Source: Botryosphaeria dothidea (taxonomy: Eukaryota > Ascomycota > Dothideomycetes > Botryosphaeriales > Botryosphaeriaceae). From it: 64,000 bases of DNA. Both the position numbers and the translations under genes were made by a program. The notes beneath the pieces are model-generated. The model did no database searches. It saw only the letters and a list, made by a program, of their open reading frames with translations, and was not told the origin of the DNA. The stretch spans positions 744,001 through 808,000 of the forward strand of contig WWBZ02000001.1 in NCBI GenBank assembly GCA_011503125.2, given 5' to 3'. Positions within the stretch are counted from its first letter, which is position 1; the number at the start of each line of letters is the position of its first letter. Below, in pieces: positions 1 through 64,000 of the stretch.

Positions 1-1384
1 TGAAAGAGCAATACATCTCCTCCCTCTCACCAGCTCCTCGATCCACAAACAGAAGCATATTTTCGACCATGGCGCCACAGCCCGACTCCTCGCAGCTTCG
101 CAAAAACGGTTCGAAGTCATTCCAAGCCTCTTTAAAACAGATCCACGGTGGAGCTCCTAGCATGCTCGGATGCTTAGCTCCAGCGATAGGGACATAGGCC
201 TCGTTGTAAATCATGTTCAAGTCTTGGCCCCAGAAAACGATAGCGGGATTAGGGCAGGCATTTACGAGGTTACACATGAACTTGAGGGTCGAACTCCATG
301 ATTCAAGAGGACCGAGCGCAGTTTTTGACCAATCCTTATCGCGGATGAGTTGCACATGGGGCGCGAGGTTAGGCGGAGGGGGGTTGCAGGTCCAGTCATA
401 TCGAACGTTGACCGGTAAAGAGCTCTGCCGGTAGTATGTACTGGTTCCTGGGGTCAGAGGGACAGCGCTCACTTGTGGTGGTAAGCTGCGTCTCCTTTCA
501 AACTTTAAAGAATCCTTCCTTGCTTTCCCTGCCTCGATTTTTGTCTGCCCATCTTCGTGCTCTTCCCTAACTCTCCTCGGTTCCTTTGTCATAGCTTTTG
601 CCTTCACTTCAGGAGGCCTAGCCTCGACCTTCGTAACTCCCATCTCTTCATTTTCGCCGTCCAGACCTTCCAAGCGTTCCTCAAGTGGCTCTCCTTCCGG
701 TGGACCCACAGCCTTGGTGGAAAAATAAATGTTTGAATAGGACGCGGTCAAATGATCAGGGTGCCGATAAGCCTCTCCGTAGAGCACTTTCCAGCGTCTT
801 CGGACCGTAGTAGCTGCCCACGTCATTCCTCCATACACAAGGGTGTATTTCTTTTTCACATATGTCCTCCGCGACAGGTCCAGGATCCATGCCCTGAATA
901 CAGGATAGGTGACCCAGGCAGGTTGGCCGTACGGGCTGCTAGGCGCATTCCCTTCGATTATCTCGAGCAAATTCCCTGCATCTTGCAGCGCCTGGTTGTA
1001 GTATATGATTGGCAGCGATTGTGGGAGGCGATCCGAGGACGCGGGGACGGATGATGACGTCTTGGGCGGGGTGGATTTGGCGAGGAGATCGACGACGAAG
1101 GTAGGCCTGGCGTCGAGGTCGAGGAAGTCGATGAGAGGCACGCCGTTGAACAAGTCGTCCTCGCGCGACATTTCGGGCTCCGACTCAGGGCCTTGGTGCA
1201 GGGCGCCGTGGTGGAGGGTAGGCTGCGAGGTAGGCCGGCCGCCGAAGATGGACCACGCAGGCTCGCTCGGGAGCCGGTCGCTCGCGGTTGTAGGGCGGGA
1301 GGATTCGCTGCCATTGCTGCTGCCGTTGCTGTGCATGCGGCCGGCGCTGAGACCGCCACCTTTGCTGGCGATTGACGCTAGCAT
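1..1384 (-). CDS. Hybrid histidine kinase, N-terminal part (partial at left edge)
   Basis: An open frame of about 461 codons starts at the ATG at 1384 and runs uninterrupted off the left edge, so only the N-terminal region is present. After a low-complexity, Ser-rich leader comes a polar, Lys/Glu-rich linker (about residues 220-300). Then follows a stretch typical of the N-terminal PAS-like region of fungal hybrid sensor kinases: DWSKTALGPLESW near residue 345, FWGQDLNMIYNEAYV near 385, and FKEAWNDFEPF shortly after. Members of this family go on to further PAS/GAF, HisKA, HATPase_c and receiver domains, which lie outside the window. These kinases act in His-Asp phosphorelay signalling. The family call rests on the W-S-K-T...LGP...SW and YNEAY pattern, not on the catalytic domains. 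The start is the first in-frame ATG of the continuous frame; an upstream exon cannot be excluded. Confidence 0.72.
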   Translation of the reverse strand, partial: MLASIASKGGGLSAGRMHSNGSSNGSESSRPTTASDRLPSEPAWSIFGGRPTSQPTLHHGALHQGPESEPEMSREDDLFNGVPLIDFLDLDARPTFVVDLLAKSTPPKTSSSVPASSDRLPQSLPIIYYNQALQDAGNLLEIIEGNAPSSPYGQPAWVTYPVFRAWILDLSRRTYVKKKYTLVYGGMTWAATTVRRRWKVLYGEAYRHPDHLTASYSNIYFSTKAVGPPEGEPLEERLEGLDGENEEMGVTKVEARPPEVKAKAMTKEPRRVREEHEDGQTKIEAGKARKDSLKFERRRSLPPQVSAVPLTPGTSTYYRQSSLPVNVRYDWTCNPPPPNLAPHVQLIRDKDWSKTALGPLESWSSTLKFMCNLVNACPNPAIVFWGQDLNMIYNEAYVPIAGAKHPSMLGAPPWICFKEAWNDFEPFLRSCEESGCGAMVENMLLFVDRGAGEREEMYCSF

Positions 1385-2568
1385 GGCGTCTCGAGGCGCG
1401 CGTCTGTGCTGGCGACAATGGCTCGCTGCTTGCTACCCCAGGACGGGTCTGTGCCCTGGATGCTAAGGCGGTGGGTAATCCGGCGGTGTGAAGAGTGATC
1501 GTCGGAGAGTAGGTTCAGATAGAGTTCGGCGGTTGCACAAAGAGCCAGGCGAAGGCAGGGCGCGATGTTGGACGGAGTGCCTGATATGGCAACAGGCGTG
1601 ACAGGCGGTTTCGCCGCATGCGCGGCGGCGGCGTCAGAGCGTGGGCAGAAATTTTTGGAATGCCAGGAGCCGGCGACGCTCAGCTGCTGGGACGGTCGGG
1701 GCCAGCGTGATTGAGGGAAAGGTACGATTCCGCGCATGGCAATTCTAGACAATGCGATTACTGAGTAAGTGCCCGCTAATCGGTCCAGATCGCCGATGCT
1801 CGTGGAGCTCCATCGAAGGCGACCAGGAATTGGCAACGAGTCGCGGCCGTGCGGTGTGGAGCGCGGCCGGAGGCGCGTGGCACATGGCGATAGCAGGCAC
1901 AGGCCGCAACGGGGGGAAGTGAATCCAAGTCGCATTCCGTCTCACAGCACACCAGCCCGTGTTGTGGCAACCGCGCCAGCAACAGATCGTCGCATTTGTT
2001 TCGCCGGAATCTGCGCTGGGCCCCGCGTCATTAGGGCCCGCCGCAGATCGCTCCACGCTCAGACGCGAAGGAAGCGATGACGCGCGACGGGCTGATGTTT
2101 GTAGGGCAAGGCTGACTGCAAAGAAGAGTGCCCTGCAGCCGCACCGCGCTGAGAACGAGACCCTTCCAGGATACGTCAGTAGCATCGTGCGGCTGTCTCA
2201 TCAACGCTATGCCTGGAGCATTGGCTTTTAATTTCCTGCATCCGGCCCGGCAACGCTTTGTCCAACCGTCCAGCCATCCCACCACCCGCCAATTTGGAAG
2301 TGACACAGCTTGGAGATCACAAAACAAGCGGACCAATGGTGGTTAGAGTCAAACACAATACGAGGCCATCCGGAACGATTTCCGCGGAACCTCGCTCTCT
2401 GTGTATGTAGACCTCGTCGTGCGAGGCCGTCCATGGTATTACTGGTATCCAATCCCGAGATTAACAAGCATAAAAGCCCAGTGGTATCCAAAACAGCAAA
2501 AACATCGCGCCCGAATAAATGCCAGAGACAAAGAAAAGCAACAGACAAGTCACAAGTCTCGGGACCAC
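1385..2568. other. Intergenic region
   Basis: Lies between the 5' end of the histidine kinase and the 3' end of abp2, so it should hold the kinase promoter and the abp2 terminator region. Open frames of 60-185 codons occur on both strands but have no recognisable domains, have atypical composition and overlap one another. I see no gene here. If abp2 has an extra 3' exon (see that entry), it would fall at the right end of this stretch. Confidence 0.5.
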
Positions 2569-4933
2569 TCACAGAACAGCCTCCAGCACCCGCTGCCTCC
2601 ACAATTGTACCTCCCTGTCCTTGCCCTTCAGCTGTGCCTCCAGGTCTTTCACCCTCTCCTCCAGACTCTTCCCCTTATCTGTACCGCCACCACTAGCATG
2701 ACTCCCAGCCTTTACCACTTCTACTTCTTCATCTTTTGACTCTATCATGAGGCCTTTCGTAGCGAATTTGCCCGTGCAGCCACCAAACGTCAGGCTCCAG
2801 CTGACATCAAACGTCTCTTTAATCCTCGTGCCCTCGCCCAGAGCAGGTGCAATCTCCTCGCGCTCGTTATCATCCTCATCAACCGGGCTCTCATACCCAT
2901 CATCGCTGACTCTGTACTTCTGAACAACAATTTTCTTGATGCCGCTGGGGATGGGAGCAGAGCCCAAGCCAATGTGGGTAGAGTAGCCAAGCCAGTTAAC
3001 AAGTCCTTGGTTTGTGGCGCTATCTTCTTCATCACTGCCTTCATTTTGAGCGTTCAACTGCGTTAGCATGGCATCGGCGAGTGCTTTGGCTTCATGGCCA
3101 CGCAAACGCTTCCGCCCGCTGAGATCGGCGCGCAGAAGATCAGCAGCCAACAGGCGCTTTAGTGCCTCACGCGTTACTTTTGGAGCCTCGGGAGTCGGCC
3201 CAGCAGAGTTTTCTTGCTTGTCTGGGCTGTTGGACTCTCCGTTCACCAGCACTGTCGGCGTTACCAGATGGACTGGTCCGCCAGTGTGTTGCGGAACCTG
3301 TAGAGACAGTCGCTGGCCTGCACGGCTGTGAACGGGAGATGGCCCTGCCTGTGTTGCTGAAGCCGGCGTGGGGGGGAAACGGAAGGCCTGGCTTTGAGAC
3401 GGTGTGGGCGCCGGAGGACCCTGTCCTTGGCCTTGTCCGGCAGCTTCCATCAATTGAACACTCGCACTGGTTGGATCCGGACTGTGTCGGGTAAGATCAA
3501 CCGTCGGCTGCTCCTTGGTGTTCGGGTTCGCGGGAAAGGTAACGTAGGGTCCGTCACGGACAGATCGATTTTGCGGAGGCCTTCCACGCAACTTGCCGCT
3601 CGAGCCTGAACCACTGCTTGGCCACGCAGAAGACACTGCCGGCCCGTGCCTGCGCCTGGGTTTTCTTGATCCTGGTGTTACTGCGGACAGAGGCTCGTCG
3701 AAAGCAGAGTCGGGAGGCCGTTCGGTCATTGGGCTAACCGCTGAGAGAGGATGCGGCGTGCTAGGATTCTCATGGTTGTTCACCTGCCAGCGCAAGTGTT
3801 GACCATTCGCCGCGTTTAGAGCAGAGTTTGGCGTCAGACCCCTCTGGTTTGTGCTTGGAGTCCCCATCGAGGCAGCAGTCCATGGATCATTGACAAAGTT
3901 GTCAGGATGTGCACTCATAGGCATTGCACTGTTAGGATATCCCGTCTGTGGGTGGGTGCCGTTGTTGTAAGCGAACGAGGTATCCAATTGAGGTCTCTTT
4001 GGCGGAGGGGTCCCGTGGTCATCGTCGTCCAGGTCCTCTGCCTTCTTGCGCCCACGTTTCGGCTTAAACGCTGGGTCAAGGCCACGAATGGCTAGATCTT
4101 CCTCCAACGGCACTCCGTCCCGACCACCTGGAGGGAACGGATCATTGGGTGGTGGTATATTCGCGTAATATGAATGTGCTTTCCCTTGCAAGAAATCGAA
4201 GAAAGCATCGATGTGCATTGCACGCATCCAACGCTAAGGTGGGAAAGGTTAGTTACGATACGAAATCCTATGCCCCCAATCAAATGCTCGTTGCCACATC
4301 ACCTGGAAGCATTCTGGTAGACGGATGAACCGGGCAGGAGAGGAATGGCAATACGAGATAAGAAAAACATACCTTCAACCTCACTGCGTACTGCTGCACT
4401 TTCTGCGTACTCTGGCCTTTTTCAACATCTGGAGGTTCCACGCCCAGGTCCAAAGCCAGTTGTATCCACGTTTTGATTTCACCCTTCTCAAGTTTTTTCA
4501 AAAGTTCAAACAGATTGTACGGATCAAAAGTTTTGTTGTCGCTCATCGGCGGCTTCTTAAAAACTTTTTTCAATTCGGTGGTGTCATAATGCGGAGGAAA
4601 GTACGGATTGCAATACAGGACGAAAGCCGCATAAATCTCGTCAATGTTCTCGGCCGAGACGCTCTCTGTAGACGGCAGCGAACGATCAGAAGGCACAAAA
4701 TTAGACGGTTGCTGATGGCTTGGAGAAGCACTATAGCGCGGTGAGGCATTGAAGCCGGGAGAAGAGCCGGCCATGTTACCGTGGTGGAAATGGCGCTGAG
4801 CTCCCGGAGTAGAAGCCAAATTTGGATCTATGGCGGGCGAATATTGCGAGTAGGCAGGACCGGAAGAGCCCTGCTGCTGCGGATATTGGTGATTATGAGG
4901 GGAAAGGTGCGATCCGTTAGTGTTGAAATCCAT
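2569..4933 (-). CDS. abp2: ARS-binding protein 2 (Abp2 family)
   Basis: Two exons, 4933-4373 and 4233-2569, give about 741 residues. The 139-nt intron has a GTATGT donor and a TTAG acceptor; splicing joins VRLK to RWMRAMHID without a frame change. The conserved block (about residues 97-225) carries IDEIYAAFVLYCNPYFP, KTWIQLALDLGVEPPD and the helix after the splice, matching the fungal Abp2 family, named after the fission-yeast protein that binds origin (ARS) elements. The N-terminus is Gln/Pro/Ser-rich. The long middle part is disordered, with a basic patch KPKRGRKK that could be a nuclear localisation signal. The last about 40 residues look like a short coiled coil (LEERVKDLEAQLKGKDREV). The TGA stop overlaps a GTGAGT donor, so an additional small 3' exon is possible. 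The family call is from remembered conservation; a nuclear DNA-binding role is inferred from the family. Confidence 0.72.
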
Positions 4934-5650
4934 GGTTCCTGCAGAGTAGTAGTCCGGCTGCTACTTCGGCGGACGCGGAGTAAGGGCCGCCAATGGCCGT
5001 CAAATGCTTTTTCTCGTTTGCGAAGCCAAAAATTTGGTTTCCAGAGAGCATAGGAGAGAATCAGTCTCCTGATGCGCGGCGCGCGCGAGCTGAGGAAACG
5101 CGCAGCAGCGCGAGCGCGTGCAGCAGCCTCGCCGGACGGTCGGCAGTTTGCTTGTGGCGATCTAAGGCCAGCTGCGACGCGTGCAGAATGTCGGCGTCTG
5201 GGTTCGATTCAAAAGGAGCGGTTATGTTGGTTGGTGGTGCCCAAATTTGCGGTCGTTTTGGCGGACTTGCGAAGTTTAGGGGAGTTTGTCGCTATTTTCA
5301 GGTATATTTTTGGCGCCCCTTGACCTGAAACGCAATCCCCCCAGCCAGCTAAGCCGCATGCAGAAGAACCACTGCACGTGATCTGTCCCATGTGCCTCCG
5401 CTTGTGCCGAGGTTTGGTGCAAGGACGCAAAGCCGACTGGATGCATGATGATGCTTGAAAGGTGCAAGACCACCATATCAACCCGCTCCTTTTTCGTCGC
5501 CCATCCGCATTGCAACTAATCTCTCGTCCTGTCATAAACTCTATCCTGGCTACCGCTTCTGAGATTCTTATTTCCATTGAATACTTCGATACCTACTTTC
5601 AAAGCATCGCCGTGAGCTCTCCAACGCCCTCCCGGTACTCTCCCCGCAAA
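4934..5650. other. Divergent intergenic/promoter region
   Basis: This 717-bp interval separates two divergently transcribed genes (abp2 to the left, peroxisomal carrier to the right) and must hold both promoters. No coding potential is evident. The right end is pyrimidine-rich just ahead of the carrier ATG. Confidence 0.5.
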
Positions 5651-6808
5651 ATGTCCGCACAGGCACAGGATCTCAGGAAGACCTCGGACAGCGAGTCGGC
5701 CACCCCCGCGGCCTCGACCGTTGCCCAGCAGAGCGACAATGTCGCCCACGCCCTCGCCGGAGCGGGTGGAGGCCTGCTCTCCATGGCCTTGACGTAGGCT
5801 CCCTTGACAGCGACCCCGCTGCCAAAGTCGCGCTGATAGAAGCCAGCTACCCGCTCATTACTCTCTCAACCCGCGCCCAGGTTGAGTCCAAGCGGGCACA
5901 ATCATCAACTCTCGATGCCACCAAGCGCATCATCCAGCGCGAGGGCATCAGCGGCCTCTACGCCGGCCTCGAGTCCGCGTTGTTCGGCATCAGCGTCACC
6001 AACTTCGTCTACTACTACTGTGAGTCGCAAGTGAAAGACCCAAGCAGGGTGTACTCAAGGCTGACGGAGGGGCTGCGATACTCCAGGGTACGAATGGACC
6101 CGCGCCGGGTTCGAGAAGGGGGCCATCAAGGCTGGCCGACCCTCCAAGAAACTCACCACCGTCGAGTCGATGATCGCGGGCGCCCTCGCCGGCAGCGCCA
6201 CCGTTCTCATCACCAACCCCATCTGGGTCGTGAACACCCGCATGACGGCCCGCAAGTCCGAGTCCAACGAACAACTGCCCGGTAGCAAGCCCGCCAAAGC
6301 CCCGTCGACCATCGGCACCCTCCTCTCTATCATCAAGGACGAGGGCTTCATGCGCCTCTTCGCTGGCGTTGTTCCAGCCCTCGTCCTCGTTATCAACCCT
6401 ATCCTCCAATATACGTTTTTCGAGCAGTTGAAGAACGTGTTGGAGAAGAGGCGGCGCGTCACCCCGACGGACTCGTTCTACCTTGGTGCTCTGGGCAAGC
6501 TGCTGGCCACATCGATCACATACCCCTACATTACGGTGAAGAGCCGCATGCACGTCGCCGGTAAGGATGGTCCCAAAGAGGACATGATGACGAGCTTCCG
6601 CCGCATTCTTAAGGAGGAGGGGTGGGCAGGTCTCTATGGAGGTAAGTCAGCCTTGTCAAGTAGAGACTGAGTGTGGGATACTGACGGAATGGTAGGCATC
6701 GGCCCCAAGGTCACCCAGAGCGTGATCACGGCTGCATTCCTGTTCGCCTTCAAGGATGCTCTCTACGACATGACGGTCAAGGCCAGGAGGGCGGCGGTCA
6801 AGAAATAA
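5651..6808 (+). CDS. ant1: Peroxisomal adenine nucleotide carrier (PMP47/Ant1 type)
   Basis: Four exons: 5651-5793, 5847-6019, 6087-6641 and 6696-6808, giving 327 residues, the usual size for mitochondrial-carrier-family proteins. All three introns are short GT-AG introns and keep frame. The three tandem repeats carry TYPLITLSTRAQ, TNPIWVVNTRM and TYPYITVKSRM in the positions of the carrier signature, and the opening GAGGGLLSMALTYPL is characteristic of the fungal PMP47/Ant1 group. These proteins exchange ATP for AMP across the peroxisomal membrane to supply acyl-CoA activation for beta-oxidation. The bases between exons 1 and 2, and between 2 and 3, contain stops and no carrier sequence, which supports the splice choices. 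Six membrane helices are expected. Confident about family; the substrate is assigned from the subgroup motif. Confidence 0.88.
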
Positions 6809-7581
6809 ATGGCGCCCTCTGCGGCACAGAGTACCTATGCGGCCCTTGCAGGAGCAGTGGGTTGAAGGCGTCATATCACACCACAGAACGGATACCCTGC
6901 AGGTGTTCGGCTACAAAATCCATATTGGTGGGTGTTAATTTGCTCAACGTCAAGAAGATTCCCAGGCACGATGTTCATATGTGTAAGAATTCTGGCCGAA
7001 AGATGGAAGAGGTAGAGGCTCTGCGAGCATTTTCTTGCACCCCTCCGATGAAAGGTCCAATGAGAAGAGTTATCTCACGTACATAGTCCACGTGCACTTC
7101 GTGCTTTATGCTTGATTCTTTTGCTTCTTTCCGAGGCCTTTTAGCTCTTGCATGTGTTAAGCGTTCTCATTTCCATTTTTGTGCCTCTTGACCGCAAGGA
7201 TGCAGACTGGTTCTCCGTCAAGCCCCGCCATCTGTCTCACAATCAAGCTTCGACGGGCATTAAAGATAAGGTCATGTGTCCCTTCCATCATCTTCACATG
7301 CATGCAACATAAATCCTTCGAATTGCCTGGTTGTCCACTCGGCCCGGGCCCGTACCGGTAAGGCTAACAAGCGACAAGCACACAGCCTAGATTCGCCGCA
7401 TTCGGCATGACGAAAAGCTGAGCAAATCCGAGGCCGGAGAACCGGAGAGCCGCAGGACACTACAGACACGCAATTCAAGGGAGAAATGGAACGATTGATG
7501 ACGTTGAATCCGGTGGAGATTCACTGGCCACGTACATAGTGAAAATTGGTAAAAATAACTTCCCATCAAGTCATTCAAGAA
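6809..7581. other. Intergenic region
   Basis: 3' flank of the carrier gene up to the initiator tRNA gene. It is comparatively AT-rich with no recognisable coding sequence; it presumably holds the carrier polyadenylation signals. Confidence 0.5.
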
Positions 7582-7588
7582 AGCTGCG

Positions 7589-7600
7589 TGGCGCAGCGGA
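7589..7600 (+). promoter_or_regulatory. RNA polymerase III A box of tRNA-iMet
   Basis: TGGCGCAGCGGA fits the internal A-box consensus and is wholly upstream of the insert, so the insert increases A-to-B spacing without breaking either element. Confidence 0.7.
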
Positions 7601-7604
7601 AGCG

Positions 7605-7661
7605 GTAAGCATCTCTCACTGGAAAAGTTCCTCCGAACAAATTTACTAACAACCTTCACAG
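7605..7661 (+). other. Intron-like insert in tRNA-iMet (GT-TACTAAC-AG)
   Basis: 57 nt starting GTAAGC at 7605 and ending CACAG at 7661, with an exact TACTAAC at 7644-7650 (candidate branch A at 7649, 12 nt before the 3' end). Length, 5' site, branch site and 3' site are those of the spliceosomal introns in neighbouring protein genes. Its position (24/25, in the 3' strand of the D stem) is not the canonical 37/38 site used by the tRNA endonuclease, and I see no bulge-helix-bulge fold at its ends. Removal regenerates all four stems exactly. Confidence 0.8.
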
Positions 7662-7688
7662 CGCCGGGCTCATAACCCGGAGGACAAT

Positions 7689-7699
7689 GGATCGAAACC
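7689..7699 (+). promoter_or_regulatory. RNA polymerase III B box of tRNA-iMet
   Basis: GGATCGAAACC, the initiator-type variant of the B-box consensus, spanning the T arm in the second exon. Confidence 0.7.
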
Positions 7700-7723
7700 A
7701 TTCGCAGCTAGAAATCTGCTTTC

Positions 7724-7729
7724 TTTTTT
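7724..7729 (+). terminator. Pol III T-run terminator after tRNA-iMet
   Basis: Six consecutive T residues, preceded by a further TTTC, 14 nt past the tRNA 3' end; typical Pol III terminator. The insert itself contains no run of four or more T. Confidence 0.75.
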
Positions 7730-8799
7730 GCACTTTTTCTGCTTCTCGAATTTTGAGTGGTCAAACGCCATTGTGCGTGTCTCCACCAGTTTCATTTTGG
7801 TCCGTTAAGGCCCACATCGGGAAAGAAATGACTCACTCTCCTTCTCCCAGCACCCACTTCGTGACCTTAACCCTTTTCTGACTGGTTGCCCTGCTATCCG
7901 GGCCAATTCTGGGTAACATCTCATTGTTAGAATTGGAGTTCGAAACCCATGAATCGCAACATTGCAGTAATGTAATAAAGTATCTTCGCTGCTCCAGACG
8001 ATGTCGGTGCCCATCGAATTTGCGACTGCAATATGCCCGCTGGGAATGGAGAATCAGTGCACAACAATCATATTTGTGCAACAAAGTACACGAGAAAAAA
8101 AAAGAGGAAGTAGCTTGACGGTCACCGTGAACATATTTAGTCAAGATCCTGCAGAACAAAACGCCGCAGGCTTAGCCGTTCCTTCATTCAAGGCGGGTCA
8201 ATCCACTTTGACGTCAAACACAAAGGATAGGAGGCAGAAGATGAAAAAAAATTCGATAGTAGTATAAACCCGTATCAAATGCACCACAGCCCCGTTACCA
8301 TCCCTCCATTGCCCCTGAAGACCGAACGAGAGGGAATATCACCTCGCAAGCTATGCAGATCGAATGACTACTAAAAACTGAAACCAGGCAAAAAAAAAAA
8401 TTCGAAAAAAAAACCGCCTCAAGCAATCGCAGAACTGCTGCTACCGCCTGCCGCCATCGCCATAATTTTTGTTATACTACAAGAAGAAAAGGGCGTGCAA
8501 ACGTGAGGATGAACCCAAGAAAGCAAGAGGAAGGGGGAGACGCCCAAAGAAACTTTACAACCCTCGAACCTGAACGTCAAAAAAGGAAGCACTAGTTTTT
8601 TTTTGTGATGAAAGCCGGGACGCCATATCGCTGTGGAGAAGCGGCACCAAAAGCCACTGACGTTGTCAACGGTCGTCAAAGTAGACATAGGAGAAAAGGA
8701 CCCTGACCCAAAGGCCGAGGTTCTCAATGGCTTAAATCTAGGACGACCGGGTCGCAAGAGTATGCACGCAGATATTGAGCCGCAGATGCAGCTAGCAGC
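7730..8799. other. Intergenic region
   Basis: 3' flank of the seb1-like gene. AT-rich with several poly(A)/poly(T) tracts (for example around 8100, 8390 and 8590) and a palindromic TTGACGTCAA near 8207. Short open frames on both strands show no domains; I see no gene. Confidence 0.5.
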
Positions 8800-11343
8800 T
8801 CACATACCGGGGAGCTGGAAGCCGAAGCCCGGAACAGCCGGGGGAACGCCGATCGTGTGAGGCTCTGGCCGAGGTTCCCCTCCCTGGGGTCCACCGGGGC
8901 GAGAATCGGGCTTGCGGAAGCGCGGCGCGTTCGGATCAAACCCACCCCCATGGTGACCTCCACCGTGGCGTCGACCATGGAAGTGACCGTGCTTGCCTGC
9001 AGGTTCTGGGCCGACGCGGCGACTCATGGCTATGTGACCGTTTGTGTCAATCATTCGTCATTTTTGGAATTCAATGGCGGTAGAACGTACCTTTAGATGA
9101 AACTCCAGTTCCAATCTCGATATCTGGTTCCTCGATCACAAGACCAGTCTCAAGCTGACGTCCACCTGTACCGCCGAACTCGGAGTTGACAACCCACTTA
9201 CGATCGGCCTCAGTCAGGCGATCGATGGGAATAACACTGATACCCGTGCTATAGTCGCTGCATTCGCGGGGTCCAAAGCCTACACCCCAGCGAGTCTTGG
9301 AAACGTCAGCATAGAATATCTGCAGCTCGCCCCGTCTTTGAACTCACCTGACGAGCCTTGTTGAGAACCTGTGGATTCTTTTCCTTCTCCATACCAAGTT
9401 TAGCTTGAACGGAATCAGTACGAGTAGCCATCTTTACAAAGGCATGATGCTTTTCCGGGTTGACAATGCAAGTCTGGACCTCTCCAAAGCGCTTGAAAAT
9501 CTCCCGAAGCTCCTGCTCCGTAGCTCTACAATCATAGTCAGGAATCATCATATCTTTATAACTCAGTGCGGCCAGAGCAACTTACGAGACTCCTCCTACG
9601 AACAAAGTGCGGCTGAGCACCTTAATGTTGCCTCTCGGCAGTGAGTTGTCAAACTGAATGTACTTGGGTTTCTGGTTAGAGCTCTTTTGCTGCTGTTGCT
9701 GCTGCTGCTGTTGCTGCTGTTGTTGCTGAACGGCGGGCGAGTTGCGATGCTTGTCACGATTTCTCCTATTCTTCCTACCGCCGCGACGGCTACCACCGTG
9801 CTCGCTAGTAGATTGCTGGCCATTTGAACTATTGGGTGCACCAGGAGGGCCGTCAGGCGCCCCAGGACCAGTGTAAGGGTCGTAAACACCATAGGTTGGG
9901 CTCTCACGACGATTGACTGGAGGCGAACGCCGACGCTTCGAGTCAGGTGAGCGACTACGATCACGGTTCCGATCGAAGTCGCGAGGATCATCTCTACTCC
10001 TATAATCCTGCGCAGTCTGCGGCTGACCATTTGGAGCAGCTTGGGCGTGTCCGTTTTGGGCCTGAGGAGCCTGAGCGGCAGCCGGTACGCCTGAGATGCC
10101 CTGCACACCACCACCGCTCATAGCGGCAATGACCTGAGCTATCTGCTCCGGATTCCAGCCTTGCTGAACCAACGAGCCTATGAATTGCATGAAGGCCTCA
10201 TTGCCGCCAGGCATATTCTGAAATGCTTGGGGCATGAGGGGGTTCGCCGGAGCAGGAGCTGCAGGAGCGGCGGGAGCGGCGGGAGCTGCGGGAGCGGCAG
10301 GCGCAACAGGCATAGCAGGCGGCATAGTTGTAGTATTACCTTGTCCGTTGGGCTGAGCAGCATACGGAGGTATCGATGGAGCAGTCATAGCAGGGCCTAC
10401 GTTCTGTTGCTGCGGTTGAGTAGGGTTGGCATATTGTGCGCCGTTTTGATACTGAATATTCTGCATCGACGTGGCAGATTGAGCTTGCTTTCCTACGTTG
10501 GCAAGACTTGCGAGCAATGAGACTGTGCCAGAAGGTGCTGCTGAAGATGCTGGGGCCATCTGCGGCTGAGCCGTCGTGTCAGATGTGGCACCCGTTGGAG
10601 TTCCGGTCGCCGGGGCGGCGGCTGCAGATACGAAGACATCAGACCCTTGTGCTGTCTCATGGACGGGTTCTTGCAAGCCGGGGAGTGTCTTACGAGCTCC
10701 TAAGCGCTGCTTGAAGTCGGCAAGCAGCTGCTGGGGAAACGTGTTGCCACGCTCCCAAATTTCGATCATCTTGCTAATCCTCTCCTAGAATGATAGTACT
10801 TGTAAGTAAGCCGAAACAATTGTGGTTGATCGCATCATGCGGTCTTGTAAAAGCGGGAACAGTTCTAAGGAAGATCAAGTCTTCGCGCAACAGTTCAACA
10901 GTGCGTACCTTCTGGTCCTCTGGGGCACTCTGGATAAGATCGTGCATCATCGGAGGAAGCACCTGCGTCGCAATGGCAACTCCAATAGAGTTGGGGGCCT
11001 TGGATACATCAGAACCTGCAGACGCTGCATCTTCCTTGTTCAGTCGGGCCTTGTCCGCCCACTGCCGCACGACGGCATCAAGCACATAGAGTACGCCAAG
11101 CTTGTGAGTGTTGGGAGAGGTGTTGAAGCGATCGCGGATCGTCTGGAGGATTTGAGGGCATTGCTACATCGGCCAGAGGTTAGTGGGGTCCGCGTCTCTC
11201 GTGTCTAGGGAGCAGTCTCGGCCTACATTTGCATTCGCGATGCAGAGGTTGGTGATGGCGGTGATCTTCGATTTGTTGGCTCCTGGAGGCTTCAGCGCAG
11301 ACAGCGACAGCAGCAACGTGTTCAGCTCCTCGATGGCCGACAT
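8800..11343 (-). CDS. seb1: Seb1/Nrd1-type RNA-binding transcription termination factor
   Basis: Six exons: 11343-11227, 11163-10909, 10784-9586, 9525-9348, 9295-9091 and 9029-8800, about 727 residues. The N-terminal about 150 residues form a CTD-interaction domain ending in the helix KMIEIWERGNTFP, typical of Nrd1/Seb1 proteins that bind the RNA polymerase II tail. The middle has an Ala/Pro-rich stretch, an Arg/Asp/Ser-rich stretch and a glutamine tract (codons around 9690-9735). Next comes a split RRM: TLFVGGVSATEQELREIF and HHAFVKM, followed by TRWGVGFGPRECSDY and EADRKWV, hallmarks of the Seb1 RNA-binding module. The role is co-transcriptional 3'-end formation and termination in the nucleus, by family. 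The intron between exons 4 and 5 is taken as 52 nt with branch CTGAC and acceptor CCAAG. The extreme C-terminus is uncertain because GTATGT overlaps the stop. Confidence 0.88.
9690..9735 (-). repeat. CAG/CAA repeat encoding polyglutamine
   Basis: Mixed CAG/CAA codons on the minus strand encode about 14 consecutive glutamines within the disordered part of the Seb1-like protein, ahead of its RRM. Expect length variation among strains. Confidence 0.85.
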
Positions 11344-12203
11344 GACTACTTCTACTGGGGCGACGGCGCCCGGGTCGAGCTAGCGCAAACGAGGCGCGCG
11401 TTGCGCAGGTGAGATAGCAAGGGTGTGCGGAATACTTGTAGTAGTGGAGTAGAGCGGAGCCGCCGGCGCTACGTCACTGAATCAACCTCGACACCTGCGA
11501 AGCAGACGAGAAGAAAGAGAAGCAGCCAGGCGACGGTGGGTGAGATGATGGGGCTTTGCGAGGGCGCAAGCTGAAAGACTTGTGGTACGCAGGGTTAAAG
11601 GAAGGCGAGATGCGCTGGGGGACTACGAAGTGGTCTGCCGCAGCGGTGGCGCTCGTCGCTTCCTTGACACGATCAAGAGCTTACTGGTAGGCGGCGCTGG
11701 GAAGATGGAGGAGTATTGGAAGGCGTGGAGACTGCGTCCTCAGGAGACGATCTGGCACTCTCGCGCTTGGAAGCCGTGAAACGCAGCGCCCAGCAAGCTA
11801 GAGGCGGAAGGCGGTCACTGGGGTCGCGGGACAGCAGCACGTCCGGCTGGGTGCCACGGGCTGAGCGACGCGCCGGGAGCAGTGCTTATTTCTCGAGGCG
11901 GCGAGTGCGCGAGTGAGTGACGGGTGTATGTAATAACGGGCGATGACGAGGGATGTGCACGCGCTGCCAGATAGGTCGCGGTGCGGGCGGCGGCGCACTC
12001 TCGGGCCAAGACTTCCTGCTGGACGGCAGCTTGAGGCGCACGGACGGCCTTTCCCGACGGCCGACGCCTGGTGAGCCGGCAGAGAGGCAGCTGGCCCTCA
12101 AAGTTCTCGCAGCTTTCCCGCCAACTTTCGCGCCATTTATTTATCCCTCCCACTCCCCCATCAATTCCTCTCCTCTTCCCCCGCCCCATCTCCGTCTTTC
12201 ACA
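11344..12203. other. Divergent promoter region (seb1 / cit1)
   Basis: 860 bp between two divergent starts. GC-rich in the middle, with a long pyrimidine-rich run just upstream of the citrate synthase ATG. Open frames here lack domains and are judged non-coding. Confidence 0.55.
12137..12200 (+). promoter_or_regulatory. Pyrimidine-rich leader of citrate synthase
   Basis: An almost pure C/T stretch ends a few bases before CACAATGG. Such CT tracts are usual around transcription starts of strongly expressed filamentous-fungal genes; the transcription start itself is not visible. Confidence 0.45.
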
Positions 12204-13090
12204 ATGGCTTCTGCTCTGCGCCTCGGTTCCGCCGCCCTGCGCTCCTCCACCAGGGCGCCTGCGCGCTCTGTTGCCTTCAACGGCCTGCGCTGCTACTCCA
12301 GCAAGACTGCCGTAAGCTCCCCCATTGTCGCCGGCCATGCCGTTCTTCACTAACCTGTCCTGCTACAGTCGCTGAAGGAAACCTTCGCCGCCAAGGTCCC
12401 CGAGGAGGTCGAGAAGGTCAAGAAGCTCAAGAAGTGCGCGCGCCCCGCCCAGCCCCGAAGCCGGCCGTCGTCCGCTAACAAGGATATCAGGGAGTATGGC
12501 AACAAGGTCCTCGGTGAGGTCACCCTCGACCAGGTCTACGGTGGTGCCCGTGGCATCAAGGCCCTTGTCTGGGAGGTTGGTGCTCTGTCGCTCTGCCTCA
12601 ACGACCTCTAATGCTAACTGGCGCATCAAAGGGCTCCGTCCTCGACTCTGAGGAGGGTATCCGCTTCCGCGGCAAGACCGTAAGTTCACGCTGGCCACTC
12701 ATATGTTGATCAATTGCTCACAACATGTAGATCCCCGAGTGCCAGCAGCTGCTCCCCAAGGCTCCTGGCGGCGAGGAGCCCCTGCCCGAAGGTTTGTTTT
12801 GAGCCTGACAATGTTGAGATATATGGACGCTGACAGGCGCAGGTCTCTTCTGGCTTCTGTTGACCGGCGAGGTTCCCTCCGAGCAGCAGGTCCGCGACCT
12901 CTCTGCTGAGTGGGCTGCCCGCTCCGATGTCCCCAAGTTCGTCGAGGAGCTCATTGACCGCTGCCCCAACGACCTCCACCCCATGGCTCAATTCTCCCTT
13001 GCTATCACAGCCCTTGAGCACCAGTCTGCTTTCGCCAAGGCTTACGCCCGTGGTATTCCGAAGTCTCAGTACTGGGAGCACACCTTCGAG

Positions 13091-13121
<31 letters not shown>

Positions 13122-13888
13122 CCATTGCCGCCCGCATCTACCGCAATGTCTTCAAGGACGGCAAGGTTGCCCCCATCCAGAAGGACAAGGACTACTCCTA
13201 CAACCTGGCCAACCAGCTTGGCTTCTCCAGCAACAAGGACTTCGTTGAGCTCATGAGGCTGTACCTGACCATCCACTCCGACCACGAGGGTGGCAACGTC
13301 AGCGCCCACACTACTCACCTGGTCGGCTCAGCCCTCAGCTCTCCTTACCTGTCCCTGGCTGCTGGTCTCAACGGTCTTGCCGGTCCTCTCCACGGTCTTG
13401 CTAACCAGGAGGTGCTCAACTGGCTCACCAAGATGAAGAAGGCCGTCGGCAACGACCTCAGTGACCAGTCCATCAAGGACTACCTGTGGTCCACCCTCAA
13501 GTCTGGCCAGGTCGTCCCCGGCTACGGCCACGCCGTTCTCCGCAAGACCGACCCCCGCTACGTCTCCCAGCGCGAGTTCGCCCAGAAGCACTTGCCCGAC
13601 GACCCCATGTTCAAGCTTGTTTCCCAGGTCTACAAGATCGCCCCTGGTGTCCTCACCGAACACGGCAAGACGAAGAATCCCTACCCCAACGTCGACGCTC
13701 ACTCCGGTGTTCTTCTCCAGTACTACGGCCTCACCGAGCAGAACTTCTACACCGTCCTCTTCGGTGTTTCCCGCGCTCTCGGTGTCCTTCCCCAGCTCAT
13801 CATCGACCGCGCCGTCGGCATGCCCATTGAGCGCCCTAAGTCTTTCAGCACCGAGGCCTACGCCAAGCTGGTTGGCGCTCAGTTGTAA
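12204..13888 (+). CDS. cit1: Citrate synthase, mitochondrial
   Basis: Six exons: 12204-12311, 12369-12433, 12491-12575, 12632-12679, 12731-12791 and 12843-13888, giving 470 residues, the normal length for the fungal mitochondrial enzyme. The protein condenses oxaloacetate with acetyl-CoA in the matrix. The N-terminus is Arg/Ser/Ala-rich without acidic residues, ending near LRCYSSK, a typical mitochondrial presequence. Conserved features include [19 protein letters not shown] and [15 protein letters not shown], which carry active-site histidines, and [15 protein letters not shown]; the catalytic Asp lies in the [13 protein letters not shown] segment. Five short introns crowd the 5' half while the 3' exon is uninterrupted, a common fungal arrangement. 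The next gene downstream on the same strand is a Yhm2-type citrate carrier, a plausible functional pairing. Codon use is strongly biased, suggesting high expression. Confidence 0.97.
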
Positions 13889-15128
13889 ACGCATATCGGG
13901 GATTTTAGAGCATAGATGGACGGGAAAATTGTACGTATTTAGGATAAAGAAATGGTTTACGGGATTGGAGTGGGTGCCGGGCGTTGTCTACCCAATGCCT
14001 AGTATTTGAAATGTATGTAACAACAGTTCCTCTATCGGCCGATCTCGCAGTGAATGATCGAATTGCTACATGCCCAATGCGCCTATGCAATTACAAGCTT
14101 GACATCGCAGCCCGTATTACGAGTGAATCCGCGGTGATGGGCCTGAAACGCTGCTGCGCGCATTTAGAACTCTTGACGGACGACGCGGCGTGCCTCACGC
14201 GCTAGCAGCTCGCGAGACCGGGTCCTGACGCTTCCTTGCCCAGTCCCTGCAGACCCTGCCACTGGCGCGTCAACAAAAATAAAGCGTCAGCCTCAATTAC
14301 ACTTTAAACATCGGACTCGCAGCACAACGGAAAAGCAAGCCTGCAGGCACAGCGGCCGGCGCTGGGAGGGGGCAAGGGCGGCGGGAAAGCTAGAGGGAGG
14401 CTAGCGGTGAGGGCCGGGCGGCGGCACGTTGGGGCTGATGGGGCAGCATGGGGCACGGTTGTTGAACCGGAGCGAGTTTGCTGAGGATCGCTGGGGAGCC
14501 GAGTGTGGGTGCGCAAGGTCGGCATCGGACATTGCGCTGCTCAACAAGCAGCGCCGCTCGAGCTCCGATGACGCTCTCTCCGGACTTTCTCTTATGAGAG
14601 AGGCGGCGCGTCGGAGGTGGCAGCATTCCATCGACTTCGGACGCCGAGCGATACGGCCAGTGGGTGCAACGCTGTCTCAGCTCACTCAGCATGTGCCAGA
14701 ATCGGTGGGCTGTCACAATCAGGGCGACAGCAGCTGCAGGCCCCGGCCGCGGCTATTGAAGAGCCTATCCCGTGAGCGCCCGACGTCTCAAGAAAGCAAC
14801 TTGTCAACAACGGCGTGAGATAGCGAGGAGCGCGTTGCACGGTCCCGGTTTTTTTCGTCCCAACTGTTATCCCATAGCGGCAAAGCAGCAAAGGAGTGCT
14901 CCGACGCGGCGGGTGCACCCAGCTCTCGGCGACTTGTCAGTAGTTACTCAGCACGGACGGGCATCCCGCTGCGCGCGCAGCTTGTGCTCCGCCCATATAC
15001 ATTCCACGGCGCCCACTCCTACCTTCTCCTCCTTTCCTCCCTTTCTCTCTACATACCACGCTATCCTTTGCGACGAAGCACCCTACTGCCTTGGTCAGGC
15101 TCCCTCCCCACCGCGAAGCACCTAGATC
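13889..15128. other. Intergenic region
   Basis: 3' flank of citrate synthase and promoter of the carrier. The central part (about 14200-14900) is GC-rich with overlapping spurious frames on both strands. The last 150 bp are strongly pyrimidine-rich, fitting a promoter or leader for the carrier. No gene seen. Confidence 0.5.
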
Positions 15129-16299
15129 ATGTCCACTCCCGCAGCCACCATGGCCGGCGTTGAGGCGCCCCCGAAGCTCGAGAAGAAGCCGATCAAGTTC
15201 AGCAATTTGCTGCTTGGCTCGGGTCTGAACATGTTCGAAGTGTCGACGCTGGGTCAGGTAAGTTACTCGCCAAAAAAAAAAAAAATGCTGCTTTTGAGGC
15301 CACTCTGTGCTGACAGACTCGCCTTTCGTGCAGCCGCTGGAGGTCGTCAAGACAACCATGGCAGCCAACCGTAACGACGGCTTCGGTGGCGCCATTCGCA
15401 AGATTTGGGCTCGTGGCGGAGTCCTTGGTTGTACGTTGTTGTGCCCCTTGAGCTCTGCGAGGCGCAGCTGTGCTAACCCGCCATTTCCCCGCAGTCTACC
15501 AAGGCCTGATCCCCTGGGCTTGGATTGAAGCCTCCACCAAGGGAGCTGTGCTCCTTTTCGTCGCCTCTGAGGCCGAATACCATGCGCGCTCCTTCGGCGC
15601 CTCTCCCTTCGTCGGCGGCATCACTGGTGGCATGGTCGGCGGTCTCGCTCAGGCCTATGCCACCATGGGTTTCTGCACCTGTATGAAGACGGTCGAGATC
15701 ACAAAGCACAAGGTTGCCGCCTCGGGCGCGAAGCCCCCGGGCACAATGGAGACTTTCATGGAGATTTGGCGTAAGGAGGGCCTTCGCGGCATCAACAAGG
15801 GCGTCAACGCTGTTGCTGTCCGCCAGGTCACCAACTGGGGCTCTCGCTTCGGTCTGTCCCGCGTTGCGGAAACCGGAATCCGCAGGGTCACCGGCAAGGA
15901 GCATGGCGAGAAGCTTAGCGTTGTGGAGAAGATCATTGCCTCCACGCTCGGCGGTGGCCTCTCGGCTTGGAATCAGCCCATCGAGGTCATTCGCGTCGAG
16001 TTGCAGAGCAAGGTCGAGGATCCCAACCGTCCGAAGAAGATGAACGTCGCCAGTGCGGCCAAGTACATCTATCAAAAGAACGGCATCAAGGGTTTGTACA
16101 GGGGCGTTACTCCTAGGATTGGTTTGGGCGTTTGGCAGACGGTTTGCATGGTTGCTTTGGGTGACGTGTAAGTGGCCCTACTTCCCCCAGTTTTTCCCCA
16201 GTCTTCCCCACAGTGGCAACACTTGCTAACTTGAACCTAAACAGTGCTAAGGAGGCTGTCGAGAGGCTCACTGGCGATAGTGTCACGGCGAAGCACTAG
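15129..16299 (+). CDS. yhm2: Mitochondrial citrate/oxoglutarate carrier, Yhm2 type
   Basis: Four exons: 15129-15257, 15334-15430, 15495-16167 and 16245-16299, giving 317 residues. The opening FSNLLLGSGLNMFEVSTLGQ followed by PLEVVKTTMAANR is diagnostic of the Yhm2 subgroup of the mitochondrial carrier family, and NQPIEVIRVELQS marks the third repeat. In yeast this carrier exchanges citrate for oxoglutarate across the inner membrane, and it was first described in mitochondrial DNA maintenance. All introns are GT-AG and in frame; the first contains a run of 13 A. It sits 1.24 kb downstream of citrate synthase on the same strand, so product and exporter are neighbours. An in-frame second ATG at codon 8 is an alternative start. 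Confidence 0.9.
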
Positions 16300-17484
16300 A
16301 CGAATAAAGGCGTTACCTGGGCTCTTCCCGGTCATCTCGGTCAGTCTGTGGGTGTTGGACTTGTATGAGCGATGGCATCAAAATGCATATATCATATTGT
16401 TTTGCCCGGAATACCGCGGCAGGCCGGCAGTTATGACGGATTTTGAGCGAGCACGAAACCACGCCTCTGTCTGGGTCGGACTTTGAACTCTTACCTGCAC
16501 TGCTACACTGTTTAGTAGCCGGCGGCATTTGGCCGCGCATTTTCCTTTTCTTCTCGCTTCTTGCTGTAGAAGATTTATAGACCAAAGACATAATTGAGAG
16601 TGTACGCCATCTCACAAAAATTCTTGCCTGTCGCTCGTAACCTTCCGATTCCGGAATTTTTGCAGAAGTCCACAGAGGACAGCTTCGAACAAACCTAGAT
16701 TATTATTCCATGGAGAGATAAAGCATTCGTCGGGACGCAAATGTACTATACTTCTGATGACAAAGCTATTCTGATGAATGCTTCGACTCCCCATCGAACC
16801 CATCATCATTCAGCTCACCGTCGCGAGTCGATATGATCTTTATCTGGTTTTGTGAATTTCGCATTCGGCGCTAAACTTCGGTTGAGTGTCCGCGTGCTCT
16901 CTTCTACGCCCTTCATTCGCTGTCTTCCGCACACTACTCTATGTGCCCCTTATCCCTTCAGCACATCCAGGGTCCTACTTTTCGATGTGGTTTGGGTTGC
17001 GTTGCTAGTTGCAATATTGGTAATTGATGATCGTGACGCGATGCGGAGCGTGCAGCTGGTGGTCGGTGCATTTGAGGGTAGTCGCATCATCTCTTGTATG
17101 ATAGGCTGGCTAGGGGGCCAGCTCTGACGTCCGACTGCTGAGAGAGGAACCTCAGCCCGGCATGTTGCAGTCGCGCGTCTGCGGTCGTTTTGATCATCTG
17201 TTCAAGGTGAGGCGTTGCATGCATAAAAACTCCAAATCTTTCTTTCCTTGTCTCAGCCGCCAAAGGGTACCAGGTGGACAGATTGTGCCACGCGAGATAT
17301 GTTGTGGCTGATGTGAGAGGACGCGCCCCCTGTTGGCGGGCACACACCTCCTCCCACTTTGCAGATGGCACAACGCTGTGGCATCGCAAGCTGCCGCAAA
17401 AGAAAGCTTGCGGAACCCACTTCGCAGGGTCCAGTTGGTGGGGTTGTATCCACCAAGCCTCCAGCCAAAGCGCAAAAAGATATG
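16300..17484. other. Intergenic region
   Basis: From the carrier stop to the 3' end of tRNA-Asn. No domains or convincing frames on either strand. The part next to the tRNA includes its 3' flank. Confidence 0.5.
17474..17478 (-). terminator. Pol III T-run terminator after tRNA-Asn
   Basis: Five consecutive T on the minus strand, seven bases beyond the discriminator base of the tRNA. Confidence 0.65.
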
Positions 17485-17587
17485 CTCCCCCGGACAGGCT
17501 TGAACTGTCAACCTCCTGATTGCAACGAGACCCTCCAACGGAATCCCCTTAACAGTCAGACGCGCTAGCCAATTGCGCCACGGAGGA
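17485..17587 (-). tRNA. tRNA-Asn (GTT) with canonical 29-nt intron
   Basis: On the minus strand the acceptor arms TCCTCCG/CGGGGGA pair over seven positions (one T-G), followed by TG, D stem GCGC/GCGC with loop AATTGGCTA, anticodon stem TCTGA/TCAGG, anticodon loop with GTT at 34-36, variable AGGTT, and T stem GACAG/CTGTC with loop TTCAAGC; discriminator G. A 29-nt intron (17521-17549) lies after position 37, the standard site for tRNA splicing endonuclease. It is a useful contrast with the initiator tRNA in this window, whose insert is in the D arm. Confidence 0.95.
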
Positions 17588-18988
17588 GTTGACAAGGGTT
17601 CAACTCCTTGGATCCAACTACGCTGTTGGAGTGGCTGTTGTTGGAGAGTGCGGAATGTTGTAACTATATAATCCATTTATTCGTTGTCTTGATCGTCTTG
17701 TCGCGCTCCGGATGAAAGGCGGTATTGATTTTAGCATGATTCGTGCACATGTTTTGGAACCCTATTTCTGTTTGCAGTGGCGGAGGCCGTGGAGGCCGTT
17801 CTCGTCATGTGAAAAGGACAGAGATCGACGGCACCGGAGGACTATACACCGAGCGCAATCTGAGTTAGCTGAGTGGCTAGCTAAGTTTGGGTATGGCGGC
17901 GCCTGACGCAGGCACTGGCATCAGCCTTGGTGCGGCGTAATCATCCCAAAACACACGGAGGGCCCAACTTCGGCTGGGCGCATGAGGGCCGCGAGGGGTG
18001 GGATTTGTGCTGCTCGGCGTGACGGAGGCGATTGGCGGCGCATGATGAAGCTACATTCCTTCGCGGCGCCTGTTTGGAGCAGCGCGTCCGGATGATGGGC
18101 GCGACGGACATGCTGTGGGAGACTTTTGAGGCAAAAGGCGGTATGGAGGAAAGACCGAAGTGGGCCAACGAGGGCAAGCGCGGCTCCTGGACTCCGCTCC
18201 GCTCCACCACATCGCCCCATCGTGACCTCCCGGCTCCCGATCGCAAGAGAGCTTGGAAACGTCGCCGTGCCGGTCGGCAGCTGCGCCGGCTTGACTAATC
18301 AGGCGTCCGATTCTGGTGTCCTTCTCCCCCACAGTCCGCTAGCGATGACCTGGGGAAATGCTCACGAGCGCGCCTTCTCCAGGTCCACATGACCGCGTGC
18401 TACGAGGATCCGGTGCCTGGTGACGCTCGATCGGAGGACCCTTGACGGGCATGCGGCGCCGCTGCAAGCCGCAGGGCCAACGGTGCGTGGTGCTTGTTGG
18501 CAGCGCGCTGGCTACGGGCGGCCACAGTTTCCACTATACAGCGCCGCTTTCAGCTGGTTGTGGCTCTGCAATGGGTTCCGGCCCCAATGGCCCCATACCG
18601 CGCACCGCTGGTAGAGGCCAGAGATACGATAGCAGAGAAAAAAAATTCCAAGCAGCGCAAGCGATCCACCAGCGCAGGGCAAATCAGGCGTGTCCACGCT
18701 TTGGCGGTCTGTCGCTGTACGATGATGCTGCTCTAACCGTTGATAGAGATCGCCGCAGGCCCCCAGCTGCCCGGCCTGCGCCGCTATTCGTGGCCGGAGA
18801 CAAGCCCTGGTTCTGCCTTTCCACTCCGCAGCTGCTCCGGCTGATTCCAGTGATCCATCTTGCTTTGCCAGCCTAGCACTACTCGTACGTACAGCACCCG
18901 ACCACGCACTCGCTCGTTTCTTCAATGCCCGTGATCCACTGGCCCTGCTTGGCTCCACCGAACAGTCTAACAGCCGCCTGCGGACCCT
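17588..18988. other. Intergenic region
   Basis: Between tRNA-Asn and the sugar transporter. GC-rich, with many short overlapping frames and none with recognisable domains. It may contain a first exon of the transporter, whose ATG is not visible in the first clear exon (candidate ATG at 18925). Confidence 0.45.
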
Positions 18989-21479
18989 GTGCGCGAGACG
19001 TCAGCGGGCCTTCTCGCTCCTAGACTTGCTACACCCGATATCGTGGAGAGGGCTGCTCCAACCCAGCCCAACCTCGTCAAGATTCCCTCCTCAAGTCGCA
19101 AGCCCGCCAACATCCCCCTCCACACGCTGTCGTCGTCCCGCTCATCGACCGACGAAAAGCGTGATCGACGCCATTCCAGCAGCGACTCCGAGCACTCGGA
19201 ATTAGACTCTCTCTGGAGCGACACGGGCGATCTCGTCGACCAGCTCGGCGACGAGGAGGATCCCTTGCAGGCACGGCTTCGCCAATCGCAGGAATTTGGA
19301 GCCTCATCCGGTCCGCACAGGCGGCACCCACGCCACGTCCACTACGCCGACGATAGCGAGAAGCCTGGTCGAATTCGAAAGGAGGACATCGAGATCCCTA
19401 ACGTCCCCCGACGGCTAGCCTCCCGCGGAGATCGGTGCGTACAGCCCACACGCCGCCTGAGAGCCGCAAGCACGCTCGATGCCGACCGCAACGATACTGA
19501 CAGCCGCACAGGATACTCGCCGCCATCATGGCCCCTAACGATGGCCCCTCCCGCATGCACGGGCTGCACGGGAAGAAGCTGATGTACGTCCGCTCCACGC
19601 CCACCCTTATCGACAATCGAGAGCAGTCTGCATCGATGGATATGTTGCTGACGATATGCAAACAGCTATTTCACCAGCGTATTTGTTTCATTAGGAGTGT
19701 TTCTGTTTGGTTACGATCAGGGAGTTATGTCGGGTATCATCACGTAGGTTTCCGCAGCGTCCGCAGACCCCCCCTCGTTCTTCGCTGACAGTATGCGTCT
19801 ACTCCAGGGGCTCATACTTCAAAGACCAGTTCAACCAGCCCTCTCGTGCCGAAATTGGCACGATGGTTGCCATTCTCGAAATCGGCGCGCTTATATCATC
19901 CTTGGCAGTCGGACGGATAGGAGACACAATCGGACGCCGGCGTACGATCCTGTACGGGTCTCTGATATTCGTAGTCGGAGGCGCATTCCAAACATTCTCG
20001 AACGACTTGAAGATGATGATGGTTGGCAGAATCATTGCTGGTCTGGGTGTGGGTGCTCTGTCCACCATCGTGCCCGTCTATCAATCTGAGATCTCCCCGC
20101 CCCACAACCGCGGCAAGTTGGCCTGTGTCGAGTTCACTGGAAACATCACTGGTTACGCCGCCAGCGTCTGGGTCGATTACTTCTGCAGCTTCATCAAGAG
20201 CAATTGGGCTTGGCGTATCCCCCTGCTCATGCAGTGCGTCATGGGCAGCCTGCTCGCGCTCGGCAGTTTGGTGATCTGCGAATCCCCCAGGTAATAGCTC
20301 CGATCCCACCGCTGTCTTTTAAGCTGACAACTAGCAGATGGCTTCTTGATAATGACCACGACGAGGAAGGTATCGTCGTTATCGCCAACCTCTACGGCAA
20401 GGGCGACATCCACAACCCCAAGGCGCGCGACGAGTACCGCGAGATCAAGATGAACGTCCTTCTGCAGCGCCAGGAGGGTGAGCGTTCCTACTCTGACATG
20501 TTCAAGAGATACTACAAGCGTGTTTTCATTGCCATGTCCGCCCAGGCCCTCGCCCAACTCAACGGCATCAACGTTATTTCGTATTACGCGCCCCTTGTGT
20601 TCGAGCAAGCCGGTTGGGTTGGCCGCGACGCCATTCTCATGACTGGTATCAATGCTCTCAGCTACCTCGCCTGCACGATTCCGCCGTGGTACATTGTCGA
20701 CAGCTGGGGCCGCCGACCTATCTTGCTCTCCGGTGCGCTGCTCATGATCGTTTCTCTTTCGCTTATTTCGTACTTCATCTACGTCGACATCCCGACTTGG
20801 ACGCCGCGCCTGGTCGTCATCTTCGTCATGGTCTACAACGGCGCCTTTGGAGCCTCCTGGGGCCCAATTCCGTGGTTGTACCCGCCGGAAATTCTTCCGC
20901 TCAGCATTCGTGCCAAGGGTGCTTCTCTGAGTACCGCTTCCAACTGGGCGTTCAATTGGCTGGTCGGTGAAATGACGCCGATTCTCCAAGAAGCTATCCA
21001 GTGGCGTCTTTATCTTCTGCACGCTTTCTTCTGCGCCGTCAGTTTTGTTGTTGGTAAGTTTCCACAATCAGCATTTAGGTGGTTTACTCTAACAGTCAAC
21101 AGTTTGGTTCATCTACCCTGAGACCGCCAATGTGCGCCTGGAGGATATGAACAGCCTCTTCGGCGACGCCACTTCCCAAATGCCGACGCCCGCTACGCTG
21201 GCAGAAGCGGAGTCGCTCTTCAGTGGTCACGGTTCGCCAGTGCCTTCTCTGGATATTCGCCGTGGTGTTGGCGCCGACAATGCCATCCCTGGCCTCGACA
21301 TCAACCCTCCTTCGGTGTCGGTGGAGGGCGGCAAGCCGAAATTCTCCAAGCAGGACTCGGACGACCGGTCTGAGGGTGTGGGAGGCTGGATCTCGAACCT
21401 GGTCAAGCGCAACAAGGGCAACGGAGAAGGAGACAGCCAAAGTGGCAGCTACAGACGCGTCAACCAGGACGACGAGTAG
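18989..21479 (+). CDS. MFS sugar transporter with long acidic N-terminal extension
   Basis: Visible exons: about 18989-19434, 19512-19583, 19666-19743, 19808-20290, 20338-21053 and 21103-21479, all joined by frame-preserving GT-AG introns. The core has the sugar-porter marks: FLFGYDQGVMSGIIT in helix 1, GRIGDTIGRRR after helix 2, WAWRIPLLMQ, ESPRWLL before the central loop, QLNGINVISYYAP in helix 7, and WFIYPETANVRLEDM after helix 12. Twelve membrane helices are expected at the plasma membrane. Unusually, about 160 polar residues rich in Ser, Asp and Arg precede helix 1, and about 110 follow helix 12. The first clear exon has no ATG: its frame opens after a stop at 18968, so the start lies either in an upstream exon (for example ATG at 18925, spliced at about 18931-18973) or at the ATG at 19528 if exon 1 is untranslated. 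The sugar cannot be told. Confidence 0.85.
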
Positions 21480-22231
21480 AAGACTCGGATTGGGGATAAT
21501 GATTCAAGTTTCGTTCGGAATGCGGATTGCACACGAAGAACTGATAGATTTTCATGCGGGCGCACTGGGATCATTACACAGCCTTGCATGGGAAGGGCAA
21601 AGACGCAGCAGCGGACGGGTAATTTCTTTGCTATTCGCTTCACACGGTTGGATGTTTTTTACTCGAGTAGTTTGGAGCGTAGATGCGGCTCTGCAGTGGC
21701 TCGAGCCACGTTCCCGCAGACGCCGGTGCCTCCAGTTGGTTTTTATGTAAATCAGTCGAAACAGGGTAGGACATAGGGATACAGAATCTAGCAATTGAAT
21801 GGCATGCACCTTGCGTATGCGCGGCCAATCAGGGCGTCACATGTGCCTCGGAAGGGGGCTGATATTCGTTTTTCTCGGGGCGTAGGTGGTGGAAAGAACA
21901 CGTTGACCTGTGTGCCAAAGCTCCGCGCCGACGCGCATCCGCCCCCTTGCCGCGCCGAGGATCGCCGGCCGCGTATGAAAAGTCCACGGCCTGCCCGTGC
22001 TATTTCGAGCGACGCTTCCCCTGCTCCGCTCAACTTGGCTTGCGAATCACGGCGAGCATCGCCTGGAGCTTCGCATCCTCCACCCGTCTTACATTTCCTC
22101 TTCTTTCCCTCCTTCAATCTTCCTTTTGTCTTTACGCTTACCGCACCGACCGCCTCTAGAAGGTTATTCCCGCCCGCACCGCCCCCAGCTCAGCTCCGCC
22201 GCGAGCTTCCTGAGGGGTTGACGTTGACACC
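21480..22231. other. Intergenic region / PMT2 promoter
   Basis: 3' flank of the transporter followed by a pyrimidine-rich stretch (about 22080-22200) upstream of the mannosyltransferase ATG. No gene seen. Confidence 0.5.
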
Positions 22232-24656
22232 ATGGCCTCGCAAGGCTATGCCACCGGCGCCGACCAGCAGGCCGACGCCCTGCGTCGAAGAAATGTTCCC
22301 AATGGCCAAGGCGAGATTGGCATCGTCAGTCCGCAGACCGAAGAGAAGGCCAAGCAGAAGGTAAGCGCCCGCTGACATAGCTCCACCTGGAGCTTTGGCT
22401 TCCATGAGCAAAGAGCTAATCACCTCACCCCGCGTGCGCATACAGACCAAGTCCATTATCGACACGCTCGACGAATACGAGTACATCTGGGCGCCTATCC
22501 TGTTCATCGCCGCCGCCTTCTTCACTCGCCTGTACAAGATCGGCCTCTCCAACATTGTGACCTGGGATGAAGCTCAGTAAGCGCCCTCCTAGCCTGCCGC
22601 TCAGTTGCGTGTCGAACATATGTCTAACAACAGCCACACAGTTTTGGCAAGTTCGGTTCCCACTACCTCAAGCGCGAGTTCTACTTCGATGTCCATCCGC
22701 CGCTCGGAAAGATGCTGGTTGGCCTTTCGGGCTACCTGGCCGGCTACAACGGTTCCTTCGAGTTCAAGTCTGGCGAGACTTACCCCCCGGAGCTGAACTA
22801 TACCTTCATGCGTGCTTTCAACTCGACCTTCGGCGCTCTCTGCGTCCCGCTGGCATACTTCACGGCCAAGGAACTCAACTTCCGCAAGCCGGCCTGCTGG
22901 CTGGCCGCTCTCATGGTCCTGTGCGATAACTCGCTCGCGACTATTAGCCGCTTCATCCTCCTTGACTCGATGCTTCTGTTCTTTACCTTCACCACCGTCT
23001 TCTGCTGGGCCAAGTTCCATCGCCTCCAGCACGATCCCTTTTCGCCCGAGTGGGGTCTCTGGCTGATGCTCTGCGGTGTCTCGATTGGTTGCGTTTGCAG
23101 TGTCAAGTGGGTTGGCTTCTTCGCTACTGCTCTTGTTGGCCTGTACACCATCGAGGACCTGTGGAACAAGTTCGGAGATCTTAGGATGCCCAAGGTCGAG
23201 CTGGCAGCCCACCTGGGTTTCCGTGTCTTTTCGCTCATTCTGATCCCCCTGATGGTCTACCTCTTCTCCTTCTGGCTCCACTTCTTGATCTTGGAGAACA
23301 GTGGTCCCGGTGATGCTCAGATGAGCTCTCTTTTCCAGGCAAATCTGCGTGGCACGGAGGTTGGAAAGGACAGCCCGCTCGAGATTGCTATTGGTTCCCG
23401 TGCCACTATTAAAAACATGGGCTATGGCGGTGGTCTTCTGCACTCCCACGTTCAGACTTACCCCGAAGGATCCCAGCAACAGCAGGTTACTTGCTACCAC
23501 CACAAAGATGCCAACAACGACTGGTTCATTTACCCCAACCGCTTCGAGCCCGACTACGTGGTTGGAGAAGAGCCAATGCGTTATCCCAAGGACGGTGACG
23601 TCATTCGCTTGATCCACGCCCAGACTGGCCGCAACTTGCACTCCCACCAAATCGCTGGTCCCGTTACCAAGGGTGATTGGGAGGTTTCTTCCTACGGAAA
23701 CGTTACTATTGGTGATTCGAAGGACCACTGGAAGATCGAGGTTGTGAATGATGCTGCGACTCGCGATTACTCGAAGATCAGGACCCTGACCACGGCTTTC
23801 CGCCTGAAGCACGTCGACCTAGGCTGCTACCTGCGTGCCGGCAATGTTAACCTTCCTCAGTGGGGTTTCAAGCAGATTGAGGTTACCTGTACCAAGACCA
23901 ACAACCCTAGGGATGTCTATACTCACTGGAACGTTGAAAGTCACTGGAACGATAGGCTCCCCGCTGGTGATCCCGGCTCGTACAAATCGCCTTTCTTCCG
24001 TGACTTCGTTCACCTCAACGTGGCCATGATGACTTCGAACAACGCCCTTGTCCCTGATCCGGACAAGCAGGATGATCTTGCTTCGGCACCCTGGCAATGG
24101 CCCATTCTCCACGTCGGTCTCCGTATGTGCGGTTGGGGCGATGAGAGTAAGTTCTCATGTGAAACTTTGGTTTGGAATAATATGCTAACGAATACTTGTA
24201 GCCGTCAAATATTTCCTGCTTGGCAACCCTTTCGTGTACTGGGCATCCACTGCATCTCTTGCCGGTGTCGGTCTGGTTGTTGCCTGGTACTTGATCCGTT
24301 GGCAGCGCGGCTACACTGATCTCAAGCCCACCGAGATCGACCAAATTCACTACGCCGGTATCTATCCCATCATTGGCTGGTTCCTACATTATTTCCCGTT
24401 CGTTGCCATGGCCCGTGTGACCTATGTCCACCACTACTTCCCGGCTCTCTACTTCGCCATCCTATCCTTTAGTTTCCTTGTCGATTGGTTCACCAGGAAT
24501 GCCCGGACTCAGATTCGCTGGGCTGTCTACGGCGTGCTCTATGCTATCACTCTCGGACTCTTCATTTACTTCCGTGATATCACTTTCGGTATGCAAGGGT
24601 CGAATGCGCAATGGAGGCACTTGAAGTGGTTCAGCACGTGGCGTGTTACAGATTGA
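22232..24656 (+). CDS. pmt2: Dolichyl-phosphate-mannose protein O-mannosyltransferase, PMT2 family
   Basis: Four exons: 22232-22360, 22446-22576, 22642-24146 and 24202-24656, giving 739 residues, normal for PMT2-type enzymes. These endoplasmic-reticulum membrane proteins transfer mannose from dolichyl phosphate to Ser/Thr of secretory proteins. After a polar N-terminus comes the first membrane helix, then the luminal loop with TWDEAHFGKFGSHYLK and FDVHPPLGK, which hold the essential acidic pair and conserved His-Pro residues. A MIR domain follows (about residues 325-510; for example SHVQTYPEGSQQQQVTCY and GRNLHSHQIAGP). The C-terminal half returns to several membrane helices, including HYAGIYPIIGWFLHYFPF and VTYVHHYFPALYF. 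The splice inside DEAH (CA joined to T) fixes exon 2. The enzyme normally works as a heterodimer with a PMT1-family partner, not in this window. Confidence 0.95.
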
Positions 24657-25373
24657 ACTAGTTGAGGTGGCTGAGAGGAGGATTGGTTCTTTTCATCTTG
24701 GTCCTGTTCAACGCGCTTCCATAAGGCGTGTGGCTGGTGTGCCAGGCAAAGAGATATTTAGGAGTCCGGAAAGGGTATGTGATACCACGAAGGAGAAAGG
24801 GGGATTCAATGAGATAACCCTTTTATTGACTTTAAACAAAAACAAAAGCCAAGAGCATGCGCTCTTTTTCCATGGAGCGATGGTGTAGTCGCATTTTTAC
24901 GGCCGGAGTATACAACCAATTGTACTAGTCCTCAGTTTTTCTTTCGACATGTTATGCACCTTTCAATGTTATTCAATGATCCACTCTTCATTGCCACTCA
25001 AATCTCAGCGGTCATAGTGAGCATAGAGAAGACACGGTGTCCAATTGTGTCGTCGGTATTCGCTCTCCGAGGGAATACATTGCCGATTTCTTTGACACGC
25101 CGGACATTCTGTTTTCACGGCCAAATTTAACGCAGGGTCCTGCCCATACCCTTACCTCAAAAGACCAAAGATTCAATTAATTCAAGTCCTAACAGAAGAC
25201 GGGCCCTGAACCATTAACCCAAAAATTGCATTATACAACCATACAACCAAGAGCGCACCAATCCTTATCTACCCAGATATTCCCCACAGCACGGATAGGA
25301 AAACCAGAAGATAAATCGAATACAACTAACTTCAAATCGATAGAGCATTCAAGCTAACAGTCTCTACCATCGT
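24657..25373. other. Intergenic region (convergent)
   Basis: Lies between two convergent genes; AT-rich relative to the flanking genes, no coding potential seen. Confidence 0.5.
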
Positions 25374-26012
25374 TTACCGGTACTGCTGCACGCATACTTC
25401 CTCAAACTCGCCCGGGAAAAACGCGCTCGAGCTCGCCGTCTGCACGGGCACGAAGACCACGTCCCAGACCTGGCTGAGGTCGCCCTCTTCGGCGTTCACG
25501 CGGCTGGGAGGTGGGAGCGCTAGCGTGCCGGATTCGGAGACGGCGCCGCCGGTCGTTGGACCGCTGGCTTCGTTAGCTGGTTGTTCACCCCCCCCCCCCC
25601 CCCCCTTCTCCCCTGGAGAGATGATGCGGAGGACGGACCTGCAATCTAGATACGCGAACCAGATGTCTAGCTCGACGACTCCGGCGTCGTCGGTTCCGTT
25701 GGCCGGGGTTGAGGATCCTTTTCGCCAGTAGAACAGCAGGTCTTGCCATTCGTCGTTGCAGGCGAATGGGCCGCCGGAGGCGTCTAGCTCGTTGGGCGTG
25801 ATGAAGGTGCGCGAGCAGTAGTGTGTGGAGTAGTCGGTCGTGGCGAGCAGGACGAAGCTGATGCTGCCATTATGGATGTGTGGGGCGGTGGCAGAGGTTG
25901 GGATGTGGGTGAGGTTGAGGAGGGTGAAGTTGGTGGTGAGGGCGGTGGTTAGGGTGGTATGGAGGAGAGTGAGGATGAGGGTGGGGGTGAGTGGAAGGAT
26001 CGTGGAGCGCAT
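25374..26012 (-). CDS. Secreted hypothetical protein
   Basis: A single open frame of 212 codons starting at 26012. The first about 25 residues are hydrophobic and uncharged after MRS, fitting a signal peptide that ends near TTALT. The mature part has possible N-glycosylation sites (NFT, NLT, NGS, NGT) and several cysteines (THYCSR, FACND, YLDCR, EEVCVQ), suggesting disulfides. A run of six glycines is encoded by an uninterrupted 18-nt G tract on this strand. I do not recognise the family. An extracellular or cell-surface role is inferred only from the signal peptide. Codon use fits an expressed gene. Confidence 0.6.
   Translation of the reverse strand: MRSTILPLTPTLILTLLHTTLTTALTTNFTLLNLTHIPTSATAPHIHNGSISFVLLATTDYSTHYCSRTFITPNELDASGGPFACNDEWQDLLFYWRKGSSTPANGTDDAGVVELDIWFAYLDCRSVLRIISPGEKGGGGGGEQPANEASGPTTGGAVSESGTLALPPPSRVNAEEGDLSQVWDVVFVPVQTASSSAFFPGEFEEVCVQQYR
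25588..25605. repeat. 18-nt C homopolymer inside a coding frame
   Basis: Eighteen consecutive C (plus strand) encode six Gly in the secreted hypothetical protein. A tract of this length is prone to replication slippage, and any change not divisible by three would shift the frame. Confidence 0.9.
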
Positions 26013-27380
26013 GGCGAATTTGCTTTAGTTCCGGTTGTTGGTGGATGATTGGCTGGTGAATAGGAAAGAGAAGAACCAGCGAGCGGGATCATATATGGTC
26101 TCAAGATAGTCCGCGCTGCTGGCATTACTTTTCTTACCTCTAGATATGTCCAGAGAGCTGGAGATATGGTGGCTTTTGTGATGGGTATGTGTAGCTTAAA
26201 TGGCCAGACAAGTTACCGAGATACGATGGTCAGTGTTGCAGTATCTTTATTGCTACTGCAAGGTCCCATCGGCTTCGTAGCAGCGTGGTGCTGGTTGCAG
26301 ACTATTCCGGCTTGTCTTGTTTGCTTGACAGTTTTGATTGGCGAGGAGCTTAGAAACTGTGCGATCGTTTCAGCTGTATGTACAAGTTTAATGTCACAAA
26401 CTCCAGGAGTAATAGATGCGGTTAAGCGTGGTAACACTTATCTTCCGAAGGTCTGAAACCAGAATCACTAGGCTCTTGCAGCTTCTGTCCTCTTTTGATG
26501 CACTAAGAGAAACTGTCAGCTTGGGAGCAGGTGCTTTCCTTAAGTCACACGAACTACAGTAATCGTTCCAGAGTCGAACGTAGCAAGTTGACATGGTGGT
26601 TTCACACCCGCTGCCGCTCCCTCTCCCACCCGACGGCAGCTTGCACATGAGCCAGTAGTCTCGCACCATGTACCCACATATTGGAGGTGCTGTACGCCAG
26701 GAAAAGTTGTTTTTCCTGGAATTAGTTGGCAGTGGGGTGGGACGAACATCACTCGGCATCATCAATGTATTACTCGATGGTAGTGTCTTGACCATTTCTG
26801 GCGAGTTACACGAATGAACAATCGTAACAGATCTGGGCGGATGCAGAACACAGATGGAACCTCTCGGCACTCTGGCGGGTGAAAATAATGGGGTGAATTG
26901 CCAGCCCTGCTTGCAGCATTAAGGTGCTTCAAAGTCGGCAAAGAAAAATTCTGACAGATGAGGTTCGAGCAGACCAATATCGAGCAGTCATCTTCTCCAG
27001 CTCTTACAGATGTCTCAGACACAGGAAATGACAGAGGGTTTGAGTAGAACCCCAAATCTTTTGTAGTATTCAAGACAGGTGCAGAAATCAAGACGCGCAG
27101 TTAAAGCCCTCCTGTACAACTCTACTGTACACAGCCTGAATCAACATGGGTTGGGCCAAACCCTTTAGATAACAAGGCTATCCGAGCATGCCCTCGTAAG
27201 TACATCGAAAACGCATGTAAGAAGAGATAGTGAAAACAACAAAATTTACAATCCGCTCGACCACGCTTTCCGCGAATCGTGACGGCCGTTATTCAATATT
27301 TGGTGGTATCAAGCCCAAAATCTCTGGTAGTGGTTATAGGAAAAGAGCAAGCCGTGAAGAAGAGATCTCCAATCAATCAT
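26013..27380. other. Intergenic region with unassigned small frames
   Basis: Holds frames of 96 codons (26166-26456, +), 158 codons (26394-26870, -) and 109 codons (26762-27091, -). They overlap, lack domains, and are richer in AT than nearby genes. I do not call any of them a gene. The promoter of the secreted hypothetical should lie just right of 26012. Confidence 0.45.
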
Positions 27381-28556
27381 TCAGCTTTTCTTGATCGCCT
27401 GAAGCTTAGTAGGCAGCTTTGGCAGCTGGATCTTCCCAATATTGGCGACCTGCTGACTCCTGACCTTCTGCATCTGCACGACAGCGTCGCCCAGCAGGAC
27501 ACGTATGGCGCCTTCCAAGCGGCGGTCTTTCTTCCGACGCATCCACAACAATATTATACCAAGGATGACCAGGTCGGCAGCAATCAGCTTCACAATGAAC
27601 CACACGAACCGACCCAGAAAGGCGAAGAAGCTACGCCGTCGCGAATGCTGGTAGAGGCTCCGTGATTCCAATTGCTCGCGGAGAGCCGCCACCTCGGCCG
27701 TCATTTTGACAAGGGCCTGCTCCACGCGGCGCCGCCACTGCTTGTCGCTGGCCGATCGTCCACGCGAGACTGCCCGATCGCGGACGTGTTGTCGCGTATC
27801 ATGATCATCATTTTCGTGATCGTCTGGATCCTGCGCGTCCACGAACTCCTCATTCTCATCCACAGCGTCCACGCCGCTGGGATTTAATATGCGCATCTGG
27901 GAAGCCTGTATTTGCGGGGGCGGGTACTCGTGAGACTCTCCGGACGAGCCGAGTGTGGGGTAGGGTGGCATCCCAAGAGTCTGGAGAGGCGATGATGAGG
28001 AGGACGAGGGCACGTTTGATTTGACCTGGTCCCAGACGAACTCCAACTCGGCGACCAGCTCGCGGGCATCCGGGCTCGGCGAGGCATACTTGTGCATCGT
28101 GTCGATCAGGGTCTCGATATAGCGGCGCTTGGCCTCGGTGCGCGACAGACCGTTTTGCTGCTTCCATGCGTCCCTGATGGGGGGCGTTCAATTACAATTT
28201 GCGGATGGGGACGGTGTGAGGTGTGATTTACCATTTCTCCTGCGATCTTTTGGCTTGATCGTCGTCGCCTTCCGGCCGCTCCATGATGCCGTCGACATCG
28301 CCCTCTGCGGGGAGTGTTAGAAGTGCGGGAGGCGTGAGAGAGGACGCGCAGACGGACCCATGCTCTGCTTGTACAAGCCATAGAGCTTCAAGCGGATGGC
28401 GGAGGGCGGCTTCTCGGAACCGATCCGGATCTTGTTGACGGTGTTGAGGGCATGGCTGAAGACTCTATCTGCGTGGCGAGCGCGAGTTAGCTTTGGTTGG
28501 TGGTCGCGTGTTGGCGGGCGGAGATTGGGGTGCGTCATACCCACAGAGTCGGACAT
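27381..28556 (-). CDS. atg37: Acyl-CoA-binding, tail-anchored protein, Atg37/ACBD5 type
   Basis: Four exons: 28556-28541, 28468-28358, 28304-28232 and 28173-27381, giving 330 residues. Residues about 5-95 form an acyl-CoA-binding domain (FSHALNTVNKI, AIRLKLYGLYKQSM, KWDAWKQQNGLSRTEAK and RRYIETL). The centre is acidic and disordered. A likely coiled coil follows (RRRVEQALVKMTAEVAALREQ). One membrane helix sits near the C-terminus (FVWFIVKLIAADLVILGIIL), followed by a basic tail. This layout matches fungal Atg37, the peroxisomal membrane acyl-CoA-binding protein needed for pexophagy, and mammalian ACBD5. The first exon is only 16 nt, and the exon 2 donor GTCCGT is weak. These choices are supported because they rebuild an unbroken acyl-CoA-binding domain. 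Confidence 0.85.
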
Positions 28557-29618
28557 ATCAACGCCAATGCTTATCTGGTGTGGTGTTGCGCGAGGTCATG
28601 AAGTGCCGGAGGGGGATCGCGGGTGGGGCAGGGTCGGAAACATGCGAAGGGCGAGATGGAGGTCGGGACGTGTCGTCTGAGCTGGGGAAAGACGTGGATC
28701 ATGTCTCTCCGCAGTCGCCTTCGCCGGAGCGCAAGACACATGGGTGCCGCCCTGGACCGAGGCTGCGCGATTGGAAGGTGGAGCCGACCAATCCCCGGTA
28801 TCAGGGTCCCGTTCCTGCCCGATTTGATGTACACCACCGACCTGCCTGTTCTTCTCTCGTTTCCAGACAAACACATATCGTACTCAACATGTTGATACAT
28901 CGATGGGAACAACCCAACGACATCGACTGCGATCGTGGCTCTGATCTGCGCCAGAGTATGGGTAAACAGCTAAAGCCGCAAAGCCGACGCTGTATAGAGA
29001 ACAGTTCGAAGATTGCCTTGGACATGTGGGTAGACTACGTAACAGTGCTACTTCTAATGTCTCTGGTCTCATGTCAGCCCCAAAAAAAGACACGGCCTTG
29101 GAGAAAGCTGGTCCTGACACTTTTGGGCACAATCCACTTCATAGCTCCAACAACCGCAGGGTCATGAGACTGTATTCAGTTTTGCAATGCTTTCACATGA
29201 GGGCCTCTGGTCTCCATCGCGTTACTATGCCAAAGGTGGATATTAAGACCGCTACAGCCGGCCGAGAAGTAGTCTCGAATTCAGTTATGCTTCCGGCTCA
29301 ATCGGCAGGCAGCGTCTGATGAGGAGGGACGATGCCCGATCAGCGGTGAAGCAGGCAGGAGCAGCGGAAGATTTATGATACATGAAGCTCGTACGAAGCA
29401 TCCATAGAGTATGCCTAAGAGGCTAGAGTACAAGGCGTAGGTCCGTGTTTCGTCTCGGTGGTTTATAGGGCTGGATGGAGGGCTGCACCGCCACCGACGC
29501 CACACCCGACGCGCGCTAGGCGACGCGCTCCCCGCGATCACTGCCCGGTCAGCTCTGCGTGTACAAACATTGCGTCGCTCTCTCTCTCCAACCCACATGG
29601 ACTCTCCCAGACGCCGCC
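28557..29618. other. Divergent promoter region (atg37 / GCP2)
   Basis: About 1.06 kb between divergent genes. Frames on both strands lack domains and are judged spurious. Confidence 0.5.
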
Positions 29619-32476
29619 ATGTCTTCGTCGCGCCCGAACTCCAAATACTACTCCAGTCATGAGCGCGTCCCCAGTTCCTCGCGCCCTCGCGTCGCCTCCA
29701 CCGCGACCCGCGACCAAGAGTCGCATTCCAACTCACACTCACATTCGAGGTCACACTCCACAAGCAAGGCCACCGAACGCCGCACCGATCGCAACAATGT
29801 CCTCACCCGCGAGACGATTACAGTGAAGCGCTCCCCACTCAAGACCGACAGTCGTTCCAACTCTCGGAGGAGCAGGGATGGCCAGAAAGGGCAGAGTGCT
29901 CCGGCCACTCCAACTACTGCTGAACCTAAGAAGGAGGAGCCACGAGGTATGCTACTCAATTCGTTCTCCTGGTTTTTCTGACCCATCGTAGAGCCATGGA
30001 AGCCTCAAGCTTCACTCGTTCCGCATACCACCGCTCCGCTCGCCTCCCGAGTCTCTACCCCCCAGCGTGCCTCATTAGCTCCCGTCGACCTGCAACCCCA
30101 ACCATTGGCCCAACTATCCGTTGAGGCTCAAGAGGCTGCCATTATCGAAGATCTGCTCTTTGTATTCATGGGATTCGAGGGCCAATACATCAGATTCGCA
30201 ACATCCTACAATCCCTCCGAGGAGAAAAGCCGTTTGATGGGCCCAACATTCAACATAGCTTCCGGCCTGGATCCTAGTTTGCGAGACCTTACAACGTCCA
30301 TGCTCAAAATGGCGACACATTACTCTGCGCTTGAGGCTTTCATTGAGGTTCAGAGCAGGGACGAGTACGGCGCAGTGAATCATGCCCTGTGCGCTGTGGT
30401 CCGGAAGTTACTCAAGGACTATCTCGTGCTCATGGCTCAGCTGGAACATCAGATGCTCACCAATCCCACATTTACCCTACATCTCCTGAACCTGCATACA
30501 AAACCTACGAGCCACATGCTCTACCAATTGTACACCATGGGCATTGAGGTTTTGAAGGCAAATGCTCTTCTGGACGATGAAAATGAAGATGATCTCGATG
30601 AGACCGAGAACTTGGAGGATATTTTGGAGTCTCTACGGGAAGGTGGCAACATAGCGCAAGGTTCGATAGGAAGCAAAAAGGTGTGCAAAGGTGGAAGTGT
30701 GCTGGGCTTAATATCAAAGCGGTTGGCCTCCATGTCCGGAGACCCTGCCGCAAGAACACTACTCACGACATTACTACGGGAGGCCAGTCGCCCGTACATG
30801 ACGATGCTCAACGAATGGCTCCACCATGGAGCAATCAAAGACCCTCATGCGGAGTTCTTGATCAAAGAACAGAAGAGCATCAAGCGTGAAAGATTGGACC
30901 AGGACTACACGGACGAGTATTGGGAAAAGCGTTACACAATTCGGGAGAATCTTGTTCCGCCGCAGTTGGAAGGGGTTAAGGACAAAGTCTTGCTCGCTGG
31001 GAAGTACCTCAACGTTGTGCGCGAGTGTGGCGGAGTCGACGTGAGCAAAAGAGTACAAGACGTTCCGACAACCTTTGACGATCCTAGATTCCTGGAGAAT
31101 GTCAACAGCGCCTACGCCTACGCAAACTCTTCCCTCCTTCATCTTCTTCTCACTACTCATGCACTCCCTGCACGTCTCCGGTCCCTCAAACACTACTTCT
31201 TCCTCGACCGATCCGACTTCTTTTCCTATTTCCTCGAACTCGGCACTTCTGAGCTCAAGAAGCCAGCCAAGATTGTCAATATTGGGAAGCTCCAGTCCCT
31301 TTTGGATATCGTCCTCCGCCAGCCTGGTAGTGTGGCGGCAGAGGACCCATACAAGGAGGATGTCAAGGTGCAAATGAACGAGATTGGTCTGACAAACTGG
31401 TTGATGAAGATCGTCACCGTGACTGGATTGGACCAAGATGCGGCGACGGGCAGCTTTTCAAACTACACACCGGCCGCTCAAAGCGCAACCATAACCGACG
31501 ACAAGGACATCATTGGATTCGACGCTTTAGTCCTCGACTACGCGATGCCGTTCCCTCTATCCCTCGTTGTTAGCCGAGTGACGTTGACACGGTACCAACT
31601 TCTTTTCCGCTACCTGCTCTCATTGCGCCATCTTGAGACATTGCTTGTCGGTAGCTGGGCGGATCACTCAAAAGTTCGCAGCTGGAAACACCGATCATCA
31701 AATCCTAAGATCGAAATGTGGAAGCGTAAGGCATGGACGTTACGTGCTCGCATGCTGGTCTTCGTACAGCAGCTTCTCTATTACAGTACGGCCGAAGTCA
31801 TAGAGCCCAACTGGCAGAGCATGATGTCCCGGCTGAATGCGGTGAGCAAAGGCGACGCGGCAGAGAATGCAGACATCATGCAGTCAACAGAGTCAATAGA
31901 TCCGGCCGCAACGGCAGCGGCTGAAGGGAGCGGCGATATCCCTGGTGGGAATGGACCTCAAGTCAAACGTACAGTGGACGAGTTGATGCAGGACCATGTG
32001 GATTTTCTGGCAACCTGCTTGAAGGAGTGCATGCTGACCAACGCGAAGCTCCTCAAGGTTAGTTTCCTCAAATAAAAAGGCTATCTTCACCCGCTAACAT
32101 CAACCTTTCGCAGATCAACTCCAAGATCCTCAACACCTGCACCATGTTCGCTAACTACACCGCCTCCCTCTCCCGTTACCTCATCTCCGCTGACGCCGAC
32201 CTCGCTACCACGTCTAATGCCTCCGCTTCCACAAGCACTGAAAAGGGCTCTTCCACCCGCTCCCTCGCCTTCGACCCGACCAAGCTTGGAAAGATGATCG
32301 ACCTGCTGCAGAAGTACGAGGACAACTTCACGAAACATCTCCGCATCCTGCTCGATACCTTGAACTACTACGCCGCCACGGAGACGGTGGTTTTCTTGAG
32401 CTTGTGTGCCAGGCTGAGTGCTGCTAGTGAGGGCCTTGGGTTTTCGGTCAATGTTAAGGGGGAGACAGTTTACTAA
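29619..32476 (+). CDS. Gamma-tubulin complex component GCP2 (Spc97/Alp4)
   Basis: Three exons: 29619-29946, 29992-32057 and 32114-32476, giving 918 residues. The first about 130 residues are Ser/Arg/His-rich and disordered. The rest matches the Spc97/Spc98 (GCP) fold: an N-terminal GRIP1 region beginning at EAAIIEDLLFVFMGFEGQYI, and a C-terminal GRIP2 region with HYFFLDRSDFFSYFLELG, FDALVLDYAMPFPLSLVV and YQLLFRYLLSLRHLE, the segment that contacts gamma-tubulin. FFLDRSDFF and LDYAMPFPLSLV point to GCP2 rather than GCP3. The protein nucleates microtubules at the spindle pole body. The second intron (GTTAGT donor) falls in the C-terminal helices and keeps frame. The 3' end converges on the HET-domain gene 283 bp away. 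Confidence 0.92.
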
Positions 32477-32759
32477 AGGAAGCGTAAACCATGGTAGATT
32501 TGGCATTTTCTTGGCGGGTTGGAAACTTGCATATAATGAATGGATTGGTGGGGTGGAGTCGGCTACGGGAAAAAAAGAAGCGTGGCGTTTGTCTTGTGCT
32601 TCCTTTGACCAGCCCGCTGGCTGGCCGGTACTTTTGTGTTTTGCAGGGAACTATTGGCGATATTGATGAGTTGTTTGGTTTAAGTGTGCGTAGTTGAAGA
32701 AGCCGATATCCGAATATAGCAGGAATGCATATTATGAGTCAATTCGATATCTCCTTTGT

Positions 32760-35245
32760 CTATCCTAAAATCAAGTCCACCAGTTCCCTCTCCCGACTCT
32801 CCCATACGTCTCTCCTCACTTCTCCAATACCCTTTCGGTACGCGATTTCATCTATCCACTCTACCCAGAGAACGTTGTACGATTGCGGTCTCTCTCGTCC
32901 CAACGGCTCTTCCCACCTCTTGCGACCAGGTTGTCTGTACATCATTGAGATGGCCACCAGTTCCACTCTCCCATCACCACTCTTCTCATCCCCAAAGAGC
33001 ACTTTCCTGTCTGACTCTTCAAAGAACGATGGATCGTGCACATATAAGAAGCCATGAGCCATTTCTGAGTCGGTGGTTTTCAGGCAGTCGGGGTCAACCA
33101 GCCCATAATCTCCTTTCCTGGCTGTGCTACCTTTCGAGTAATCCAAGAAGTCCAACTCGAAGTATGCGCGGTGGGTGGAGCAGCAAAGGTAACGCCCTTC
33201 AAGAGCCGCATCCGCATGATTTTCTCTCCCAGAATCCTGGAGTCGATCACTGACGTCGCCTCGCAGCGGTACAGGGTAGTTGAACTTGATTTCGTCACTC
33301 ATGGATGCGTGTGTGTAGTAAAACGCAGGTGGGAACTTGTCCTTCGTTTGATCGAGGTTGGCTGCACGGTTCGTGCTAGTACCGCCAGCCGTCGTCCAGC
33401 CCCGGTCGAGCGTGTACGTGCTGAAGATGGGGCACCTGTCATCCGCGGAGTCAAGGTCGATTTGCCAGCGTGTCCAGCCTGGTGAAAGAGCACTATCGTG
33501 TGAGTCCTGACCACAGTATTTGATCTTGCACGCGTGCCATTCGTTCTGATGTGCAATTTCCAGCGGTGGTGATGCCTTTGTTGCTCGGGTATGCCAGCGT
33601 ACGGTGGGTACGACGCGCTTAACGTAGTCCACCGAGTAGTACCAGGTATTTCGATGCCAAAGGATGAAGTCTTCGCTTCTCCAGATCGACGCATCTTCCA
33701 AGTTCCCCTGCCAAGCGGCCCACGACCACATCGGGGCACGTCTACCAGCTTCAAGCTGACTCCGCGGATCCCATCGCCTGCGGAACTGTTGTTCTTCATC
33801 CCATTCTATGGACCTCCATATCAGGCAAATATCTAAGAACATGACTGGGACTCCCCAGCAAAACCCACCACAGAAGCTCGGCGCAAGCGCCGTGGTGATT
33901 CCCAAGAAAGCGTCCATGGAGTCTTCATCACAAGTGAGATGGCGTTTGCAGTACGCAGACACAAGCGTCTTGAAAGACTCGACGCTCGGAAACGCAGGAA
34001 TTTTGGAAAGCGAAGCCATCCGTATCGGAACGACATCTCTGTCATAAGCTGCGCTGGTCTCCTCTGTCGGAGCGTCAGCCGGGATGTGGTGCTCTTCGCA
34101 GAAACATGCTTCTCGGCACTCCCATCGCACGGAGTCGGCGATGAATATGAGTCTCCTCCGGGAGAACACGTACTCTTGGAAGGTCCAGCCTCGTCTGTCC
34201 CACTCGCTGCCGCGCAGTCCGCCTTTGCTGGGCCAGACTACTTGTGTGCCGTCTGGCCAGTCGAAGACGCACGGATTGTCGCGCGGCTTGGTTATTCCTC
34301 TGAGGCCTTTCAATCCTGAATCGGCATTGGTCCCATCTGCCGCCACGATTGTGAATGTGGCGTTCGCGAAGACTGCGGCCATGTCAGTGACCAAGGCGTG
34401 GCGTATGTTTTCGTCATCCTGGACGATACACAGTGCGTCAACCCAGAGATATCTCTTTCCAAGAAGCCGAACGACGCCCATTGCGTCTCTGATGGTACGC
34501 GGTAAAGCATTGGCAGTCTGAAGAAAAGCCTCAGGTTCGCAGAAGCTCTCCAGATTCTGCACTGTAGTCTTCAAGACGGCCGAGTTGCCCCAGACATAAC
34601 TCAGTGCCACGTATTCGTAATCCTCTGCTGTCTGAACGAGACAATGCTTGACGGTGTCAATCAGCAACGGCAGTCGAGGCCTAGGAGGGCGGTTGTTGCT
34701 GATGAGGTGGCATGACGGACCATGTTCGCGTTCGCAGTCCTTGATCCAGTCCTTGATGAGGTCGAAATCAATCCAGTGACGGTCCAAAGCCCTTCCGGCC
34801 AACTCATTCAAGTGATTGCCAGACAGCTTAGCGAGAAACAGTTCTCCATGAACTGTCGACGCACGATTTCTCACAGGCCCTGTGAGCTGGATTATTCCAT
34901 CAACAGTTGCACCGATGAAAAGCTGCTTGCCCTTGCGTTTCTCAATACATCCCTCCTCCGTTGATATGAAGTTGTGGTTGCTGCTGAGAACCCATTTGAA
35001 AAAGGTATGGTGCGTATCACAGCTCCCCAGTTGCAAAACAAGCTGGTCTATCTCCCCGAGCAGAACTTTGTGTCCTTGTTGTCGCTCTTTGAAAACTGTT
35101 ATGATTTGTTTGCACGTTTCACAGTCTCCGCTGGTCTCCTTCGTATTGTTAGCGGCGGCATGGTCTAAATGTGTGGAAATATACGGACCTGTACGGCGCC
35201 ACAGCGATGGAATTCCATACTGTCATTAGTCTCTAAATGATCCAT
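32760..35245 (-). CDS. HET-domain (heterokaryon incompatibility) protein
   Basis: Two exons, 35245-35189 and 35138-32760, about 811 residues. The 50-nt intron has a GTCCGT donor and a CTAAC branch; joining gives MEFHRCGAVQETSGDCETCKQ and an unbroken frame. The HET domain begins near residue 190 with YEYVALSYVWGNS and continues with LPRTIRDAMGVVRLLG, YLWVDALCIVQDD and FANATFTIVAADG, then WDRRGWTFQEYVFSRRRL, all standard HET blocks. HET proteins trigger cell death when genetically different hyphae fuse; most paralogues have no known partner. The N-terminal cysteine pattern is also common in this family. An ATG further in (35218) is an alternative start. No NACHT, ankyrin or WD module is visible. 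Confidence 0.9.
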
Positions 35246-36035
35246 CGTTGACTTGCTGCGGCAAGAGAAAGTATACGATCATATGCTCGGACCGGGTGTA
35301 TTCCTGCAACTCGAGGCAACAAGTACAAGATACAGAACAACTTCGTCACCAATCTTGCTGCCGGCAGTCTGACCTCAGATCATGAACGTGTCGTCCTGAA
35401 GTCAACCCCGGGCGAGGCTGAAATTCGTAACATGTGGCGGGGTCTTTCTCGCCCCCACGGAGGCTGTGTGACTCGCGAGCATGCATCGTCCCCGACCAAT
35501 CAGCTTCATCAAGGTAAGTCGAACACAGCAGCAGTGCTAAAGGTACCGATACATGGTCGAAACACGCGTATCTTATCTACAACGTTTCTCGGAACTCATT
35601 TGGACATAACACTGCTGCTTCACCTACACTCACTGACTCACCAGGTGAAGGCAAAACATAGAAATCTGCAGGAAGCGGAAGTGAAACTCTTCAATTCATA
35701 TGTTCGCGCTCTATGGCTACTCCGAATGTCATCGACTTCATAATCGTCCATGCAATGCAAATAAAAGCATAAACCACAGCAACTCTGCATCTCCATCTCA
35801 CCTCCACCCGTCACTCAATATGCAAGTAAACATTACAATAGTGAAGAGAAAACCGGGAAGAAAACATTCCGTTTTGCTCCTCCATGCACGCATGAAACTT
35901 TTCAGTTCGTGAACCTGGTATCAGTGCTACCGTCTACCTACCCTCGCTGAAGTAGCCCTAGGGTCTTTGTGAATAAAAACAATTAAGGGGGAAATGGTAT
36001 TGAGAAGAACGGAAAGGGCCAACGAAAGAACCCGC
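35246..36035. other. Intergenic region
   Basis: Between the HET gene start (its promoter) and the 3' end of the peptidase. AT-rich at the right end; no gene seen. Confidence 0.5.
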
Positions 36036-38441
36036 TTAAGGCATCATGAAGGCATCACCATCAAAGCGGATGGCAGTGATGTCAGTGAAGAGCCTCAAGC
36101 TCTTCTCGAAGGACGTGTCACGCTTGACCTTGCGCGGGACCTTAGCCCTCCTGGTGAGGTGGTCGCCACGCTTGTAGCCCGGGGTGCCGGTGACACAGTG
36201 GCTGGCTTCACCCCATTTGCTCTGCGCAGCAGCCTTCCAGACGGCTGTGACATCGACGGTCATCTCCGCGGTGTAGAAGATGCGGCAATCTGCAGGCTCG
36301 TAGGTGAACTGAAGCGGCGTGCCGGTGGCATCACCCTCGCGGAGACCGTCTCGGACGTTGATGTTGGGGTCGATTGCCGCACGGTTGAAAGGGACGTAGC
36401 TGGCGTAGTTGGCCTGGTAAGACGCGTTGTACTGCGCCTGCTCCTCAGGGTTGGCATTCTCGTAAGCCTCGTACACCCACTGCTGGATAGCAGCCCAGTT
36501 GAAGTTGTTGAAGCCCTTGACACCACCGACCGCCTGCTGCTCTCCATACTGCGGACGTCCGCCAAGAGCAATGGCCGAGACGTTGCCCTGCTGGCGCATA
36601 AACTCGGAGAAGATGGCGCAGGTCGAGGCGCAGTAACCATCATACAGAAGGACGATGTTGGCAGACTCGAAGGGCTGCTCGGTGAAGTTGGAGCGGTTAC
36701 CGTATCCAGTGATCTCAATGCCGCCGCTGTTCAGGATGTTCAGCGGGTCCGACATGTTCCAGCGGATGACGGAGGTGAAGTTGTCGCCATGGTTCTCGAC
36801 GGGGCCGAACTTGTCGGGCCATGACTCGAAGTTCTCGTACTTCTCATCGACATCAGTGCGGTAGTTGAAGACGCTCGAGACGATATCGGCCATGGTGTAG
36901 TTGTTCTGCACTATCTCGGGATCGCGAGGGAAGCCGTCGGAAAGGTAGGAGAACTTCTGGCCAATGAGGTCGAGAGCCTCGTGAGCCCTGAGGCGAGTGC
37001 CGCCGTAAGGCAAGATAGAAGGGAAGAATTGCTTGAAGAGGTCGTAGCCCTGGAGGATGGTACCGCCACCGTTGGCGCTCAGATCGATGATCATCTTAGT
37101 CTTGCCATCAGCCTTGGCCTGCTGGATAAACTGGGTGCCAATGCGCTGGAACTCGATTTCGGCGTAGGCGGAGCTGACGAAGGAGGGAACGACGAGGACG
37201 GCAACATCCGAGAACTCTTCGCCTTCCAGGTAGTAGCCAGCGATGAGATTGTTCCGTTGGTAAATGACCGGCTCAGGGTAACCAGGAGCGGCCGTCGGAC
37301 GGGCGACACGGGAAGAAGTGGAAGAAGCCTCAGCAGCAGCAACAGCCATGTTGAAGTCGAGGTCGTTGTCGGGCTCAGATTCCTTGGGGGCGTCGATGTT
37401 CATGTTCGCGAAAGCCTGGATACGTGACTTGTCCTTGGCGTCTTGGGCCATAGCCTGTGCGGAAGCACTGGCGGTGCCAGAGTCATAGAGGAAGTAGTTG
37501 TCGCTGAGAGCAGTGCCGTTCTCGATGCCACGGAACGAAACAAGAACACGGGCAAAGTTCTCGAAGGTCTTGGTGGTGCCATTGGCGAACTCCAGCTTGG
37601 TTTCGGGACCCGGGTATACGAAGCGGCCGCGGCCACCGCCAGAGAACATTCCGGTGCTAGCGCCAGTGGTACCAAGTTGAATCTGAGCCAGCTCGTACAT
37701 GACGTTGTTGTAGAGGGCATCGCGGTCCTGGAGGGAACCGTGCTGGCTAAGTTCCTGCAGATAAGTGGCGGAATCCTGATCGTCGATCTTCAGGATAGCC
37801 GAGGGAGTGTAGGTGGAGTTAGTGAACGAAGCAGCGAGGATATCCTCATAGACGAAGGGAGCAGGCAGCTTCTGGCCATCCTCAGAGATTGAAACGAGGG
37901 AGATGGGCCTACCCCAGGTGAAGATGGCGCCGATGGAGTCAGGAACGTAGACCAGGTGACCGTCATGGGCAGACTGGATGAGCGTGTACAGAGCCCAGCC
38001 GAACTCGTACTCTCCAATGAAGGCATCGGAGTTCACCTTGTTAGCGATGTCGTCAAGACCGGCGTAGATGTCAACGGCAGGCTGGACCTTCTCAGCGTAC
38101 TCGGCAGGCGGGTCCTTGAGGTAGGCCTGGGTGCTCTGCCAGACAATGTAGGGCTTCATGGCCTCGATGAGCTCAATGGCGGCCGTCTTGTTGAGCGGGG
38201 CGCTCATGATGCAGTCATAGGCAAGACGAGCCGGGACCGTGGGGGTTGCCGTGGACTGGTCGTTGTTGACGATGGAGCTGACGATGGAACAGGGAGAAGG
38301 TCCAGTGACGTTCTGCCTGGCCTCAATCGAGGGAGCAGGGGTGACATCCGGGCAGGCGACATGGCTGGTGGTGGTCAAGGGAGAGGCGACAGCAGAGGCT
38401 GCCAAGGTGAGGGCCACCAGAAGAAGCGAGGGAAACTTCAT
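36036..38441 (-). CDS. Secreted peptidase, S41 family
   Basis: Intronless; 801 residues from the ATG at 38441. The frame is open a further 74 codons upstream, but those residues are unlike a leader, while MKFPSLLLVALTLAASAVAS is a clear signal peptide, which decides the start. Fungal S41-type enzymes of this size have an N-terminal prodomain-like region, a PDZ-like segment and a C-terminal Ser-Lys protease core. Here KTKMIIDLSANGGG and ANIVLLYDGYCASTCAIF (near residue 600) match the S41 pattern, with the Ser of CASTC as probable nucleophile. More than eight N-x-S/T sites and a basic C-terminus are present. The role is extracellular or vacuolar proteolysis by family. A conspicuous antisense frame at 35994-36824 is a codon-bias shadow. 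Confidence 0.87.
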   Translation of the reverse strand: MKFPSLLLVALTLAASAVASPLTTTSHVACPDVTPAPSIEARQNVTGPSPCSIVSSIVNNDQSTATPTVPARLAYDCIMSAPLNKTAAIELIEAMKPYIVWQSTQAYLKDPPAEYAEKVQPAVDIYAGLDDIANKVNSDAFIGEYEFGWALYTLIQSAHDGHLVYVPDSIGAIFTWGRPISLVSISEDGQKLPAPFVYEDILAASFTNSTYTPSAILKIDDQDSATYLQELSQHGSLQDRDALYNNVMYELAQIQLGTTGASTGMFSGGGRGRFVYPGPETKLEFANGTTKTFENFARVLVSFRGIENGTALSDNYFLYDSGTASASAQAMAQDAKDKSRIQAFANMNIDAPKESEPDNDLDFNMAVAAAEASSTSSRVARPTAAPGYPEPVIYQRNNLIAGYYLEGEEFSDVAVLVVPSFVSSAYAEIEFQRIGTQFIQQAKADGKTKMIIDLSANGGGTILQGYDLFKQFFPSILPYGGTRLRAHEALDLIGQKFSYLSDGFPRDPEIVQNNYTMADIVSSVFNYRTDVDEKYENFESWPDKFGPVENHGDNFTSVIRWNMSDPLNILNSGGIEITGYGNRSNFTEQPFESANIVLLYDGYCASTCAIFSEFMRQQGNVSAIALGGRPQYGEQQAVGGVKGFNNFNWAAIQQWVYEAYENANPEEQAQYNASYQANYASYVPFNRAAIDPNINVRDGLREGDATGTPLQFTYEPADCRIFYTAEMTVDVTAVWKAAAQSKWGEASHCVTGTPGYKRGDHLTRRAKVPRKVKRDTSFEKSLRLFTDITAIRFDGDAFMMP

Positions 38442-41400
38442 GGCGCAGAAGATCTTGAACGAAGGAAAAGAGAATACGGGTGAGCGTACTCTCGTTGGAT
38501 GATATAGAAAGAAAGAGAAGGGGAAAAGACCGCGGGAGGCTGGGTTGACTAGTCTCTTTAAAAGAGCGAGTGGAGTGGTTGTGGGGAGGCAAGCACGGCC
38601 TAGAGAAAGCGCGGATAGTAAGTGGAGCCTGTGCCAAGCATGGTAGTGGGAGCAGTCTTTCAATGCGCCGCTTACTAGGGCTGCCGAACGGGCAAACGCA
38701 AGAGCCCAAGGGCGCGGAAGGCGCGTTGTTTGGCGGAGGGATCTGCAGTGTTACCTTGTCTGGTGGCACTCGCGCCTGTCTGGTAGCACCGACCTCCTTT
38801 GCACTTCAGGAACAGGAAGCGGCAGGCCCACCGACGCGCGCAAGGGAAGGACGCTGAAACGTGGCGCACAGGTGCTGGGCTGCGAGGAAGCTGCAAACCT
38901 AAGTGAGCGCGAGTGTCTAAAGAGCGGCAGATTGCGTCGAGGCGATTGCTCTGGACGAAGCGCCCGCTGGCGGCGCGAGCAAGACAGGCAGGGTCAGGCC
39001 AGGAAGGAGCGCCCAGGCAGCACCACCGCCGTGTGGCCGTTCGCCGTTGAGCGCCCGGACCCTGACGCGACGTCACGATTGGCGCCGCCACCCAATGCGG
39101 TCGGGGCGCGGCCGCTGGCCTGCGAGCGCCGGCCGGCGCAGCCTGGCGGCGAGCCTTGCAGAAGTGTCAGACGCGCTCCCGGACGCGGTGGAGGCACAGG
39201 CGGAGAGCGCACAGACGAGCGGGAGCGGCTGGCCTTGGCTTTGGGCTTGGCTCGTTTCAGCGGCTGCTTGCTCGAATCAGCGTCGCCGCTCAGCACGCTG
39301 TTTCTCCCTCGAGCCGCACTCAAATCCTCTCCTGCGCACTCGCTCGACTCGTGGAATGCGCGAACAGGCGACGGCTACACGCTGCAATCCGATCCGCCGC
39401 TGTTGTGGACGGTCCGCGCGCCGCTCACCACCTCAATCTCCCTCGGTCTCGCTTGCAGCGCAGCTGCTGTGCTCCGCGCCGCGCCGCAACCCGCGAGTCG
39501 TGCGTGCGCCGAGTCACCGACCGCATCTGGCTGGGCTGACCGCCGGCCGCTCATCAGCTGCAGCTCGCTCTCCACTGATGTTCGTTCCTTTTGTGGAGCC
39601 TGAACATCACCGCCAGCTGTCTCCCCGTACCCAGCCTCACAACCAGCCCCCGGCCTTCTTCTTCTTCATCACCACTGCCACCCGTGATCTCGAACTGCAC
39701 GCCCGCTGACGTCTTCAATGCGAAGAAATGGCGCGACGACGCCCTGCAAAATGGCTTCCGCCTCGACTTCCGACCGGTCGCAAGGATGCCCAAATCTGTG
39801 GAGAGCTTCTGCAAGGCCTGCGTCTATGCGTCTTGCCTGAAGCGGTAGTACCTAATCGATTCTGCGAGACAGACCGCAAGATTTAGGAGTATATTCAGGG
39901 TTCATGCCTGTGTCGCTTTGTGCCTGATAGTAGCAGTGCCCACCGCCTTCGAGGTCGTTGACTGGAATAGACAATTCAAGCTGGACCCTCTCGGCTAATC
40001 TTCGCTCTCTGGCGAACTTCGTCCATGCATTGGAGACCCACGCGGTAGCAAAGCGCCTTATTCGCGGCAAATATGATATTCGAAACAGTAAGCACATTGG
40101 AGGTCAGCCCTGACTTGTCCAGTCCCAGGATCTGGAGGCATTCGCAACGCAGATTGGCGATCCATTCCAATGGTCAGAACCCCTCCTTTCTCCTAAACTT
40201 GGAAAATAAACAATGCCGTCAGCCCCAAAAAGATTGCCTGATCCCGGAATAAAATTGGTTACATCCCACTGGGACAATCGCACAGGTAGGATCCCTTAAA
40301 AAAGAAAAAGAAGCCGAGACGTGAAGGCGTGCAGTTCAGATGCTGCAAGCCTCCCATCCCGCCTGTCCCGAGTCTTGTTCCACGGCACACACGGGCCGTG
40401 CGCGTCACGCTTCTCCTGTGCTACCGTTCTCGCGACACCAACACCAACACGTCCCGCTTCAACCTTCCTCATCCAATTCTTCTAATCAAACACGTCGGAA
40501 ACTAACGGTCTCGTCCCCTCGATGTCGAAATTGTCGAAAGTGCGATGTGTGACAACTAAGTCTTTGCACAACCGCTCTTTGCCTAAACCCATGGCTTTCG
40601 GATACGATTTGCCGGAAAGCTTGACCCCTTTTTAGTTCACTCTCCCAGCGACAGGTTGGGCCTAGTGAATGTTTGTGAGAGCGTGAGGCATAGAAATACG
40701 AATTCGCTGCTGTACCAGGTCCTTTGGGAGATTGCTATGAGCTGATCAAGTTTTTAAAATTTAGAGGCAACACCAAGCTCTTCGGACGCAACATTGGGAA
40801 ATCCTGGAAAGGATGCTAGGCATGGCGGGTCAGGCGCAGGTTTGGGGGACGAAAATTGACTTGCGCCATCTACACGAGCAGACATATCGTGGAACCTACG
40901 ACCATGGCCATTTCAGCCCCCGCCATATGTGCGGCGGTCTTCCATAATCCCGAATTTACGTCCACAGAGTTGTCAAAATTGTAATGATGTATTGCCATTA
41001 AACGGTACAGGTCATGTGCATCTTTATGCAGCCAACGCAAACGCCCTCGGGTATTCTCAGTCTACCGCACCCCAATTCAACGCCTTCTAAGGCATCCAGC
41101 AGAAAGACGAAAAAGCTGACGAAAACTGGTCTAAAAGCAAAATACCAGGCTGCAGAAATCTGCAATCCCAATCCTTCACATAAAAGGAAAATTGAAAAAC
41201 AAACCGTCAACGCGCAATCCTCTATACGTCATCTTTCCCCCCTCTTGAGAACCCCGCTCCCCCGCGATCTCTGCAACAGTGAGACAAATTCCTTTTCCCG
41301 TCAGCCACGATCGATCCTCCGCATCCGCATGGCTTGAGACCAGGCGTAAGCTCGAGCCGGCGGCCCCGCCAAGCCGGTGATGGCTTGCTAAGCAACGGAG

Positions 41401-41450
41401 GACGTGGCTTAAGAAGCAACGAGACGACGGCACGCCAACGTGCTCGCCCC
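38442..41450. other. 3-kb intergenic region
   Basis: The longest gap. 38442-39600 is GC-rich and should include the peptidase promoter, with a GACGTCA element next to an ATTGG (reverse CCAAT) near 39069. A plus-strand frame reading through 39591-39848 ends in a Cys-containing tail (ESFCKACVYASC) and could be a small exon, but has no ATG in good context and no known domain. 39850-41450 is AT-richer and shows nothing recognisable. Confidence 0.45.
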
Positions 41451-43316
41451 TCAATTCTCGTCCTCACCGCGCGCCTGCATCCTCGCCTCAACCCTCTTCG
41501 CCTTGATCTTCGCGTCCACGTTGTCCCTCCACTCCCTCCCGTATTTCGCCGTCAACCATGTCAGCACCATCGCCACGGACAAGAACCCGGCCGAGATGGT
41601 CGAGAAGCCGCCTACGCCGATCTTTTCGATCGCCGGCAAGCACAGCGCCGATCCGAGCGCCGCGAAAATGTATCTCACGACGTAGTTCCCGGCCACGACC
41701 TCCGCGCTCTTGCTTTGCATGACGTCCAAGCAGTACGTGTTCAGACTGGGGAAGCAAAACAGCTGGGCCACGCCCTGCAGGAACATGACAATCACGGGCA
41801 GCGGAATCCCGCCCTTCTCCTTCTCGATGGACCAGCCGTAGATGAGCATGCAGGCGGGGATGACGCCACCGAGGAAAGGGAGGCACGAGTTCAGGCGGTC
41901 CTCGGGCACGCGCTCGCCGTTGCGCTTGCGGATGTAGCGGTGCACGACGCGGTCGGCCCAGCGGCCGCCGAAAAAGGTGCCGAAGAGGTAGCCGCAGCCG
42001 GGGGCGATGTAGAAGAGGCCGGACTGGATGGGCGAGGTGAGGTGGAAGCGCGGGTTGAGGACGTAGCGGATGGGCGTGAGCAGGGAGTACATGTTCCAGA
42101 CGAGGGAGGAGGAGGCGATGCCCTGTTCGTGTGTTCGTCAGTCCCTTCTCGCTCTTCCTTTCTCTCGATGGGATGGGGTTGATTTGCTTACCGCGGTGAT
42201 CAGGTTGGGATAGCGGTACAGCTTGAGAACGCGGAAGGGGTTCGTCCACTGCCACAGCTTGACTGCTTTGTCCTTGGTCTTCAGCCCCGCGAATTCGATG
42301 CTCCGCTTGTAGTGTGTCGTCTCGGGTAGTAGGAATAGAATCAGCACGAAGCCGAAGCCGCCGAGCGCCGTCTGCAGCCAGAAGATGTCGCGCCAGGAAC
42401 GGAAGGTCACGATGATGCCGCCGATGAAGGGGCCGAACGCGGGTCCCACGAGCGTGCCGGAGAGGAACCAGGCTAGGGCTGTTCCGCGTTCAGTCTGGAA
42501 GAATGGTCAATGAGAGGTCAGACAAAATCGGTTCGGTTGTTGCTTACGGGTCTGAATATGTCACCGATACAGGCAGAGCCGATGATCAGGAAGGATGTGC
42601 CTTGGAAGGCCGTCATGATGCGGAAGACGAAATAGGATGGGAGATTCGGTGCCACCGCTGTGGCGACGGAGAAGGCAGTAAATAGAAATGCGCTTCCTAA
42701 GGAGGCCTACGAGGGTTCATCAGATAATTCGTTCGACATATTTGATAGTCACAAAGCTTGAATTTGCGGCGACAAAGGCCTTGGTTGGGGGTTGACCATG
42801 GCGTACCCATCTTCTACCATACACCTGGCCGATTGGGCCCCAGAACATGGGCGAGATACCCATGAACAGCATGTACAAAGCATTGCTAATATTTATTGTG
42901 GTGCCGTTGCTGTTGTACGTCGCAGCAACTTCGGGAATGGCGGCCAAAATGGTCGTACTCGAGATAGGAGCGAGGAAACCGCAGAACGACAGCACTGCGG
43001 TGATGACATTCTTGCGGGCGAGAGAGAATTTGTCGTAGACCTCGTCGCTGACGGGCGGGCCGCCGGTTTGGGCAGTGGGAACGTGAGCGATGTCGTGCGT
43101 TGTGACATGGGAAATGGTGTGCTCGAGAGTGGGTCTCCCATCCTCGACGGTCGCTTGCTTCTCCAGATCGCTGGTGCCAACGTTGGAGCCGCGACGGTCC
43201 GGTGCCGACAAAGTGGCTTCGGTCGTCTTGGCCTGTGGAGCCGGACATGGAGTAGGTGCCTCCTGATCCTCCTCGAACGGCGCGCTGGGCGCGGAGATGG
43301 CCTCGAAGCGGGACAT
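41451..43316 (-). CDS. MFS multidrug/polyamine-type transporter (DHA1)
   Basis: Four exons: 43316-42807, 42706-42548, 42494-42192 and 42122-41451, about 547 residues. A polar N-terminus of about 100 residues leads into twelve predicted helices. DHA1 marks are GQVYGRRW after helix 2 (motif A region), FRIMTAFQGTSFLIIGSACIGDIF, then TERGTALAWFLSGTLVGPAFGPFIGG (motif C region) with SWRDIFWLQ. The second half opens at RYPNLITAGIASSSLVWNMY. Antiporters of this class export drugs, polyamines or small metabolites with proton exchange; the substrate cannot be inferred. All three introns are GT-AG, and skipping any of them would break a membrane helix. Confidence 0.9.
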
Positions 43317-45401
43317 GACGTGCTTGGATGACAGTGACTAATAGAAAATGACAAAGGACAAGCGCCCTTGAGGCTTCTCAAACACTGAGGAAGAAAAAGT
43401 GAGGCATGAAGGCTGCTGCCAACTGGTTTAATCAATCACCACTGAAGATGTGGGAAAGAGCGTGCTACTTGATAAAGCAAGCGGGCGAATGAAGAGAAAT
43501 GCATTTGCTTATGAGTCAATTTGGGGAGCAGTTCGACAGCGAAGATCCTGCCACCGGTCAGGGGAAAGATTTCTGACAGACGGTTCTGAAAGACCATTCT
43601 AGGACGGGATGGTGCCCGGTGCCGGCGGGTGGATCGCGGATAGCCGAAGATGCTGCACCTCTCTGCTGCAACCCTGGGCGTCCATGATGCGAAGCTTCGG
43701 GGCGGCCTTCCGTAGTCTCTCGGAACGGGATTCCATGACGCCAAGCCGGGGATTTGCAGCAAGGACAGCAGGTCCGATCGCGGGGGAAGAGATAGAGGAA
43801 TTTCCAGAACAGGCGGGTGGTCGCGTTGGCGTTATGCTCTGTAGCCTCTGTCGCTCGGCAAACGGCACCGGCGTCGGCGATATCGGCGGCGCTTGCATCA
43901 CACAGCCACGCGGGGGAAGGGCGTTTTGTATCGAATGGCGCGGGAATTATATCACGGTTTCTCTTCTCAACTTTTTGCCGAAGTGTTATTGGGCTATTCT
44001 TTGACCCGAGGATGCATGCACCGGCCGTGCGCCTCGCGTCTGGATGCCCCATCAGTGCCCCATCACCACCACCACCTCACCAGCTCACCTACTTTTGGGC
44101 TCATGCGTCTTCTGGCGGTCTAGAAAAGGGGCGAGGGAACGCCGCGCGCCGTGGCGATAGTTGATATGTCTTTCGTTGGCATGAAGCCTGCGCGCGGCTG
44201 CGCGTTTGTGCTGGCAATGCAGGGATCGACTATCTGGATCGTCGGATTATTTTCCGTGCGCCCAACGCGCCTTCCCGCGCCAGTTCGCCCGTCGCCACTG
44301 CTGAAAGACTTTTCTACTCTGCCTTTGCTTTTGCACGCCGCGCAATTCTCTCCCGACCCCGTTCTTCAGCTAAGATGCAACCTTGCGAGATCCAGGATTA
44401 GCCGATGCGTCCGGCCAGCGGACCGAGTATTCTTGGACCCGCAAGAAAGCTTGAGACCACTGATGCAGAAAACAGGCCATATTTCTTCCAAAAGAGTGGA
44501 CCATGGAGTGATCGATAAAACCATTCTGCTCCCTCTTGGTGGCATTTTTGCAGACTGCGAGACCGAGTCTCGCTCTTTTCTCAAGCCTTTAGCTCTAGCA
44601 ATTCTCGGGATTGCCCATTTTCTTCTGCCGTTTCCTTCTATCAGTTTGTTTCAACCCGTGTCCTGCTCACCTGCCGTCAGCTGAACGATGGATTGCTTTT
44701 CACCATCATCGCAGTCAGCACTACGCCTCACTAGCTTCGGCAGATACTAGACAACCTTTGGCTGCTGCGGTTACTATTCGCCATGACCTTGCTGGATTTC
44801 GTTCCAGTACATTTCCAGTGCATGAACCTCGAAGGCACTGGAATAGCAGCCCGTCTGTTGCCCTGCGAATGTTCAGATCTTTTCCCCTCAATTACCCACC
44901 GGACGATCAACTCTTGGCACTAGGCCTTAGTTCTGACAATAAGAAGTGGAGAGCTGACAGCCAGGCGGGTCGTGGTCGATGGAGAGAGGAGATGGGGTTG
45001 GACATCCTGACGACCGCCACCTTCCCCACCTTCCTATTCCAGACATTACGTGAGCCAATTGCAAAGGTTAAAGTAACGGCCTCCACATCCCGAATTTATA
45101 GAAATTACAAGGCCACAGTCGCTCTGAATGCTCGTCTTTACTCCATGCTAGGTCGATTCGCATCTCTAGAGCCGTCGCTTTCGTTGTGCCAATTCCTCCG
45201 TAATCGGTGGGGAACTGACTCAGGGGTCCTCCAGGAGCATTAGAAAAGATAAAGCTGCACTGTGCTGTGCATCAGATTCCATCGCATCGTCGTTTCCTCC
45301 TTATTCCGCACTATTCCAAACAACAGAACCCAGACTCTTTCTTTGCGGTCTTCCTCAAACAATTTGTGTCGGCTAGCGTTCATCTTGTGAAATCATCCGC
45401 A
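43317..45401. other. Intergenic region
   Basis: Holds the exporter promoter at its left end and the monooxygenase promoter at its right end. A 210-codon plus-strand frame (44611-45243) lacks domains and has neutral codon use; I leave it uncalled. The stretch 44052-44110 has a run of CAC-rich sequence. Confidence 0.45.
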
Positions 45402-47183
45402 ATGCCGTCCTCCGGTACCATTCACGCAATCGCCATCATCGGGGGCGGCCCAGTCGGGCTGTCTGCATCGATCGAGCTTTCTCTGCGTAGCATTCCACAT
45501 GTCCTTTTCGAGCGTCACCCCGGCACTTCGATCCATCCGAAAGCATGCGGGATCAATCAGCGAACTACAGAAATCTTTCGCACCATGGGCATTGAGGATG
45601 AAGTCTACAAAGTCTCCGCTCCTTCGGAAATTGCCGGACGTACTGCTTGGTATACCGACCTTGGATCTTCAGGCAGAGAAGTCATCTCCCGGGATGCGTG
45701 GGGCCTTGGGCAGTACAGGGAAGAGTACGAGAAACACAGCCCTTCAAAATATGCTATCCTGCCACAAATTCGAATGGAGCCCATCATTGCTCGCCGGGCT
45801 AAAGAATTGAATCCGGAAGGTATCAAATACGGAATAGAAGTAACACAAGTTGAGAATAAAGGGGACCACGTCGTTCTCACCGTCAAGCCCACCAAAGGCT
45901 CCGACTCGGAGAAAGAGGAGGTACACGCCCGCTACGCCATCGCAGCCGACGGTGGCCGAAGCATGACCAACAAGCTGGGCATTCCCTGGGAGGGCGAAAA
46001 GGACATCTTCAACATGGTCACTGCGCACATCCGCACGCCTCTCCGCTCCTTCCACCCGGACAACACCAACTTCCTCACCTGGTTCACCCACCCGGACATG
46101 GGCGGCAGCACCCGCACCGGCTTCCTCTACCAGATCGGCCCCTGGCCGTGGCACGAACACCCAGAGGACCAGCAGGAATGGGTCTTCGCCTGCGCCCTCA
46201 TCGCCACGGACCCGCACAGCTTCGACCGCGACTCCATGATCGCCCGCCTGCGCGCCACCCTCAAGCTGCCGGACCTACCCATCGACATCATCTCCCTCTC
46301 CCACTGGAACGTCAACGCCATCTCCGCCGCCCGCTACCGCGTCGGCCGCGTCTTCCTCGCCGGCGACGCTGCGCACCGTATCCCGCCATGGGGCGCGCTC
46401 GGCGCGAACACGGGCATCCAGGACATCCACAACCTCGTCTGGAAGCTGGAGCTCGCGCTTAAAGACCCGCAGAAGTATGACAAGCTTCTCGACAGCTACG
46501 ATACCGAGCGTCGCCCCATCGGTCAGTCCGTGGCAGCATCGTCGCTGCACAATCTGCGCTCGCACTCCCTGGATATGGACACGGCGCTCGGCATGAGCGC
46601 TGATCAGACTACGGAAGAAAATAACGCAGCCATAGCACCCTTTTTTGACAAGGCACATCCGGAGCATGCTGCCAAGCGCGAGGCAGTGCACAAGGCGCAG
46701 AAGATGTTGGATACGGAGTTTAAGGCGCCCGGGACGGAGGTGGGGTGGTTTTACCCGTCAGCAGATTTCTGGGGGGAGGGGGAGAAGAGTAGGCATGGTG
46801 GGCAACTGAAGGCGGATGGGACGTTTGATACGGAGTTCTATCATGCGTCGACGGTGCCGGGGCATCATTTGCCACATGCGTGGTTGGAGAGAGAGGAGGA
46901 AAGATTTGCCGTGCAGGATTTGGTACCGTTAAGCGAGTTCTTGCTACTGGTAAGCAAAAAAGATGTCGGATGAGAAGGACTCAGGAATGAGCTGATGAAG
47001 GTGGAAGTCATCGGTGAAGGTGGCTGGCTGAACGTGGATGGAAGCTGGCGGAGACAGAACGGCGTCAGCGAACAGGGCGCGGTTCTGGTCCGGCCGGATG
47101 GGATCGTTGCTTGGCGCGGGGAGTGGGACGATGGCTTGGTCCAGAAATGGCCAGAGGTGCTTGAGCGCGTGCTGTATCTCTAA
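45402..47183 (+). CDS. FAD-dependent aromatic monooxygenase (phenol-hydroxylase type) with in-frame TGA
   Basis: From ATG 45402 the frame encodes a class A flavoprotein hydroxylase: AIIGGGPVGLSASIEL (FAD-binding motif, residues about 10-25), the middle DG element AADGGRSMTNKLGI, and GDAAHRIPPWGALGANTGIQD (near residue 320, ribityl-binding GD motif). The C-terminal thioredoxin-like part follows, ending in AVLVRPDGIVAWRGEW. The same frame is broken by TGA at 46971-46973, then continues as EGLRNELMKVEVIGEGGW to TAG/TAA at 47183. Related enzymes have a Trp about here, so a TGG-to-TGA nonsense change is likely. Alternatively GTAAGC at 46950 to AAG at 47000 could be removed as a 51-nt in-frame intron. 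Without either, the product ends at residue 523. These enzymes hydroxylate aromatic substrates using NADPH and oxygen. It is the left member of a decayed segment. Confidence 0.78.
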
Positions 47184-47789
47184 GGTGGTGCGTAGTGGCA
47201 AGTACGGCAACCTCCTTTCCATGGAGAGTCTGTGAGCTTACATCGCACAGGATTCAGCCTTGAATAAGGCAAATGAAATTTACGAACCAGACATCCCTGC
47301 AAATTTGCTCGCCGCGAACCCATCATTTTCCTCTTTGATGTATTTGATTGAGCTAATCCAACAGCACTCCGTAATATCGGGTCTTATCTCAGCATTGCGT
47401 ATATCCACGCCGCGTGCAGTTCTTTCTTCCGAAATTTGCCTACTTTCGCTGATCTCGAACACCTCGTTTGGTGGAGAAGAGGGTGGCTTGCATGATGTGT
47501 TGAGGAAAGCTATCTATTCGCGGACTGTGGACCACCCCTGCGACTGGATGCTTTGTAGAGCTGCAAGGCTGAAACTTCTCAGCACTGTCCCTTCCAGTAA
47601 CCCACCTCTTGCTATCAGTTGTTTCTTGGCGGAATAATGGATGAGAATTGGGTGGACGCCGCAAAAAGTTGCTGTCCAGCAAGGCTGAATAAATGGCAGA
47701 GATATCTTGGAATCCTACCTCTCCCGTGTAGTTGAGCCTGCATCTCATTACCCTCTTGTTTAAAACCCCACAACTTACTTACTTCGCCT
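47184..47789. other. Intergenic region
   Basis: Spacer between the monooxygenase and the membrane-protein pseudogene; AT-rich, no gene seen. Confidence 0.45.
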
Positions 47790-50054
47790 TTGACAAAAGC
47801 AATATTCTCCGGGCGCTGGTCCAGCCTATTTATCCACCATCTGCGCTATGGGCATTCTTTAAGGCCTGCAGTAACACCCAAGACCACAAATCAGCCACTA
47901 TGGAGGAGACTTGGCCTCTACGCGATCGGGTTCTTGATTGTGGGCACCATACTCATCATTCTTGCCAATTTATGTTTGGCATACCTTTGGTTTGGCACGG
48001 AGAAGCAGCGTATATGGGCTATTATTATTATTGACTCGAACTGGATCACCAAGACTGTTACGCTCATTGCGTCTGTTATCCGTGTCACCGTCTCAATGCA
48101 AGCTACCATCGCTACTTCAATGACAGCTTCAGTTCTCTTAGAAAGTCATACCACTCTTCCTAAAGCTGCTAACATATCCGTCATGCGCTTCATGAACACA
48201 AAGCCTTCGTCCGCTCTTTTCCCAATCACCCGTGCGGCAAGATCATCGCCCGTGTTGGCTATTGTCGCCGTTGCACTCGCAATGTCTTCCACAATCCTAC
48301 AATTCACCTCTACGATTCTTGTCTTTGATTTAGATACGACTCCCGGATTGACACTCCCAAAGACGGAGAAGGTCAAAGTTGCATTCGAGACAAAAGCGGC
48401 AGCACAAGTCACAAACACACATCTCCAACGTTACTGGTCGTACCCGCCAAATTTTTTTTCCCGAGCTTCGCCGAATACAATCATCGAAACTTCTCGACTT
48501 CCTCAAATACCTTAAAAGATACAGGGATTACGATCCGCGGGTTCTTTCCGCTGACATCGTCTGACAGTCGGACAACGTTACGGAAATATTTGGGCATGGC
48601 ACTCTACTGGACATGCGTGTAGCCTGTACACAAACCGTTTTGCAAAATCTCTCTCTGAAAACGATGGATGACTACAACTATAACTACTATCTTAGTGGAA
48701 CCGCGGCATCAGTTTCCGATATCCATTTGCTTTATCCTCCCCCGGAACCAACGGTGCACTTCGACTGCTTGATCAATCAATACAATTTCAGCTCTTCAGA
48801 CCTCAATACACCCTCTTACACGCTTTTTCCACTATTAAAACCTACCGGTAAGGGTACACTATATCCAGGTCTTGGCTCACCTTTGAACAATAATACTGGT
48901 TCTGGTTCTGCCTATCTTCTGATTAACCATACAGGCGTAGCCGGGGGGGTTGGAAAGATCAAGTTCCGCTTTCACAACAACATCAGATGGTGTTTGGACT
49001 CAAATTGGGTACAACAGTGAAGAATCACCTGAGTCAGGTCCACGCGTAACAATGTGTTTCAACAGCGTGTAAGTAATGGGGTCCCCTTAATGAAATCAGC
49101 CGGTCGCCTTTGACATTTCTTGCCAGGGTTTTCGCAAATGCCACTCGATTTGTGTATGCCCACAGCTACGGGAACCGCACAGAACCCAAGATCACTTCCA
49201 AGGAATCTAGCTTCGGCACATTCGATACGCACCATGTCCGTAGGCAACTTGGTGTGTCACAAGATCTGAATCTTATGATTGATAATCATGGGATTGCCTT
49301 GCAACAAGACGATTTTCCATCTCCGCCCACTAGGGACGGCGACGAATTTTACAGCATGGATCTCGCCTTCAACATGGTGAATGGAGTCTACCAAGATGGT
49401 ATATTGATATGCACCAATGACTGTCTCGATGACACCTGGGCTTCAGTAGTCTATATGGATGCACGTCAAAGGGACATCTTCTTGGACACATTGCAGGAAA
49501 CAGAAAACCCTGCACTTGCGCTACAGGCGCCTTTTACCATCACGACGCAAATGGTATACTACGACATGCTTCCTCTGTTCGACGTACCGAGAGAAGCAGT
49601 CTTGATAAAAGATAAAGCAGTTCTCCGTCCAGTCGTAAGACGCGGGTTTTTGGCTATCATCGCTCTGACCTTGATCCACTTCATTTTAACATGCTTCAGT
49701 GTCATAAGCTTTGGACTTAGAACCCAGCATACGCTGCTCAACAATTCATGGCAGGTTCTCACGCAAGCAGCGGAGATTACCAGAGACAACATTGTTTGCC
49801 GATCGACGACCATGTCGGACAAAGCCATTCGAAAAGAATTGAAAGAGCACCGGCGTGACCAGGAGGTCTGGATTCTTGCAGAAATCAACGCAGACGGCGG
49901 AAATGAAGAAGAGGTCCCATGCAGCAAAAGGGTTTTCATGCGAAAGCAACCGAATGGTTCTTTGGGAATCCCACAGGGCTCATCTATTTCTTTGCAGCCT
50001 CTTGTTGGACACAGTGCGCAGCCAGGGCCCGCGTCAAGGAAGACTATCTATTGA
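47790..50054 (+). pseudogene. Frameshifted gene for a large fungal membrane protein of unknown function
   Basis: Segments in three frames form one protein of a fungal family I recognise by pattern but cannot name. It has N-terminal membrane helices (GLYAIGFLIVGTILIILAN), then a long extracytoplasmic region (TAASVSDIHLLYPPPEPTV, SGSAYLLINHTG, GVWTQIGYNSEES), an intron-like gap 49069-49126, and a last membrane helix near the C-terminus (GFLAIIALTLIHFILTCFSV). The reading frame shifts at the T8 run 48452-48459, again near 48600 (GCACTCTACTGGAC, one base short of continuity), and again at the G7 run 48943-48949. The first segment also lacks an ATG. Either it is a real decayed gene or the assembly has single-base errors; two of the three shifts are at homopolymers. 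I give no joined protein and infer no function. Confidence 0.65.
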
Positions 50055-51524
50055 ACAAGTGGGTTGTTTGTATAGGGAGTGAAGTTCATTGTAGATTGGC
50101 ATGAGGAGGAAGAGGGTAGGTGACCCGGTCCCTCTTATATAGTAGCTATATAACAAATTCTCGGTGTTGACCCTTGGTACAATCAGACCCTGTTCCTCCC
50201 AACACTATCTGAAACATCTCCGACACTTCGGCGCTATTATGGACTAAAATCTATCTCTTTCATCTCACGGAAGAAGCAAATCGTCCCGATGGACATTCAG
50301 CCGTGAAACTTAAGATGCAAACAGTGATTTCACCCGCCAGTGGCTGCCGCAGCTCACTGCCCTAAGCCCACGCCTCCATATTCTTCTGACGTCCCTTCTC
50401 GTAACCTGCACCGGCATCCTCACCCTTCTCCACCGATCAAAGCACCATATCGCACGTGTTCCACCATCCTCGCTTCACATCCTCTCCACCACATCCCTTC
50501 TGCATCCAAAACGCAGTCTCCTTCTAAGCCTCATCGTAAGTTCACATCCTAACGGCTTGCAACCCCACTCAATGCACCTGATCTCCCCGTTCGACCTCCT
50601 CTCTTTATCCCTATCATCATCACTCAGCACCGGGCGCAACGGAGATTGCTACATCGGAGCACCGGGGCGCCTGAGCATCTCGACGTTCATAAAACAAAAA
50701 GGCACATACGCGATCACGGACCCGAGAGCGACGATTTACTTGCAGACCGCTTCATGACCCGTGAATGATTCTCGTCGCAGCCAGTGTCGTGTATATATAT
50801 CAGACTGCAAGAAATTGAAAGAAGACCCGATGAAGATGAAAAGAAAAGCCATGGCTCTCGAAGGCTACATAGTAAGTTATAGGTCCGCTCTCATCAATAG
50901 TAGACACTGTTCCACTACTGCACTTTAGGCCTTGCCATGTTCAACCTTACTAAACCATTTCATTTAAGGTTATCCCGTTGAACTTAAGCAGCATCACAGC
51001 ATCCCAAGTTCTGCTTGATAACCTTAACAGCCCGTGCTCACGTGGTGCGCTTGATACTTTCAAGTCGGAACCGGGAGCCGATCGGTCGGAAAACCTTCAC
51101 CCTGCAGATTGACTTTGTTCTGCATATTCGTTTATTTGTTTGTGGCATGAGTTATCCATTGAACCATATGCGCGGGCAGACTAAGCGAGCATGCAATATT
51201 CCTATCCTGGAAAGTCCCTGGAGGAACCCGCTGCAAAGGATATTCGCAGCAAACGCTTTTGTAGCGCCAAACAAGATCTTTGGGTAAACAATCCAGACAA
51301 AGCTTAGACGAAGTCTAATATGGAGTATTAGATTATACATCCAGATAAGCTTGTTCGCAGAATTAAAATACATTTTCGTCCGGAAGCGTGATGCAGCTCG
51401 TAAAAATATCCTCGTCAAGACCGCCACCGCTATCCGCCGGCTGCAGCAGGTCTCTGTGTGAATGCTTCCAAAATATGCGCAAGAATAATCTCTCCCACCG
51501 TGCAGATCACCTTGACCGTTTTCA
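50055..51524. other. Intergenic region in the decayed segment
   Basis: AT-rich, no convincing coding sequence. A short match to the 5' start of large-subunit rRNA (around 50972-50990) is noted elsewhere as weak. Confidence 0.4.
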
Positions 51525-52019
51525 CTATTCGCGATGCGTCTCCTCGCGGCCATGACCCGCCTCCACGACCTCCGCCTCGACGCTCCCGTTCGAGGCCTCC
51601 TCAGCACTCCGATCCCGAGCGGACCCTCTCTCGACCAACTCCGCAGCCGCCGCGAGGAGGCCCGCGTCCTTCTGCGAATTGGAACTAGCGGACTGGGCCT
51701 GCGCCTTAACGGCCTTCTTCCGCAGCCGTCTCTGCGCCGACGTGGGGTTCTTCGTCCGGCCGGTCTGCCGCATGTGGCGGCAGGCCGTGTGGATGCTGGG
51801 CGCTTCGATTCCGTCGAGCTTCGTTTGCTTGGTCGCCGCGCGGATGTGCTTCGGCGGGCGGTTGCGACGCTTCCGGCTGGGCTGTTTCGAGTCGGCGAGT
51901 GTGGAAGAGGTGGTGGTGGCGATGGTTGCGGGATCCATGCGGGCCGGGGAGTGGCGAGGAAGGGTTGAGGGATCTTTTGGTGCCGGTGCTGCGGGCTCAG
52001 AGTACTGTGAATTCGGCAT
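51525..52019 (-). CDS. Small basic hypothetical protein
   Basis: One open frame of 164 codons starting at 52019. The product is rich in Ala, Ser, Arg, Lys and Thr, with strongly basic stretches (SRKRRNRPPKH, QRRLRKKAVKA), and is predicted to be largely disordered. I do not recognise it. Its GC content is higher than that of the surrounding decayed segment, which supports, but does not prove, that it is a genuine gene. It could act with nucleic acid; this is only inferred from charge. Confidence 0.4.
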   Translation of the reverse strand: MPNSQYSEPAAPAPKDPSTLPRHSPARMDPATIATTTSSTLADSKQPSRKRRNRPPKHIRAATKQTKLDGIEAPSIHTACRHMRQTGRTKNPTSAQRRLRKKAVKAQAQSASSNSQKDAGLLAAAAELVERGSARDRSAEEASNGSVEAEVVEAGHGREETHRE

Positions 52020-52484
52020 TTCTGGAAATAGTGGTTGGAGAGTGCTGGAAATAGGGATGGGAGGTAGTTGTTTAAGAGGGCAGCCGGTTGGCCAGGCGCG
52101 CCAAAACGTCAGATCACCTCATGGGTTGAAACATGCAGCTATACTCGCACAGCAGGCTCCTTAGTTTCAGATTAGCTGAGCGGATGTGCGAGCCCTATAA
52201 GATAATTCGCAAAACGATCCACAGTTCGCGGGCCTTGGGACGCATCAAGCTTGACGCGGAAAGCTTCTTTCCGCAATCCCTGTTCGGCGTCAAACATGGA
52301 TGCGATGCGCTACGTAAGCCGCCACGTACCACGGCCGAATTTCAATCTGTTTGAGATAAGGCGGCCCTGAGCTCCGAAGAACCCGCCGCCATCCATGTCT
52401 CTGCCAGGGTGGCGTATAGGCCCAATTATCGTGCATTGAATTACCAAAAAGAAATCATCCAGACCCATTCCCAACATCCCCTAC
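52020..52484. other. Intergenic region
   Basis: Short spacer between the basic hypothetical frame and the broken propeller-like gene; nothing recognisable. Confidence 0.4.
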
Positions 52485-54223
52485 TCAGGTCGAATACGGC
52501 ACGATATCGCAATCATCCTTCATATCGAACGTCTCGAACTTGTCCACCAGTCTCGCCCCTAACCTCTCCACCATCTCATTCCCCACTCCCTCTTTCTTCT
52601 TCCACCCCGCTCCCAACTTGCTCTCATCGAAGAACACTCCCGTCGGACTTGCAATCAGTTTCCTCGACATTAGCACCGCATCGCCCTGTGTCGACCCCAA
52701 TATGACCGTCACCAACTCCTCTCTCTTCTTCGCCGCGGGGTCGGGCGGGAAGAAGTACACAGGGCGAGCAGGTGCCAAGTGCGGAAACCAGAGCCTTTCC
52801 TTCAGGACCAGGTTTTCGGCCGTCGCGGTGCCCTCTCGGCTCGAGGGAGAGGACCGGAAGAGTGGAATGCGTATGAAGTCGAGTTGTGAGCCGCTGGTGC
52901 TGAGGTAGACGTGTTCTTTGCGCCAGGTGACGGTGTACGGCATCACGGACACGGGCAGCGAGTGTGATTCGTCAAGCGGGACGACAGTATGGTAGACAGG
53001 ACGCGGAGGGCTATTGGCGGTTTGGCGAGAGGATAGACGGTGAGTGGAGACCTGTAGGAAAGTTTTGAGAGGCGGAAGAGCTTGTCCGGGCAGCGGCTCG
53101 GCTTGTCTGGCTTCGAGGGACGCGAGATGGAGGTACTCGCCGCAGTCGGAGAACTGGCCTTTCACAAACATACAACAGGTTCGGGGTGCAGAGCATTGCA
53201 AGGTCCTTGTGAAATATGTATTTGCCGAATATTCTGCAAAAAGGAGCTCACCACTGACAATGGGCCAGACCAGAAGTGGCTTGCTGGGATGGAACAAGGG
53301 AGGCGAGCTGAATAGAGCGCTCTGTATTCGTTGAGCAAAATGGAAGACGAGTTTGGGTCTTCCTGTCTCAGTGTCGTATATCTCCACCCGGGCGATGTGA
53401 TCGTTGCTATTGGAAGAAGTTCTTCAAGATGTGTGCCTCCTTCATTCCGTTCGGAGTCTGAAGATCCGGAAGCACTGCTTCCCACGAAACTTCTATTGAA
53501 AGAAGAGTCCAGGGATAGCGAACGTGGCGGAGGTCTCCCATGCCGTGGACGTGCTTGCCAAGCAGGGTGTCTGATGTCACGGTTTGTAGTCTGGTGATAT
53601 TCACAGTCCTCGTCCTCCGGCATATTTTCCTCAATCTTGATCGAGAGCTCACTTTTTTTCCCAATTGTCATCGAAGTCGATCCCATCGTCTCCAGAGGCC
53701 CAGTCATTCTACACATCGTCATCGTCCGTCTCTTCCGATAAAAGATCCGTGGAGCCATCACTCCAAAACTCTTCCGCTGAGTTTGATTCGACATCACACT
53801 CGTCTTCTTCCTCCTCAGATTATTCCCGCAGTAAAGCATCAATATTTTCTCCTCGTCTTTTCCTAAAGCCCTATCAAGAGCAGACGAAGTCTCTATGCTG
53901 ATGGAAGTTTGCGACGAGCTTGTCGTTTCCGTTCCCCCGGCTGTCTTGCAGCTTCCCTGCGATTTACCCTCAGAGCTTGATTTGTCCGTCGATTGAGGCG
54001 AAGCTGCAGTCGAAACGATGGCGTTGAAAAATTGCGCTATATAAATTTCTTCAACAGTCGTGTCCGCAAGGCCTGATATCCACAGATCCTGGTTTGAAAC
54101 ACGGCTGCGTGTGGTAACTGCGAGATACCTGCCTTTGCTCGCGAGTTCTTCCACCGTGACCGGCCGTTCTTCCAGTGCTTCCAGCTCAGGCAGCTTCTGG
54201 TAATTTTCCGAAAGCAACTGCAC
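52485..54223 (-). pseudogene. Disrupted gene for a large hypothetical protein (C-terminal beta-propeller-like part)
   Basis: The 3' part, open from about 53400 to 52485, encodes about 300 residues with repeated beta-strand-like segments (RVEIYDTETGRPKLVFHF, LLVWPIVSGELLFAEYS, EHVYLSTSGSQLDFIRIP) that resemble a degenerate WD-type propeller. Upstream the coding sense changes frame. An acidic stretch (EEEEDECDVESNSAEEFWSD, then NDWASGDDGIDFDDNWEKK) is interrupted by stops at 53822-53820 (TAA) and 53711-53709 (TAG where TGG is expected). The frame shifts at the A7 run complementary to 53653-53659 and once more near 53400. The 5' part (to 54223) reads SENYQKLPELEALEERPVT and may continue in exons further right. 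The gene looks inactivated. I do not recognise the full-length family. Confidence 0.55.
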
Positions 54224-54625
54224 AAAAATTGAACATGCAATCTGGAGATATCAGAAATCGGGGGTGCATTCCGCAGGAGTTGGTCGTCCTCTTGCAAGTT
54301 TTCTCAACGGCCTGTCATATAGTCCCCAGCCCCTTCTATCAAAAGCGAGGACTTGATCAAAAGAAGGCCGTGATTTAGGTTTGTGTCTGTTCAACTGCCA
54401 TCTCTCACAGAGCAACCGATAGTTTGAATTGTCCGCGCTGGAGACTGATGAGCGTTGAACGTAGAAAGGCGGAGTGCATACACAAATCTCTTCTGCAAGG
54501 TCATGGCCTGTACCTCATTGCCATTCCAGTGGTAAAGTATCCAGGGCCGAGACAAATCTACATCCAGTTGTTGACTGAAATGCATTCAGCTATCCCGGGA
54601 GGACATCTTCCGCTGCTTACCAGCT

Positions 54626-56157
54626 TTGGAACTCAGACTAGGGAAGGAAAGGCCAAAAGACACTCCTGACGAAGCTTTGATCAGTGACATCGCCACAGCG
54701 GACGAGTTGATGTATGAAGACTTCCACGGTACTATCTCTGATCCTGCTTCACTGGCACGCCATGGAGATATTGACTATAGGAATATCTGGGGTATGTTCA
54801 AGCCTAATGCCCTGAAAAATCAATACCAAGTCATGGTCTTCCACAAAGGGCAATATGGCCAGAGGATGAATGGCTCAAAATCTTGCGGGATTAAGGGCAA
54901 GATCTTGCATCACGATGGAAAGTGTCGGCTGGGCGACAATAAGACACGAGATCGATAACTTTGGTGGTGTGGAGAAAATTCACAACCTTTCCGCCCTGCC
55001 GATCGAGAACCATCCCAACGAAGACTCTTTACGGACAGTCTTTATCAATCGGGGACGCGTGTTCTTGGAGCTACAAAGCCCCTGCCTACGGAACTTTGAC
55101 GGTGCAGCGATCAAAGAGGAGAAGCTCATGAGTGGAAAGAAGGAGCGCGTCCTTTTTAAAACTTCCAGCAACCTTGAGCAGTCACTAAGGTATTCATATC
55201 CAGGCAAGCGGCAGGGCTATGCTGGACTCCATCGCCTTTCATCAATTGAATCCGGATTCAACACTTTTGAAACCACGAACCCGCAAAAGTGTTGATGTAA
55301 CGCGCCCTAAAGATGATGAGATCATCTGCTGTTCAATTACCATTTTGGGGTTCAGCTACTTCACATAGGAGTGGGGGGCTGTCCCTATTCCTAATACCGT
55401 TGCTGCTGTCTGGATCGAGACTACTTTCGACAAGCTCGTTATTGATCCGCACACGCGTGATGTCATTCACTCCCTCGTGCACTCTCATCGTACCGACAGC
55501 CGCTCTTTTGACGATATCGTACAGAACAAAGGCAGAGGCCTTGTCGGCCTCCTGGGCGACAATCCCGGTGCTGGAAAGACTTTGACTGCAGAGGCGGTTG
55601 CAGAAACCACCAAGCGACCACAGTACGTGGTGTCTGCCGATGAACTGGGCACAGATCCCAAACAAGTGGAAGACCGCCTAGAAATGGGGTTGGAAATCTC
55701 CCGCAGGTGGGGACGTGTGCTACTTGTTAACTAAGCGGATGTCTTCCTCGAAGCATGAGAGACCAGGGATATTCAAAGAAACCCCCTTGTCAGCGTATTT
55801 CTACGTCACCTTGAGTGAGCCAAATTCACCCTACTGATCCAAGTGCAGACACCAGACTGACGTGTCACAGTTATTTCCAAGGTATTCTCCTACTGACGAC
55901 AAACAGAGGGAAATGCATAGATAATGCCTTTCAGAGTGAGCCTCAAAAGCCCACAGTTCCCCAGAGCAATTACTCACATATAATGCAAGCAAGATCCACT
56001 TCAAACTCACTACCCCAATTTCGACGGTAGGAACTGTGAAGTAATCTGGCGCAATTTCACTAAGAGAATTACTTCTGAAGTTCCCGATGTCTGCGTCAGC
56101 GAAGATGATATCGAGGCCCTGGAGCTACGACCTTTCGGACCAGGAAATGCATAGGCA
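54626..56157 (+). pseudogene. Inactivated fungal AAA+ ATPase
   Basis: Remnants follow the order of a well-known fungal AAA+ ATPase group: an N-terminal region (IDYRNIWGMFKPNAL; GWATIRHEIDNFGG, with a one-base insertion between them near 54920), a linker (FDKLVIDPHTRDVIHSLVHS), Walker A (GDNPGAGKTLTAEAVAETTK, about 55560-55610), then YVVSADELGTDPKQVE. Walker B has decayed: where LLIDEADVF is expected the sequence reads LLVN, stop, ADVF. Further stops lie at 55366-55368 (TAG) and 55756-55758 (TGA), followed by RDIQRNPLVSVFLRHLE, GILLLTTNR and DDIEALELRPFG. Loss of the Walker B Asp and Glu would by itself abolish ATP hydrolysis. The function of the family is poorly known. It ends against the intact rescue-factor gene. 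Confidence 0.8.
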
Positions 56158-56228
56158 CAGAACTCCCCGCCATGGTGCTGAATGTGGTCTTTTGAATACA
56201 GCGTATTGCCTCCGCATAGCAGCAGGAC

Positions 56229-56873
56229 TCAGGGATTATTCGGTCTCCCATGTTGTTGCTCTGTCTTCTTTTCGTTTTCCTTCTCATTGGGAGGATCTGC
56301 TTCAACATCTTCCCACTCCTCATCTTCATCGACAGCTTCCTCAGTTGGCTCTTCCTCTGCTGCCCCAGCCTTCTTGGCCTCCTCGAGAGCTCTGTACTTT
56401 CTCTTCGACTTCTTTGCTTTGCTGGCCTTCTTCTTTGCCTGAGCCGCACGTTTGATCTGCGTCCTGCTTTCGTCGCCCTTCTCCATCTCTTCCAATCTTT
56501 CCGCGAGCATTCTGCGCGCTACCTTCCGGTTTTGAGTACGCGATCGTGTTCCCTGATATTTGACGACAATTCCTGTCGGCAGGTGCTTCAACTGCACGGC
56601 CGAGGAAGTTTTGTTCTGGATCAATGAATCAGCCAGAGGGCTTGATCAGAAATGCTGGGGAGTCAGTACGATTTTTTGGCCGCCCGGACCACTGCCCTTG
56701 AGAAAAGATTCGGTGATGTCATCCTCGTTAATTGTTGGCCGAGGCGGTAAAGGTTTGGGACCTTGGCAAACTGAAGTAGTGGACAGCAAGCGTGAGGTGG
56801 TAGTAGTGAGGAATGGGTGATGCAGAGTGCGTCGCACGCCGTGGAGCGCAGGGCGTGCGAATTGTGCTGCCAT
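56229..56873 (-). CDS. Mitochondrial GGQ-type ribosome rescue factor (mtRF-R/C12orf65-like)
   Basis: Two exons, 56873-56670 and 56615-56229, giving 196 residues. An Arg/Thr/Ser-rich presequence suggests mitochondrial import. The class-I release-factor domain follows: EDDITESFLKGSGPGGQKI joined to NKTSSAVQLKHLPTG across the intron, with the catalytic GGQ motif, then TRSRTQNRKVARRMLAERL. Codon-recognition domains are absent, and the C-terminus is a long Lys/Ala/Glu-rich helix, as in mitochondrial rescue proteins that free stalled mitoribosomes. The intron (GTACTG...CCAG, 54 nt) interrupts just after GGQKI; without it the frame stops at once, which supports the splice. It is divergent from the serine-palmitoyltransferase subunit gene, with 284 bp between starts. 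Confidence 0.87.
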
Positions 56874-57157
56874 TATGAGTCTTTCTAGTGCAGAGCTCAG
56901 AGCGTGACCTGGTGTTCGTGAGTGTTGGCCGTTGGGGACAGGCCTGGACGCGCAGACCCTGAAACACGCGTGCAGGGATTCCTGAGATTCGCTCCTTTTC
57001 CGCCCGCTACCCTTCGACGCGCAGGCACCACCGGATGCGCAGCCCAGCGTCCTCCGCAATAATAATCCCCAGCGCATCCTGCCACCACGCTCGCCCCTAC
57101 CGCGCCAATTACCAAGCGACTGCTGATCGAGATTTCCACCGCTGCTTACTTCCACCC

Positions 57158-57692
57158 ATGTCGCACCACTCCGACACAACCTCTCTCAGCGCTGCCGTCT
57201 ACTACTACACCTCCACCCTGACCTACGCCTTCCTTGCCGCCTCCGCCAGCATCCTTGTCCTCGCCCTCATGTTGTACCCCACCGCCGTCCTACGCTGGCT
57301 GCAGCGCAAGCGCTACCAGTACGAGGTCACCTTCTCGCTGTACATGCTCACGCCCACCGAGAAGTTCATCTTCAGTGAGCCCACCTTTCCGCCAATCCCG
57401 GCACTAGACCACACCCGCTGACCGCGACCCTCCAGACTCCTTCGTCTTCCTCTTCGGCAGCATGATCGTCATCGCCGCGTCCCTGTACCTGCCCGAGCAC
57501 ATCTCCTTCCTCGTCAACCGCGCCGCATACTACCTCGCCGGCGAGACCTCCGCCGCCTTCCCCGAGCCCACCTCCGCCGCCAAAGAGATCATCCAGACAT
57601 CTGCCGCCGCCGCGAAGGTCACGGCGACTGCCGCCGCTCGCCAGGCGCAGGACCGGATCGTCGGCAACGGCGCCGGCGTGATGGAGCTGTGA
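57158..57692 (+). CDS. Small subunit of serine palmitoyltransferase (ssSPT-like)
   Basis: Two exons, 57158-57374 and 57436-57692, giving 157 residues. The central block KRYQYEVTFSLYMLTPTEK, then FIFNSFVFLFGS, then SLYLPEHI resembles the ssSPT family: two membrane helices around a conserved YQYxxxxxLYMLxPxEK segment. Such subunits activate the Lcb1-Lcb2 enzyme that makes the first sphingolipid base in the endoplasmic reticulum. An additional hydrophobic helix precedes the block (YAFLAASASILVLALMLYP), and the C-terminus is an Ala-rich helix. The splice (A joined to AC) creates the Asn of FIFNS, as in relatives. An upstream in-frame ATG-less stretch was rejected in favour of the ATG at 57158. 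The call rests on motif resemblance. Confidence 0.72.
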
Positions 57693-58743
57693 GAACGTGG
57701 CCCCATTGTTGATCGATTGTTACACCGTCTCCCGAGATCCAGGCTTCAAAAGGCATACGGGAGGCGCTCGGCGTTCCGGCACACCCGGGTTGGATCTAGA
57801 GCGATTTGTTTACGAGTTAAGAGATAATTACGCTATGATATTGTAATATTTTGGGGAGATTTTCAAGAGCCGAGGCAGTGTAAGAAGTTCTGTCTCATTA
57901 ATACTTGTCACGGAAGCGCGTTGTGCGAATCTATGGACATTCTATGAGCATACTAGCTCTTGTATTCCGTTTCTTGGTGCCGCGGAAGGACCGCAGACTC
58001 ATTTTAGAGCGGAGGATTGAGACGGATTTTCGGATGGCTTGATGTGGACGGAAGGTGTGATTGGCTTCGGGTCAGATCAATCTTTCCATTCTTCATGTAC
58101 CGCTGAATTGGTTGTCTGCCTTATGAATTTTTCGCTAGAGCATGGAGAGCCCGCTAGAAATTAAGTGTGCTTCAATAACGGCCGAAAGTCCCCGAGCGCT
58201 GCTTAATCTACCGATCCTGCATGAAGGCTACTGCAGGCTGACAATCCATCCAGGTTCATCATGCAGGATGTGGTTAGGTTACCGCAAGTCTAATTATATT
58301 ATTGATGGTTGCTCCGCTATTCAACAACTTCTAATGTCTTAAATGGATAACGTGACTCAACAAAAAAGAAGCAGCATCAACACCTTATACGAGTTTCGAC
58401 AGCCATTTCAAACTTAAATCTTAAAGGATTCTACTAATACCTCAGTCGAAGTCATACTTCTCCATTATCAAGTTTTCCATTGACTATGGACTTTCGCGGG
58501 ACTGTTCAGGAAAGCCTATTAGTGCACCGGCACGATTTTCAATCAGTAACATCATAATCAAAATATTCATGGATTCCATATCTTCATCTACACTCCGGTC
58601 ATCACCTTTCCTCTATCTACCATATTCATCTACATCCCAAGTCCAATTACAGTGACCCATTTAAATCCTACAGACGCAAGAACCTGCAAGAAGTTCCCAA
58701 AATCTCTTCATTGCATGCTTCCACTCCCCGTATATTCTTCAAT
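57693..58743. other. Intergenic region (convergent)
   Basis: About 1.05 kb between convergent genes. AT-rich, increasingly so to the right; no coding potential. Confidence 0.5.
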
Positions 58744-60618
58744 CTACGCATATCCAGCACTTCTATACTGCTCGAAGCTGCTCACTGTCTGCTCCTCTTC
58801 CCCATCCTTCTGCCCATTTACCTCCCTCTTCCACTCCTCCTCCTCCTCCTTCTCCAACAGCGTCTGGAATCGCTGCTGCTGCCCCCGACTCATATAAGTC
58901 AGCGGCTTCTTCCTCTGCGCGGCTTCCCTCGTGACGAGGACGTGCTTTGTCGTGCTGCCGGGGCACTCGTACTGCGCCTCGCCGAGCAAGCGCTCCATGA
59001 CGGTGCGGAGCCCGCGGGCACCCGTCGCCATCTTCGAGGCCTCCTTTGCGATCTCGCGGAGCGCGGCGGAGGTGAACTTGAGCTCGATGCTGGAGAGGGA
59101 GAAAAGCTGCTCGTACTGCTTGACGAGCGAGTTGCACGGCTCCGTTAGCACGCGCACGAGGGCCTCCTCGTCGAGGGAAGACAGCGCGCAGGAGATGGGG
59201 ATGCGGCCGACCAGCTCGGGGATCATGCCGTATTTCTGCAGGTCGGCGGGCTCCACGAGGTCGAGGGTGTTGAAGGAAGCTTGTTGGGAGGAAGAACCCG
59301 AGGCGGAGGGACCCGGTGTGTAGAATGGGACGTGTTTGCGGAAGAGTGCTTCCTCGCCCTTGAGGGTGGTGTCCGACGATAGAGTCTCGGGATTGGACGC
59401 TCGGACGGGCGCGCCGAAGCCAATGCTACCCTTAGAAATACGGTCGAGAATCATTTTATGCAAGCCGATAAATGCTCCGGTACAGATGAAGAGGATGTTG
59501 TCTGTACGGACGTTGAAGACCTCACCCTTCGGAGAAGGTGGCTGTCCCATGTTCATGCCCATCCCTCCAGGGCCGCCGGGGCCGCCGCCAGGAGGGCTGT
59601 AAGTGAAGCCTGATGCGCTTCCACCTGGGCCTCTCCCGCCGCCACCACCTCGCTCTGGCTTGGCCTGTACTTGTAATGTTGTCCCCTCGATGATTTTTAA
59701 TAATGCTTGTTGAACGCCCTCTCCGCTGACGTCTTTGCCGTGACTGACTTTCGCCGTTGCAATTTTGTCTATCTCGTCCAGGACTATGATTCCCCGTTCC
59801 GCAGCCGCTACGTCGTAGTTCGCCGCAGCCAGTAGACGTTGAACGCAGACTTCTGCATCCTCGCCAATGTAGCCGGCCTGGGTAAAGGGCGTACAGTCGG
59901 ACATGCTAAATGGAACCTCGAGCACGCGGGCAAGTGTCTTTGCCATCAGTGTTTTACCCACACCTGACGGCCCAAGAAGAAGTATATTTGATTTTTCAAT
60001 GGTCATGGGGCTGTTGTCTACGATTGACTCGGAGCCAAAGGCGGGAGGGGAACGGGGAGGCGGTGCGGGAGGGTCGGGTGGATGCTGGGTTTCATCCCAA
60101 ACATTAATCGTGCGTTGCTGCCCAGGGAATTCATCTGCAAAATCTTGCGTCAGTACGGCGCCAGAGGTCGTCCACCTCCCCCGGTAGGTACCTTCGACCG
60201 GATGACGATGCACCATTTCCCGCCGCGCTTGCTGGGCCAGGAGCTCCTGTTCCTCATCGTCGAGCCGCTCGAGCTCTTGTATGCGTTGGTAATGATTGTA
60301 CACAGCAACGCTCAGCACCTTTTTGGCGCGCTCCTGGCCCACGACAAACTGATCCAGATGTTGTTTGAGCGCTTTCGGGGTTACCCGAGGGGCGCCGACT
60401 ATGCTGGCGCCACCCAGCGGCCCGCCAGTAGGTTGGCCGGGCTCATAGATTCCAGTAAAGCCCTGACTTGAAAAGTCAGAGCGGCTGTATTGGCCGTTTG
60501 TGAATCGTGATGTGGAGGTCGAAAACGCTCGGCTTATGGAGTATAGGGCGAGATATGACGAACGGGCCTGTGGCGAAATGGAGATTGTGAAACCGGCGGC
60601 GAGCGTCATATTGGGCAT
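58744..60618 (-). CDS. mcx1: Mitochondrial ClpX-type AAA+ unfoldase
   Basis: Intronless, 624 residues from the ATG at 60618. A presequence rich in Ser/Arg/Phe (AFSTSTSRF) points to the mitochondrial matrix. The AAA+ core has RVTPKALKQHLDQFVVGQ, Walker A GPSGVGKT (residues 216-223), the CTPFTQAGYIGEDAE loop, Walker B IIVLDEIDKIA, and GEGVQQALLKIIEGT, then ELVGRIPI near the arginine-sensor region. Two inserts interrupt the core: a Pro-rich one before Walker A and a Gly-rich one after IIEGT. The N-terminal zinc-binding domain of bacterial ClpX is absent, as in Mcx1 proteins. The enzyme unfolds or remodels matrix proteins with ATP; yeast Mcx1 activates the first enzyme of haem synthesis. The C-terminus ends in an acidic, Gln-rich extension. 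Confidence 0.95.
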   Translation of the reverse strand: MPNMTLAAGFTISISPQARSSYLALYSISRAFSTSTSRFTNGQYSRSDFSSQGFTGIYEPGQPTGGPLGGASIVGAPRVTPKALKQHLDQFVVGQERAKKVLSVAVYNHYQRIQELERLDDEEQELLAQQARREMVHRHPVEGTYRGRWTTSGAVLTQDFADEFPGQQRTINVWDETQHPPDPPAPPPRSPPAFGSESIVDNSPMTIEKSNILLLGPSGVGKTLMAKTLARVLEVPFSMSDCTPFTQAGYIGEDAEVCVQRLLAAANYDVAAAERGIIVLDEIDKIATAKVSHGKDVSGEGVQQALLKIIEGTTLQVQAKPERGGGGGRGPGGSASGFTYSPPGGGPGGPGGMGMNMGQPPSPKGEVFNVRTDNILFICTGAFIGLHKMILDRISKGSIGFGAPVRASNPETLSSDTTLKGEEALFRKHVPFYTPGPSASGSSSQQASFNTLDLVEPADLQKYGMIPELVGRIPISCALSSLDEEALVRVLTEPCNSLVKQYEQLFSLSSIELKFTSAALREIAKEASKMATGARGLRTVMERLLGEAQYECPGSTTKHVLVTREAAQRKKPLTYMSRGQQQRFQTLLEKEEEEEWKREVNGQKDGEEEQTVSSFEQYRSAGYA

Positions 60619-61355
60619 TTCGCCGGGGGTTCTTGGATCTGCAGGCAGCCGATTCCTGCTCTGTGAACTGAGAAGCGTCTCCGCGCGTGGTGTGTTGTCT
60701 TTAACTCATCGCAGAGCGCGGCTGTGACGCCTGCCTGAGTCAAGCTTGGCGGGGTGTCGCGGCGGAGATAAGCGGGCGCGGCAGGACTGAGGGAGGCGGG
60801 ACGAAACGGGCGCAGGAGGCGAAATGTTGGGCTTTCACGCCACGGAGAGCGGGCAACACACGTCGCAGCTGGCTTTTCGACAGGAGGGCGTAGGGAGACG
60901 GGAGAGGTGTTGAGCGGCGCGTCCGTCATCGGCGCAGTGGCAGAGCTCGGAGGGCTCAGTGGCACTCCGCGCTGGAGGCGCGTCCAAGCTCCCTTGAGGC
61001 GGGGGCCTAGCTGCATGCGGCCTTAGCTCGCGGCTCGCGTATGACGTTGAGGCAATGTTTGCACCCCAAGCGGGCGCGTTGCGAAAAGCTGCAGCTGCGC
61101 CAGCTCAAGGAGGGGAAGATTGGGTGGAGAGTGGAGAGAGAGCCACGCTGGGCCCCGCACATATCCATGGATTTTAAGCTCTAGCCCACTGTCTGCCACT
61201 CGCTATGCGCTGTGACGCGACACGCTTGCCTCGCTAGCTATCGCATCGAGGCGCTGTCTGTTTGCCCTGTCCCGCCGCCTAGCTCTCAACGCCTTTTAAG
61301 ACACTCGCCCCCCAGCTCTCCCGCCAGATTCTCTGCCTTCCAAATTTCTCCCACC
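60619..61355. other. Divergent promoter region (mcx1 / branching enzyme)
   Basis: 737 bp between divergent starts; GC-rich left half, pyrimidine-rich right end just before the branching-enzyme ATG. No gene seen. Confidence 0.5.
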
Positions 61356-63820
61356 ATGGAAACCAATAACGCTTCTGATAACTCCGTCATGGGCGAGTCC
61401 GCCGGCAACCTGCCCAGCGACGGCACCGGTATTTGCTTCCTTCTCCCCGCATTACTCGCGGTGTGCTGATCTCGCCAGGCATCGTTTCCCTCGACCCGTG
61501 GCTCTCGCCATTCAAGGACGGCCTCAAAAGCCGCTACAGCAAGGCTCAGCAATGGATCAAGACCATTGATGAGACTGAAGGCGGCTTGGAGAAGTTCTCG
61601 AGGGTATGCATTCCAGACTGTTCAAAACATCTTACGCGGCCCATCTGACCTTCCGTGTGCAGGGTTACGAGCGGCTCGGAATTCATGTGAACGATGACAA
61701 CTCCATCACGTATAGGGAATGGGCACCCAATGCGCTGCGCGCCTACTTCATCGGCGATTTCAGTACGCCAATCGGATGCGTTACCTTGATACAAAATACT
61801 GATAAGTCTACTAGACGGCTGGAACCGCGATTCGCATGAGATGAAGAAGAACGAGTTCGGGGTTTTCGAGATTACCGTACCGCCGGTCAATGGCCAGCCA
61901 GGCATTGCACATGATTCCAAAATCAAGGTGTGTTGGATTCGTTCTCGTGGCTACAGAACAAGCTGACAAGTCTTTATCAGATCTCTCTCGTGGTCCCCAA
62001 TGACCATGCGAGACAGGAACGTGTTCCCGCATGGATCACTCGCGTCACCCAAGAGCTCTCCGTATCGCCCGTATACGATGCCAGATTCTGGAACCCACCG
62101 AAGGATCAGAGATACGTCTTCAAGAACCAGAGGCCCAAAAGGCCCAAGAGTCTCCGAATCTACGAGGCGCATGTGGGCATCTCCTCGCCGGAGGCCAAGG
62201 TTGCGACATACAAGGAGTTCACTGCCAACGTTCTCCCACGCATCAAGCATCTGGGCTACAATGCCATCCAGCTGATGGCTATCATGGAGCATGCATACTA
62301 TGCCAGCTTTGGATATCAGATCAACAGCTTCTTTGCAGCAAGCAGTCGTTATGGCTTCCCAGACGACCTCAAGGAGTTGATTGATACGGCCCACGGCATG
62401 GGTATCACGGTCCTTTTGGACGTGGTTCACAGTCACGCTTCGAAGAACGTCTTGGACGGTCTCAACATGTTTGACGGAAGTGACCACCTCTACTTCCACG
62501 AAGGTGGTAAGGGACGACATGACTTGTGGGACAGCAGGCTGTTTAACTACGGAAGTCATGAGGTCCTGAGATTCCTTCTGAGCAACTTGCGGTTCTGGAT
62601 GGAAGAGTACCAGTTTGATGGCTTCCGCTTTGACGGAGTCACGAGCATGCTCTACGTCCACCACGGCATTGGAACGTGAGTTTGCCCCTACAGTATTAGC
62701 TTTCCTCTCTCTAACAACTACAGTGGATTCTCCGGCGGATACCATGAATACTTCGGGGACAAAGTCGACGAGGAGGGCGTTGTTTATTTGATGATTGCGA
62801 ACGAGATGCTCCACAACCTGTATCCAGATGTCATAACGATCGCAGAGGACGTGTCGGGTATGCCTGGTCTGTGCGTCGCGCTGTCACTCGGTGGCATTGG
62901 CTTCGACTACAGGCTGGCAATGGCCATCCCGGATCTGTACATCAAGTGGCTCAAGGAGAAGCAGGATATTGATTGGGACATGGGAGCCCTGACGTGGACT
63001 CTGACCAACCGGCGCCACGGAGAGAAGACTATCGCATATGCAGAGAGTCACGACCAAGCGTAAGTTTTGAGAAGAACGTAGGTGAACTGTAACTAACCTG
63101 TCTCAGGCTCGTCGGCGACAAGTCACTTCTGATGTGGCTGTGTGATGCCGAACTCTACACCAACATGTCTGTTCTCACGGAGCTGACGCCCGTCATCGAT
63201 CGTGGTCTATCCATGCACAAGATGATTCGCCTCATTACCCACGGCCTGGGTGGAGAGGGCTATCTGAACTTCGAGGGCAATGAGTTTGGCCATCCTGAGT
63301 GGTTGGACTTCCCGCGTGAAGGCAACAATAACAGTTTCCATTACGCGCGTCGCCAGTTCAACCTGGTGGATGACCAACTCCTCCGCTACCGCTTCCTCAA
63401 CGAGTTCGACAGCAAAATGCAGTGGACTGAGGAGAAATACGGCTGGTTGCACTCTCCGCAGGCCTATATCAGCCTTAAGCACGACGGTGACAAGGTGGTC
63501 GTGTTCGAGCGGGGTGGCTTGCTGTGGATCTTCAACTTCCACCCGAGCAGCAGCTTCACAGACTACCGCGTGGGCGTTGAGCAAGAGGGCACATACAAGA
63601 TCGTCATCAACACTGATTCTCCGGATTTTGGCGGACATGGCAACATCAAAGAAGACACGCGCTTCTTTACGACGCCATTCAGCTGGAACAACCGCAAGAA
63701 TTTCCTCCAAGTGTACATTCCGTCAAGGACGGCGATCGTATGTGCTCGCGACGTTTAAATGTCGAAGTGAGCTGTGCTGACAAACAATCGCAGGTCTTGG
63801 CAATCGAAGAGACTTTGTAG
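61356..63820 (+). CDS. glc3: 1,4-alpha-glucan (glycogen) branching enzyme
   Basis: Eight exons: 61356-61428, 61479-61603, 61663-61762, 61815-61927, 61981-62675, 62724-63059, 63107-63737 and 63794-63820, giving 699 residues, the expected length. The enzyme forms alpha-1,6 branches in glycogen in the cytosol. The N-terminal CBM48 region has [20 protein letters not shown]. The GH13 barrel carries [31 protein letters not shown] (nucleophile Asp near residue 353), [10 protein letters not shown] (acid/base Glu near 410) and [13 protein letters not shown] (transition-state Asp near 480), followed by [17 protein letters not shown]. The C-terminal all-beta domain ends in [10 protein letters not shown], encoded partly by a 27-nt last exon. 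The exon 3/4 junction rebuilds the conserved FNGWN. All introns keep frame. Confidence 0.96.
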
Positions 63821-64000
63821 ACGCGACCGCCGGGCGGGTGGAGATGGTGTGACATGAATGGCAGGCTGGCGCGTTGAGTGTGAGGGGGTGGCAGGGTACT
63901 TGTAGAATAGCCAGAATGACATGCAGGCTGCGAGAGGACTTCACGTGACCCAGACGGCAATAGCAAGAAATGGCATTGCGGCGCGACCATGAACAGTCAG
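63821..64000. other. 3' flank of branching enzyme
   Basis: Short stretch to the right window edge; nothing recognisable. Confidence 0.5.

Follow-up and report, generated by a model that had tools for sequence, protein, structure and literature searches.

Introns of the mRNA type are reportedly present in the U6 snRNA genes of S. pombe and other fungi, where they are said to have been gained multiple times, and nuclear tRNA introns are assigned to a distinct pathway that uses proteins only. Fungal U3 snoRNA, transcribed by Pol II, is likewise a structured small RNA whose genes can carry introns. According to passages of PMC5832005, whose abstract calls U3 Pol III-transcribed, these introns are of the GT-AG type with an RCTRAC branch site, and split and unsplit copies occur together in one genome. 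In Cyanidioschyzon and in nucleomorphs, also eukaryotic nuclear systems, passages of PMC4090602 and PMC3978253 describe ectopic tRNA introns (outside position 37/38) that include D-arm inserts. These introns carry the bulge-helix-bulge for the tRNA endonuclease.

We analysed a window of 64,000 nt (G000:C1:744001-808000) from an assembly of 51.7 Mb in 78 contigs, in which an initiator tRNA-Met gene at 7582-7710 is interrupted in the D arm by an insert bearing spliceosomal signals. Like the U6 introns of fungi, the insert is a putative short GT-AG intron that has a branch site and interrupts a small Pol III RNA; it differs in its host, a tRNA with its fold and internal promoter both interrupted, and in being carried by three paralogs. 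The tRNA host also distinguishes it from U3, as does the divergence of the paralogous introns, which are fully diverged here and, in the passages of PMC5832005 that treat them, almost always very similar in U3. Where the algal introns have a bulge-helix-bulge, the insert here has the signals of the spliceosome. Introns at the canonical 37/38 position are present in the same genome, for example in a tRNA-Asn(GTT) gene on the minus strand of the window (17485-17587), so that the ordinary tRNA-splicing route is found next door; they differ from the present inserts in position, length conservation and signals.

The new element is the tRNA host, mRNA-type introns in other Pol III small RNA genes being already known. 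Our searches of open-access literature returned no paper whose title, abstract opening or consulted passages described spliceosomal introns in tRNA genes, although an earlier account in a subscription journal or a preprint may exist, and the available passages of PMC8450103, PMC4090602, PMC3978253, PMC4033280 and PMC5832005 do not describe them.

Gene structure at window positions 7582-7710

The elements of the gene and its predicted intron are as follows.

7582..7604, plus strand: initiator tRNA-Met exon 1, positions 1-24, from the joined cloverleaf; the 23 nt are identical in the C47 and C1-end copies
7605..7661, plus strand: 57-nt insert, putative GT-AG spliceosome-type intron (gene positions 24-80)
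7605..7610, plus strand: predicted 5' splice site GTAAGC; GTAAG is common to all three inserts
7644..7650, plus strand: predicted branch site TACTAAC; the branch A, 7649, lies 12 nt before the 3' end, as it does in all three inserts
7657..7661, plus strand: predicted 3' splice site CACAG; the three inserts end in CAG, TAG and TAG
7662..7710, plus strand: initiator tRNA-Met exon 2, from the joined cloverleaf, with anticodon CAT at 7671-7673
7589..7599, plus strand: Pol III A box, wholly within exon 1; match at gene position 8 to the consensus
7690..7698, plus strand: Pol III B box, wholly within exon 2; match at gene position 109 to the consensus
7724..7729, plus strand: T6 run 14 nt past the gene end, likely a terminator for Pol III

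Joining 7582-7604 to 7662-7710 leaves a 72-nt tRNA in which 21 of 21 stem pairs are Watson-Crick, with A1-U72, a CAU anticodon, three G-C pairs in the anticodon stem and a T loop, AUCGAAA, that supplies A54 and A60. The joined exons show every mark by which a eukaryotic initiator tRNA-Met is known (cloverleaf, A1-U72, GC-rich anticodon stem, A54/A60 and CAU). An earlier note on this DNA had described the 72-nt product with all stems paired and these initiator marks, together with an insert that starts GTAAGC, carries TACTAAC 12 nt before its end, closes with CACAG and lies between positions 24 and 25; each of these readings was borne out. The insert interrupts the 3' strand of the D stem, away from the canonical 37/38 position.

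The sequence holds an A box, a B box and a T-run terminator, the elements of a type 2 Pol III gene as judged against consensus sequences, and T runs of 4-12 lie at +9 to +14 in all four initiator genes of the genome. TTTT does not occur within the three split genes; this absence is uninformative on Pol III because 22 of 26 predicted mRNA introns also lack TTTT.

Given the joined form, ARAGORN returns tRNA-Met(cat); it finds no tRNA in the unspliced form, which scores 20.3 bits against the Rfam tRNA model in cmscan, where the cut-off is 29. The split gene was not reported in whole-window runs of ARAGORN or of cmscan at its cut-off. ARAGORN and the Rfam tRNA model thus overlook split genes of this kind, and initiator counts in fungal genomes may be underestimates. 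Of the ten GT..AG excisions of at least 30 nt from the window gene, one yields a tRNA, and this is the predicted removal of gene positions 24-80 (7605-7661). Corresponding excisions yield a tRNA in 2 of 15 cases for the C47 copy and 2 of 10 for the C1-end copy, with the predicted excision included in both; the two additional calls are a Met form with four extra bases and a mis-called Val. Excisions made without the GT..AG requirement do not discriminate, as 170 of 2870 give some tRNA-Met call.

Four initiator gene copies and their inserts

A genome search with the exon 2 pattern, allowing up to three mismatches, returned four places, and DNA similarity found the same four. Exact matches to the exon 1 pattern were again these four, with five further places at one mismatch, a number equalled by a backwards control; an initiator copy in which a second intron broke up both of the stretches searched would escape detection by either pattern. 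The copies, which are not duplicates arising from redundant contigs, are:

Copy A, window 7582-7710, plus strand: insert of 57 nt
Copy B, C47:1330625-1330752: insert of 56 nt
Copy C (the C1-end copy), C1:6143290-6143415, minus strand: insert of 54 nt
Copy D, G000:C29:539543-539614: no insert

In three of the four initiator genes the same point is thus occupied by an insert (57, 56 and 54 nt), and the search for CAT initiator genes without one brought up a single intact copy (C29) along with two more split copies. Pairwise comparison of the mature parts shows A, B and C to be identical at 72, 71 and 71 of 72 positions, and the single difference among them preserves a G-U pair. The initiator tRNA of Neurospora starts AGCUGCG, as do the split copies. 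Six bases separate copy D from A, and they make up three compensated pairs (C-G to A-U, G-C to A-U and A-U to G-C). The cloverleaf of D is perfect; a TATA-like stretch precedes the gene and a T12 run follows it. Copy D looks functional and apparently has been selected for function, because the six differences form three pairs changed on both sides.

The flanks of A and B are alike within 60 nt (upstream, 4 of 300 shuffles do as well; downstream, none of 300) and are not alike at 60-120 nt; A and B are therefore old duplicates that retained the terminator region, and what they have in common goes beyond the exons, a point that counts against the reading of exon conservation alone. The remaining flank comparisons are mostly near shuffle level, with the exception of B against C upstream at 60-120 nt (2 of 300). 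Searches of prokaryotic and viral contig collections for the initiator tRNA motifs gave no matches; none were expected there, and the result says nothing on fungi.

In all three inserts the 5' site is GTAAG, a GT in the GTRNG context; the branch sites read ACTAAC, ACTAAC and ACTGAC, each with its A 12 nt before the end; and the 3' sites are CAG, TAG and TAG. Section 3.2 of PMC5832005 gives the fungal intron consensus as an RCTRAC branch site, a YAG acceptor and 6-36 nt from branch to acceptor, with which all three inserts agree. Outside these signals the inserts bear little resemblance to one another. Their bodies, taken as the inserts minus the first 6 and last 18 nt, show pairwise identities of 0.53, 0.53 and 0.47 against shuffle means of 0.50, 0.49 and 0.49, values reached by 88, 71 and 193 of 300 shuffles. 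When 36 nt are aligned from the 5' end, the three inserts agree in GTAAG and at four scattered columns; aligned from the 3' end, they agree in ACT, AC, a CT column pair and AG.

A strict motif (GTAAG start, AG end, a CTRAC whose A lies 12 nt before the end, total length 54-57 nt) occurs three times on both strands of the 99,584 bp scanned (the window and L018-L021), and these are exactly the three initiator inserts. Loose motifs (GT, AG and CTRAC 8-25 nt from the end) number 16-22 per length in about 198,600 positions. Judged from sequence, the combination of retained splice signals, conserved exons and diverged bodies is the pattern that spliceosomal introns leave in genes that still function. 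Self-splicing of the group I or II type was considered and rejected on length (54-57 nt), as a matter of general knowledge.

Proposed pathway and competing explanations

We put the probability at about 0.85 that this is a functioning initiator tRNA-Met gene which Pol III transcribes and which contains a true U2-type spliceosomal intron. Pol III would transcribe it from the internal A box in exon 1 and B box in exon 2, the precursor would be spliced like a short fungal pre-mRNA intron by way of GTAAG, the ACTRAC branch site and YAG, and the joined exons would fold into a standard initiator tRNA; two paralogs would operate likewise, the fourth gene being intronless. That the insert is spliceosomal in nature, as the earlier note proposed, is highly probable, and the proposal gains strength from two paralogs that have diverged and from a U6 gene of this genome that bears a similar intron (below). 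From the sequence we infer Pol III transcription, removal by the spliceosome and use of the product in translation. The split genes are likely in use, making initiator tRNA from them probably needs the spliceosome, and a share of the initiator tRNA likely passes through it. The stronger suggestion, that the spliceosome may be required for a tRNA on which all translation relies, loses force through the intact, functional-looking gene at G000:C29:539543-539614: because this fourth gene is an intron-free source, such a dependence of all translation is not supported.

The intact gene is also what speaks for the most serious competing explanation, in which the split copies are pseudogenes, all initiator tRNA coming from the C29 gene. 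With its perfect cloverleaf, upstream TATA-like stretch and downstream T12, that gene could make the split ones dispensable, and the earlier note had named an intact, expressed initiator gene elsewhere, together with an absence of junction reads, as the sign of a dead copy. An intact gene was found, but conservation of the exons argues against the copies being dead: they are identical at 71-72 of 72 positions while the intron bodies are at shuffle level, and every insert retains its splice signals at exact spacing, whereas decay would not spare exons and signals alone. Gene conversion confined to the exons could mimic this pattern, but it would have to halt at each intron border and skip the C29 gene. 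We regard dead copies as improbable.

Less probable again is removal of the insert by the tRNA endonuclease and ligase, as for the D-arm introns of Cyanidioschyzon and nucleomorphs. Passages of PMC4090602 establish that non-canonical introns, including those in the D arm, are known in those algae, and the window gene can form three of four central pairs in one of two equivalent registers. A bulge-helix-bulge has a central helix of 4 bp with a 3-nt bulge at each junction. Across the three genes, however, there are 1-3 of 4 central and 0-1 of 3 outer pairs, and no register is good in all three; this is a weak test, since among 14 canonical control introns, one duplicated gene being counted twice, at least three central pairs occur in 4 and at least two outer pairs in 9. 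The claim that the insert shows no bulge-helix-bulge is accordingly weakly supported, the score also failing many canonical introns. The conserved part of the inserts consists of the spliceosomal signals, and GT..AG ends are found in 3 of 3 inserts here against 0 of the 14 introns that ARAGORN called elsewhere in the genome. The least probable alternative, a split tRNA lying within a longer Pol II transcript whose intron falls in the tRNA by chance, has in its favour that spliceosomal splicing is ordinarily Pol II-coupled (general knowledge), but the three loci share no context beyond about 60 nt, each has Pol III boxes inside the gene and, no more than 14 nt past it, a T run, and the gap holding the window gene (6670-9582) contains no stop-to-stop ORF of at least 150 aa.

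Should the spliceosomal reading hold, tRNAs handled by the spliceosome would break the divide between the tRNA-splicing and spliceosomal pathways, the spliceosome would be able to handle a Pol III transcript that is compact and folds tightly, and the supply of initiator tRNA would be tied to splicing, a surprising link between splicing and translation. The presence of split and intact paralogs within one genome makes this directly testable. A bolder extension, for which we see the odds as even, is that most initiator tRNA is spliceosome-made (three of four genes), so that splicing capacity can set initiation capacity, and that the trait may be widespread and have gone unseen in relatives since tRNA finders skip such genes.

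U6, other small RNA genes and mRNA introns

The genome search placed U6 snRNA at three loci, on C3 (L029), C12 (L030) and C18 (L031). The C18 gene (L031 1501-1660, G000:C18:304005 onward, plus strand) is split by a 58-nt insert, GTAAGC...TACTAAC...GTGCAG, with its branch A 13 nt from the end; when joined, it can be matched by eye to the intronless copy, starting at about base 30 and continuing up to the T run. A B-box-like GTTCGATCC lies inside the insert. In the intronless U6 gene of L030, a B-box-like GTTCGACCC lies downstream of the T run. The U6 gene with its predicted intron provides a precedent from within this genome for Pol III genes that bear introns of the mRNA type.

Local mRNA introns provide a comparison for length. 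The earlier note had matched the 57-nt insert to them, and the match holds: a GCP2 intron at 32058-32113, with borders set by eye against protein P0001 and a tblastn gap, is 56 nt long and contains GCTAAC, and 26 predicted mRNA introns span 45-84 nt. These 26 came from the window and 13 loci, L029 and L030 repeating one of them, and were chosen by ORF joining with CTRAC required, which makes their branch-site content circular; a reversed-sequence control, covering the window and three loci, gave 1 after merging.

The C3 and C12 contigs are 99.5% identical over about 3.1 kb, so that the assembly seemingly holds redundant contigs and gene counts may be inflated; tRNA matches on C36 and C78 that recur at nearly constant offsets likewise suggest redundancy. 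The tRNA family search of the genome scored 63 of 1497 candidates, and 35 tRNA places, several of them duplicates, were read. Contig G000:C14 (145,619 bases), where many tRNA genes are packed closely together, resembles a large mitochondrial genome, and C26 repeats some of its tRNA matches at a constant offset. Two U3 snoRNA genes of 217-218 nt lie at G000:C29:2279735-2279952 and G000:C7:553466-553682. In the window itself, the GCP2 homologue (29982-32072) is 99% identical to that of Botryosphaeria dothidea and 92-97% identical to those of several other Botryosphaeriaceae, so that on the strength of this one protein the fungus is probably Botryosphaeria or a close neighbour, and a second ORF bears a HET domain, which is typical of filamentous ascomycetes.
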